Shown: positions 1 to 64,000 of the stretch, piece by piece
Layout: every line of letters begins with the position of its first letter
How positions within the stretch are numbered: the stretch's first letter is position 1
Origin: Moniliophthora roreri
Taxonomy: Eukaryota > Basidiomycota > Agaricomycetes > Agaricales > Marasmiaceae
Reading direction: 5' to 3'
Length of the DNA stretch: 64,000 bases
Assembly: GCA_001466705.2 (NCBI GenBank)
Contig: LATX02000209.1
Span: forward strand, 1-64,000
Translations under genes and position numbers: made by a program
Notes under the pieces: generated by a model
Databases searched by the model: none
The model's input: only the letters and a program-made list of their open reading frames with translations
Told to the model about the DNA's origin: nothing

Positions 1-161
1 TGGGGAATTGCGATGGAGTCAAAATCCATTCGGGCTTCCTTTTTATATGTTTCCCTTTTTCTGCAGCCACGTGATACTTCCTTCCATCATCTTCTGCACC
101 ATTCTTCTCCATTGTTCCGCTTATTTCCTTTTCTATAATGTTCCTCCAGGGTCGGAACCTA

Positions 162-565
162 AGGGGGGGATACTGTTACGCTTGTACGACTCGGCTCGGC
201 CATGACCCATACGAGACATGCTTACGCATCTCCTCCGTCATAACCTACACATTCCATTAATCTCCACCATTGTACATCTTACAACACGTTTTCTTGTAGC
301 AACATCTTGGTCATTGTCCTCATGGACTACATACGTTCTCCACATTGTATTCTCTTCCAGTAGATATAAACCACTGTATTCTACCGGTATACCCCAAGTG
401 GAAAATTAATGTTGTTCTACGCTCTTCACTTCCCTCCTCTACCTTGCCTCCCATCTCACTCATGTGGAGACCCTTCATCTCAGCCGAGCTCCGTAGTTCA
501 GTAGTGCTGTTGCCAATAGCTTCAGCGAACCCATCTCCTTTGTATGGCACTCTCCTAGCCCACAT
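162..565 (+). mobile_element. Ty3/gypsy-type polypurine tract and LTR fragment
   Basis: A polypurine run (AAGGGGGGGA at 161-170) is followed directly by TAC and then TGTTACG at 174. This is the usual order of a polypurine tract and the start of a 3' LTR in fungal gypsy elements. A TATA-like box (TATAAA near 367) lies inside the presumed LTR. No matching CGTAACA end is visible, so the right end near 565 is a guess and the LTR is probably truncated. This piece keeps CpG sites, unlike the sequence after it. No pol reading frame lies upstream within the window. Confidence 0.5.
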
Positions 566-904
566 TTAAAACATAGGGAATGATTCTATGGATGATCAGA
601 TGACATTCAGCTGGGTAGCTGGGGTGACCCTTTGTCAGAACGAATACACTACCTATTGGATCATGTGGCACCCTACCCAGAAGACCCCTTTGGAACAAAG
701 CCTGAATGGGGAAGGTTCATGGTTAGTCATGCAGGTAATAAATACCACATCGAAGACACTATGAACCTCCATGCCCATGATGGACAATGTCCTGACACTT
801 ACCTATCATTAAGCCTAGCTGAGGACCCTAACTTCTTAATCATCCACTAGTACTGTTAATATGTCGAACCTAGAAAAGACCCACTTTTATTCATTTTACA
901 CTAT
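566..904. other. No recognisable gene; short open stretch
   Basis: A 72-codon open frame at 632-850 on the plus strand is the only coding-like sequence. It has no family I recognise and is flanked by repeats, so it is most likely an eroded transposon remnant. Confidence 0.4.
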
Positions 905-2074
905 TTCTGAATCGGAACACTTTAATATGACACAAGATAACGGGTAATAAGGACTAGAGAGAGCCCAGTCTGCTAGTCATTGCCTTAGAGAAGCGGTGGT
1001 ACCTTAGAAAGTATGAAGAGCTATATGATACACTATACAGAGGTGTCTAAGCTGTACTTTCTAACCTATCTAAGTATCAGATCCAAAGTGGATCACTCCT
1101 GAAACCTGTAGGGAATCTAACTATGGCCCAATGAACACATTGGCTAGTTAACCAAGCTCTCAAAAGTGCTATCAATGGGATTTTAACTTCTACTTTACTT
1201 TTCTATGACATCTGCAAAGTGCAAGCTGCAGTCAAACAGTACAGAGGTACTTAGAGACATCAAAACAGAAAGACAACTTAGAACAGGAACGATCATAGAA
1301 CGATCCTCCTCCGAAGTCAATATATGGATCAGAGTCAAAGCAGGTGATCTCTTAATAAAGAATTCACTGGCAGCTAAACAATATGCGATGAGCAAATTAG
1401 GTACAAAGCCTGCTCAGAAAGACAGAAATCACTTCTGAAGGACATCCACTACCTACAGACAGATACAATGAGACATATGAAGAATATCTAATGTGCAAGA
1501 AATTCTAAATAAGACTGAGCGTGCATTGTCAAAGGAGATCGGAACAATAAAAGCGTGTTCTGACCTTGGAAAATTTGGCATCTAGGCTACTGCTGATGTG
1601 CAGATACTAGAAAAGAGAAATGCTGTCAAAAGATGGGACAGATACAGCCATCCGCTCGTAGATACCTGACTTAGAAAAGAGAAAATACAAATTATAGAGT
1701 CTAGAACACCTGGGGGCATAGATACCCATGCAGATATGGTCGGATACCCTAGTGGCCAGACTCTGTGACATCCGAATAATCCCTCTTTTAGTATCTCAGT
1801 CACTCATTTGTCATTTCCTGAATTATCAGACATTATTTATAATTTTCTGTAGATATATTCCTGGACCATATATAAGGACAGTTAGATATTTGTACATACT
1901 CAAGTAACTCTGCCCCCTCTGATTGTGAATACATGAAGAGTTTGTTTGGTGTATAAATTTGTGTGCCATTCCAGTTTTGCTTCCTCACTTCAGGCCCTGG
2001 AGATTGGTCCTGAGTGACTCTAGAGAGATAGAAATCTGATAACGAACTTGCATCATAAGAGATAAGAGTAACAT
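905..2074 (+). repeat. LTR-retroelement-like repeat, copy 1
   Basis: This block recurs at 2,076-3,467 and, without its first third, at 3,581-4,955. Near 1,868 it contains TATATAAG, a promoter-like box of an LTR. It ends abruptly at the N at 2,075, while the third copy continues through the same point into the part carrying the AATAAA signal. The copies have diverged by many transitions and small indels. No protein is readable in any frame. This fits a non-coding LTR/leader of an old retroelement. Confidence 0.6.
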
Positions 2075-2075
2075 N
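2075..2075. other. Single N, probable assembly join
   Basis: One unknown base stands where copy 1 of the repeat stops mid-unit and copy 2 starts again from its beginning. This suggests a scaffold gap closed to one base rather than a real ambiguous nucleotide. Confidence 0.7.
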
Positions 2076-3467
2076 TTGGAACACTTTAATATGACATGAG
2101 ATAATGGGTAATAAGGACTAGAGTGAGCCCAGTCTGCTAGTCATTGCCTTAGAGAAGCTATGGTACCTTGGAAAGTATGAAGAGCTATATGATATGCTAT
2201 ACAGAGGTGTCTAAGCTGTACTTTCTGACTTATCTATGTATCAGATCCAAAATGGATCACTCCCGAAACCTATAGAAAACCTAACTATGGCCCAATGAAT
2301 GCATTGGCTAGTTAACCAAGCTCTTGAAGTGCTTTTAATTTCTATTTTACCTTTCTATGACATCTGCAAAGTGCAACATGCAGTCAAACAGTACAGAGGT
2401 ACTTAGAGGAGACATCAAAACAGAAAGACGACTTAGAACAGGAACAATCACAGAACGATCCTCTTCCAAAAGTCAATATACAGATCAAAGTCAAAGCAGG
2501 CAATCTCTTAATAAAGAGTTCACTGGCAGATAAACAATAAGAAATAAACTAACTAGGTACAAAGTCATCTTGGAAAGAAGGAGATCACTTCTGAAAGGCA
2601 TCCACTACCTACAGACAGATACAATGAGACATAAGAAGAATATCTAATGCATAAGAAGTCCTAAATAAGACTGAGCATGCATTGTTAAAGGAGATAGGAA
2701 CAGTAACAGCATGTTCTGACCTTGGAAACTTTAGCATTTAGGCCTCTGCTGATGTGCAGATACTAGAAAGGAAAATGCTGTAAAGAAACGGGACAGATAC
2801 AGCCATCTGCTCATAGATATCTGACTTAGAAAAGAGAAAATACAAATTATAGAGTCCAGAACACCTGGAAACATAGATACCCACACAGATATGGTCAGAT
2901 ACCCTAGTGGCCAGACTCTGTGACATCCAAATATTCCCTCTTTTAGTATCTCAGTCACTCATTTATCATTTCCTGAATTATTGGACATTATTTATAATTT
3001 TCTGTAGATATATTCCATGGACCATATATAAGGACAGCTAGATATTCGTACATACTCAAGTAACTCTGCCCCCTCTGAGTGTGAATACATGACAAGTTTG
3101 TTTGGTGTATGGAGATTGGTCCTGAGTGACTCCAGAGAGATAGACATCTGATAATGAACTTGTGTCATACTTTACTAAGAGAAACTTTACACTAAGAAGG
3201 AGCCTTGGGCACTTAGAGTGTGGCCTGTGTGTGTATCAGGTTGTAACACACTTAGAGTCTTAGCAAGAGGTGTGCCTGCACTGAACTCTTTGTAGGAATT
3301 GGTCTAGGACCTTCTCCAATACACTGTGTGCTGTAGTTATCTTGAAGAAGTCTTGAACTCTGTAGGGTCAGACTATATTGGCTATCAAGTCTTTGTATGG
3401 GACTGTAGCTCTTGTGTTTGTGCTTTGTGCACTGTGTTCTTTGTGTTTTGTGTGTGTGTTTGCCCAA
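2076..3467 (+). repeat. LTR-retroelement-like repeat, copy 2
   Basis: Second copy of the 905-2,074 unit, offset about 1,164 bp. It has an internal deletion near 3,110 that removes the stretch following the GTGTATAAATT motif of the other copies. It continues into the downstream LTR-like part (3,180-3,467), which is very rich in TGTGTTTGTG. It is cut at the N at 3,468. Positions 3,258-3,463 are nearly identical to 6,857-7,062. Confidence 0.6.
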
Positions 3468-3468
3468 N
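3468..3468. other. Single N, probable assembly join
   Basis: The N interrupts the repeat a few bases before the AATAAACCC that follows in the other copies. The sequence after it (3,469-3,580) is unrelated to any other copy in the window. Confidence 0.7.
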
Positions 3469-3580
3469 TCCGAATGCTGTCCTTCACATCGCAGACTCAG
3501 AATTCTTTAATATCAATAACCTTGGAGCTCACAAATCAAGCTCAAACTTGAACTTAGTGCGATCATGAAGGGCATTGCGT

Positions 3581-4955
3581 AACAACAGAGGTACTTAGAG
3601 GAGACATCAAAACAGAAAGACAACTTAGAACAGGAACAATCATAGAATGATCCTCCTCCGAAGTCAATATACAGATCAGAGTCAAAGCAGGCGATCTCTT
3701 AATAAAGAATTCACCAGTGGCTAAACAATATGCAATAAGCGAACCAGGTACAAAGACCGCTCAGAAAGACAGAAATCACTTCTGAAGGACATCCACTACC
3801 TACAGACAGATACAATGAGACATGTGAAGAATATCTAACACGCAAGAAATCCTAAATAAGACTGCACGTGCATTGTCAAAGGAGATAGGAACAATAACAG
3901 CGTGTTCTGACCTTGGAAACTTTGGCATCTAGGCCTCTGCCGATGTGCGGATACTAGAAAAAGGAAATGCTGTCAAAAGACAGGACGGATACAGCCATCT
4001 GCTTATAGATACCTGACTTAGAAAAGAGAAAATACCAATTATAGAATCTAGAACACCTGGAAATGTAGATACCCACACAGATATGGTCAGATACCCTAGT
4101 GGCCAGACTTCATGACATCTGAATAATCTCTCTTTTAGTATCTCAGTCACTCATTTGTCATTTCCTGAATTATTGGACATTATTTATAATTTTCTGTAGA
4201 TATATTCCTTGGACCATATATAAGGACAGCTAGATATTTGTACATGCTCAAGTAACTCTGCCCCCTCTGATTGTGAATACATGAAGAGTTTGTTTGGTGT
4301 ATAAATTTGTGTGCCATTCCAGTTTTGCTTCCTCACTACAGGCCCTGGAGATTGGTCCTGAGTGACTCCAGAGAGATAGAAATCTGATAACGAACTTGCA
4401 TCATAAGAGATAAGAGTAACATCTTGAGTGTGTTATAGCACTTTTCTAAGAGAGACTTTACACCAAGAAGGAGCCTTGGGCACTTGGAGTGTGGCCTGTG
4501 TGTGTATCAGGTTGTGACACACTCAGAGTCTTAGCAAGGGGTGTGCCTGTGCTGAGCTCTTTGTAGAAATTGGTCTAGGACCTTTTCCAGTACACTTTGT
4601 GCTGTAGTTATCTTGAAGAAGTCTTGAACTCCATAGGGTCAGACTATATCGGCTATTGAGTCTTTGTATGGGACTGTAGCTCTTGTGTTTGTGCTTTGTG
4701 CACCATGTTCTTTGTGTTTTGTGTGTGTGTTTGCCCAATAAACCCATTTTAAATCCACCTATACTCCTCTGGAGGTGAACACTTTGAAGTAGAACACTTC
4801 AATAAGAGAGAATCAACCTAGCTAAGAGTTTTGTTGGCATTCTAAGTGCAGTAACTCTGATCATGTCGATCCACACTTGCACAACAACTGAGTTAGACTT
4901 TTGGAGGTTATCTTTTTGGGTAGTTTTCCACTAGTCCTCACTTAGACAAATTACC
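3581..4955 (+). repeat. LTR-retroelement-like repeat, copy 3
   Basis: This is the longest uninterrupted version of the 3' part of the repeat. It holds a TATATAAG box near 4,215, a GT-rich tract, and AATAAA near 4,737 followed by about 200 bp shared with 7,066-7,280. The order promoter box, then polyadenylation signal, is that of an LTR. The ends of the LTR cannot be fixed, because no clear TG...CA pair with a target duplication is visible. Confidence 0.6.
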
Positions 4956-6110
4956 GTGTCATCCAGATCACTGTTCACATCACCCTATGCTACCCATGCT
5001 GTATACTTCTGCTGACCTACATTCCACACATCCTAACTCTTACCACTCCCAATACAATTATTATACACCATCAAAGGCTTATAATCAGTACTCACATGTC
5101 ATGCAATGGTTCACATTACAGCTGTATGGCTAACTTCAGATATCACCACAAGTACAATCAGATTGGAGACTAGATAATCCTCCTCACACCTCGTTTCCTC
5201 CACATCTTCAAGGCAGATCAGCCTGGCGATGTTCATATGACAGAAGATAACCACTGAGTTGTCATGGAGACTTTGACATTCCAGAAATGACTGCTTCAGA
5301 GGTCTCTCTTCAGACACAAGCATGCCTATCATGTAATGATCTTCACCCTCAACTCGGCTTGCTGAAGGAGAGAGCCTGGTTCATCCACCTACACCACAAA
5401 TGGAGCTTTCTGGTCTCAACTCTATTTATAATCTGCTACAGTCACAACCTCTCACCTTCCAAGGCATTAATTACACACAAAAGTATCAAGATCCACTTCC
5501 TCCTTCCTACCAACCTTCTCCATCTGCAATACCGGAAATATTGCACCCCTTCATACAAGCCAAGACCTGTGAAGAATACTACATCCTCATCTTCATGCAT
5601 TCCATAAAAGCCAAACCTTTCATACCTTATCTTGAAGAAGAGTTTGATGGTGAAAGGACATCACACCTAGTACCTGTTTCTTGTCAGATGGAGGAAACGC
5701 TGCATATCAGCCAGTGGTTACCAGAGGGGTGTGAATTCCATCTTACTTGTGATTCCACAATCTCCTTGACCTGCCAGACCTACGAGTTCGTTAACCTAGG
5801 AAAATGGCAGGTGGATATCTTCTTGAATGGATATATGATGTACTATGGGTTGCGAAGTAACAACATGCCACCATGACGAGGTTGGGGGATTTTACAATTG
5901 ATATCAGTTCTTGAGTCAGAGGTCATGAGGCAGAAGAAGACGAGGTACATGCTTTCTCATCCTGATGCCAAGTCTACCTGATACTAACCCAGCTTTTGCG
6001 CTAAGGTAGTATAGAAGACTGAAACAAATGCAGACTGACTATAATGGATACTCTATTCTTCCAAAGGTGAAAAACTGCCAGATAGGGTTTGTGAGCACAC
6101 CAATGTTTCT
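4956..6110 (+). other. Eroded transposon-associated sequence with a 158-codon open frame
   Basis: An open frame at 5,400-5,876 (plus strand) could encode 158 residues. I do not recognise it. It contains many acidic and aromatic residues, and upstream sequence in other frames reads as a proline/tyrosine/asparagine-rich tract broken by stops. The low CpG content and repeat surroundings suggest a relic of a mobile-element protein rather than a host gene. Confidence 0.3.
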
Positions 6111-6855
6111 CTTGATGCAGTAATACTTACACTGATGATCTATCACACATTGACAGATACACATGGATTACCTAGTTATCATTTTCACTTATACACTTTA
6201 TAGCTTTCATATGATTTACCATTTATATCTATTCCTTTGTATTAGCTTTGTATATAAGCCAGCTGTACTTAGCAGTAGTACCTCACCCATTTGTCCTCAG
6301 GTCTACCCAGACCAATAAGGTAACAAATGTTCCTATTCAGTATCCTTGGCTTCACTACCTCTATCCTCATAAAATCTAACAATCAATGCTTCAGGTCCAG
6401 AATCTGTGTCAAAAGGTTGTCTTGTGGAGTATTGGGACTCTCCCCAAAGTTGCAGCTATCCAACCAAAGCAAGTCAATGACATATCACCACCAAGAGCTC
6501 AAAATGCCTCAGAACATGATCAGGCACATGTGAAGCCAGCAAGACCACCATGCTCCATTTTAAGAGGGACCAGAAAGGGTAACTTTTTCCAGTGAGAAGA
6601 ACTCCCTGGCCATTGCTCTCAGTATCATGCCATTCAACAGTATAACTCGAGACCAACTGGTTGCTGCTGGGTGGTCGCCCAGTCAAAATGGTATTCGAAA
6701 GCAATGTTGAGAGTGGTTTTCTGTACATGGCGAATGCAGAAGATGGTCCAAGTCTAAAAGTATTATGTATGTGGGCAAGAGTCGTCGAAGCAGAGGCGAA
6801 GTTAGCGGCTACTTCGTATGCTGGGTGAGTGTGTTTATATTACATCTCAACAAAA
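6111..6855 (+). repeat. 745-bp direct repeat, left copy
   Basis: Matches 7,942-8,686 with a constant offset of 1,831 bp. The first 130 bp or so differ by scattered substitutions and the remainder appears identical, including short open frames of 68, 69 and 84 codons in both copies. It stops at the N at 6,856, where the right copy continues into unique DNA. Confidence 0.8.
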
Positions 6856-6856
6856 N
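6856..6856. other. Single N, probable assembly join
   Basis: The N lies where the 745-bp repeat would continue (as it does at 8,687) but the sequence instead jumps into an LTR-like repeat at 6,857. Confidence 0.75.
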
Positions 6857-7280
6857 TCTTAGCAAGAGGTGTGCCTGCACTGAACTCTTTGTAGGAATTG
6901 GTCTAGGACCTTCTCCAATACACTGTGTGCTGTAGTTATCTTGAAGAAGTCTTGAACTCTGTAGGGTCAGACTATATTGGCTATCAAGTCTTTGTATGGG
7001 ACTGTAGCTCTTGTGTTTGTGCTTTGTGCACTGTGTTCTTTGTGTTTTGTGTGTGTGTTTGCCAAAATAAACCCATTTTAAACCCATCTATACTTCCTTG
7101 GAGGTGAACACTTCAAAGTAGTGCACTTCAAATAAGAGAGAATCAACCTAGCTAAGAGTTTTGTTGGCATTCTAAGTGTGGCAACTCTGATCACGTTGAT
7201 CCACACTTGCACAACAAACTGAGTTAGACTTTTGGAGGTTATCTTTTGGGTAGTTTTCCACTAGTCTTATCTTGGACTAA
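6857..7280 (+). repeat. LTR-retroelement-like repeat, copy 4 (3' part)
   Basis: Begins in the middle of the unit seen at 3,258 and carries on past the AATAAA signal, like copy 3. It ends near 7,280, immediately before the open frame of the tyrosine-recombinase-like fragment. The first 206 bp are essentially identical to copy 2. Confidence 0.65.
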
Positions 7281-7901
7281 TTACCAGACAACAATGAAGA
7301 AGATGCCACAGTCGAGATACCCACAAAGGCCCCACCCCAACACAAACCTGCCCACAGTGGCTCTAAAACCAAATACACTGACCCTATCATAGAGAAGGAC
7401 CTCCTTGACCTTCAGCAATCCTGTGGAATCTCCTGTAATGTTGCCAAGAAAGTCATAGCCATCAAAGGAAAATTTATTCATTGGTTCAACATGGGGGGAG
7501 GGCCTTACATGGGATCACTAGCCAACATTAATGAAGACACCATCATCAGCTTTATAGAAGAACACTACTTAGAAAGAGTTGCAGGAGACACAGCATCAAC
7601 CCACATTGGAAACCTACAAAAGTATTTCGTTCACAAGGGCTGGAATTGGCCAGGAGGTGACAGGACCAGGATGGTGCTCAAAGCCATAAAATGCAATGCC
7701 CTACCCTCCTTGGGGAGGGGTCAAAGGCCTCCAGTCACCATCAACATGTTGCAGGACCTTACTAACTATCTTGACCTTGTGCCATTGAATCCTTCTGGGG
7801 TAGAGCTGCCAATGGTTCAGCTTGCTAACTGGCTAAGTGGCTCCAACTGGCTCCCAGCTTCAAGCAACTTAGCTGCTCCTGACACCAGATGCATTGACTA
7901 G
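7281..7901 (+). pseudogene. Tyrosine-recombinase-like (fungal DNA breaking-rejoining enzyme) N-terminal fragment
   Basis: A 206-codon open frame runs from a stop just before 7,281 to TAG at 7,899-7,901; its first methionine is at 7,491. Residues around HIGNLQKYF and GQRPPVTINMLQDL resemble the N-terminal core-binding region and the linker before the catalytic domain of the integrase-like recombinases common in agaricomycete genomes (established pattern: R-P-P-I/V-T, then a leucine-rich helix ending in LDL). The catalytic domain with the R...HxxR...Y residues is absent, so this piece cannot be active. It is probably a remnant of a Crypton- or DIRS-like element. The family call rests on motif memory only. 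Confidence 0.5.
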
Positions 7902-7909
7902 GGCAGTAG

Positions 7910-8156
7910 TGTTGGAAATCATAGATATACATTGGAGCAAACTTGATGCAGTAATACCTACATTGATAATCTATCACACATTGACAGATACACATGGATT
8001 ACCTAGTTACCATTCTTACTTATACACTTTATAAGTTTCATATGATTTACCATTTATATCTATTCCTTTGTACTAGCTTTGTATATAAGCCAGCTGTACT
8101 TAGCAGTAGTACCTCACCCATTTGTCCTCAGGTCTACCCAGACCAATAAGGTAACA
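7910..8156 (+). repeat. Possible solo LTR
   Basis: Starts with TGTTGGAA, the usual beginning of copia-type LTRs, contains TATATAAG near 8,080, and could end in TAACA at 8,156. No target-site duplication is visible. The left copy of the 745-bp repeat lacks the first 32 bp. Confidence 0.3.
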
Positions 8157-8686
8157 AATGTTCCTATTCAGTATCCTTGGCTTCACTACCTCTATCCTCA
8201 TAAAATCTAACAATCAATGCTTCAGGTCCAGAATCTGTGTCAAAAGGTTGTCTTGTGGAGTATTGGGACTCTCCCCAAAGTTGCAGCTATCCAACCAAAG
8301 CAAGTCAATGACATATCACCACCAAGAGCTCAAAATGCCTCAGAACATGATCAGGCACATGTGAAGCCAGCAAGACCACCATGCTCCATTTTAAGAGGGA
8401 CCAGAAAGGGTAACTTTTTCCAGTGAGAAGAACTCCCTGGCCATTGCTCTCAGTATCATGCCATTCAACAGTATAACTCGAGACCAACTGGTTGCTGCTG
8501 GGTGGTCGCCCAGTCAAAATGGTATTCGAAAGCAATGTTGAGAGTGGTTTTCTGTACATGGCGAATGCAGAAGATGGTCCAAGTCTAAAAGTATTATGTA
8601 TGTGGGCAAGAGTCGTCGAAGCAGAGGCGAAGTTAGCGGCTACTTCGTATGCTGGGTGAGTGTGTTTATATTACATCTCAACAAAA
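7942..8686 (+). repeat. 745-bp direct repeat, right copy
   Basis: Partner of 6,111-6,855. It continues without interruption into unique sequence at 8,687, so this is the copy with a natural right border. The short open frames within it (for example 8,158-8,364 and 8,217-8,426) are shared with the left copy and match no family I recognise. Confidence 0.8.
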
Positions 8687-9759
8687 GTAATCATAAACTA
8701 CATATGAGAACAGGTACTTACTCAAAGAAGCATCTTTGGATATGCTTGAGAAAGTGCCAGAAAGGTAGAATTCTTCAGCAATAGCCTGCTGTCATGTTAC
8801 AGCCCGCACAGTGCAAAACCCAAAGATTTTCAGAGGTAGTGAATGCAAGTAGTGCATTTGCAGGAAGTTTGCAAGCGAGAACTGTTGAATGTAGGAGATC
8901 AACTCTCTCCTCTGCTATTTGGTCCACCAGATGAGTTTACTTCACCCACATACACATATCTTGATGAAGGGGACTGACAACAGGTGCACTGTAGACAGAA
9001 GATGCCAAAGATTGGTAGCATGAAATAAATCATACATCATGGAATAGATAACATAAATAATGAAATGATGTTGGCACTATGGCTTTGGGCAGATGCCCAC
9101 CACAACCAATATTGCCTTTTGATGCATACAACTAACATAAAATCTGTTCACTGCTCTGATTTCTCCCTTCCACTACCTTCTATTTACTTCTCCCTCATTC
9201 CTTCTCTCTATTGTACACATCTGAAATATCCTACATTGTTAGTCCTTTGCTACAGTATCAAGTCCAAGTCCATTTGATTCAGAGTGCTACTTGTCCAATT
9301 TTCTGATGTGTCCCATCACTATAGCTGATTTCCTGAGAGTCCATCTGACTTCCCTCTTTATCTTTATGCCTCTGTATGGGATCTATGGGTCCTAAGCTGC
9401 TTTCATAATCTCACATACTCAGGAATGTTTTGAACTGAACTCTTGACATTGAGTTGGTGAAGCTTTGAACATGATTTGAGTGGCTTACAGGTGCAGCTTC
9501 CATCTGAGCACTGATGAGTGCAAACAAATGCCTGTTACACCTGCATAGATTTTTGCAAATAAAACTGGCCCAACAGCACTGCCAAAACCAAATGTTGCAA
9601 TGAAAACTAAACTCCATGCACTCTCTGTCTTGAAAACATGTATAATCATTTTTTCTAAGTACTGTTCAAATCTGGTTGTGGATCAGTCAAAGTTAGAAGC
9701 AGATATTATTCACTTGTTATTCACACTCTCACAGTAGTAGTAACAGATACCAAGATAGT
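8687..9759. other. No gene; CpG-free stretch
   Basis: I see no coding gene here. From about 8,878 to 9,841 there is no CG dinucleotide at all, while TG and CA are abundant. This is the strongest local sign of long-term cytosine methylation and deamination in the window. Confidence 0.6.
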
Positions 9760-11322
9760 CTATGCAGCCTTTTCCTTGCCTGGGTTCTTTGCTCCCTCTG
9801 CTGGCACCCTAACCTCAATATCAACTGTCTGTATATGTGATCGGGTATTTGAGTTCCTAGATCCTGGACCTGCACTCTCAGCAAAATGAACACTTGACAT
9901 GGCTTGGTTTGTGCTTGTATGTTCAACAGTTTTTCCACTGACTGCCCGTATAATGATCAATGTTGGGGCAATTCCCTATGAGTGGTGTTTCAGATTAGTT
10001 GACAACAGAAAAAAAAATTGAACATACAGCAACTTGATACAGGACAACTGAAAGTGAAAAAGGTAATAAGCCTGTTCCATCTGGATCAGCCAATGAATTG
10101 TAAATGACATCAGCAATAAGGAAGATGGGGTAGAGGATTCCACTGTCAAGTCTAACAAGTTACAAGTGAGAACATGTCCTCTGAATGAAAGGAGAGTTGA
10201 AAAACATACATGATGGCTACAATCATCTTATACCTAGTTTCAGTGGCAGGTCCTGTATGCTTCTGTGCTCTTTGGCTAACCCACCATATACGACCAGCTA
10301 CAGGAAGCAAGTTAACTTCTAGTTTTTCACAGATCAGATGGGACTGACCTGTGAGCAATGTCAAAATTATATTCACTCCCATTTCTGCAGGCCAAAATGC
10401 AGTGTTTATAGCATTGCCCTGGAAGTATAGTTCCACTTTTGCTGGATCAGCAGTGTTGCTGATACCAACAACCCGGAAGGCACAGGCAACAATTTCACAG
10501 ACTGGTACCAGTGCCAGAATGAGCTGGATGATGCAACCAAATTGAGGAAAGACTTGCCAGCTAGTGAAGCCATAAGGAAGATCATTGGAAATGCAATCTG
10601 TTTGGATGAGTTCCACAGCACATAACAACGGTGGAGCTGAATAGATTCAGAGGTGCTTGAGAATCCATGAGATAGAGTTACTATAAGGGACATACCAGCA
10701 TTAAGTCTGCCACAGTCCTATCTCAAATGGATTAGCCAGTAATTCAAATGCACAAACAAAATGGACCTACACCAAAAATAATGGCAGGAACTCTTCAAAA
10801 CCACTAAATCAGACAAGAGTTCAGTCAGTGGCAAGCATGTGCAAGTGACCCCATACGCACGCTAGAGTTGTCTTCACATTGTCATGCTCCAAATATGCCA
10901 AAAATGCAGCCCAATCCTGATTTTTGGTGAATGTAAACTCCCGGGTTGCTTGTTTGGCATAAATGAAGGTTGCCACAACATTATATGCACTTGTCAGAGT
11001 AAAGAGTACTGTGGTGAAGAACATGTAGAGTACTCGGTTCGGGTGTTTCCCTCGGTGGATAAGGATACGGAGTGAAATGGCAAATATAACTGTGTATATG
11101 CCTGGAGCAAGTTGTGTGTCAGATGCTCATAGTGACTGTGCCAAAAGGTTTGAGCTTACCATAAATATACAGCATAACCTGGAGAAATGAAGGAATGCTG
11201 AGAAAAACAGAAACCAACAAGAATAGAACACATACAGTGAGATTTGCCATTGGCCGCACTAGGATAGTGGTGATTGAATCAAAAGGTGCAACACCTTCTC
11301 CCATTACAGAGGAGTCAGACAT
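9760..11322 (-). CDS. Multi-pass membrane protein, CpG-eroded paralogue (copy 1)
   Basis: Read on the minus strand from ATG at 11,322 (MSDSSV...) to a stop at 9,760. Blocks interrupted by short introns align throughout with the gene at 15,765-17,318: an N-terminal hydrophobic helix, a block with FTFTKNQDWA, a helix with QLILALVPVCEIVA, GRIWWVS, and a hydrophilic tail ending in KEKAA. The pattern fits a basidiomycete-specific membrane family of about seven helices and unknown function. This copy lies in the CpG-poor block, and several codons differ from copy 2 by CG to TG or CA. One splice junction (near 10,560) uses a GC-type donor or is broken, and I cannot reconcile the frame there. It may be decaying. 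Exon boundaries are not firm. Confidence 0.5.
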
Positions 11323-13117
11323 GGTACACAGTCGCAGTATGAAGGATGCAATGAATGAGCCCCGCATTTTATACTCTTCAATTCCCTTTGTTCCGAAAGT
11401 GTGCAAAAGGAACAGTTATTTTGGACCTATCAAGATGTCTTGTAAGATGGACATTGCATGAATAAATGATGAGATGTATCTGGAAGTTACTGACGCAGTG
11501 GAGCGAACATCCCAAGTAGCAGTGATATCGCTGGTGGAATCAGTATCATTACGCCGAAACCCGCAACTTGAACGTTCTCACGCTGCGACGCATTTCCTCC
11601 GGTTTTTGTTGAGAGATTTCTGTGCCGTCGGTATCGACCTAACTCTGCCCGCGTGATCTGGAGACAGCTGAGATATTGAATTACGATGAGAACACGGATA
11701 GGAAAACTAAACCATTCACAATCGTGTTCGCCAAAAAGAAACCAGCTACCCGGACAAGTCCGAAGGTCGATCATCGGAATCAGAAGCTGTCCCGTCGTGC
11801 TGTAATCCCGGATAGCTGAGCAACAACCAGACCAATAAGCGTGAAGCGTACGAGAATCCCAAAGTGATGACATCACATCGTTCTCAGCCCTTTCTGGGAC
11901 TCAAGTGAGAAGATCAGCGATGTACCGGTTCCCGAAATGTTCTGAGGCTCTTAAATGCGATCTCCTGACCAATATGTGTAGTAATAAACCGCCATTATGA
12001 TTGATTGTTGAGTGTCCAGCTAGAAGAAGTGCTGATTGTTGTCCTATCTTTAGGATACATCACGATCGGGCTGGTGTCCTTGTCGAACGTGATACCTAAT
12101 TGCAGTGCAAGAGATGTGCAATGAACTAAACTCCGTTGAGACCTCCATTCCCTTAAATCTCAAAGAGTCGAATGAACTTGATCGGCATCAAAAGTCCACC
12201 GGATTTCACCGCCGGGAGATCCCTGTTCCTTCGGCGAAGGTGGTACAAGTGACCTGGTATTGGAAGGACAAAGGAAAGCAACCTACTAAGAGACGAGAGT
12301 AGAGGAACTTGCTGATACTATGTACCCGGCCGCGCCCCCGGCGGGCAGTGCGAATGTTGGTACAATAGGCGAAGTGGGCCTAAGGAAGATGAGAAACAGA
12401 AATTTTCACTGCCGAGGGTTTGGAATGTTGGTAGTTAGCTTGCGTGCGTGATTATCAAACGATCCGAGAGCTATTCAGTACATTACCCACGGGCAGCGGT
12501 CGTCAGTGGAATCTTTGTCCGGTATATTTCATGTTTCCAAGGAACACTTGAACCAGCAGGAATTATGGATATGAACAGAAAAATGCATACCATTAGTTGC
12601 GACTTCCTCCTTGAAGCTCGTGGTATGACAAAAACGAAGATCTGCGTTGCGTCGCGGCTGGGTGACACTTGATGCATATGGACAGCGTCACCAAGCCAGT
12701 GCTGAGCAGGAAGCTCACCGGTTGCAAACCGAATCCGAACGGTCGCTCGATGGAAAAACATGTAACTCGATAAACATGATTTAGGTCTTTAAGATCGTGC
12801 ATTGTATTTAAGTACTTGAATCAAAGCTCAATACACTGACCCCACTGAATCGCCATCTTTCTATCCTCCTCATCACCCTTAACAAATGGAAACGCCCTAC
12901 GCCCGAAGTCATTTCACCTCCTGACCTCCTTCTCAATCCTCTCTTTCCCATCCAAAGTCTGATATCCCGGCGAAATAGACGAGAACGAGAGAATGAACGA
13001 TTCGACGTCTGTACACGTCATCGAATCAGCTTGCATAATCACCACGGACGGTCTCTAATACGCCGGGGATGTTTCCACGTCTGTCGTCCCAGCGTAAATC
13101 GTATAGGGGTCCAACGA
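11323..13117. other. No gene recognised; composition boundary near 11,490
   Basis: Upstream of copy 1 the sequence changes from CpG-poor to CpG-normal at about 11,490. Open frames of 60-130 codons occur on both strands (for example 11,487-11,876 minus) but show no family resemblance, no splice-linked continuation and no conserved motif. Confidence 0.4.
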
Positions 13118-13439
13118 TTATGGGTGATACGTGCGTTGAGAGGGGCTGGAAATTGAGATTATGGCTCTTTGGTGCCGAGGAATGATTTGGGACCAGCTAA
13201 GTTTGGGTTCGATTGTTGGGTCTCGGTTCGCCGCACGAGTAGCTAAAACATTCTTCGCCCAAACTGCCTTGGCCTCTTCAAGCTTCAAACTTCCTCTTCT
13301 CTTCCGAGTCCTCCTTTGCACCTCCTCTGCCTTCTTCCTTGTCTCCTCTTCTCCTACCCGCCTTTCAACACGTAAACGCTTCACAACGACCTCATGCTCC
13401 AACAACTCTCTTCCTCTCCTCAGGATTGATGAGCTGGAT

Positions 13440-14040
13440 CTGAGTTTGAACATCCGTGGTACCGGAAATCAAGATCTTTTATTCGATGCACGCTTGAGCT
13501 ATTCTGTGAACGACTTGTCCTGATCATTGAAGGCGGGCGGCAAGGAAGACGCGTTCGGTAGCTTCGGGGAGATCGTTGACGGAGAGAGTGATGAGGCGGT
13601 TGATGAGTGATATTGCGAGTTCGCGCTCTGTCTAGAATGACCGGAGCATGAGTTTAGGCAAGCGTTTGCGCTTCAGTATACTATGGATACCGTATACGCG
13701 GATGCGTTTGCGTGCAGGTAAAGCTGGAAGTGCAATGTTAGGACACGAGTGTTATTCCGTAAGGGAAGGTGCAGTGATATGTCGAATAGACGTCTGTTCA
13801 GCTGTTTCTGTCCAGCGAAAGATGGAGAAAATAGGCAGAGAAAGGAATGTGCATAGGTGCATAGTCTGAAGAAGTCTCGGAGGAGATGGAGTGGTCGAGA
13901 GGGCATTGTACATAGCCCTGGTAAGGACCGCATCTGGATCAGTCGTCGAAATGTCCGCTATTCTTTCCTTTAGCCTTGGTGAGATCATCATGAAAACGTT
14001 TAGAAACGCACCAGAGTCGCTACTAGACCTGCTGCTCACA
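13440..14040 (-). pseudogene. Degenerate spliced gene, family not recognised
   Basis: On the minus strand from about 14,040 a coding-like block reads through residues such as TRAMYNALSTTPSPPRLLQ and an FLSLPIFSIFRWTETAEQ segment. It resumes in another frame at about 13,620 with ELAISLINRLITLSVNDLP, then again near 13,480 with ISGTTDVQTQIQLINPEE. A plausible intron links the first two blocks only if its donor is mutated, and stops occur between the second and third. The blocks look like consecutive exons of one conserved protein, which suggests a dead gene. I do not know the family. Confidence 0.3.
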
Positions 14041-14489
14041 TATTACAGGAAACGGCTGTAACATCGCCGGTGATGGTGGCTTGAAGGAGATCTTGCCTGT
14101 GACCAAACAGAGGCTAAAGTCGAGCAAGGAAGAAGGCAGGAGAAGAAGAAACCACGCGATCAATGGTGTTATCGGGCTTCGGCTCCGGGCCATGTGTGTC
14201 ATCCAGAATTCCCGATATTCCCGATGCCCATTCAGGATTCGGTGTTGACGCCGACCACGACCACGACGACGCGAAGCCGAGGTACGTTTATCTTCCCTTG
14301 AAAGCTAGAAGATCGCTAATCGAAGAGAACCAGAAAACCAGAAAAAATGTCCTCTACATTGAATTTTAGATTTTCTAGGGCAGTTCTATCCACGATGTCA
14401 CCTCCGTGAGCTGGTCACCAGCAAATCACTATAATGACCCCAGCTTACGAGCTTCTCCTTGTTCAAGGATCCCTCAAGCATACAAATGA

Positions 14490-15345
14490 AGCGCTTTTTA
14501 TATCCCAAAACCAGACAGGCCTCTTCTTGACATGTCGCAGGGTGTACCAGGCTCTCCACCACCCGAGAAACTGCGAAATGAATTACAAACCGCGTCGACT
14601 TTACCAAACAGTTTTGGATACCGTCCGGCACAAGGGGAGATTACTTTGAGGACCGAATTTGCGTCGGAGATGAAGGAGGCTTGTGGGCAGGATGCTGATT
14701 TGACGCATGAAGACTTGGCGTTGACAGTTGGATGCAATATGGCTTTTGTTGCATCGATAATGAGTTTGGCGGTTGCGGGTGATGAGGTTATCTTACCTGT
14801 TCCATGGTGAGTGCCTACATCGTGCTTTTTCGTCTACTGTTTAACCCATCTTTCTTTCAAGGTACTTTAATCATCAGTGGGTCGCTCGACGTGAACACTT
14901 TTAATCAGTTGACCCGTTTCGCAATCAGAATGGCCCTCACTACCCTAGGGATCACTCCAGTTCCACTCGAAATAGCCTGCGATAACAGTTTCATTCCCCC
15001 CCGGGTGAGCACTGCAAGTCTCTGATAACACCAAAGACCGAAGCCATCGCTCTCGTCGCACCAAATAACCCGGGAAGTCAGAATCTGGATCTAGAGTAAC
15101 ACTTAATGCTTACAATACCATACGGACAGGTGCAATTTACTCTCCCTCTCTCTTCGCATCCTTCCTATCCCTCTCAAGAGAACACAACATTGCCAACACC
15201 GGAATACCCAAAACACCCCATGCACTCTTCTCCAATACCAACACCATTACATGGCGCTCCAGCTTCATTCATCTCTATTCCTTCTCCAAATCTTATTTTA
15301 TACCTGGCCACCATCTTGGTTATATTGCCACCTTTTCAAGTTACT
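14490..15345 (+). pseudogene. Class I/II PLP-dependent aminotransferase pseudogene
   Basis: The plus strand reads as a fold-type I aminotransferase. It has an N-terminal DMSQGVPGSPPPEKL segment near 14,530, then LTVGCNMAFVAS and AGDEVILPVPW, an intron (14,808 on), YFNHQ, a second intron, and MALTTLGITPVPL. At the C7 run 14,996-15,002 the frame shifts by one base. It continues as LITPKTEAIALV and NNPG, breaks off, resumes near 15,130 with GAIYSPSLFASF, and reaches SFSKSY near 15,270, which includes the expected PLP-binding lysine. The segment that should hold the conserved DETY motif is missing, and the first exon and C-terminal domain are not readable. At least one frameshift, an internal deletion and a lost C terminus make it non-functional. 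Confidence 0.7.
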
Positions 15346-15764
15346 AATCACTTTCATTTAATACTCCAAACATACATCTATCGGTTATAAGCTATGCTTT
15401 CGTAGGACACAAGTTCATTTATAGTATGGCTTTCTGAAGAACGCTAGAGCCTTTCACGTCGAACAGACTGTCACAGCAAATTGAACATTGATCGTATCAG
15501 CGAACTTTGAGGCTTATTTTGCCTACCTTTGAACGGAAGAGATGCTAAAGTGGTGCAGGGACATTGCAAAGGGTGGGTGAGTCCATGTATGGCTCTTTCT
15601 GACAACAATCTATATCATTCCTAATACTTTCTACTTAGAAAGTGTATAATCATCTTTACCAACTTGAAGTATTGCTTAGGTCCAGTCACAGATTGGTCAA
15701 AGTTGGGAGTAGGGGCTGACCTCGTTTGCGCCGTAATACGAGTAGCAACAGATACCAAGATAGT
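15346..15764. other. Decayed tail of the aminotransferase and spacer
   Basis: Short runs such as YAFVGHKF near 15,400 recall the C-terminal aminotransferase domain but are broken by stops. Nothing else is recognisable before the membrane-protein gene. Confidence 0.3.
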
Positions 15765-17318
15765 CTATGCAGCATTTTCCTCGCCTAGGTTTTTCATCCT
15801 CTCTGCCGATGGGTTGGCCTCGACGTCAACCGTCTGCACACGCGATCTGGTATCCGAGTCCCCAGATCCTGCACCTGCACCATTGGCAAAATGAAGACCT
15901 GACAAAGTCTGTTTCATGCTCGTATGTTCAATGGTTTTTCCTCCAGCTGCCCGTATAATGATCAATGTCGGGGCGATTCCCTAAGAGTAGCAGTTAGCTA
16001 ATCATGAAAGAAAAAAAGGTGTCTTACGCACAGTGACTTGATACGTGACATTCCAGACCGAAAAAGGTGCTGAATTGTGATGATCTGGATTGGCTAATCG
16101 ATCGACGACGGTAGCAGCAATAAGAAAGATGGGGTAGATGATCCCACTCTCGAGGCTAATAGAGTATAGGTGAGAATGAGTTCTTGAAATTAAGAAGGAG
16201 AGTTCAAAAACATACATGACAGCTACAACCATATTATATTTGATTTTACTAGCGGGACCCAAATGTTTCCGTGCTTCTCGACTGATCCACCATATGCGAC
16301 CAGCTACAGGAAGCAAGTTAGTGTCCGGTTTTCGCGGATCAGACAGGACCGACCTGTGAGCAACGTCAAAATGATATTGATGCCCATATTTGCCACCCAG
16401 AAAGCTTCGTCTATAGTAGCGCCCTGGACATATAGCCGCCATCTTGCTGGATTAGTAGCGTTGTTGCCACCGATGACCTGTAATGCGGAGGCGACAATTT
16501 CACAGACTAGTACCAGTGCCAGAATGAGCTGGGTAATGCAACCAAACTGAGGAAAGACTTACTAGTCAGTGAAAACATAAGGAAGATCAGTGGGAATGCG
16601 ATTCGTTTGGATGAGCCCCATATCACGTAGCAGCGGTAGAGCTGAGTAGATTCAAGGGTGAGTTTGGGAATCCATAAGGTAAGATTACCATGAGAGACAT
16701 ACCAGCATTAAATCCGCCGTAATCCTACCTCAAATGGATTAGCCAGTGAATCCGGACCCACGAAACAAAAAGCTTACACCAAGCATAGCGGCAGAACCAA
16801 CTCAAAGCCACTAGAGCATTCTCAGTCACAACGAACCCATGTAAGCAACTCCCTACGTACAGAATGATTGTCTTCGTGTTATCGTGGTGTAAGTACGCCA
16901 AAAATGATGCCCAATCCTGGTTTTTGGTAAATGTGAACATCCGAGTTGCTTGCTCGGCATAGCTAAAGGTATTCACAGTGTTGAGTGCGGTTGTAAAGGT
17001 GAAAAGAGCTATGGTGAAGAATATATAGAGTATTCGGTTTTGGCGGTCCCGTCGGCGGATTAGGAGACGGAGTGAAATGATGAATAAGACGGTGTAGACA
17101 CCTGATGCAGGTTGCATGTCAGATACCGTAGCAGCACTACTGAAGGGTTCGAGCTTACCGTAGACATAAAGCATAACCTAGAGAAAGGGATGAACACAGA
17201 GAGGGGAAATCAACAGGGGGATAAAACGTACAGTAAGATTCGTCATTGGTAGCACCAGGATAGCAGTGATTGTATCAAAAGGCGCAATATCTTCTTCTGT
17301 TACGGAGGAATTGGACAT
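15765..17318 (-). CDS. Multi-pass membrane protein (copy 2)
   Basis: Read from ATG at 17,318 (MSNSSVTEEDIAPF) to TAG at 15,765-15,767. In order: an extracellular N terminus and a first helix (ITAILVLPMTNLT), a helix after the second intron (VYTVLFIISLRLLI), a basic loop (RRRDRQNR), a helix with YIFFTIALFTFTTALNTV, FTFTKNQDWASFLAY, QLYRCYVIWGSSKRIAFPL, a helix with LILALVLVCEIVASA, NIILTLLTGRIWWIS, IYPIFLIAATVV, and a hydrophilic C-terminal tail of about 65 residues. About seven helices are present, as in a basidiomycete-specific family of unknown function. Introns start with GTACGT, GTAAGC, GTATGT and similar. The junction near 16,560 cannot be made frame-consistent by me. The start codon is 322 bp from the end of the KDZ transposon, so its promoter may now contain that insertion. 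Confidence 0.7.
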
Positions 17319-17639
17319 GGTACCGAGTCACTGTGAGGAATGCAACGACCTAAGCCTCACTTTTTATACTCTTCAATTGAATTTCCTTTCTGTCAGAAGT
17401 ACACAGAAAGAGCGGTTGCCATGCGAGATGGGCGTTGTAAGAGCGATGAGGCGAATCTGTGAAATTGCTGATGATCAATGGCCTCATCCATGATAGGGCG
17501 AGCAACCCGAGTTGGTGGGTAAGATGCAATGTTTTGCTCGTTGCACTGCTGTAGACTACATACGCTGTACCGTAATGCTGAACAACTGAACAATGATCAG
17601 ACCAGAATAAGAATAAGGACATAAAGCCAGCATACCATG
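17319..17639. other. Upstream region of the membrane gene, cut by the transposon
   Basis: No gene is visible. It contains the 5' flank of the 15,765-17,318 gene and ends with CATG (17,636-17,639) next to the transposon. Confidence 0.5.
17636..17639. other. Possible 4-bp target-site duplication (CATG)
   Basis: CATG precedes TAG... of the left terminal repeat, and CATG follows ...CTA of the right terminal repeat at 30,967-30,970. CATG is its own reverse complement, so these four bases could also belong to the inverted repeats. An 8-bp duplication, as reported for Zisupton elements, is not visible here. Confidence 0.4.
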
Positions 17640-17687
17640 TAGAACATTTTTCATTCTCCCCAGCAATTCAACCCCGACACATTATAA
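17640..17687 (+). repeat. Left terminal inverted repeat of the KDZ element
   Basis: Matches the reverse complement of 30,919-30,966. The best-conserved core is ATTCTCCCCAGCAAT, one mismatch, CAACCCCGACAC, one mismatch, TTATAA. The outermost 12 bp are only partly conserved apart from the TAG at the tip. Confidence 0.85.
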
Positions 17688-17699
17688 TGTTCCCGCCAC

Positions 17700-18720
17700 C
17701 TACCAAGGCCTTGATCAATGATAATTGTTCTTTCCCTTTTGTGACCCAGCCTTGGAATGAATAATAACTTGCCCTCGGTGCGAATAATAAGTGAGACGAG
17801 GAAATACCAGCAATGCCTAATTCGGTAGTCATGCATTATGACGCACGGTCCTTTCCACGGTTGGATGTTTGCTTCCTCCTTTCACCTCCCCTTCCCCCTC
17901 CGTCCCGCAATGTAGTATTGTATAGTGCGTATTCCACATATCTCGACGTCTCCCGCATTTATGCTGTCCCGTAGCATCACCAATAACATCCAAATACCAC
18001 ATCATCATTCGTTCTATTTCCAGTAGCGCCGGGCGGCCCTCATTATTATTATCGCTCCTTGTCGGTTTATTATTCTCTGCACAGTCAACTGTGACCTGTA
18101 AGCGCGCTCTTTATAATTCTTCAACAATTGTACTCATTTTAATTGCCTCACCAGCTAGTGCCCATTATTATTTTTCGCCGAGCCTTAGTGTTTATCATTC
18201 TCCCCGGTCGCTGGTGCGTTCGGTACCATTTATTATTTGTCGAAGCTTGGACTCATTATCATTCTCCTACGACTGCAGCCCGTTCAGATAATTGCGCCCC
18301 AAAAGTCCACTACACTACTTCGAGGCTATCAGCAGTGATGGAACTCGCAGTCAATACCTGAGCCTCATATCCATTCCCGGCATTATTTGGATAGCTCGAC
18401 AAATCCTTGCAGGACAGATTATCATTACCCAGCACTCGGCCCAATTATCATACTCCCTGTATCATCAATCTTGACGAACCGATGGGGTGAGTGCACATTA
18501 TCATTTCCCAGTACTCGTACTCATTTTAATACTTCCCTAACTCCCGCCGGTCGACACGAATTATTATTCCACAGCGCTCAAAACAATTATCATTACCTTG
18601 TGTGGTTAATCTTGACGAACTGACACAGTGAGTCCACATTATCATTCAGTAGTACCCCATCCAATTATAATACTTTTCCAGCCCCTCGACCTCAACAGCA
18701 TCCCCTCGCTATATGCCAAT
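17700..18720 (+). repeat. Left subterminal repeat array
   Basis: More than a dozen diffuse copies of a motif close to CATTATCATTCYCC are scattered every 30-80 bp (for example near 18,170, 18,189, 18,250, 18,420, 18,500, 18,560, 18,590 and 18,640), separated by unrelated GC-richer spacers. Such subterminal motifs are the expected binding sites for a transposase or accessory protein. No coding sequence is credible here. Confidence 0.7.
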
Positions 18721-18929
18721 TTCCTCACTAGTTACAGTAGTCTATCCATTCATCATTTCAGATATGCACCTCACTTGAATGTCAATCACATCCAATGCAA
18801 TACTTAAGTTTGAATACAATAGATTCGCAAGACACTGTAAGTCCGAGCACAATGGGTTGGGTATAGGGTACGGCAAGTCCGTGCGTGCACGATGAAAGCG
18901 ACGCAGGAGAACGACAAGAGCGAATAGTA

Positions 18930-19080
18930 AACACGACGAATATGTATGATACTGATACGGGTGAATGAGGCAAAGGTGACAGGGGAGAATGATAAAGGAA
19001 GGAGGGAGAATAATAAAGGGTACAAGGGAGAATAATAAAAGGTACGAGGACGAGTATAAACAAGACGACGGCGAATGATA
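18930..19080 (-). repeat. Internal block of subterminal motif in opposite orientation
   Basis: Three closely spaced copies of GGGAGAATRATAAAGG, the reverse complement of the left-arm motif, lie near 18,984, 19,004 and 19,027, just downstream of the stop codon of the 637-residue gene. The orientation therefore switches between about 18,750 and 18,950. Confidence 0.6.
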
Positions 19081-19138
19081 GATGAGACAATGACGAACGC
19101 TGACGGTGACGAGGGCGAACGATATCGAGAGTATGATA

Positions 19139-21730
19139 TTACTTCTTCGTCGTTGACTTCTTCCTCCTTGCTGGTCCCCCTCCAACATTCGCTGTCGTAC
19201 TAGCTTTCGGACCCCCTTGTTTCTTCTTAGCCTTCTTGTCCTCGTCCTGCTTCGTAAGTGCCATCTTCTCTGTTAAAACCCGAGGACGCTTAGATCTCTC
19301 CGTCAAGGGCTCACCACCAGCTGGGACTTGTTCGGGAGACTTCCGTTTTCGCCCCTTCTTGGGCTGAACGTTGGGATCGTTTTCCTTCTCAGGAACCTGA
19401 TCAGTTGTGGGTGGTGCTGGAGGGATAATCGGAATGGTGGCAGAAGATGCTGGAACGTCAGATGACAGTGGCAAGGGAGAGGAGGAAGGCGGCACAGAAG
19501 AGGGAGGCGGAACAGAGGGCAACGAGCTAGAATGACCAGCAGGAACGTTATGAGCACAGGTGGTGGAAGCAAGTGTATGATCGACAGGTAATGAGGCCTG
19601 CTCCTGATGGATAGCTGGCTGGGCGAGGGTTTGTTGTGGATAAGCGAAGCATTGGTGATGATTGAAGGACGATTGTGCCTGCTGGGGCAAGGATAACTGA
19701 TCTAAAAGTGACGTCGACTGCGGGTAGAAGGGTTGCTGGTGTGGGAATTGGTTCTGCTGAAATGCAAATGACTGGTGCTGGCTGAAAGGGGGTTGTGGGT
19801 CAAAGTTTTGAGCTAGAAGATGCAAATCAGTAAAATGCTGCATTCAAATATGTTATACAACTTGCCGTTGTCAAACCAACTACCATTCAAAGACTGGGCA
19901 AGATTGTACTCGAAGTTTGGACCACCTGATGCTCGCCCTTCCGCCATCCCACCGCATCCAGCCTGCAAATCCCCATGCAACTCATCCCAAAGACAGAGTC
20001 CTCCACCATTTGTGCCATTAGTAGTAACACCAGAATCGATTTCAGGAAAGATAAAGCCGCCCACAGAAGTCGGAGTGGTCATGGTGGGATTAGAGTAGGC
20101 GAATTGCGGTCCAGCTTGACCATTGGCTACAGCTGAGGATACCGGAGTGTTGTTTGAAGGAGGAGATGGGGTAGTGGGTAGGTTTGGGGCTTCACGTGGT
20201 GCGCGGCTGTCTTTTTCTTCCTCTGAGCCGCCGTCTTTGGATGCAGCAGTGGCCGCCGCAGGCGGCATGGCAGGGGCATCAGCGTTGTTAACAGGAGTTG
20301 TGGTTGTGGGAGTAGGTAACGTGGCTACCACTGGAGTCGGTGATGCCAGATTCGGTGATACCGGAGAAGGGTTGGTGGCAGTGCTCGGTCCTGATTCTTC
20401 CTCCGCTTCGTTTTCTCCCGCTTCGTTTTCTCCTGCTTCGTTGTCTTCTGCTTCCTCATCTTCCACTTCCTCATCATACACCCTGGATTGACAGACAGCC
20501 TCCGCTATTCACAAGCATCAAGGTTAGCTCTCTTAGATTAACTCAAGGCTTTAAATTACTTACTGAAAATGTCTGCGGCATAATCACGAAAAAAATCTTT
20601 CATTTCCCCCATTCGTTTTGGGTCGAAGTCATCTGCGCTCTCGGCCTTCGACACCGACTCTGGAACCATACCATCGATACTAGGTATTTGCATCAGATTC
20701 TTAATTATTCCCCAGCTCAGTATTAAAAACAGACCTGGTGACGTCAATATTCCCATCACTCCGAGGCCCATATAGCACGATCGTACAACCAACGCCCAAG
20801 AGTTGAGCCAGCACATCTGCAAGTGTCGGCCCCACACGGTGAACCTTTTTCCAAGCCCTGAACAGGTGTTGAGTATCAAGCTTCAATAAACACATTATGG
20901 GACATTTACATGAAATAGGTAGCAGCATTGCTGTTCCAAGTGCCCTTGCTGCGGTATGCAGCCATCGCAGCTGCATATTCTTTGTCATTCTTCTCAGTCA
21001 AATCCTTCACGAACGCTTCGGACTCCTTATCGAACATCAATGAGGCATACCGGTTGCGTTCGCTGAGCAAATATCTACAAATCCTGGTGAGTACACCTAT
21101 CGACATCATGAACACATCAAGACTCACTTGAGGGGAAGATTAGCCTTGGCCCAATGGTCTTCAAAGCTTATCTTGAGGCGAGTATCCCAGAATTCCTGCT
21201 GGTAACGCTGCAAAATAGGAACCTTGCGGGGGCGGGCATTCATAAGCTGGAGCATGGTCCGGAGGACCTGGTTAACCACGTCACGATCGGTCTTCTTGGC
21301 GGTCCAATGGTGACGAGACCAGTTCCCGATTCTCTACAAGGTACATTAATGGTGGGTGGGGATATTAATACAAGGACGGCAGACAACTCACAGTCCGGGC
21401 ATCAGTTTCAAATTTTGCTCGGCGTTGATTCTCTGCATTACGCTCTGGACCTTTGGGGAAGGTGTTGATATCGGGATCAGCATGATTAAACTATGTGACA
21501 ATGAGCTCGGGGACACTTAAATGAGGGCGGAATAAACGTACACCTGGGATGGGCTCTTCCTCCAGCTTCAACGTCGTTCCCCATGTATCAACAAAGTATT
21601 TAGCGGCCTTTCGATACATCTTGCCTGTGTCATTATCGTATTCGGCCTTCATGCTTTCGAGGTAGGCAAGCTTGGGGCCTTTGGGCCACTGGGGTTTACC
21701 ACGAGGCTTGCCAGTCTTCTTACGAGCCAT
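19139..21730 (-). CDS. KDZ-element accessory protein, 637 residues, unknown function
   Basis: Eight exons, complement of 19139-19812, 19884-20504, 20564-20679, 20735-20857, 20910-21083, 21128-21333, 21392-21490 and 21542-21730; all junctions keep frame with GT-AG. An in-frame ATG nine codons upstream (21,757) is an alternative start. The N terminus is basic (MARKKTGKPRGKPQWPKGPK). Residues about 60-290 are a conserved-looking helical region including WNSNAATYFMAWKKVHRVGP and GCTIVLYGPRSDGNIDV. I recall similar proteins (tryptophan, then KVHQVGPTLAD, then a V-L-x-GP strand) beside KDZ transposases in other agaricomycetes. Residues 290-560 are low complexity: an acidic EAGENEAGENE repeat, then Pro/Thr/Ser and Gln-rich tracts. 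The C terminus is lysine-rich with KRKSPEQ and RRKKSTTKK, like nuclear localisation signals. It is probably a nuclear DNA-binding partner of the transposase; this is inference. Confidence 0.75.
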
Positions 21731-23291
21731 GGTAGGAGTGATAGATGGTGAGATCAATGAACTGGTGAGTGGAAGTGCAGGTAACTTGGGTTAAGTTGCA
21801 AAATAATGCGTACCATGATGCAGGCTTTATAGCTTGTCTGAATATTTTTTTGAGTCCATGATTATCATCACTTTTTGCAATTTTCAAGTGTGTTCTTGTC
21901 GGATAACTCTTTCTGTTCCTCGACTTACTCAAAATGGTTTTTTTCTCTGCTGTTGTCATTCCCACCAGATTTGATCTCAGCAGGGGTCCATGATAATGCA
22001 TCCCAGTACGCATTATCATTCATCTGTGCAAGGTATGTCTTATCCTCTTTTATTTGACAAATGATTCTTACCCCTGCATTTAAAGGTGAATAATTTTTCT
22101 GTTCGATCCCGACTCATCGGCATGCATAACGCCCATGCCACAAGTCCGCATCTTTCAAAGCATTCTGCACCATCATAGAGGTGTTTTGTGGCTCAAAAAG
22201 GTCAAGCCTCTTTGTTGTGCCCAATGCCGAGCCTCATCGTCTTCAATGTTATTCCAGAGCCAATGAAAAAATTTTACACCTTCTGGATGTAATAGAAGCC
22301 TACCAACGCGACAAAATTTTTCAAGTTACCTCAAGTGATGAAAATGTCAAGCAGCGAAACTGTCAAGCGGTGAAACTGTCAAGCGATGAAGATGTCAAGC
22401 AACGAAACTATCAAGCGACAAGGATGTAACCAATTCTGTTAGTGAGCCTCGTGGTTCACTGACGTCATATCCTTCATCTCAGGCCTTCGATGAGCCGACT
22501 GAAAATTTTTTGGGTTTCAGGCCTTCCACATCCAATGAAAATGCTAGCGCTACGTTAATCCCATCATCTCATGATGCTACAACTAACCCCTCTTTACAGC
22601 TTCTCCTTCACAACAGAGATTACCGACTATACCTGTTTTCCAGAAACTCCTTCGTGCACCATTTTTTTTTGCCTCCGCTTCCGTCTCCCTCCTTTAGTGC
22701 CGGACTCAGACTCAGTACTCAAGGCCCAACCTCTTTCTAAGCGGTTCACATCAGCTAGATGTTCGTCCGGTCACAGATTGTGACCCTTCACCCTTTGTCT
22801 TTTTCCGGAATCGCAGCTCTACTTCATATGATGGAAAACATTCAATTGACACCTGGCGTAGTTCACTCAAGTCCAACGCTGCACACCGGTGAGTCTAGGA
22901 GTTTTTGGGCTTCAAATTGATTACGTTTTTCTATGATATCGCTTATCAGAGTGCCTGACCTATTTCGTACACTCGGCCGCAATCAGATACTTTGAGTGAA
23001 CGCTGCCTGCCCAAAGTGTTGGGTCTGCAAGCGATTTCCTGATCACTCAATCCCGACTATTGTATGAGCAATCCATTGCATACCATATGCCTGCAAAGCA
23101 CACCCTGCTTAGCGTACCGAAGTGGCGATGGCTGACGTCAAGAGAAGTAGAGCGCTTATACTCCTCTCGTGTGATGTGTTGCAACAGAGCCTGGACCTCC
23201 AGGTAGGATTCTCCTCAATAGCACTGGCCAATGTTAGTGATACGGTAAAGCCAGTCTCGCAGATCCTGTAGATGTCTTAATAGTAAAAAAT
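21731..23291. other. Gene-poor interior of the transposon
   Basis: No convincing gene. Open frames at 22,181-22,429 and 22,510-22,740 (plus) show no family. A few subterminal-type motifs (GATAATGCATCC near 21,990, CATTATCATTC near 22,011) and a 16-bp tandem repeat are present. This could be the promoter of the 637-residue gene plus a decayed passenger. Confidence 0.4.
22331..22426 (+). repeat. 16-bp tandem repeat, six imperfect units
   Basis: Units follow GTCAAGCRRYGAAACT with variants such as GATGAAGAT in place of GGTGAAACT. In the plus frame it encodes a repeated S-S-D-E-x-V-K-Q-R-N pattern. It may be a coding remnant or a structural minisatellite. Confidence 0.7.
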
Positions 23292-24186
23292 TTATTTCTG
23301 GAATGCAAGACACAACTTCCTGTATTTAGAAACAAGCTCCGAAATACCCCCGCTGAGTGCATGGCAAGCCATGTCCGCAGTCGTGGAGAGTCGACCGCTT
23401 ACCCTGACTCGCATGTCTTCGTACTGTCTATACATGTCCCCATTGTCCATATGCTCCAAAATGAGACCTTGGCACTTGAGAACATCTGAACGAAGCTTCT
23501 CCAAGCGTGTATGGAACCCTTCAAGAATATCATAGGCTTGCTGATTGTCCAGTGCCCTTGAAGCCGCGTCGTAAATGGACTCCGCGTACTGGCGATCAGT
23601 TCCTCCTCCAGCACCTATGAGAGCAAAGGTATGCTGAATCTTCACCAACTTCAGCTTCCAGTATTCGTCGTCACTCGGACTAGGACAGTTGAGAATGAAA
23701 AGGCATGAACTTGGATTGCATTGAAGAGTAAAGGATATCGTACTATGCTTGATTTAGTAGAGCTTTCTGATCTTTTGAGTGGGTAGCAAGGAGGTGTTTT
23801 GAGCATCTGCATGAGGATTTGTAAGACTTGATTGAACATTTAGTCGAGAATATGATAGCGCACCTGGGAGCATCGTCATCTACACCAAAACCAGACCTTT
23901 CTCGAGCTCTTTGATGCGGAGTGGCTGCTGTATCTTCAATAGTAGCTTCTGCTGATGATTTGAGTGTCCTGGATGAGAGTATTGAGTTCAATATGATAGT
24001 GGAATAGTGAAAGGGCCAACTTCTTCCGACGTTTTGCATTCAGCTCATCCTTGTTTCTAGTCCAAATATAAGCATATTGACAGTGAAGAATACCCATGAG
24101 ACTCACCTATAGTACCATCTGAGACTTCTCTCAGCATTTGCCAGCCTTCTCTCTGCAGGTGTGTTGTAGAGTCGTTTTCGAGGCAT
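23292..24186 (-). CDS. Small basic KDZ-element passenger protein, 193 residues
   Basis: Four exons: complement of 23292-23679, 23864-23951, 24031-24056 and 24107-24186. Start at 24,186 (MPRKRLYNTPAERRLANAER). The first 40 residues are strongly basic and helical, followed by NKDELNAK, an acidic linker with SGFGVDDDAP, then about 130 residues of predicted helix (SIYDAASRALDNQQAYDIL, GFHTRLEKLRSDVLKC) without repeats or known catalytic motif. I recall short proteins starting R-x-Y-x-T-x-x-E-R-x-x-A-N-R in many agaricomycete genomes near transposons, but know no function. The third intron (23,952-24,030, GTCGGA donor) is longer and weaker than the others and is the least sure junction. It lies in the same orientation as the other cargo genes. 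Confidence 0.6.
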
Positions 24187-24822
24187 CGTGGTAAAGGACA
24201 AAGTGCGAACGAAGCGTCATCCTGCTGGTGTTTCCGCTTGACATTTTCGTTGAGCAATTTGAGACTGTCTTCCACCATGATTATGATAAGAGACAGTCTT
24301 TCAAGGATCATAAGTATGATTATGACACCTCCTGGCTTGCAGAGCGATGTGGAAGAGAGATATAACAAAAGTACTTTGTTGCTGCTTAGGCGCTTATGAG
24401 CGCTAGTTCCGATAACTGAGACGGTGTTCCTGATTTGGATAGGAAATCGCCGCTACTCAGTGCCCTTCACTAGTGCTGCTTTTGTCTTCGAAGTAGTGAT
24501 ACATGTGCTAAGTGGTGTACTCAAGGCCTTCGTCGATGAGGATATCTATGAACCAGAAAGACGAACACAAAATCAAAGCTCGTGTTCAGTCAGTTCAAGG
24601 CAAGTATTGCAGTAACGAATCAATTTCTTTGATAGGCAAGAGCTGGTACATTTTATTATTTACATGGTGAGAGGGGAATAGCCATTTCTGGTGTTTTCTA
24701 GTATTTTCTACTTAGAAGCGAGGCAATATATATCGGATGCAAAAGATGCGAAGGCGAAGGAAGACTTTCAGTAAGAAGTATCATATATTGAGTCCAAGTG
24801 GCGAAGGCGACGTAACAGACCA
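24187..24822. other. Spacer between two cargo genes
   Basis: Contains the upstream region of the 193-residue gene and the downstream region of the next gene. A 63-codon open frame (24,424-24,615, plus) is not supported by any motif. Confidence 0.4.
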
Positions 24823-25616
24823 TCACAGGAAGAGTACACCATAACCAGCGGGCACAGTCAGATTAGCTGCATCAGCGGGGTTACCGATACACTTCGCCTG
24901 CAACTTGACGGACGTCGAGGATTGGGCATCCTCTAATGCAAAACTGCGATGAAAATTCCCAGGCGCTCGATTGACAAGTCTTTGCACACGAAAGCTGTTG
25001 CGGAGTGTAAGGCACTTATTAATAGAGAAAAAGGTGGTACGTACTTGCCCTGTACCCAGCCTACACATCTACCACAGATAACGGCATACCAACGGTCGTC
25101 ATTGGCGTCGTAAGGAGTGGGTCCAGCATTCTGAACAGCGAACTGGTGCCAACAATGACAGGACCTAGATCTTGGTTAGGTCATCAGGAACAGCAATTTG
25201 TCGGGAAACTTACCTCTAGGATGAGCGGACATATTAGCTATGCGAAGAGATGTCAGTATCACTGATTGCTGAGATGAAGAATGACGAAGAGTTCAGCTGA
25301 CCTGGAGAAATAGCAGTACTGCCGGCGCCAGGAGTCGCATTAAGAGCAGCTGCATGAGAAGATCAGGTAGGGCTGAATGATTAAGTTGAAAAGACTTACT
25401 TGAAGAAACAGTGGGAAGAGTAGCCGTTGCATGCCTGTGATATGACATGTGGAGCCGCTGCGAAGGTTTGCGGTTGGGTAGAAGGCGAAGGTTGAGAACT
25501 GGTTTGTGGATCAATGTTAAAGACTCACCTCCTTGGCTGACTTGGTTTGCAAGAGCTTGCAGAATCGTGAAAGCCTAGTCGCCAGTGAGGCGGGAGAGAT
25601 CGAGTATAGCCATAAT
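24823..25616 (-). pseudogene. RNase H1 N-terminal/viroplasmin-like passenger gene, probably interrupted
   Basis: The last two exons (about 25,170-25,045 and 25,003-24,823, complement) encode a segment with DDRWYAVICGRCVGWVQG, then RLVNRAPGNFHRSF and LEDAQ. This follows the viroplasmin/RNase H1 N-terminal layout (WY-V-x-x-GR-x-VG, then a glycine-containing turn, then F-x-x-x-E-x-A), which binds RNA-DNA hybrids in known members. Upstream is a low-complexity stretch rich in Ser, Pro and Thr over several short exons. The likely start at 25,616 (MAILDLSRLTGD) is followed after 12 codons by an in-frame TAG at a place where the reading otherwise continues as AFTILQALANQ. CAG to TAG would explain it. 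The joins between the N-terminal exons are not resolved, so either the gene is dead or the true start lies elsewhere. Confidence 0.45.
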
Positions 25617-25980
25617 GATGGTGATGATAGCGAAAGTGAGTGATGGGTCTTCATGTAGTCGGGTCTGGTTTATATCAGCTATGAATTTGGCCTCATTTGG
25701 TCGAGCTTACGTTCGGAATGAGGATAGTGAAGGTCGAATTATAATGGAGAGAATCGAATTATAATGTGGGTGAAGGTTACGATAGACGCAAGATGGTGTC
25801 AAGCAATGTGAGAGATCTGTAGAGCTACTTTGAGTCAAGATCGGGATGGGAGTTTTGTCATACGTACCATGTCCTGCATTTCTAGAAAAGTCGGAGATGG
25901 AAGTTACGAGTCAAGACTGGCATGACAGCATAGCGCGTGTTACGGTTATTTCCCATCATTTCCCACAGTGGCTTTTTTCC
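25617..25980. promoter_or_regulatory. Divergent promoter region between cargo and transposase
   Basis: The only shared 5' region in the element: minus-strand cargo to the left, transposase to the right. It contains two copies of TCGAATTATAATG (starting at 25,733 and 25,753), the same motif type as the subterminal arrays. A transposase or accessory protein that binds the arrays could therefore also bind here. This is inference from the shared motif. Confidence 0.45.
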
Positions 25981-28900
25981 ATGCCCAAGCAGAAGGACGA
26001 AGACCGACTACGAGCTCGTATCAAGCATGCCTCGCAACAGGCCTCTAGCAAGCAATATACCTCAATCCATTCGACAGCTCATCGAATCCATACCACCAAA
26101 CGCAATGCACCCCCTCCGAAACCGTCAGAATTCCAAACCGTGCCGGGAGCATGGCCTGACGATACGCCTCCGTCACTCGATCCACAGGGTTTAGAAACTG
26201 TGGTACCAGCAGCTGATATCGAGGAACCTGGGAAATTGAAGGTTAAGGCTAAAGCAAAAAGATACCTGGATTCTGTAAGTTTGCTATGATCGCTAGCGGC
26301 TCGCTATCTAACCAAAAAATAATCTTGTAGGATGCACCTCTTCTATCATGGAGGGACAAACATCGCGAGGAATACTTGGACCACATAATGATGTCTGAAG
26401 GTCGGGGTCAGATGTTCACAGGAACATGCAGCGGATGTGTCTCGGAGCAGGCTGTCTACCGGTGCCAGGACTGCATCGGGCTTCCTTTGCTATGCAAGCA
26501 ATGTCTTTTGGAGAAGCACACAGACATGCCCCTCCACAGAATTCAAGTGAGTGCTATGCTTCGTTATTAGTGATAAGGAGGCTTATTGTTATCCCTAGGA
26601 ATGGAAAGATGACTTTTTCCATCAAACATCGCTTCGCGAACTAGGTCTAGAGATTCAGATTGGACACCGTCGACTGCCTGGAGATCGTAGGGAATGCCCA
26701 TTCCGAGAGGGAACACGTGGAAGCGAAGGATTTTTAGTGCTAGGGTGGAATGGCATTCATATTGTGAATCTCTTTTTCTGTGGCTGCGAAGGAGCACCAG
26801 GTATGTGGCATTGACGCCTTTTGACCTACTCTCACTCACTTCATGCTGTAGAGAAACACCTTCAACTGCTCGACATAGGTTGGTGGCCCGCTTCTTACAA
26901 GAATCCGCAGTCTGCAGCTACCTTCGAATGCCTGCACAACTTCCACATCACGAATCTGCAAGGAAAACTGGCTCATACTGACTTCTATCGATCATTGGAG
27001 CAAATCAGTGATGGTAGTGGGCTAACATCGGTTCCGGTGAGCTTTCGCCGTATACACTTGCTATATATTCCTCATTAAACTCGTTATCCAGGATCGAGAG
27101 GCTCAATTCATGACCATGATGCGAGAGTGGCGCCACATCAAGACTGGGAAGCGTTTCGGACGGGCACACGATCCCACTGGGCTTGGCGGCACTCAAGAAG
27201 GGACATGTGCAGTTCCGTGCCGTGCATGTCCCATTCCCGGTGTGAATTTACCTGAAAACTGGCACCAGGCTCCTGCTAGCAAGAAGTAAGTCTACGTATG
27301 TCATCTCTAAGATGCATACTTACTGATGTATTGTGCGCTCTGATAGGTGGCTGTATAGCCTTCTTTTAGCGGAGGATGCTAATTTCAAGCAAAAGGCGCG
27401 GGCCAGGCCGAATGACCATCGCGACGTGCCTCTTAATCCTGGATGGGGCTGTACTGTCGCTCACAAACCATATCTTGAGGAGATGGCGAAGTATGCAAAT
27501 CAAGACGAAGTACGTATATTACCAATATCCTTTACAAGCTCGTCAACTAAATCACACACAGATCAGCCATTGTGTCGGCTTCTCCGCCATTTGGAATGCT
27601 AACAATAAGAAGACGAAGGGCTTGAGAGCAACAGGAGTCGGTGCTGTCACATGCTCCCGCCACGAAGTGATCCGGCCCAATGGTTTGGGTGATTTACAAG
27701 TCGGCGAACGGTGTGTATCCTTATATTAATATTCGCATCGAGTGCTAATGTTGAACAGGTACGGGAATATGGATTACATCCTCTTATCCGCTATCATCGG
27801 CTGTGTACTGGCACTCATCGTCATCTCATATGATATTGCCTGTCAGTGGGGGAAGGGTTTCCGCGAACGAATGAAGAAGATGCCACAACATCTACACCTT
27901 CGTGAGGACATCAAGCTCAAGTTCAAAGTTCCCAAATTTCATCTACCCGCTCACGTCGAAAAGTGTTTTGCCCCTTATGCGTTCAACTTCACTGAGGGTG
28001 TCGGATTGACTGATGGAGAGGGGATTGAGCGGGTTTGGTCATCGCTAAATGAGATCGCTTCATCGGCATCAATGATGACTGCTGGCGGTCGATGGGATAT
28101 CATGGATGACCATTGCAACCATTGGAACTGGCGGAAAACCGTACTTCTCCGTAAGTTTTCAGTTTATCAACGACATTATATGTACTAATAGCAACGGACA
28201 GCGGAAAACTTACTCAAGAAGCTCCTCAGGGCGATATCAGAAGCTGTTATTCACACGCTAGCGTTCGAGGCGTTCACAGATGGGCTCAAGATTCACCACT
28301 CTGCAGAGCTTGCTCTCTGGGAGTCCCAAGTAATTGCATGGGAGGAGAGGAGGGATAGTTTTTGTCCTTACGATCTGCCGGTTAACAGTACGTACGTTAT
28401 TTGGCTACTTGTTCTCTAATGACATCTCAATCTTCTTCACAGCAGTTACCCTTTCAAAGCTCAAGCTAGAACTTGCTGCCGAGGAACATCAGAAGGAGGT
28501 TGAGGGGAAAAGTACCTCGGATCAGACTATCAGTGGTATGGTGATCGAAGCTGTTGACATCGAGGAAGCCCAGTACGTCGAAACACGTTTTTCCATAGCA
28601 ACCTTATCTAACATCAAATCAGGCGCTCATTGGTCGCGACGCTCGAGAAAAAGAACCTCAGTGAATTCCAGCAAACCACCATTCAGAAGGCCCGAACTGC
28701 CCTGCTTCGCCGTATCCGAAAGTTTCGAGACATGCAAGCTATTCATATGCCTAGGCTCGCTCGTCATCTCTCATCCCTGGAACCACCCGATGAAGAACGA
28801 CCCGAACTGATAGATTTGTATCTCCCAAGCAGCTTTGATGACGCTACACGACCCAAGATATGCTCGAAGAAGATCTCTGAGATCGAAGAGCGTGTGCGCA

Positions 28901-29850
28901 ATGCTCAGTTGTACGACTGCTTGGCAAGTCTTCGAAGCCAACTACGGGCACGTGGGATCCTCTACCAACATTCAGATCGAGCAACTCCATCTCAGGGACT
29001 GTATCGGCGACTCAATGCATGGAAAGATCAGGTGGAGGCGAAGATCAAGAGCATTCGGTTATGCTATGACAAATCACGAGCAGCACTCCTAAGTCTACGT
29101 GGACATGGCGATTGGGAGAATGTTTTGAGAGTTCTTCGGGGTGAAGATATTCGTGGAATTGGAGAGCGGCTGTTAAAAGAAGAGGAGAAGGCAGAGTTTA
29201 GACGGGCTCAAGAGCGGGCGGGCATCAGCAAGGAGGATATTGAGAAGATGCTCTCCGGCGTTGACAATATTCCCACTGTCATGGTCAATCAGGTTCTCGG
29301 CCGTGGCGATAGTCGAGCCGCTCCCAGCTGGATATGGTATACGCTCGGAGATCCTACTGATCCTAATGGCTCTGCAACAAAGGAGATCGAAGCGAGTAAG
29401 TTCCATTATTAATATAGGTCATATTGAAACTAATAATGACCTTTTCAAGGTCTCCGAGTTGAGTGGTGTAAGGCTCGGGCCCGCGCTCGACGAGCACGGG
29501 AAGAGTTACTTTTGGTTGAGGAGGAGATGCGTAGGGCGTTGGCTTTCTGTCACTGGCGGGCCAAGTGGTGGACTGAGCAACTCGAACGCCGACCAAACCT
29601 CTCTTCTCCATTATCCGAGGGTCTTCGAGCATATGCAAAGGAACAGTCGGTACATGAGCTGCAACGAGCCGAGCAGTGGGAAGAACGGTGGAGAGCTCTA
29701 CGTGATAGGGCGGCTGCGATCGTACGGTGGATTGATGACCCAAAGGTATCAAGGGATACCGAGTTGGGAAATTTGGCGAGATTGGAGGTAGAGGTCGAGG
29801 TAGATGGCGAAGAGAACAATATTGATAAAGACATGGACAATGACTGGTGA
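25981..29850 (+). CDS. CxC2-type KDZ transposase, 1,094 residues
   Basis: Twelve exons: 25981-26274, 26331-26546, 26599-26800, 26852-27036, 27092-27285, 27347-27509, 27562-27710, 27759-28150, 28202-28387, 28443-28572, 28623-29395 and 29450-29850. All introns are GT-AG, about 47-61 bp, and every junction keeps frame (3,285 nt). Start chosen at MPKQKDEDRL; an in-frame ATG lies upstream at 25,846. The CxC2 cysteine cluster (residues about 120-165: CSGCVSE, CQDC, CKQC, then two histidines) should bind zinc. A second cluster reads CAVPCRACPIPGVNLPENW. The RNase H-like core has KWLYSLLLAEDANF, GLRATGVGAVTCSRHE, GDLQVGERYGNMDYI, SYDIACQWGKGF, VPKFHLPAHVEKC and GVGLTDGEGIERVWSSLNE, with acidic residues where KDZ enzymes keep their catalytic triad. 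The C-terminal 350 residues are coiled-coil-rich. It should cut the 17,640 and 30,966 ends. No inactivating change is visible. Confidence 0.9.
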
Positions 29851-29959
29851 TATATTCATGTACCGGTACCTCAGTGAAGCGCAGTTGGTTCATTTTTTGG
29901 GCACTTGAGTTGTTGATGATGATTATCACTGAGCGCTTTCTATTTTACACTCGGACTTG

Positions 29960-30900
29960 GCAAATAAGAATCAAAGTATTCATTATAATCTGCACTGAGT
30001 ACATTGAAGCTCAAACGGGGCCGAATAATAATAATCTGTACACGCCTGAGATGCCGGAGATCAAATGGTAATTCGACAAGCTGAGGGAAATAATGGGACC
30101 GAATCCAGGAATGCATGTAACGAAATAAGGGAGTTTCGTATGATTCAAGGGATAGTCCGTGTAAGAGCGTGCACAAAGGCGGGAGGTTTCAGGAAATGGC
30201 AGCCGAAGTCAAATGATAGCTTGCGTGGTATCCAGGGTAGGAAAACCACTGAGTACAGATAATAATGAGCTCGTGTCATTCGAATGATAATTCGTACGCA
30301 CCTGAGATCCGAGGAGAAGCGTTGGAAGTCGAATTATAAGTCAAGGTGACCAGGGTAAGTAGAAACGCTGGGGGAGAATAATAATGAGACTGAGTCCATG
30401 AAAACAGGTGACGATGCGCACCCAAGATGTCAAGAAGCGAGGTTTGATGAAATAAGGAAGTTTTGCTTGTGATTGTGTGGCTTTCGAGGGATGCTGAGGA
30501 AGGAATCCATGAGAGAGCGTGCGCGAAGAGTTTCAGGACCGTCGTATCAGCGTAGGTCGAATAATTATTTGCCCAGTATCCAGGGCGGAGGTGCTGTGCA
30601 AATGATAGAAACGTTCGGGGAGAATGATAATTCGATGTGAGAGGGCAGGTATCCGGGAAGTAGCTGAGGGACAATTATTAATGGCTCGAGCCCAGCCAAA
30701 TGATAAAGGTACGCACCTATGAGCGAAGAGCAGTGAGACCACAGAGGCAGAATGACAATTCAGCAGTGTGTTGTAGATTAATAAATATGGTCAAGGAATG
30801 GGAGGGATGGAAGCAGAATAATAATGCTACGAAGAGGGAATGATAAAGGATACTGGTGGGAATAATAAAGGTACCGAATACCGAATGCGGTCATGACGTG
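29960..30900 (-). repeat. Right subterminal repeat array
   Basis: Mirror image of the left array: copies close to GGAGAATRATAATG (for example near 30,373, 30,618, 30,820, 30,836 and 30,859), with variants near 30,020, 30,259, 30,285, 30,556 and 30,690. Spacers are unrelated. Open frames here, such as 30,276-30,674, result from the repeat and lack coding evidence. Confidence 0.7.
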
Positions 30901-30918
30901 CGGTTGGTAGGGTGCGCT

Positions 30919-30966
30919 TTATAACGTGTCGGGGTTGCATTGCTGGGGAGAATTACATTATTCCTA
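30919..30966 (-). repeat. Right terminal inverted repeat of the KDZ element
   Basis: Reverse complement of the left end, with the shared core GTGTCGGGGTTG, one mismatch, ATTGCTGGGGAGAAT, ending in CTA at 30,964-30,966. Confidence 0.85.
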
Positions 30967-30970
30967 CATG

Positions 30971-32217
30971 GACTGCTCTCGAATGCCCGAGGTTATCAAT
31001 TCAAATTACCCGGTGACTACTCGAAGATCGCGAGGATTAGGAATGATTACGCAGCAGATAAGAGAGGCTGAAGAGAAGATTTGGGAAAAGGCGAGCCAGG
31101 TATTCTCTGATATATTAAGTTTGCTTACTCCATGTCTAACACGGGAGATAGCCGTGCATCCTGTTTACTGGAAAGAATGTAATCTGGACTGTGTTCCGTG
31201 AATGTATATCCCAACCCAGTCCTCGTGGTGGATGTCGCTCAACCGTCGAGGTATGCATGAAATTAGTAGCGAAATCTGCTATTGGATCTCTTCCCGAATT
31301 GTTTGACATGATTGTATGTACCATGCCAGCCTGTGGGTTTTTGGGGACCAACAGCACTGGCTATGCCCGATGTTCTTGACTCAATTCAATCGTTCTCAGC
31401 ATCTACCGCTGGTACTTCCCGTTCATCGTGATCATCTTCGTTGTACCTTTCTGCATGACAATAGAACCGATGTCTTCGCCTTCAGTCATCCACTATGGAC
31501 AAAGAAACAACTTATGGGCGTTTTCAATGATATTAGTGGCGCTCTCTATCATGATTGTGGATTGTTCATGAATATCATTGGGCAATCACTGGGGCCATTC
31601 TATCTCAACTTGGTCATACGAAGACAAGGATGTCAATGGACACAGTAAAATGTTTATGAATGTCTGGCGTTCTCAGGTCACCAGTCATTTTCACACAACC
31701 CTGGGAGCTTCTAGCGCTTGCCTCAACAGGCACCAGGATCCCCAAACGTTGGCACAGGTACCTATTGACGCCCTGCGTGACAGCTGTAGTTACAAAGTCA
31801 ACGTTGCAGCTGAGACCGTGACCCACGTAAATGGTAGACGCTGCTTGAATCATGTTTGAATCACCTATTTTAAATAATAGACAGATAGATCACATCATGT
31901 ACTCGAGTAGCACAAGCTCTGTGACACGCATAGTCACACTGACTTAAGGTGTCAGTAACGTTCACATCACCGGTTGCTATTCTGAACATTCAGTCTCAAT
32001 TCTGGCGTCTGGAGCGCTAAATATGTTCTTTCATCAAACCTAGTCGGTTACGAGAGATGAACTTTGAAGTTTTGTATGTACAAATTACGCTTCCTGAACT
32101 CTATCTGAAGCGAAGTTCGTCCTCATTGCAGACACGCCTGGCCCTAAGGTCGACTGGGTTCAGCGCTGACGCTCGTCGACCTCTCCTCTACGAACTGGTT
32201 ACCCCCATAAAAGTCTG
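30971..32217 (+). other. Flanking DNA without a recognised gene
   Basis: A hydrophobic open run around 31,400-31,560 on the plus strand (YRWYFPFIVIIFVVPFC and a second helix with ILVALSIMIV) could be part of a membrane protein, but it has no start, no linked exons and ends at a stop. Other frames (30,926-31,201; 31,578-31,859) show no motif. Possibly a decayed gene. Confidence 0.3.
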
Positions 32218-33453
32218 ATGTTTCGCTATATCTCTTCCCAGTTCAGCCGCCTCGTCGGACACATGGCAGCCGCTTTCCAACCCCCTTCCAGTGCATACGG
32301 CCCCTATGCCATTCTAAAGAACATGTGCGTGAACAGCACGAATCGTTACTCGACAACCGATTTCCTTTGGCTTTGGACACACGACGTGGACGAGGGCTGT
32401 CGCATCGAGAAGGTGACACTTCTAAAGTGTAACAACGGCAAACAGCACGAATTGGTCGCGGTGTCCGTAATCGTTCCGTCCAAGGTGCCTTGTAGATATC
32501 CGAATTTAACCATCACGATATTCTTTGAAAGGAGGATCGGACATGGGAAGGATTTAGAGCAGGGCGAATTCGATGAAGAGAGTCGCAAGGACCGAAGACG
32601 CGGTTCAGGAGGTGACTCTGGCGATTATGCGCCTGCTGTGTTACCCCGACCAATACTTGCAAGCTCGGGTTTCAGCATGGACATACCAGAAAACAAAGCT
32701 AAAGATATCGTTATCATTCCATCTGGAGATGAGTGGAAGAGCCTTGGCTGGGAGCGAGCCTTTGAGGTAGCCTTCAACGGTGCACGCCGTCTCGACAACA
32801 TTCACAATGAAATCCATGTCGTCTATACAATCACATTCCCCAAAAGTGACCGTCCCAGCATCATCGACCTCGCAGTTCTACTCAATCAGGTCTCGGAATC
32901 ATACACAGACTATCATATCTTTGGGGCCCAGTGTTACTTTTATGCAGCTCTTGTTTGCGAAACTATGCGAGAGCTGTTTAAAGGTCAAAAGATCCTGGGT
33001 AATGACGTGGAGGAGCCGTCAACTTCGGAGTCGAAAGGGATGGATTTTTCAAGGATTGATGTTGAATCTGCCGAGCCGACCGGGGGCGTTGACAATGTTA
33101 GACGTCAGGCTTCGGGATCGAAGAATGGTGCGGGAAGGTACAAGATATTGCCCATCGTCAGTTACAAATCGTCGCGATTCCAGGCGGAGGTGAAGAAAAT
33201 GTGCGAGTCTTTCCCTGAAAAACGACAGGCCAAGATCGATGATCTCAAGAAGAATCAAGTGGCTGAGCTGTTACAAGCTCGAGAGGAGATAGCGAATGAA
33301 CGACAGGCCAAGTTGGAGGAGCGCAGAGAGAAGGAGGCACTACAAAAATGCCTGGACGAGGAGCGTCGGCAAAATAAGGAATTATCACGCCAACTGGCCG
33401 CCTTAAAGGCTCAGCAAAGCCCCGGGTCTCATTTGCCAAGTGCTGACGCCTGA
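32218..33453 (+). CDS. Basidiomycete hypothetical protein with C-terminal coiled coil, 411 residues
   Basis: A single uninterrupted frame from ATG 32,218. The first 40 residues are variable. Residues about 25-115 form a compact domain with strands ending in PNLTITIFFERR. A variable acidic/arginine linker follows (KDRRRGSGGDSGDY). A second conserved-looking block at about 160-255 has HVVYTITFPKSDRPSIIDLAVLL and HIFGAQCYFYAALVCETMREL. Residues about 320-395 are a strongly charged heptad-rich coiled coil (KKNQVAELLQAREEIANE). I recall similar intronless proteins of unknown function in agaricomycetes. A second in-frame ATG 15 codons downstream (MAAAFQPP) could be the real start. No signal peptide is apparent. 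It lies 1.25 kb from the transposon end, with normal CpG content. Confidence 0.7.
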   Translation: MFRYISSQFSRLVGHMAAAFQPPSSAYGPYAILKNMCVNSTNRYSTTDFLWLWTHDVDEGCRIEKVTLLKCNNGKQHELVAVSVIVPSKVPCRYPNLTITIFFERRIGHGKDLEQGEFDEESRKDRRRGSGGDSGDYAPAVLPRPILASSGFSMDIPENKAKDIVIIPSGDEWKSLGWERAFEVAFNGARRLDNIHNEIHVVYTITFPKSDRPSIIDLAVLLNQVSESYTDYHIFGAQCYFYAALVCETMRELFKGQKILGNDVEEPSTSESKGMDFSRIDVESAEPTGGVDNVRRQASGSKNGAGRYKILPIVSYKSSRFQAEVKKMCESFPEKRQAKIDDLKKNQVAELLQAREEIANERQAKLEERREKEALQKCLDEERRQNKELSRQLAALKAQQSPGSHLPSADA

Positions 33454-33828
33454 TTTTTGTTTATTGAACGTTCTATGTACTGACCTTTGATGTATCATAC
33501 CTTGCTTTCGTTCTGCTATCGCGTTGTTATCTCTTTTTATACCATTCTCCTTTCTTATCTGTTTGTCGAGTGATACATGCATCATACCCTCTTTTTCTGT
33601 CGTCATTGTACTTTGTCTTTCACTGCGTTACCTTTCGTCTTACGTACTTCAGTCAACTCGTAACATTTTGTTTGCTCGCCGACTCGTTCCATGAAGATTT
33701 GCTGGATTCAACGACAATGCAGTTGAATGGTATGGTACTTGACCGGGGTATAATACATGAAAATTGTCCTCTAGATAGACACCAGTGTCAACTAATCAAT
33801 ATAATGCGGAGTCCCAACTCTGTAACTA
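33454..33828. other. Convergent intergenic region
   Basis: Shared 3' region of the coiled-coil gene (plus) and the Kre6-like gene (minus). It is T-rich after 33,454; no gene is visible. Confidence 0.5.
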
Positions 33829-36460
33829 TCAGCATTGGCCTAACAACTTGTTCTTCGGGAATGGCTGCTTGAAATCGTCTACCCAAGTTGTGAGGTTGGC
33901 ATCAGAGTATGCTCTAAATTTGGTATTAGTCCGCCCGAAGATATGTGAATCATGATTCTTGAACTTACCGTATGTGTCTGTATGGGCGAGAAATCAGTTT
34001 GTGGTCAGAGGAACAGGCTGGATGAACGTACTTATCGATATAGGCCTTGGTGGGGAAATCCTCGGGATCACATCCTACATTCTTCTTGCCCTTCTCCTGA
34101 TAAACTCGTATCCAGTCGATTCTCATAGTCGTAGGGAAAATCAGGTGTTCCAAGTCAACATCTCCGAAATTGGTTGACATGCCAAGGTTCACGATGAGAT
34201 ACTAGAGGTGGATTAGTTGGCGGATGACACTGATCTTTTGCTAATTGACGAACCATGGGTTCCTGTGGAACGGGCCGGGCAGAAATTCCTACTTTGTCGT
34301 TCTGACCTACGGCATTAGCAAACATGGTCCAAGATTTCTTGCCATCTGAGATCCAGGTAATATACTATGCATCACAGTTGACATGAGTTTTATTGAGTAC
34401 GTGCCGAGACTAGTACTGACCGCATCATCGAAACCTTGGAATGAAATTAGTAAAGCGTCAATAGGTTACGAAGCGACAAAGTAGCGGTCCGTACCTGGCT
34501 TGTACTCAAAGCCGTACACCGAGAAACAACCTGTCCCGAGCTCATAACAGTCCGGGTATAGCTTACTGTGGTCAACACGGCGTGACGGAAGGGTACGATA
34601 GGACTAACTGGTCTGGGTAACGCAAGATGTGGCCTCTTGGAACGTGCCTCCCAAGTAAGAGTTCTGCTCGGTAATAGTCTCATCATAGATCTCGAACCCA
34701 TCCGTGGTGTTCTTCCATCGATATTCAAAGTCGAAAGGCTGGGCATACAAAAGTATGAGTTTCGGTTTCTGGGCGTAAGAAGCGCCACCTACACCCCACT
34801 GTCCTGACTGTGATACAGCACCGATACCATCTGAGACCTGAGCTTCGATGACATCGATTTCTGGGGCAGATCGACCGACAAATGTACCATCTTCTGTGTG
34901 TATTGGACCTGAATTTATAGCATGTCAGACCTTTGCTCGCCTACGGTGTTACCAAAGGGCCCACCGGGATGGTCTTCTCCGGGACAGGTACATCGGGAAA
35001 GACGTTGGCCAGGAAGGAAGGAGAGGGCCTCTTTCTTGCTGGGGCTGTTGAATCGGGCTGCTTCTGGTTTTCCACCAATAGTTTGGTTCTTCACGGTACC
35101 AACATCACATTCGTCGTAGGTGTAGGGCCACTGAGTCGAGTTCATGGATTCGTTCATCTTCAGCGTTATTATTGCGACGTACCATTCCTTCGAGACTGGC
35201 ACCGTAACCAGCGCGACCTAAAGCTCTGTAAGTGCGAATCTTGATGAATGAATGTCAGGCAGCTCACCCAAGTTTCCCATTGCCCATACGGCCGGCCATA
35301 ACCCCGCAATATTGCTTATCCCCGGAAGTGACACAGACGCAAGAAACATTCCACCTGTAAAGCAGAATTTGTTCCACGTCGACATCATTCCTCCTTGGTA
35401 ATTTAAGTCGTGCGTTTCCATCCGGGACAGAGTAATCTCCAGAGCGCCATTCTTGGTGGTTATTGCAGCAGGGTCATACCATTCCATGTTGTTGGTCTAT
35501 CTCGACTTTCAGTGGACGTGGTGGATCGAATGAGGGATTGAACGTACCTGCCAATAGTGCAGATCCACTGCCTCCCAGTAAGGATCGTCACCCGGATAGA
35601 ACGACCGTCCGTCTCTATTGAATTCATCACTGAAGACTAGTTCCATGTCCACACCAGTGTGGTATGCTTTGATGGTACGAGCCTCCTCGGGCGTTTCAAT
35701 ATCAACCAATCCTGTATTCGCTAGCATCACCGGAACCTCAAATACCATTGGCTACTTTCCAAGCACAGAGAATCCGGAAGGATACTCACCTGCCCGGTAG
35801 CGTTTACACCCCGAACGTTAGAAAGGTCGCGATTCTTGATGAACATGTAAATAGGATAAATAGCACTGTGAGCTATATCAGCATGACCATTGAATATGGG
35901 TTGAGAAAGTAGGAGACATACAAAAGGGAGAGAAGCCCCAAAATGAGAGCAATCATGCAACCCAGGTTCATGAAACCTCTCCGGGTGAGAAACGAACGGC
36001 CGCTGTCATTTTTCCGGTCGCGGACTGGATCTGGATTATGGAGCTTGTCGTCCGGTTCGGGAAATGAAGGCGAAAGAGAGGTTCCCCATTCCCTTGGATC
36101 GGCAGATAAAGAGTACTGAAAAAAAAAGCAGTCGACGCCATGTCAAGCTAGAAAATAGCTTGCCACACACCTTCTCAGCTATCGAGGAGTTTATGGAGGG
36201 CACTTGACGGCCAGGTGCAGCGCTCACACTGTACGGCGAGTCATGCTGAAAAGAAAACGGTCACTCCAGTGCGCTTGGATATGAGGATAGTACTGTCTTA
36301 CCGAGCCGTTACTCGAGAAGCTTCGGATTGAAGGAGGACGACTGGCAAAGTGACCTGCACGAATGGTATTCCCTTGTCTTTCTCTGCTTTCATGACTGTA
36401 TGTCGAAGGGGAATGGGAGAGATAGGTACCACTCTCAAGATCTCTCTTCGGGTAGGACAT
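33829..36460 (-). CDS. KRE6: Kre6/Skn1-type GH16 beta-1,6-glucan synthesis protein, 628 residues
   Basis: Fifteen exons, complement of 33829-33913, 33969-33977, 34032-34201, 34254-34364, 34421-34434, 34495-34565, 34605-34908, 34965-35130, 35183-35217, 35268-35496, 35548-35736, 35790-35865, 35922-36115, 36171-36245 and 36302-36460 (1,887 nt, all in frame). Start at MSYPKRDLES, with an upstream in-frame ATG at 36,541. Residues 1-120 are a cytoplasmic Ser-rich tail, followed by one membrane helix (MIALILGLLSLFAIYPIYMF). This makes a type II membrane protein of the secretory pathway. The lumenal part is a GH16 domain: VFSDEFNRDGRSFYPGDDP, GLWPAVWAMGNLGRAGYG, ARF, CTCPGEDHPGP, the active-site motif APEIDVIEAQ (two catalytic glutamates), QPFDFEY, GCFSVYGFEYKPG, and a C terminus FKQPFPKNKLLGQC. 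Known members act in beta-1,6-glucan assembly of the cell wall. Exons of 9 and 14 nt are unusual but required for the conserved frame. Confidence 0.9.
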
Positions 36461-38069
36461 TACGCAGCTTGTTAAGTAAAGAACGTCGAAAACAAATACA
36501 CAGCGAGGACGAAGAAGGCGAAACGAGTGGTAATGGCCCAACCAAGGACCAGACTGGTGGGCAACGATGGGAGACGAAGGGAAAGATGGAGTGATTCTAT
36601 CATGATTCCGTCACTCCTTGTGCTTATTGTGGACATCGACGGTTGCCGCGCTACCAGTGAAAGCATGCGTAAAATGCCGAAAATAGCCAACTCGTCTCCG
36701 TGTTCGCCGCTTTGAGATGCTCCTTCTCAGACGATAGAGAAAACCTATATGTTAATTCGCCGGATATAACAGTAATCTTCAAAGAGGCCAAAACCAGGAT
36801 CCATAGTACATCAGCACTTAACCCTGCCTGGCAAGTAATCAGTCTGAAACAGTTGTTTATCGAGATATTAATCCACGTACCTAATCGCCACATGAAAACC
36901 TTCTGGCATCTTTCAGCACTGCTACGGTACCTGTGCTATGAATCATGATGCGAACATAGGTGAATGGACAGCAGCTGCAGATCGTTCGTGGTAATGGCGA
37001 CGGTTATGGTAGGAAGCCGTCACGGTCAGGCCGAGTATACCGAATCTGTCCGGCCCCTCCCGGTCCCCACAACGCCTCATCAACTCCTCTTGACCCGCAT
37101 CCTCCTCCGTCAAGACTCCGCCTTCAACTCGCTGAAGACCTATTTTAACTCTATTCGATCTCTTCGACAATTTTAGATATGTTACGAGGCCGTGAGAGTG
37201 AAACGCGGAAGTAGATTACGGAGTTACCCCACGGGGTGAATTGAAGTTTTTGGTGAGTGCCAATAGAATAATAGCCATATCCCCACTTACAGCGACCTAG
37301 ACCTCCTAGAGTCCAAAAAAGACGGGCAAAAACAGGCAAAAGGATGGTTTGCGGGTCCGGAGCATTCTTGAATCTGAATAGTTCGATTCGAGGGCGGGCA
37401 AGCAGGACTCCAGTAATTCCAGTAATTCAAATTTACACCATCAATCACAAAGATCCTGAACAAATATCCGATAGGCGTCGGGACTCCTTGGTGCCCAGAA
37501 TTCACCCAGAACCAGGAATACCTCAGCCCGGAGACTAAACTCTGGCAAGCACTTTCCCGGGTACGCGCTCATGCTATTTTTTCATGCAGTGTGAGGACTT
37601 AGCAACCAATTTGATCGTCATGATACATCATATCTAGGTGATTTCCCAGTCCCTGGTGCTGTGCTTGGTGCCATAGAATCTGATTGGCCGGCGCATGATA
37701 GTTTGCGTCGTGAAGGCTGGGTCCGAGTTCCCGCAACTTCCCGCCAACCAATTATGACAAGCGATGGCCCAATGCAGACGGAAAACGGCAGGGCCAGACT
37801 CTTACACGGACTTCGGAGCAATCTGTCGCAAGGCACAGTCCCCAGTACCCCCCAGTTCGGAAAGTTTTACTCAAGAGAAAATTTCACTATTTAACGGTAT
37901 GCGTCTAGTGGGTACGAGTTTCAGATTCCTTTCCACCCTAGATATTCCTCTTTTTCTTACTTCTCAGTCTCGATTTCTCCTCTTTGTATCCCGCAGGCCG
38001 CCTCACTAGATTTCCGTAATGACTATCGTTCTTACCCCCTACTGGTCTAATGGCGTTCAAAAACTCAAG
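36461..38069. other. Intergenic region between divergent genes
   Basis: Upstream of both the Kre6-like gene (minus) and malic enzyme (plus). Open frames of 60-90 codons overlap on both strands and none shows a motif. A CT-rich tract lies at about 37,930-38,000, shortly before the malic enzyme start, as is common in fungal promoters. Confidence 0.4.
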
Positions 38070-40079
<2,010 letters not shown>

Positions 40080-40441
40080 ACGTATGATACCCATTTATAA
40101 TTTATACCAGCATGTCATCACTTTTGCCTTGCATGATACGTCTAACTCACAGCCTGTAATCTATATATGAAGTAAGGAGTCATGTGCAATGTAAATTTCT
40201 CGACCTCTATAGTCTATATGTGTCCACATATCTTGTACGATAATTACGGCCGTTTAGATAAGAAATTTTTGCACCATCAGAGCCCTGTCATCCGCCACAT
40301 GAGTTGAACTTGAGCGGCACCGTCCTCCCGACTGACTCAAACCCTTTCCCTCTATCTATAATTCACCTAAATTCGAGTTGCAAGTCATACGACAGGCAAT
40401 CCCGCCGCCCCAAAATCACGCTTGGAGTGCGTTAGCCCAAA
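40080..40441. other. Intergenic region
   Basis: Malic enzyme 3' end and the promoter of the ABC transporter; no other gene is seen. Confidence 0.5.
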
Positions 40442-47258
<6,817 letters not shown>

Positions 47259-47885
47259 AATCTCACGTGGTTGCAGTCCCGTACTTTTGGTACATGATTG
47301 TTAGGACATTATAGATGCAAGTGAGAAATAGAATGATGGATTCCGACTTGGTTACAGGTGTTGTGACAAGCATTGACAGCCCAGTGAATCCGGTTCTAGC
47401 GAGTTCAAAACTCATCTCCAAAGGGATGCCTCGGTATCCGCATAATAGACACCTGCTTTGTCAAAATACCTTGTGTTATGATCGGTTGCGCATGATCGAG
47501 AGAGAGGCATAAAATTCAATTTCTCTGTTATCGAGTAGCCGTCGCTACTGCCCTCGCTATTGCCTCCGGTGGTTCCATCTGTTCCTGACAGAAGGTTCGT
47601 TTAGCCGAATCCGAACTCACCTGAAGGGTCGCTGTGTGGGGTTGGATAAAAGGATCGTGTGGAAGACGGGCAAGGTCGCCTAGCGCCACCAACTTCTTTC
47701 GTTCTTTACCTCTTCGTGTCTCACTGCTGTTCCTGTTGAACAGTTCTCTTTTCTTTTTCTTTTATCGAGCAAGTTAGTTGACAAAGGTCAGTCGTCCACC
47801 ATTCACGAAGCAATTATTCTCATTATAAGCTTCTTCTCAGGTTGATCCTATCTGTTCCATTTCATTGTCCAAAGCCGCTGGAACT
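47259..47885. other. Intergenic region
   Basis: Downstream of the ABC transporter and upstream of the single-pass protein. Pyrimidine-rich tracts occur at 47,690-47,770 before the next start. No gene is seen. Confidence 0.5.
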
Positions 47886-49064
47886 ATGGCCGTCGAAACT
47901 ACGAGACCGGGTACATGAATCGAGGTTATTGCGTATCATACTCAACACTGACGTTTAGTTTGTGCAGTGACTAGAGGACGTTTTGTGTCTCGCAACGATG
48001 ACTCTTCGACACCATCTTCAAATAAAAACAACGACCAAAATGGCGGCAGCCGTAACTCCGAAAAAAACGACAATAACCGCGACAGTGGACCACCGAACGG
48101 GAACTCTAACAGTTTTGGGTTCCCGCCGAAGCCGCCATGTTTTGGTCCTTGCATCAATGATAATGACGCGAAACTCATTTATCAAGGCCCATGGGTTCTC
48201 GATAATGACCCGTTTGGTGGAACAACTCACAGTACAACAACACCCGGCTCTAGTGTCTCACTCAATTTCAACGGTGAGTACAGATACATTTCTAGCCTTT
48301 TCTCCCGCCTCGCTCAACTGCACTAGGCAGTGGAATCGTGGTGCTTGGTCACGTTCCGGAGAGTAATGATACGCATCCTCCGCCGACCATTAGTTACACC
48401 ATAGATGAATTCGATCCTATTCTGAGAACCGAGCCTCAAGCGGCAAAAACCATCAGGACTCAGCCACTTTTTGCGATTGACAACTTGTCGAACCAGGAGC
48501 ACAAGTTGGTCTTGAACGTAACGGAGGCAGCGGCGCCTTTCATACTCGACCATTTCTTTCTGTTCCAATCAAGGACTGCCCTTCAGAAAGTGGGACCGTC
48601 CGCAGGTGTACCACCCGCATCCGGAGCTTCGAGCGTATCATCTCCTCAGGGTCTTCAAAGTAGCTCTGAGGACTCCGAAACCACCTTGAAGGCAGTTTCG
48701 GCTACCTTGGGGTCGCTGATCCTCATACTACTATGCATCCTTGCCTATCTCTCCTTTCTGTTGCGAAAAAGTCGCCGCGTGTCCTACGTCGACCTAGAGA
48801 GCTCATACCGTCGAAGCATGAAAAGTGGTAAGTCTCGGCATTTCTTTGGCATTTCTTGCCCGCTCGTATCCATCTCACTATCAAAATTCAGATACTATAT
48901 TCACCTCCTCCGACTCGATAATGCGATATCATCCACAAAGTTGGGTATTATCTGATTACTCACGCAATACCGTGAGCCTTCCGCTTCCATCATTACCGCA
49001 CACCTCTCCCTCCACCGCCGACGCTCGTAGTCCTGCTGGGCGTGGGTCGCTCACCACCCAGTAA
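47886..49064 (+). CDS. Single-pass membrane protein with N-terminal beta-sandwich-like domain, 337 residues
   Basis: Four exons: 47886-47910, 47959-48273, 48327-48827 and 48892-49064. After a short N terminus there is an Asn/Asp/Ser-rich stretch (residues 20-60). Next comes a domain with NDNDAKLIYQGPWVLDND, TTTPGSSVSLNFNGSGIVVL and TISYTID, ending NLSNQEHKLVLNV. This is the layout of a family common in agaricomycetes: D-x-x-I-x-Y-x-G-x-W, then a strand SFxFxGxxVxVYG, then a xxHTLTI strand, similar to galactose-binding folds. A Ser-rich stalk precedes one helix (LGSLILILLCILAYLSFLL) flanked by KSRR on the cytoplasmic side. The tail is Ser/Thr/Pro-rich. The function is unknown; a cell-surface role is inferred. 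No classical signal peptide is visible in the first exon, so the start may lie elsewhere. Confidence 0.75.
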
Positions 49065-49387
49065 GCACAATGCCCGGACTTTTTCAATTTCGGACCAGCG
49101 ATGTTTGTATTATGTACTACCGACCTTAGGTGTAGAATTACTCTTCTGTTGTACTGTATTCATATTTGTTTCTTCTTCAATTCAATGTATTCTAGTTCCT
49201 TGACATCGGGTAACGTACGACCAGTGGTGAAAAGGCATTATGCGTCGAGTAATATGTACAATTGCACAACAAGGCTACATACAGAATAGCGGATTAGCAC
49301 GATTGGTTACAGAGCGCCCAGCACCTTTATTGCCCTGCTCGGCGGGGGATACATGTGGAACAATTCAAATTGGTGCATCAAGTACAA
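49065..49387. other. Convergent intergenic region
   Basis: 3' ends of the single-pass membrane protein gene (plus) and the GMC gene (minus); nothing else is seen. Confidence 0.5.
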
Positions 49388-51993
49388 CTACTTGGCCTCT
49401 TTCAGAATGACATCTGCAGCCTTCTCCGACATCTATGTATATATTTCACGTCAGACTCTGGGAAGGACAGTAATGAATGAGAACCCACCATATAAATGGG
49501 CGTGGTAACAAAGTATCCCGGCACAACCGGCCAGCTACTAGCGTCCACGACACGCAAGTTCTTGACACCTCGAACTTTGAAGTTGCCATCGAGAACGGCG
49601 TTTTCATCTGCAGATAGGAGCCAAGTTTAAAAGAAGTTTATGTCCCGATGAAAAGGACATACCACCATCAACACCCATAGGGTTCGTGCAACACGCGTGA
49701 TGACCTGCCAATAACCTTAATTGTGATTGTCAGCATGAGAGTAAGAAGACTACATACCAAAGATATTCTCGTAAACATGCTTCTCAATGGCCTCATCGCT
49801 CGCAGCTTGCTCACCAGGGAATACTTCCTCCTGAATGAACGGCTTGATCAACAGCGAATTCATAATCTTCCTCGCTTTCTTGACCCCTTCACGCAGGTCC
49901 CTGACATCTTGTGGCCCTCGCTCGGCTTGAAAATGCATCTTGTTGATGGAAAGTAGATCTTGTGGATGTGATCCTGTAAGTCTAACCGTCCCTCTAGACG
50001 AAGGTCTGACTTTGAGATTAACCGCTGTGACGGCATTGTGGTTCTGGGGTGAAGTCACTGCCAGGTAGACGCGTCAACATTGTGCGAAAGTGCGAGGTAA
50101 CCGAATGCTCCTCACACAACTCGGGGAAGCCTATTTGCTCGGTGTTAATTATATAGCTCTAACTGATTAGTCAAGAAACAGAAATACCTCGAACAAATCC
50201 AGGGAAAAAGCCAGGTGCAACATAAGTTATCATATCGGGGTCTCTATACTCCGGATTTGACTTAAATGTAAATGCCTGGAACGCAGGTCCAAAGGAGTAG
50301 ACGTTTGCCCTCCCTTCGTCTCTCCACGCCTTGAGACAGGGATCCTGATCTGGGTCTGAACCAAATGTACAACCATTGAGTAGAGAAAAGTTTTGCTTCA
50401 TGCGCCAGATGACCGCAATCTCGTCATGATCTGTGCATGCGGTCAGCCATAGAAACCAAAGCGAGCTAGGAATGGCGACCTTGAAGGTTGGTGCCTACAC
50501 CAGGAAGGTTCACAACAGTCTCGATGCCATGTTGCTCAAGATGGGATCTGTCACCTATCCCTGAAAGCTACAAAGATTTTTTTTTTTTTCAATGCATCTT
50601 CTCAAGTCATCGCCATGAAAACGAACCATAAGCTGTCAAAATCACAAATCAGCCAAAGCTAGAGAAGAGAAGAACCAGATCTATCATTGACTGACCAGCT
50701 GAGGGCTTTGGAATGTTCCCGCGCTAACAATAACTTCCCGCTTTGCTATCACGGTCTTTGTCTGCAAGTCGGATTTACCCTGAAAATTCAACGCCACCGG
50801 CAGAGCTGCATCCGGTGCATACTCTACCCCATAGGCCGTTGGCACCCCTTCCGTGCCGTTGCACAGCAACACCTTTGTCACCAACGTGTCCATGGCGAAA
50901 TCAAGCTTGCCAGGATTTTTATTTCGGACATCCAACAGTCTCTCACGAACGCTCGAACGATTGTGATGTTCATCAATTGTGTAGCTGACTAGTGTGCCTC
51001 CGGCTGCATTATCACCCACTCGACTGTTGAGATCAAGGATGGGAGGGGCGTCGGCGATAAGCCCTGCTGCGAAGGCCAAGGTTTGCGCGTCTACGGGATT
51101 TTTTTAAAACTTTTATATCCATACAGAACGGCAGAACGGCAAAATATACCTAGGTACTTCGGGTTGAGCACATCCAGAATTGGATTCAGGCTGGTCTTGA
51201 GCCAACCTCCAAAGCCATGCTCAAGAGGTAGCGGAAGGCCCAAATTTGTGTTATGTTCAATACGTTTAAAGATCTCTTGCATATTATCCCTAGACCAAGT
51301 CGGATCGTTGAACATGGACGCGAGACCGTCAAAATCGGGGCGGGTTGCAGCAATAATGTTAATCAACGCGTTGTGAAGCTAATGAATGATTGAGAAAAAA
51401 AAGTTGGGCGTGTATAATGATCCTCGACAAGATGAAACACGTACGGTAGAACCGCCGATACCACGGGCACGAGGATACCATTGATCATTCTTCTGGATTG
51501 GGAAATCGGACGGGTACTCGTTTAGTGTGTAGTTTAAGTCGAGCTGTGGGTCTAAAGGGGTCCAGGGGTTGAATAGGACGCGGTTAAGAAAAACACAGAA
51601 CCGAAATGACCTTCTGCTGCCCGAATGAAATACAGGGGAATAGTCGTGTTAAGGTTATTCGGATCGTGACCTGTATGTCCTCTCATAAGCTGTTTGATTT
51701 TTCGAGTCGATTGTGTCAAAACACTTGCCTGCGTCCAGAACCAAAACTGCGATATGTACGTTAGGGAAAAAAGGAAAAAAAAAAAAAGCACTACTTCCAA
51801 AGATCTACTCACCAGAATATCCGTTCTCAGCCAATCTAGCAGCAACTGGTCCGCCTCCTGCACCTGCACCAACGACCACGTAGTCGTACTCGGCGCCGGT
51901 ATCACTTGACTTGTCACATTGAGGGAGCTCTGCAGAAACGAGTGGGAGGGCGAAGATAATAACGGTAAAGAATGTCCAGAGAGAGTGCATCAT
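49388..51993 (-). CDS. Secreted GMC-family FAD oxidoreductase
   Basis: Minus-strand gene with about ten introns; start at 51,993 (or the next codon, 51,990), TAG at 49,388-49,390. The N-terminal signal peptide is MMHSLWTFFTVIIFALPLVS. The FAD-binding Rossmann motif YVVVGAGAGGGPVAARLAENG is followed by VLVLDAG, where the last acidic residue is Asp. Further motifs are the GMC signature region WYPRARGIGGST, the second signature region with KREVIVSAGTFQSPQL, LSGIG, and GVGTNLQDHDE. The C-terminal active site has HHACCTNPMG (catalytic His) and DASSWPVVPGYFVTTPIYM. The tail ends EKAADVILKEAK. The family includes aryl-alcohol, methanol and glucose oxidases and dehydrogenases. The substrate is not readable, but secretion suggests extracellular oxidation during wood or litter decay. 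The second intron (51,742 downward) begins GCAAGT, a GC-AG intron. The join near 50,100-50,050 requires a GTGAGG donor to keep frame. Confidence 0.88.
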
Positions 51994-52688
51994 ACGTTGG
52001 TGAAGAGAAAGACGAAGCCGAGAATGTTTTTATAGCCTGAGAAACCCTCTTGCAGGTGCATACCATGCTGTTTGCGATCCCGTTGGAGGGATCAATCGTG
52101 TGATTGTGTCATTTGTAGGGATCTCGGGACACTGATTTTTGAGTCGAGCCTCTTCTCATGAGAATAAGTTCCTCGTCAGCAGGTCATTTATACAGAAATA
52201 TAACCGTAGAGCTCGCCAATGTCATCGGCAGCGTCACTTCTACTGATAAATTCAGTTCAGTCCTCAGAGCCAGACACTCGCTCCGGTGAATAGACATGCC
52301 GATTCTGGAAAAACTGAAGGAACGTCATTTCACGAGGCAACCATCTCGAGAAATGGCTAGCACTAACCTTTACGACATGAATGCCCGGGAGCAGTGGCAA
52401 GGTAACAGACTGACGGTCTTGCAGTATGCCTGCCAAAGCGTATGCTCGTAACGACGGTCAAGAGGCACAACTGTTTCTGTCTGTTTTCGGGAGCGTCTGG
52501 GCTCTCAGATCTGTCAAGCCATAGATAGATGATGCTTTGCGAGTTGGCGAGTTGGCGAAGGAAGTGGAAGAGGAAAAGGGTATGAACGCGGGAAAATATG
52601 CACAAATCTGGACGTGCTCAAAACCGTGACCCACATCGCGTCGTGCCTCTAAGTTGTTCTTCAATCACGACCACAACCACGGAGCACA
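51994..52688. other. Divergent intergenic region
   Basis: Upstream of the GMC gene (minus) and the small three-exon gene (plus). Open frames such as 52,363-52,605 (minus) carry no motif. Confidence 0.4.
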
Positions 52689-53346
52689 ATGAACATCCAA
52701 AAACACACAGAGCACCTCACTGAATTCAACTCTGATAATGATCACATCCCCTCTGCGCTCACTCCTACATCTGCTCAACCCAAAGGCGACGCGCCAACAC
52801 AGAAAAAACCGAACTCGCAAAGATCGACCTCATCCCCCGATCGACCTCTAGACGAGCTCATCGGCGAACCTTTTACGCCTTTTGATCATCAAGGTACCGT
52901 AGTGGATCCCTTCACGCAGGAGATGAATAGAGACGCGTCTTTTGAGCAAGGTAGCCTCAAGTCTTGATGCGTCTACCCTATGCTAACGGACGTGATATAG
53001 AACTCGGAACCATGCTCCTCGAACTCATCCTCGAAACCCACGCCTGGTCATCTGCTAGACCTAAACACGAAAGCCAGATGGAAGTGCAAAAGCTAGAACA
53101 GAGGATTATGGACGTTGTTGAGATTGAAAAGGAACAAGGCACGTTGCAGTTGAATCCTCCTTCCACACCGTCTTTGTCGTTATCTTCCGTCGTTGGTATG
53201 CAACTATTTGACTCGACTTTTGCTGTTCTATGCGCGGGATATGGATTCTAACGCTATGCCTACTATACACAGAGAAAACACGGGAACACCTCAACGAGTT
53301 TGTTAGTCGTATGAAGAAGGCTCTGGCTGCGCTTACTGGATTATAA
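52689..53346 (+). CDS. Small hydrophilic protein, 176 residues, unknown
   Basis: Three exons, 52689-52950, 53001-53195 and 53273-53346, with GT-AG junctions in frame. Residues 1-87 are disordered (Ser, Pro, Lys, Gln-rich). Residues 88-140 look helical and amphipathic (ELGTMLLELILETHAW, KHESQMEVQKLEQRIMDVVE). After a Ser/Pro spacer (NPPSTPSLSLSS) the last exon encodes another helix (TREHLNEFVSRMKKALAAL). Two helices separated by a linker suggest a coiled-coil subunit of a larger complex. I do not recognise the family. No signal peptide or membrane helix is present. Confidence 0.6.
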
Positions 53347-53869
53347 AGTCCTTTTCCGCATTTTGGACGCATACATTATCGCTTTTTATCCGCATTCCCA
53401 CTTGCTATCGCTATCGTCAATAATTCCGTTTCCTAGAACTCTGCTTTCATCAAACTCGAGCTCGGCCGCATATCGCTTTTCGTATACCAGTGTACATGTT
53501 ACTGTATCGCTCTTCCATCTGTTAGCCCCTAATGTTTTCTTGGAACTCTCATGTGTTGCTGTTGCTGTCATTGTATCCCGTACCTAAGTATACAAACCGA
53601 ATCATCACGCCATTACCATTCGAGGATTCCGCGAGCGGGTGAACTTGTGAAGATGACGCGCGTGAAATGGTTAATGCTATCTTGAGGTTATTAAGACTGG
53701 CGAGCGACCGCACTGACTCGGAGACCTGGATAGCCTATGAAGGCCAAAGTGTTCAAAAAATATTCCCCGCGGTATTATCTATAATGAAAATAAATGTATC
53801 TCACCTTTTGTATGTACTGTCCGCCAATGCACTTACTCTGACGATGACGAAGCATGGCTCGAGTATCTT
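53347..53869. other. Intergenic region
   Basis: No gene is seen. Open frames on both strands (53,363-53,587; 53,386-53,571) are mutual shadows. Confidence 0.4.
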
Positions 53870-55603
53870 ATGCCCAACCTATCAGATCTACCTCTTGACC
53901 TCCTTCCAATCATCGTCTCCCACATCTCAAGTTGGAATCCAAAATATCTCGTCAATCTCTGCCTCGTCAACAAGACTTTTTACGAGTTATCCATTGCTCA
54001 CTTGTATCAAAGGATATCCATCTATTCATGGCATAAGCACGGCAAGGCAAAGGTCATCCAACTATTCAACTGCCTCGCCTCCCATCCACATCTCGCACAG
54101 CGCGTTCGTCGACTAGGTACCACCTCCTTTCGCTCACATAAGGCTATAACCGCTCATCCATCCATTTAGAGATCCGCGACTTTCCAAAAGCACTCATAGG
54201 CGACGACCACCGAAACACCGTTATCCAAGGCCTCAAAAACTGTGTCAACCTCTCCTCGTGTACATGGACTCGAGATGGATCACTAGACACCGGCGTCCTT
54301 GAAGCTCTTAGCAACACATCTCTCATCGAGCTAGAAATCAACGGTCACAGCCAAGGACACTATGACCCCAAGGTCCTTCTCAAATTCAAAACCTTGCGCA
54401 AGATTTCAGTCATAATGCCTGGTTTGGGTGTTGTACAGACCTTACCACAGTGGGTGGCCACGGGTACATTGCGGAATTTGACGATTATCTGCAAGGTGCG
54501 TCAATACTCACCTTTTTCCAACGATTACATCACTGATGCTTTTGTCTAGAGCTCAACCATAATCACTGACACAACTCTAGAAACTCTCTCCCCAAACCTC
54601 CGCAATCTCGAATACCTATACATCGTAGGCTGCCCCAAAGTCACACACCGCGGGATATCGGCTATTCTTTTACAAAGCACGAATGGGATACGTGGATTAG
54701 GGATCGAAGGTCTTTCACCGCACTTTGTTAGTAACTGTAATGCGTTCCCCTTCTCCCCGACTAATACGTCAACTCGTGTAGGACACGCACCAATTCCACC
54801 TTACCTGCACACAAACCGACGCCCTTTCCCAACTTCGCTCCATCACACTCACCGTCGGCGGTATCCATCAACAGGCCTCTCTTAACCAATGGATGCGTCA
54901 AGTGACGGAATTGCTCCACGCTGGCGTTCCCCTCGAAATCTTTCAACTTTATTCTACTTCACCCACATCCATGGCCACCACTTCAAAGCGATTCTGGTTT
55001 GATATTGTATCGGCACACCAAGATCGCCTCATACGGTTCTCTGTTCACAGGATGTTGGTCAGTTTGGATAGTATAGAGGATATATGTAGACGGTGTAAGA
55101 GGCTGGAACAGCTCTTTGTTGTTGTTGAGCCGGGGTCACTCGTATGTTCTCTCTCTCTCTCTCTCTACCCCATCTCCTACGCGTTACTCAAAGTTTGGTA
55201 GGAAAAACTCGCCGTACGCCTAAAACATGGTCACCGTCTTCGAGTCGTACACGTCAATTATCCGTTAACTTCAACTTCTACGTCAAGTTCTTCCGATGAA
55301 GATGAGGAAACGGAAGCGGTAGCCGTACCTGTCCTCTCACCTGAAGAAGCACAAAAGATTGTAGATGGGTGTCCTCCGTCGATCGAGCAGTTTGGATGTA
55401 ATTCGAGAGTGTGGAAGGTTTGCCCGTTTTTCATTCTTTTGGGGTGAGGATATACCGTACTGAGCAGTCTCGTGGAATGATAGGTCGAAAGAGAGGTAAT
55501 CAGAGACGAGAATGAACCAGGCACGGTGGTTGGTATAAAGAGACGTATTGCGAGATATGATAGTCCGGATATTCCAGAGGCGTTTTTGGTTGTGCGGACT
55601 TGA
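53870..55603 (+). CDS. F-box/leucine-rich-repeat protein, 481 residues
   Basis: Six exons: 53870-54116, 54170-54495, 54550-54726, 54782-55141, 55202-55417 and 55484-55603 (1,446 nt). The N-terminal F-box reads LSDLPLDLLPIIVSHISSWNPKYLVNLCLVNKTFYELSIAHLYQ, and should bind Skp1. It is followed by irregular leucine-rich repeats over residues 80-330 (for example NLRNLEYLYIVGCPKVTHRGI), the expected substrate-recognition part of an SCF ubiquitin ligase. A Ser/Asp/Glu-rich insert (STSSSSDEDEETEAV) lies near residue 390, before a short conserved C terminus. Fungal F-box/LRR families of this kind are large and variable, and the substrate cannot be inferred. Confidence 0.85.
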
Positions 55604-56227
55604 TTTGGGGGCGAGTGAGCCACGGGATTTTATTAGTGTAATTCCTACGTTCCTGTGATGTTTTTTGTGAATTGTGTCATGAAGGGTAAAAAGGGCTTGC
55701 CATTTTGAAACCGGAGGAGCTGTTCACTCGCTCATTTGTTTACAATAAGTACGACGAGACTGGGACTGGGTCGCTATAGGGAGGGCCAACGGTCATAATA
55801 TGACGATCCACAAACGATCCACTTCCACCGCGGCGATGGTTCTGACAAGAAGAGTCCATATTCGTGTTTACCGTGACAATTTGAATCCTTGCTGGGATGC
55901 TCGACACTTGGCGATACTTAAAGTGTCTTAATACATATATATCATTACTAGTAGCTATTGCTTGTTGCTGTAACGAAAACTAAGAAAGGTGGCATAGGGA
56001 AGTCGATAATCGAGGCCAGTAGGACAATTCTTGTCAGGTTCTTGCGAGCTCGTGTGAATATCGTTGAAGCACAGGTTTTCTGGTTACCTCCACGACCTCG
56101 TCGTCTCCTTTTGCATTCTCCGTGACAGTAGGATACAGAACAGGATCCCAAAGTGATCTTAATTGGAACCTTGGTGCGTGACTTACTTGCTCCCAAATAG
56201 TTTGGTTGACTAAACCATCTCGTTAGA
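55604..56227. other. Intergenic region
   Basis: No gene is seen. The minus-strand open frame 55,948-56,448 overlaps the next gene and has no support. Confidence 0.4.
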
Positions 56228-57632
56228 ATGTTGCTACTCAGGCCCCGCTTTAGGACAATCCCAAATGCCGGTCGTTTAGGATCTCTTTTCGCAGTTCGCA
56301 ATGCAAGCTCAAGAAATGGACCCGGAAGACCATCTCGCATCATCAGCACGCTGTTGCCCGAGAAACTGCTTCCAAGCGATTTGCTAGATCTCTCCGGCCG
56401 CCAAGCATCTTCCTTGAAGCTCTTCGAAGGTGAACAGGAGAGTGCCATGATAGAATATTTTCAATTAGGACGTGAAATGGCCAAGTTTCCACGGGCGACC
56501 AAAGGCTTCCTTTATTTCCATCGTCCAGAACCTTACACACCTCTGTTGGCTTGTAGTGTGCGCTTCCGCATTTGCAAAACCCCAGAAACCTTCAGCACAG
56601 GAAGTAATTTGCTTCTTCCGGATGGAAGGCCTTGGGAGAAGGCGATGTGGTGGATAATTCAAGCGGGATGGGCAGACTTGCTAGCAGAAAGCGGGGTAAT
56701 CTCCCAAAACGAGCTCGACCTATGCCGGCCGTTTGCCAACCCACGCAGTACTATCATCCGCACATTGTTGCCCGAGGAGTTTCTTCCAAGCGATCTGGTA
56801 GAATTATCAGGCATCGAACACCAAAGCATGAAGCTCTTCACAGATAACCAGGAGAGCGCCCAGATAAATTATATCAAGCGATACGGACGTAAACGCACCC
56901 AGTTTCCACCGGAGACAAGAGGTTTCCTTTACTTCCACTGTCCCGACCCCCATGCACCTTTATTGACTTGTAGTATGCGTTTCCGTATCTGCCAAAGCCC
57001 GGACGCTTTCAGCACAGGAAAAGACCTACTCTATCCAGACGGAACTCCCTGGCGAAAGTCTATGTGGTGGATGGCTCGAAATGGATGGGCAGATTTGCTA
57101 GCAGAGCGCAAGGTCATCTCGAAACAACAGCTTGAAAAATGCCGGCCGTTCATCTCATGCGATGTTAGCAGAAGTAATAGACTGGTTCATGCATTCAATC
57201 AAACGTTTCCGGTGGCGGTCACGGAGTCCGCCACTCTCTGCATCCGCTTTTATATCCTTGGAGAAGAGTCTTTGGTTCCCCTTTCTATCAATGGTCTGGC
57301 AGCTTTCAGGAGTTACCTAAAGGAAAAGGTAGGACATGGTATTGAAGGTATGTATGGTGCTTAGAATGACTCCTTGTACCGATCCTGACTATTTTAAAGG
57401 AGACATCACATTGAACCTACATATTGAACAGGACGGTACATTACGACTATCAGAAACAGTACCCCCTCCATACGGTGAAATCTTGCAGAAAGGAATGGTA
57501 TCTCCTTGCCTTTATATCGCCAAGCAAAGTTTACGCCAGAATGCTCTTCTCCCCGAACTGAAATCCGATCCTATCCGTTATGCGCTCGATATTCTGCGGG
57601 AGCACGAAAAGCGTTCTTCGAGTGCATCTTGA
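56228..57632 (+). CDS. Protein with internally duplicated domain, 450 residues, unknown
   Basis: Two exons: 56228-57347 and 57400-57632. The N terminus (MLLLRPRFRTIPNAGRLGSL) is rich in Arg without acidic residues and resembles a mitochondrial presequence. Two copies of one domain of about 130 residues follow: copy A (about residues 36-172) and copy B (about 175-315). Shared blocks are LLPEKLLPSDL/LLPEEFLPSDL, SLKLF/SMKLF, KGFLYFHRPEP/RGFLYFHCPDP, VRFRICKTP/MRFRICQSP, LLLPDGRPW/LLYPDGTPW, and GWADLLAE in both. A third region (residues 316-450) is unrelated, with a hydrophobic core (ATLCIRFYILGE) and a helical end (RYALDILREHEK). I do not recognise the family. The high conservation between copies and the intact frame suggest a functional gene. 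Confidence 0.65.
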
Positions 57633-60117
57633 CGCTACTACTCCTACGTTTGTCCGCGTCAGCGGGTCTGGGTCAGAGGTATGGGCTGGGGAGTTCAACA
57701 ACTCCGTCGTTCCTTCGTCATATTGCATCCTGGTGTAGTAGGGGGACCGGGGCACGGAGCGTAGGTTCCAGGCCTGTTTGGCTGTGTTTGGCATGAGCTT
57801 CCGGCACGTAGTCTACATTTCCGTGTACGTGGTCAGCTATCATCCACAACCAGCAGCATAGTCTTCGGCATCGCGATAGCCAGACCACCCGGCCCTCTCC
57901 ACTTGTCACGGAACTGGTCTTCCTTTTCGAAGGCCAGTACGCAGTTCACCGCTGCCACCTTCTCCAGCGAGGTTCTGCAGGCGACACGCTAGAATCTTCT
58001 AGCGTGTCATTCCTATGTTTTTGGTACGCATTACTGTTACCTACTCGTCTCTTGATAGCCTTATAGTCTACAGAATGCCACTTATTATAGTTGGTGCTAT
58101 CATAGCGAATATCAGACAGACAACGATTTAGGAACTCTGCACCCTCGGTTCCTTGTACATGGACCCGAGCCTAGCATATGTCCATGTACCTCCTCACTCT
58201 GAACGACTGCAAGAATTCCTTTTTTACTCGAACAGTTTGTATAAGTGAAAACGTCGTCTACTCGTGAATGGTATACCGGTGGAATACAAGAGCCTGTGTC
58301 TCAGCATTCGAAGCACAATGGTATATAGTCCAGACTCCGTTTCCTTTATTATGAGAGAACTCCGCGATGCAAAGATATAGAGAGGGTGGGTATGTAACTG
58401 GCAGTAGAGAAACGGGTGGTGAAGCTGACGTTGGTAGTCTTCGATGAAAAACTTCTTCCTTCCGAACGACGGTTGCTGGGAAGGTGATGGATAGTCGGTT
58501 GTCTCAAGGTTCCAAATTCTGATTACTGGGATGGATCGATTAGTACAGGAAATAAACACTAGGAGTGTATATCATACCTCGATTTTAAACCCGAAACCAT
58601 CTTAATCACTTTGACCTAACGGCGTCCTGAACATAACGTGTCCCAGTGTAATTTCTGAGCAGCTGATTTCATTCATGAAGAGGCCTCATGAATCGAAGAG
58701 CCGGTGGTGCATATCGATTAGACTGTTCGTACGGCGTCCGTGAGGACTAGATGCCGAAACGACATCTCACTCTTCCGAACTACAGTAACACAAACAGGTT
58801 CGGCGCTTGTGATACGCGAGGACGATATCTTTGGTAGAGTGTACTTGCGAGATATCCGTTGGCTTGAAGTTGGCAGCGTAGTCATCTTGATCAGCCGCTC
58901 TTGTGATAAGAACAGTGACCCTTAATCGTAAGAAGTTATAATTCGATTAGCTCAACCCAATTGCAGATGAAAGAAGACACGGAGCGTACGTGTGGAGGGC
59001 TCAATCTTCAAGATCCGGTCCATCCGATTTTAATGTGGACGCGAAGCACCACTCTTCCGATCGTATGCTCCTCCTTGAAGAGAAACTGGCACAGATCAAC
59101 TGGTTCACACAGGGTGGAACCGGAACTAGCGAGAACAGATCTGGAGTCTGATGCGAAAACCACACCGGCAGGTTTTCTTTAACAGGCGGCAGGAAAAAGG
59201 CGTTGGAGCTGTTAAGGTGGAAAGGGCGTTGGCGTTGATTTATGTGCAGTCGAGGTGAAATTGATGCATGTCCTATGACGCGGATGGTATCGTATCAGTC
59301 GAGAAGAGAATAAGGAAACGCGTAACTGACAAAAACCTCCAATCCCCAATTCGCGGATCTCATTAGTGTTTTATGGAAGAACAGCAGATATCCTACGGTG
59401 CGTTTTTCGTCGTCTATTAGTATTTTGGGAGCCTCTAATGAACGGAGTCAACTGCGAGACCTTGTGCGAGGGAAACGGGGTTACATAGTCGGTGAACATG
59501 GATGGGAAAGTGAGTTGGAGGCAAGTTGGATGACCTGCAGAACGTTAACACTTGGAAATGAAAAATTAGGATTACACGCCTTTGCCTTGTCATGCTTATG
59601 TGACAGATGTCGAGAGGTAGATCTGATAGTTTGGGTACGAGATACTAAAGCCATGCCTCATCATCGTCGGAGGAAAGACGAGACCAAGACGGAATGTTAT
59701 GTAAATAAGCATTGCTCGGACCGAGTTGGGCGTTCAAAGGGGACAAGGAAACGGTCCTAAGATGAGGGTCCTGGGCTCGTTAATGGTGATTGTGACCGAG
59801 GAATGTATTCAGGCCTCATCAGATATTGAGATTCACGTGCATACCGGTCATGACGGGTCAAGAGATTTACCACATTCATGAGAACCGCATGGGAGGCCTC
59901 CGATTTTGTCTGCGTCTTCCTGAGTGACCAAACGAGAAATTTGAAAAGATTCTACAGAACTGTATCATGTACAGCATACTAGTCGAAGATAGAGCAAAAA
60001 TAACGTCTCCGATAGTAACGGCTGTGACTCGTAGTGGCAGAGATTAGGTACAGACCTTGATCAGGGTTCAAGATGATATCTCTGAGTCTAGACAAGCGAG
60101 TATGAAAGAGCCTCGAT
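57633..60117. other. Long intergenic stretch with relics
   Basis: No intact gene in about 2.5 kb. Open frames up to 120 codons (58,224-58,559 minus; 59,398-59,760 plus) lack recognisable motifs. At 58,268-58,290 the minus strand carries TTGTATTCCACCGGTATACC, almost the same as a piece of the LTR-like sequence near 375, with a TATA-like box upstream, so part of the stretch may be an old LTR. A perfect palindrome lies at 57,983-58,008. Confidence 0.4.
57983..58008. repeat. Perfect 12-bp inverted repeat with 2-base loop
   Basis: GACACGCTAGAA, TC, then TTCTAGCGTGTC. It lies 350 bp downstream of the duplicated-domain gene. Confidence 0.85.
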
Positions 60118-61420
60118 CTACGCCCCGAAAGGCATGAATGATATCGTTATCCGACGTCCTGGAGCTCCAAGCTTCTCCAAAGCCGATAACTTCTCCAAGC
60201 AATCAACGTCCACGTCTCCTATAACTCTAATCGTAACGGATCGCAGACTGCATATGCCAGTTTCGGTGGCAGGGTTCCATCTGGACACGACTGCGTTACA
60301 CAGGCATTCAGCATCCAAATTCGCACCATACATAACCAATGTCAAGTTTGAAAGTCGGGGTAGAAAGCGCGATGAATCTGAGGAATAGCCATCATTGGCT
60401 ATGAGCTGCCGTAGGAAAAGTGGGATAGTAACCTCCTCGTCGTGGAGATAGAGTGTCTCAAGGCTTGGAAACAGCACAAGGAGGTCAATAGCCTGCTGAT
60501 CATCTAGCTCTGGTACCTCCAAGCGAAGTGAGGTGATGTTGCACTGCGACCGAAGTAAGAACTGCTGTATCTGCTGCTGTCTTTCATCCCAGCTCTTCCA
60601 TTTCCAGCTATCGCTACTGCCAAAAGTGATGGAAGACAGACAGGGAAGTGTTAGATACTCGAGGACAAACTCCAAGGTATCTTCCACCGGTTCTTGAGCC
60701 TCGGATATGATGGACAAGGAACGAATTTGATGTTAGGTGATTGGGACCGCGATTGCAATGACCTTTGGAGTAATGAACCTTGGGAAATCCTCTTTACCGC
60801 CAATGAGTTCTAGTTCGAGTTGCTCGAGATTAGGGCATCGTGATAAGATGGCAAGGGATTCACGGGAATATGAATAGTGAAGAGTAAGGACCCTAATTTG
60901 CACCCACGGCAAGATAGCATCACAAGGATCCAAGGATAGTACGCAATCGACAACTGAAAGCGCTGGAGCGACTGCAAACGCATTCAAGTCCCTTGGGAAG
61001 TCGTAACCGCGTAGCTCGAGTCGCTTCAGTATCGGTATGCGTCCTGACACAGATTCAAAGATGGGGTCTTCAAGTATAGTGTCATCTACAAAGAGACTGA
61101 CGTCGCTCCAACGTTCACAATTGTCAATGAGATGTTTGAATATAGGAAGGGAGTGTTCATTGTTGTAAGATTCCAAAAACCATGTGAGTGGTGCATCCTT
61201 CGAACGTTTCATGAAGAGCTGTGTCAGGCGGGCTGCACGACTCGGCCACAATCTCTAGTCTGGACCACAGTGCTGGGGTCGCAAGGACAACGCCACGCCA
61301 ATGCCCACATACTGCGGAAAGGATTATAGCGATAGGTTGACTTGACGGGATGGACGACTTGTTCCTCTCGCAGCAGAATATGAAAATGGATTGTGGAAGC
61401 GCTTGAAATAGCGTACGTCC
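60118..61420 (-). pseudogene. F-box/LRR-type gene, frameshifted and interrupted
   Basis: On the minus strand an F-box-like start (ALPQSIFIFCCERN, IILSAVCGHWRGVVLATPALW) runs to about 61,235. There the frame shifts by one base in the GC-rich stretch between LEIVAESC and RLTQLFMKRSKDAPL. The second frame continues with leucine-rich segments (IPILKRLELRGYDF, CPNLEQLELELIGG) and meets an in-frame TAA at 60,733-60,735. The same frame then resumes as HQIRSLSII and ends with SLETLYLHDEE and RITISFMPFGA at 60,118. The general plan (F-box, A-T-P-A-L-W motif, then W-x-x-RSKDAPLT) is that of a large basidiomycete family. One frameshift and one nonsense codon make it non-functional unless it is spliced in a way I cannot see. 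Confidence 0.7.
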
Positions 61421-61590
61421 TACATAATTTGAGCACGTGACCAATTTCGTAATGGTAGTCTCAGACAGCATTCTCGCTGTATAGGACGCGTCGCCCTCGT
61501 GCACGGACCCGCCCAGAGTCATGTTGGTTCGACTCCTCCCGACTCTTGGTCCTGACAAAAACTCCGCTTCCTGCATTTTCTCCCTCAACA

Positions 61591-63370
61591 ATGAGGGGTC
61601 TCAATAATCTACCTCTAGACGACGATATAATTGTCCGCGTACTCCGATTTTCGCCCGACTTTGCTACATTGCGTGCAGCAATCCTCACTAGTCAATCGTT
61701 CCATAACGTTTTCAAGACGCATCTCAAGCCGATTTTACGGGCGGTGGCCTATAATGTAACAGGACCTGCACTTCCCCAGGCGTTACGGTGCATCCGATAT
61801 CAACTCCCGGACACCGATAACTCAGACACCGAGAATGAGGACCCAGCAATCGGCAATCCCGTCACGCAGCATGAAACAGATGAGAGAGCACCCATTACAA
61901 AGGAGGAAACTTATGGGCTTGTCAAGAATGCGAATATAATCAGAGATTTTGAAAATTTATTCAGTCTGAGGTGCGTTTCACGCCTATTTTCCATGTTATC
62001 CATTGGGCCTAACTCGCGAGGCGCAGGCATAAAGATAGAAAATTCAACACGAGTCGACTGAACGCTGAGGAATCACAGCGTTTCTGTCGGGCAATGTATC
62101 GAATCATGCTTTACAGCCGTGTGTTTCCTGGCAGTAGATATTATGAATTTGAAGGTGACGACGACGAACAGGAAGATCTTGCAACTAGGCTAGAAACGGC
62201 AAGGGCCGAAAGGAAAAAATTCCTACAAGACTTCTCTACCGACGAGCTATACGAGATCCACAGTGTGTCTGAGTTTTTGGTCGAGACAGTAATTTGGGTT
62301 GGAGAAGATGACGAAGAACACTCTTGTGAGTTTCCAACCATGTTAGAAATTATTCAAACACTGCAACTATCATCAGTCGACAACGATAATGGTGATATCG
62401 CCCTCGCATGTGGTCCTGAAATCATCCATGAGTGTATGCAAACCACGTCTCCTGACCCACTATCGGACGCCCTGAATTATATTGGCGTTCATGGGGATGA
62501 CGAGTATCCTTTGATCTCCGGCTATCTCTCTTATCCCCTCTCTAAAATCTACGAGGAACGCAAAGTGAAGCCGCCGCCAACAGATTCTTCACGTTGGAAA
62601 TCAGTTTTGGACCATATCGAAGGAGAGAACGATCCATGTACGTCAGCCGATTGCATGGCCGAAACTCACATGCTGAAATGCATTTTTGTAGGTGCACACT
62701 GCAGCAAAATTACCGGTTTCAACTTGTGGGGTCGAAGTAGTAAGCCTTTCAACTTGACAGCTTTCAATTCAAGTTCATGGGAACCACGTCCTCAGCTTCC
62801 GACTATTTGAGTGGAGAAACCACATTGTTCCACCCCTACGATCTTCCGAGAATCCTCAAGGGTCGGCTCGGTTTCAGCCTGTCGGATGCATCCAGGCTCC
62901 GTAAAGAGTACAACGACATTTCGCAAGATATCTACTGTATCGTGGAGGATATTCTCGAGAGCGATTACAAGCAAGCCGAGTTCGCGGACAAGAAGTCCGA
63001 AGACTGGTTATGCCAAGAGTGCTTGACGAAGCTACTGAAAGAACATTTGCATCTGTGGTTACTCGACCGAAAGAGGAAGGGTATGTACTTCAATTTCTCG
63101 TTGGCTTCTTGCCCTGATTGAATTCTCCCATAGCTGGAGAGCAAATACCTGATAATTGCTGGCACGTCCTTTGAGATACTCGCCACCCACACATAACAGC
63201 TAATATCAATCCTACAGGTACGGCTGGAACTGTAGAACGATGACGCGTAAAGAGGAGCATGCGAAGAAACTAAACGTTTGTACCACTCCTCTTCCTCGTG
63301 TATACCCCTTTTGAAGTCTATTCTCTAGCATCTCTGTGAACCTGATCCCACTAAAGATATTACTCAATAG
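61591..63370 (+). CDS. F-box-like basidiomycete protein with C-terminal cysteine/histidine region, 466 residues
   Basis: Eight exons: 61591-61970, 62027-62325, 62377-62637, 62692-62739, 62796-63080, 63134-63161, 63218-63275 and 63329-63370 (1,401 nt). The intron after 63,161 begins GCACGT (GC-AG). The start at MRGLNNLPLDDDIIVRVL gives a short F-box-like N terminus. Next come FATLRAAILTSQSFHNVF and ILRAVAYNVTGPALPQALR, a linker, and FENLFSLRHKDRKFNTSRLNAEESQRF. Residues 270-290 hold VKPPPTDSSRW. The C-terminal part holds a conserved Cys/His set (C-x-x-x near NDPC, LCQECLTKLLKEHLHLWLL, CWYGWNCRTM, LNHLCEP) that could bind zinc. I recall homologues in agaricomycetes, function unknown. It starts in the 5' region of the dead F-box gene on the opposite strand. 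Confidence 0.8.
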
Positions 63371-63461
63371 TCCTGTTATATCGATGCTTTCTGTAACCAT
63401 TCATTTCAACGTTCATCTTCAGGAGATTCTTCGGACAGAGTGTATACGTTTATGATAGTGT

Positions 63462-63713
63462 ATGAATACCCAGTACATTCTTCCCATCCTTCAGATCGCT
63501 TTCTTCCTGAACATCGCTTCGGCAGTCGTGTTGGGTACACTGAGGACGCCGTGCCACTCACTCTCGGGTAAAGATCCCTTCCTTCTCCATTCTCAAAAAG
63601 CAGAAGTTGGAATAGCAGGACTCGGTAAGAAGTTCTCGTTCACCCGAGTCAAGCCCGGGTCATGGTTGGTACGAGAATGCCTACGCCCGCGGTCAGCACT
63701 GCTAGCCCACTAG
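63462..63713 (+). CDS. Possible small secreted protein, 83 residues
   Basis: An open frame with a convincing signal peptide (MNTQYILPILQIAFFLNIAS) followed by about 60 basic, cysteine-poor residues. No family is recognised. It might be the first exon of a longer gene whose other exons lie beyond 63,713. The frame ends in TAG at 63,711-63,713. Confidence 0.35.
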   Translation: MNTQYILPILQIAFFLNIASAVVLGTLRTPCHSLSGKDPFLLHSQKAEVGIAGLGKKFSFTRVKPGSWLVRECLRPRSALLAH

Positions 63714-64000
63714 TAACCTGGCCAAAACGATGAGCTCAGAGCCACTCGGCCATCAGCGTCTCGTTAGATATAGAAGGTAGCAAAAAACTGATACAAGCGC
63801 CGGCTACGACAGATGGAAGTTACATTACAGTCATGAATACAATATAGATAGACAAGTTGGCGAGCACGAAGCACAACGTCCATCATTCCCTCAAATCGCT
63901 AACATACGCGACAAGCAGCCTGAGCTCCCCTTCTGGATATCTCTCCGGTGAACTTGAGTAAAAAGTTCGCGAGTTGCGTTCTTTGGGTGGTTGAACGCTG
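63714..64000. other. Window end, nothing recognised
   Basis: No gene is visible in these 287 bp. Confidence 0.4.

What the first reader, a model, noticed from the sequence alone, without database searches (positions are those of the whole stretch)
17640..30966. Complete 13.3-kb KDZ transposon with intact transposase and three passenger genes
Both ends are present as near-matching inverted repeats, the transposase has twelve frame-consistent exons, and cargo is arranged divergently from one promoter region. KDZ elements are usually described from transposase genes alone, so a fully bounded copy with termini and cargo is informative and could be mobile.
Basis: partly seen in the sequence, partly recalled or inferred. 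Interest (0 to 1): 0.9.

Follow-up and report, generated by a model that had tools for sequence, protein, structure and literature searches.

The report
Large mobile element in cacao fungus
This is a 13-kilobase jumping gene of the KDZ family in a cacao-pod fungus, predicted to encode its own transposase and two companion genes whose relatives mostly sit near related transposases elsewhere in the genome; the DNA on its two sides carries the marks of two different insertion events, likely because the genome assembly joined them wrongly.

Summary
The window (Moniliophthora roreri, contig C108) does hold a full-length KDZ transposon, but several details of the finding are wrong. Aligned copies put the ends at 17,628 and 30,978 (13,351 bp), 12 bp outside each proposed end. 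CATG is part of the inverted repeat; the family's target duplication is 7 bp (9 of 14 end pairings exact). The 12-exon transposase model (1,094 aa) is unbroken and identical to an annotated M. roreri protein. The ends are multi-copy. This copy's own flanks do not match each other (ATAAAGC / TCGAATG). Each matches an end elsewhere (contigs C13 and C93), so the locus as assembled joins two insertions: a misjoin most likely, or recombination between copies. Passengers 1 (730 aa) and 2 (223 aa) are open. Passenger 3 has a stop 12 codons after its ATG. Relatives of passengers 1 and 2 lie within 20 kb of KDZ transposase relatives at 7 of 8 and 4 of 5 other places, once inside one bounded 18.5-kb element with an exact 7-bp duplication. 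The companions are therefore probably long-standing parts of these elements. Complete and mobile KDZ elements are already published, so this is a new member of a known kind.

The parts
17628..30978 (+). whole KDZ element, 13,351 bp
   Evidence: alignments of copies stop at 17628 (left end) and 30978 (right end); no N inside the element
17628..17704 (+). left terminal inverted repeat, starts CAGCATACCATGTAG
30902..30978 (-). right terminal inverted repeat, reverse strand starts GAGCAGTCCATGTAG
17621..17627 (+). left flanking 7-mer ATAAAGC; its exact partner is at the end of contig C13, not at the right side of this copy
30979..30985 (+). right flanking 7-mer TCGAATG; its exact partner is at C93:110234, not at the left side of this copy
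17717..19038 (.). left subterminal array: 11 TTATYATT and 6 AATRATAA
   Evidence: dinucleotide-shuffle means 0.19 and 0.09, maximum 2 in 500 shuffles
30024..30868 (+). right subterminal array: 9 AATRATAA, none reversed
   Evidence: shuffle mean 0.14, maximum 2
25981..29850 (+). transposase gene, 12 exons, 1,094 aa; CxC2 at residues 182-293, KDZ domain at 367-591
   Evidence: D374, D493, E555 and E558 invariant in all 14 aligned proteins, this one included
19139..21730 (-). passenger 1, 8 exons in my model, 730 aa; annotated as WG66_013060 (727 aa, 99% identical)
   Evidence: no Pfam domain
23292..24186 (-). passenger 2, 5 exons, 223 aa; identical to Moror_11776 of strain MCA 2997
   Evidence: no Pfam family above its cut-off
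24823..25613 (-). passenger 3 region; in-frame TAG 12 codons after the first ATG, downstream exons open; probably broken in this sequence or a different start is used

Best explanation
The window holds a full-length 13,351-bp KDZ-superfamily DNA transposon (17,628-30,978) with a predicted intact transposase, from a multi-copy family whose paired ends mostly sit between exact 7-bp target duplications (9 of 14 pairings) and which therefore likely moves by cut-and-paste, while the two flanks of this copy carry the marks of two different insertions that the assembly probably joined wrongly. Shown: ends, 7-bp duplications of the family, multiplicity of the ends, open transposase frame, mismatched flanking 7-mers each with an exact partner elsewhere, and the repeated neighbourhood of passengers 1 and 2 with KDZ transposases. 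Inferred: the transposase binds the terminal repeats and probably the A+T-rich subterminal arrays (AATRATAA), cuts the element out and inserts it with a 7-bp stagger; it may also move short non-coding derivatives with similar ends. Passengers 1 and 2 probably serve the element (for example DNA binding, assembly of the transposition complex or regulation) rather than being chance cargo. Activity today is untested.
For: KDZ (E 1.6e-62) and CxC2 (E 1.2e-30) domains in the 1,094-aa protein. Termini and 7-bp duplications: 9 of 14 end pairings exact, 1 of 14 with 6 of 7. Six of seven near-identical left ends have an exact 7-bp partner among ten right ends (70 comparisons, 0.004 expected), including C108-left with C13 and C93 with C108-right. 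Five contigs stop 94-98 bases inside the element (C115, C4, C2, C9, C13), and four further ends run into a gap: C93:110234, C112 and C22 after 223-253 bases, C93:111252 after 1,515, as expected where an assembler cannot resolve near-identical copies. C93:111252 is 99.93% identical over 1,519 aligned bases, 4 of them outside the element. Five 3,061-bp non-coding copies are 99.87-100% identical, which points to recent movement. The window's left side belongs to a multi-copy gene family with five listed hits on C13, and C13's end flank resembles window 12,871-13,148 (70% over 298 bases), fitting C13 as the true neighbour. Passenger relatives lie within 20 kb of a transposase relative at 7 of 8 and 4 of 5 other places. 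The C85 element (18,491 bp, inverted repeats of 999 bp at 98.6%, exact 7-bp duplication ATTTATG) contains relatives of passenger 1, passenger 2 and the transposase.
Against: Only one full-length copy of this transposase is in the assembly, and the internal stretch 22,000-23,250 is found only here apart from one weak 136-base match; so identity between complete copies cannot be measured, and the window sequence may be a collapsed mixture or the only complete copy. Some copies share only their ends: C121's right end diverges after 362 bp, and C89 and C14 carry a 90%-identical right-end variant. Four of 14 end pairings show no duplication (two are alternative pairings of one right end). No transcript or excision data. 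The short copies have ends only 75-94% identical to this element, so cross-mobilisation is not shown. Both passenger structure models were too poor to use (mean pLDDT 44.7 and 30.4).
Confidence: 0.8

Rival explanations
1. The mismatched flanks are real: two copies of the element recombined with each other, so the chromosome itself now joins the left flank of one insertion to the right flank of another.
For: The two 7-mers each have an exact partner elsewhere, exactly what exchange between copies would give; translocations and inversions between M. roreri isolates are reported (PMC10468315, abstract and passages).
Against: Contigs stop or gap inside the same element at nine other ends (five contig ends, four gaps), a typical sign of unresolved repeats, so a join through this repeat is not trustworthy.
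Confidence: 0.25
2. Passengers 1 and 2 are chance cargo or neighbours in repeat-rich regions rather than working parts of the element.
For: KDZ loci are many (67 domain matches, 66 over the cut-off) and some cluster; distances vary from 3.7 to 18.1 kb for passenger 1 and 3.8 to 14.6 kb for passenger 2, and orientations differ; the passenger 1 match at C85 is a single 84-residue segment; passenger 3 has an early stop; no homologues outside M. roreri were found for passengers 1 and 2 at E <= 1e-5.
Against: Both sit inside one bounded element at C85 with a 7-bp duplication; three passenger-2 relatives lie 3.8-4.0 kb from the transposase; binomial chance about 1e-12 and 2e-7, which assumes independence and even spread.
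Confidence: 0.3
3. One reading: one clean insertion bounded at 17,640 and 30,966 by a CATG duplication.
For: CATG is present at both places in the window.
Against: CATGTAG and the bases outside it (CAGCATAC, GAGCAGTC) are the same at unrelated sites, so CATG is inside the element; the 7-mers outside the true ends differ.
Confidence: 0.02

Closest known systems
Kyakuja elements of Agaricomycetes (Kojima 2025, PMC12730594; abstract, three sections and passages seen)
   Same: KDZ transposase, 7-bp target duplication, one end starting 5'-CA, Agaricomycete host, passenger genes
   Different: published ones have 5'-CA..TG-3' termini and no inverted repeats and carry a TET/JBP dioxygenase; this one ends ..TGCTC, has 76-nt imperfect inverted repeats, and none of its proteins that I scanned matched a TET/JBP domain
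KDZ1, KDZ2 and KDZ3 of Cryptococcus neoformans (PMC12810828; passages seen)
   Same: complete 9-11-kb KDZ elements with inverted repeats and short target duplications; shown to move
   Different: 139-241-bp inverted repeats, 4-8-bp duplications, CxC1 instead of CxC2; no companion genes mentioned in the passages I saw
Zisupton (as described in PMC12730594, section 4)
   Same: KDZ superfamily, inverted repeats
   Different: 8-bp duplications
KDZ and Plavaka elements of Marasmius oreades (PMC8290104; passages seen)
   Same: a related mushroom; terminal repeat motifs of its KDZ and Plavaka elements were characterised there
   Different: the motifs are in a supplement that I did not see, so not compared

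Membership tests
KDZ superfamily | KDZ transposase domain (PF18758) | tested here: met
   211.5 bits against a cut-off of 26.6
KDZ superfamily | CxC cysteine-cluster domain before the core | tested here: met
   CxC2 106.2 bits against a cut-off of 27
KDZ superfamily | conserved acidic residues of the core | tested here: met
   D374, D493, E555, E558 invariant in all 14 aligned proteins, this one included; which of them are catalytic is inferred
KDZ superfamily | bounded element with terminal repeats and a target duplication of fixed length | tested here: met
   for the family: 7 bp, 9 of 14 pairings exact; for this copy the two 7-mers differ
Kyakuja | 7-bp target duplication | tested here: met
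Kyakuja | 5'-CA..TG-3' termini and no inverted repeats | tested here: not met
   ends CAGCA..TGCTC with 76-nt repeats at 76%
Kyakuja | place in the KDZ transposase tree | not tested
   no labelled reference sequences were at hand
TET-carrying KDZ elements | TET/JBP dioxygenase inside the element | tested here: not met
   no TET/JBP match among the proteins and frames scanned (not every frame of the element was scanned); the genome search for PF12851 gave 0 but rang in no control genome either, so it shows nothing
Zisupton | 8-bp target duplication | tested here: not met
   7 bp

The most novel reading that the evidence does not exclude
KDZ elements of M. roreri are multi-gene machines: two uncharacterised companion proteins (passengers 1 and 2) have travelled with KDZ transposases long enough for the transposases to diverge to about 45% identity, and are functional partners in transposition or in evading silencing, filling the place that TET/JBP holds in other KDZ elements.
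Probability: 0.35. Interest if true: 0.6.

Novelty: new member of a known kind. Interest (0 to 1): 0.42.

Why it matters
It gives exact ends, a 7-bp target duplication, subterminal arrays, short derivatives and two recurrent companion genes for a large KDZ family in a crop-damaging fungus; one search for 'KDZ transpos' together with Moniliophthora found no paper in the library. It also warns that this assembly joins flanks with unmatched insertion marks through the element, so gene order across it should not be trusted. The companion genes turn an open question, whether KDZ elements need more than their transposase, into something that can be tested.

Tried and rejected
CATG as target duplication: rejected, since it lies inside the terminal repeat at unrelated sites. 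Structure prediction of passengers 2 and 1: too poor for a fold search (mean pLDDT 44.7 and 30.4); no fold search was run. Passenger 3: I suspected from memory a resemblance to the RNase H1 N-terminal / caulimovirus viroplasmin domain; Pfam gave no match at E <= 1 for its 98-aa downstream piece, so this is dropped. TET/JBP in the genome: 0 matches, but the control rang nowhere, so nothing is concluded. Homologues of passengers 1 and 2 outside M. roreri: none found at E <= 1e-5, but the first search scored only the 7,993 candidates sharing most words, so absence is not shown. Empty sites in this genome: not searched with joined flanks; M. roreri is described as haploid (PMC10468315), so no second allele is expected.

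Rows dropped before a count: for I used the 7 left ends at 99% identity or more out of 10 left-end loci (L008-L010 left out, 94-95%) and all 10 right-end loci; the other listed ends were not fetched as such. For one search I used 14 pairings of 13 short copies out of the 20 stretches. For one search the transposase loci come from one search, which scored 42 of 127 candidates. The subterminal motif was chosen after seeing the repeats. The C85 ends were moved 6 bp outward on each side by eye after the flanks were seen, then checked.

Full report
WHAT IS THERE. The window lies at C108:1-64000 of a 59.4-Mb genome in 154 contigs. A protein search returned the transposase as WG66_013037 of Moniliophthora roreri, on a contig of 439,797 bases, the length of C108. 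Inverted-repeat arms of 76 nt lie 13,197 nt apart.

EXACT ENDS. Searches of the host genome with 121 bases around each end gave 40 scored matches each, the window itself included (of 123 and 103 candidates; 82-100% and 92-100% identity). In the loci fetched, alignments start at 17,628 on the left and 30,978 on the right at unrelated sites. The element is therefore 13,351 bp, 12 bp longer on each side than proposed. Its ends read CAGCATACCATGTAG and, on the other strand, GAGCAGTCCATGTAG.

TARGET DUPLICATION. Of 14 pairings of ends of 13 short copies, 9 have an exact 7-bp duplication, 1 has 6 of 7, and 4 have none, two of these being alternative pairings of one right end. The rule holds in a distant element at C85, which carries ATTTATG on both sides.

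THIS COPY IS NOT ONE CLEAN INSERTION. Its flanking 7-mers are ATAAAGC and TCGAATG. I compared the 7-mers of 7 near-identical left ends (three less similar left-end loci were left out) with those of 10 right ends. Six of the 7 left ends have an exact partner, with 0.004 exact matches expected in 70 comparisons. The window's left 7-mer pairs with the end of C13; its right 7-mer pairs with C93:110234. The other pairs are C115/C121, C4/C9, C2/C89 and C22/C14; C93:111252 has no partner among the ten. Contigs C115, C4, C2, C9 and C13 stop 94-98 bases inside the element. C93:110234, C112 and C22 run into a gap after 223-253 bases, and C93:111252 after 1,515. These are the marks of an assembly that could not resolve near-identical copies. 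The window's left side belongs to a multi-copy gene family with five listed hits on C13, and C13's end flank resembles window 12,871-13,148 (70% over 298 bases); this fits C13 as the true neighbour. A misjoin is the simplest reading. A real exchange between two copies would look the same, and I cannot exclude it. A search with the 822 bases right of the element found only themselves.

TRANSPOSASE. Twelve exons (25,981-29,850) give 1,094 aa, 100% identical to the annotated protein. KDZ (residues 367-591) and CxC2 (182-293) score far above their cut-offs. D374, D493, E555 and E558 are invariant in an alignment of this protein with 13 relatives that I picked from the 120 listed of 499 hits. The best foreign relative is 50% identical (Paramarasmius palmivorus). 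In this assembly it is the only full-length copy; the next best is partial (C81, segments at 71-82%), and most other segments are 33-64% (42 of 127 candidates scored). An internal non-coding stretch (22,000-23,250) is also found only here, apart from one weak 136-base match. So either further complete copies are collapsed into this one, or this is the only complete copy; the data do not decide.

PASSENGERS. Passenger 1 (21,730-19,139, minus) models as 730 aa, 99% identical to annotated WG66_013060. Its other two hits are 68% and 67% identical, both from strain MCA 2997. Passenger 2 (24,186-23,292, minus) models as 223 aa, 100% identical to Moror_11776 of MCA 2997, the only hit. Passenger 3 (25,613-24,823, minus) has an in-frame TAG 12 codons after its first ATG; its downstream exons are open. 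Only passenger 3 and the transposase face away from a shared gap.

COMPANIONS RECUR. tblastn with passengers 1 and 2 found 8 and 5 other places. Of these, 7 and 4 lie within 20 kb of one of 21 transposase loci, the window's own included (at most 1.5% of the genome lies that close; binomial 1e-12 and 2e-7, assuming independence). The exceptions are C98 and C132. Gaps range from 3.7 to 18.1 kb and from 3.8 to 14.6 kb. Orientation varies. At C85 relatives of both passengers and of the transposase lie inside one 18,491-bp element with 999-bp inverted repeats at 98.6% and an exact 7-bp duplication: transposase segments at 34-54% and one at 72%, passenger 2 at 32%, passenger 1 in a single 84-residue segment at 42%. 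At C119:327,501-346,500 relatives of all three lie in the same order, with one right end at 345,001, but I found no left end in the stretch held. Passenger 3 has one weak relative, at C98, on the contig of a sister left end.

FAMILY AND ACTIVITY. Five 3,061-bp non-coding copies are 99.87-100% identical over their whole length; none of the 13 short copies matches the three proteins. C93:111252 is 99.93% identical to the window over 1,519 aligned bases before a gap. These point to recent movement in the family; who moves the short copies is not shown. Subterminal arrays: 17 copies of AATRATAA/TTATYATT in the left 1,513 bp and 9 in the right 1,127 bp, against 2 in the 10.7 kb between and 5 in the rest of the window. 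The C85 element has none, so this array is not general to these elements. The motif was picked after viewing repeats.

WHAT IS KNOWN. Kojima 2025 (PMC12730594; abstract, sections 4, 19 and 34, and passages) describes complete Kyakuja elements with 7-bp duplications, CA..TG ends, no inverted repeats and a TET/JBP gene. PMC12810828 (passages) shows mobile KDZ1-3 in Cryptococcus. PMC8290104 (passages) says that terminal motifs of KDZ and Plavaka elements in Marasmius oreades were characterised. PMC10468315 and PMC3948071 (passages) cover M. roreri genomes. One search for 'KDZ transpos' with Moniliophthora found 0 papers. A search for at least three of KDZ, Zisupton, transposase and passenger gave 8 listings, none of whose titles names companion genes other than TET/JBP (listing only). 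The library holds open-licence papers only. The element meets the KDZ tests. It fails one Kyakuja test (termini and inverted repeats) and the Zisupton duplication length, so I leave the subgroup open.

VERDICT. A real, full-length KDZ element, better bounded than proposed, in a multi-copy family that looks recently active. The locus as assembled is chimeric. New member of a known kind, with a modestly novel point in the recurrent companion genes.

Noticed in passing
C85:704510-723000 (L041, L042): A second bounded KDZ element, 18,491 bp, with inverted repeats of about 1 kb and a 7-bp duplication; another KDZ fragment lies just outside it at 723,045.
   Followed up: partly
L030-L034 (C100, C98, C66, C12, C101): Five 3,061-bp non-coding copies with related ends, 99.87-100% identical.
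   Followed up: partly
L038 (C126:286135-290803): A 4,669-bp copy that looks like the 3,061-bp copy with part of its interior repeated; a single N lies between the two parts, so it may be an assembly effect.
   Followed up: no
window 10718-11383 and 16725-17627: Members of a multi-copy gene family (39 other places in the capped list), with several hits each on C13, C77, C101 and C126; the only Pfam hit is below its cut-off.
   Followed up: no
C93:110234-111252 (L021): Two left ends of the element 1,022 bases apart by fetched coordinates with a gap between; the scaffold order here is doubtful.
   Followed up: partly
window 2075, 3468, 6856: Single N letters that probably stand for assembly gaps of unknown length.
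   Followed up: no
C109:45310 and 47575; C122:5747 and C148:211466; C9:32782 and C82:9592; C147:12148 and C79:184215: Pairs of equal-scoring KDZ or transposase matches, suggesting local or dispersed duplicates.
   Followed up: no
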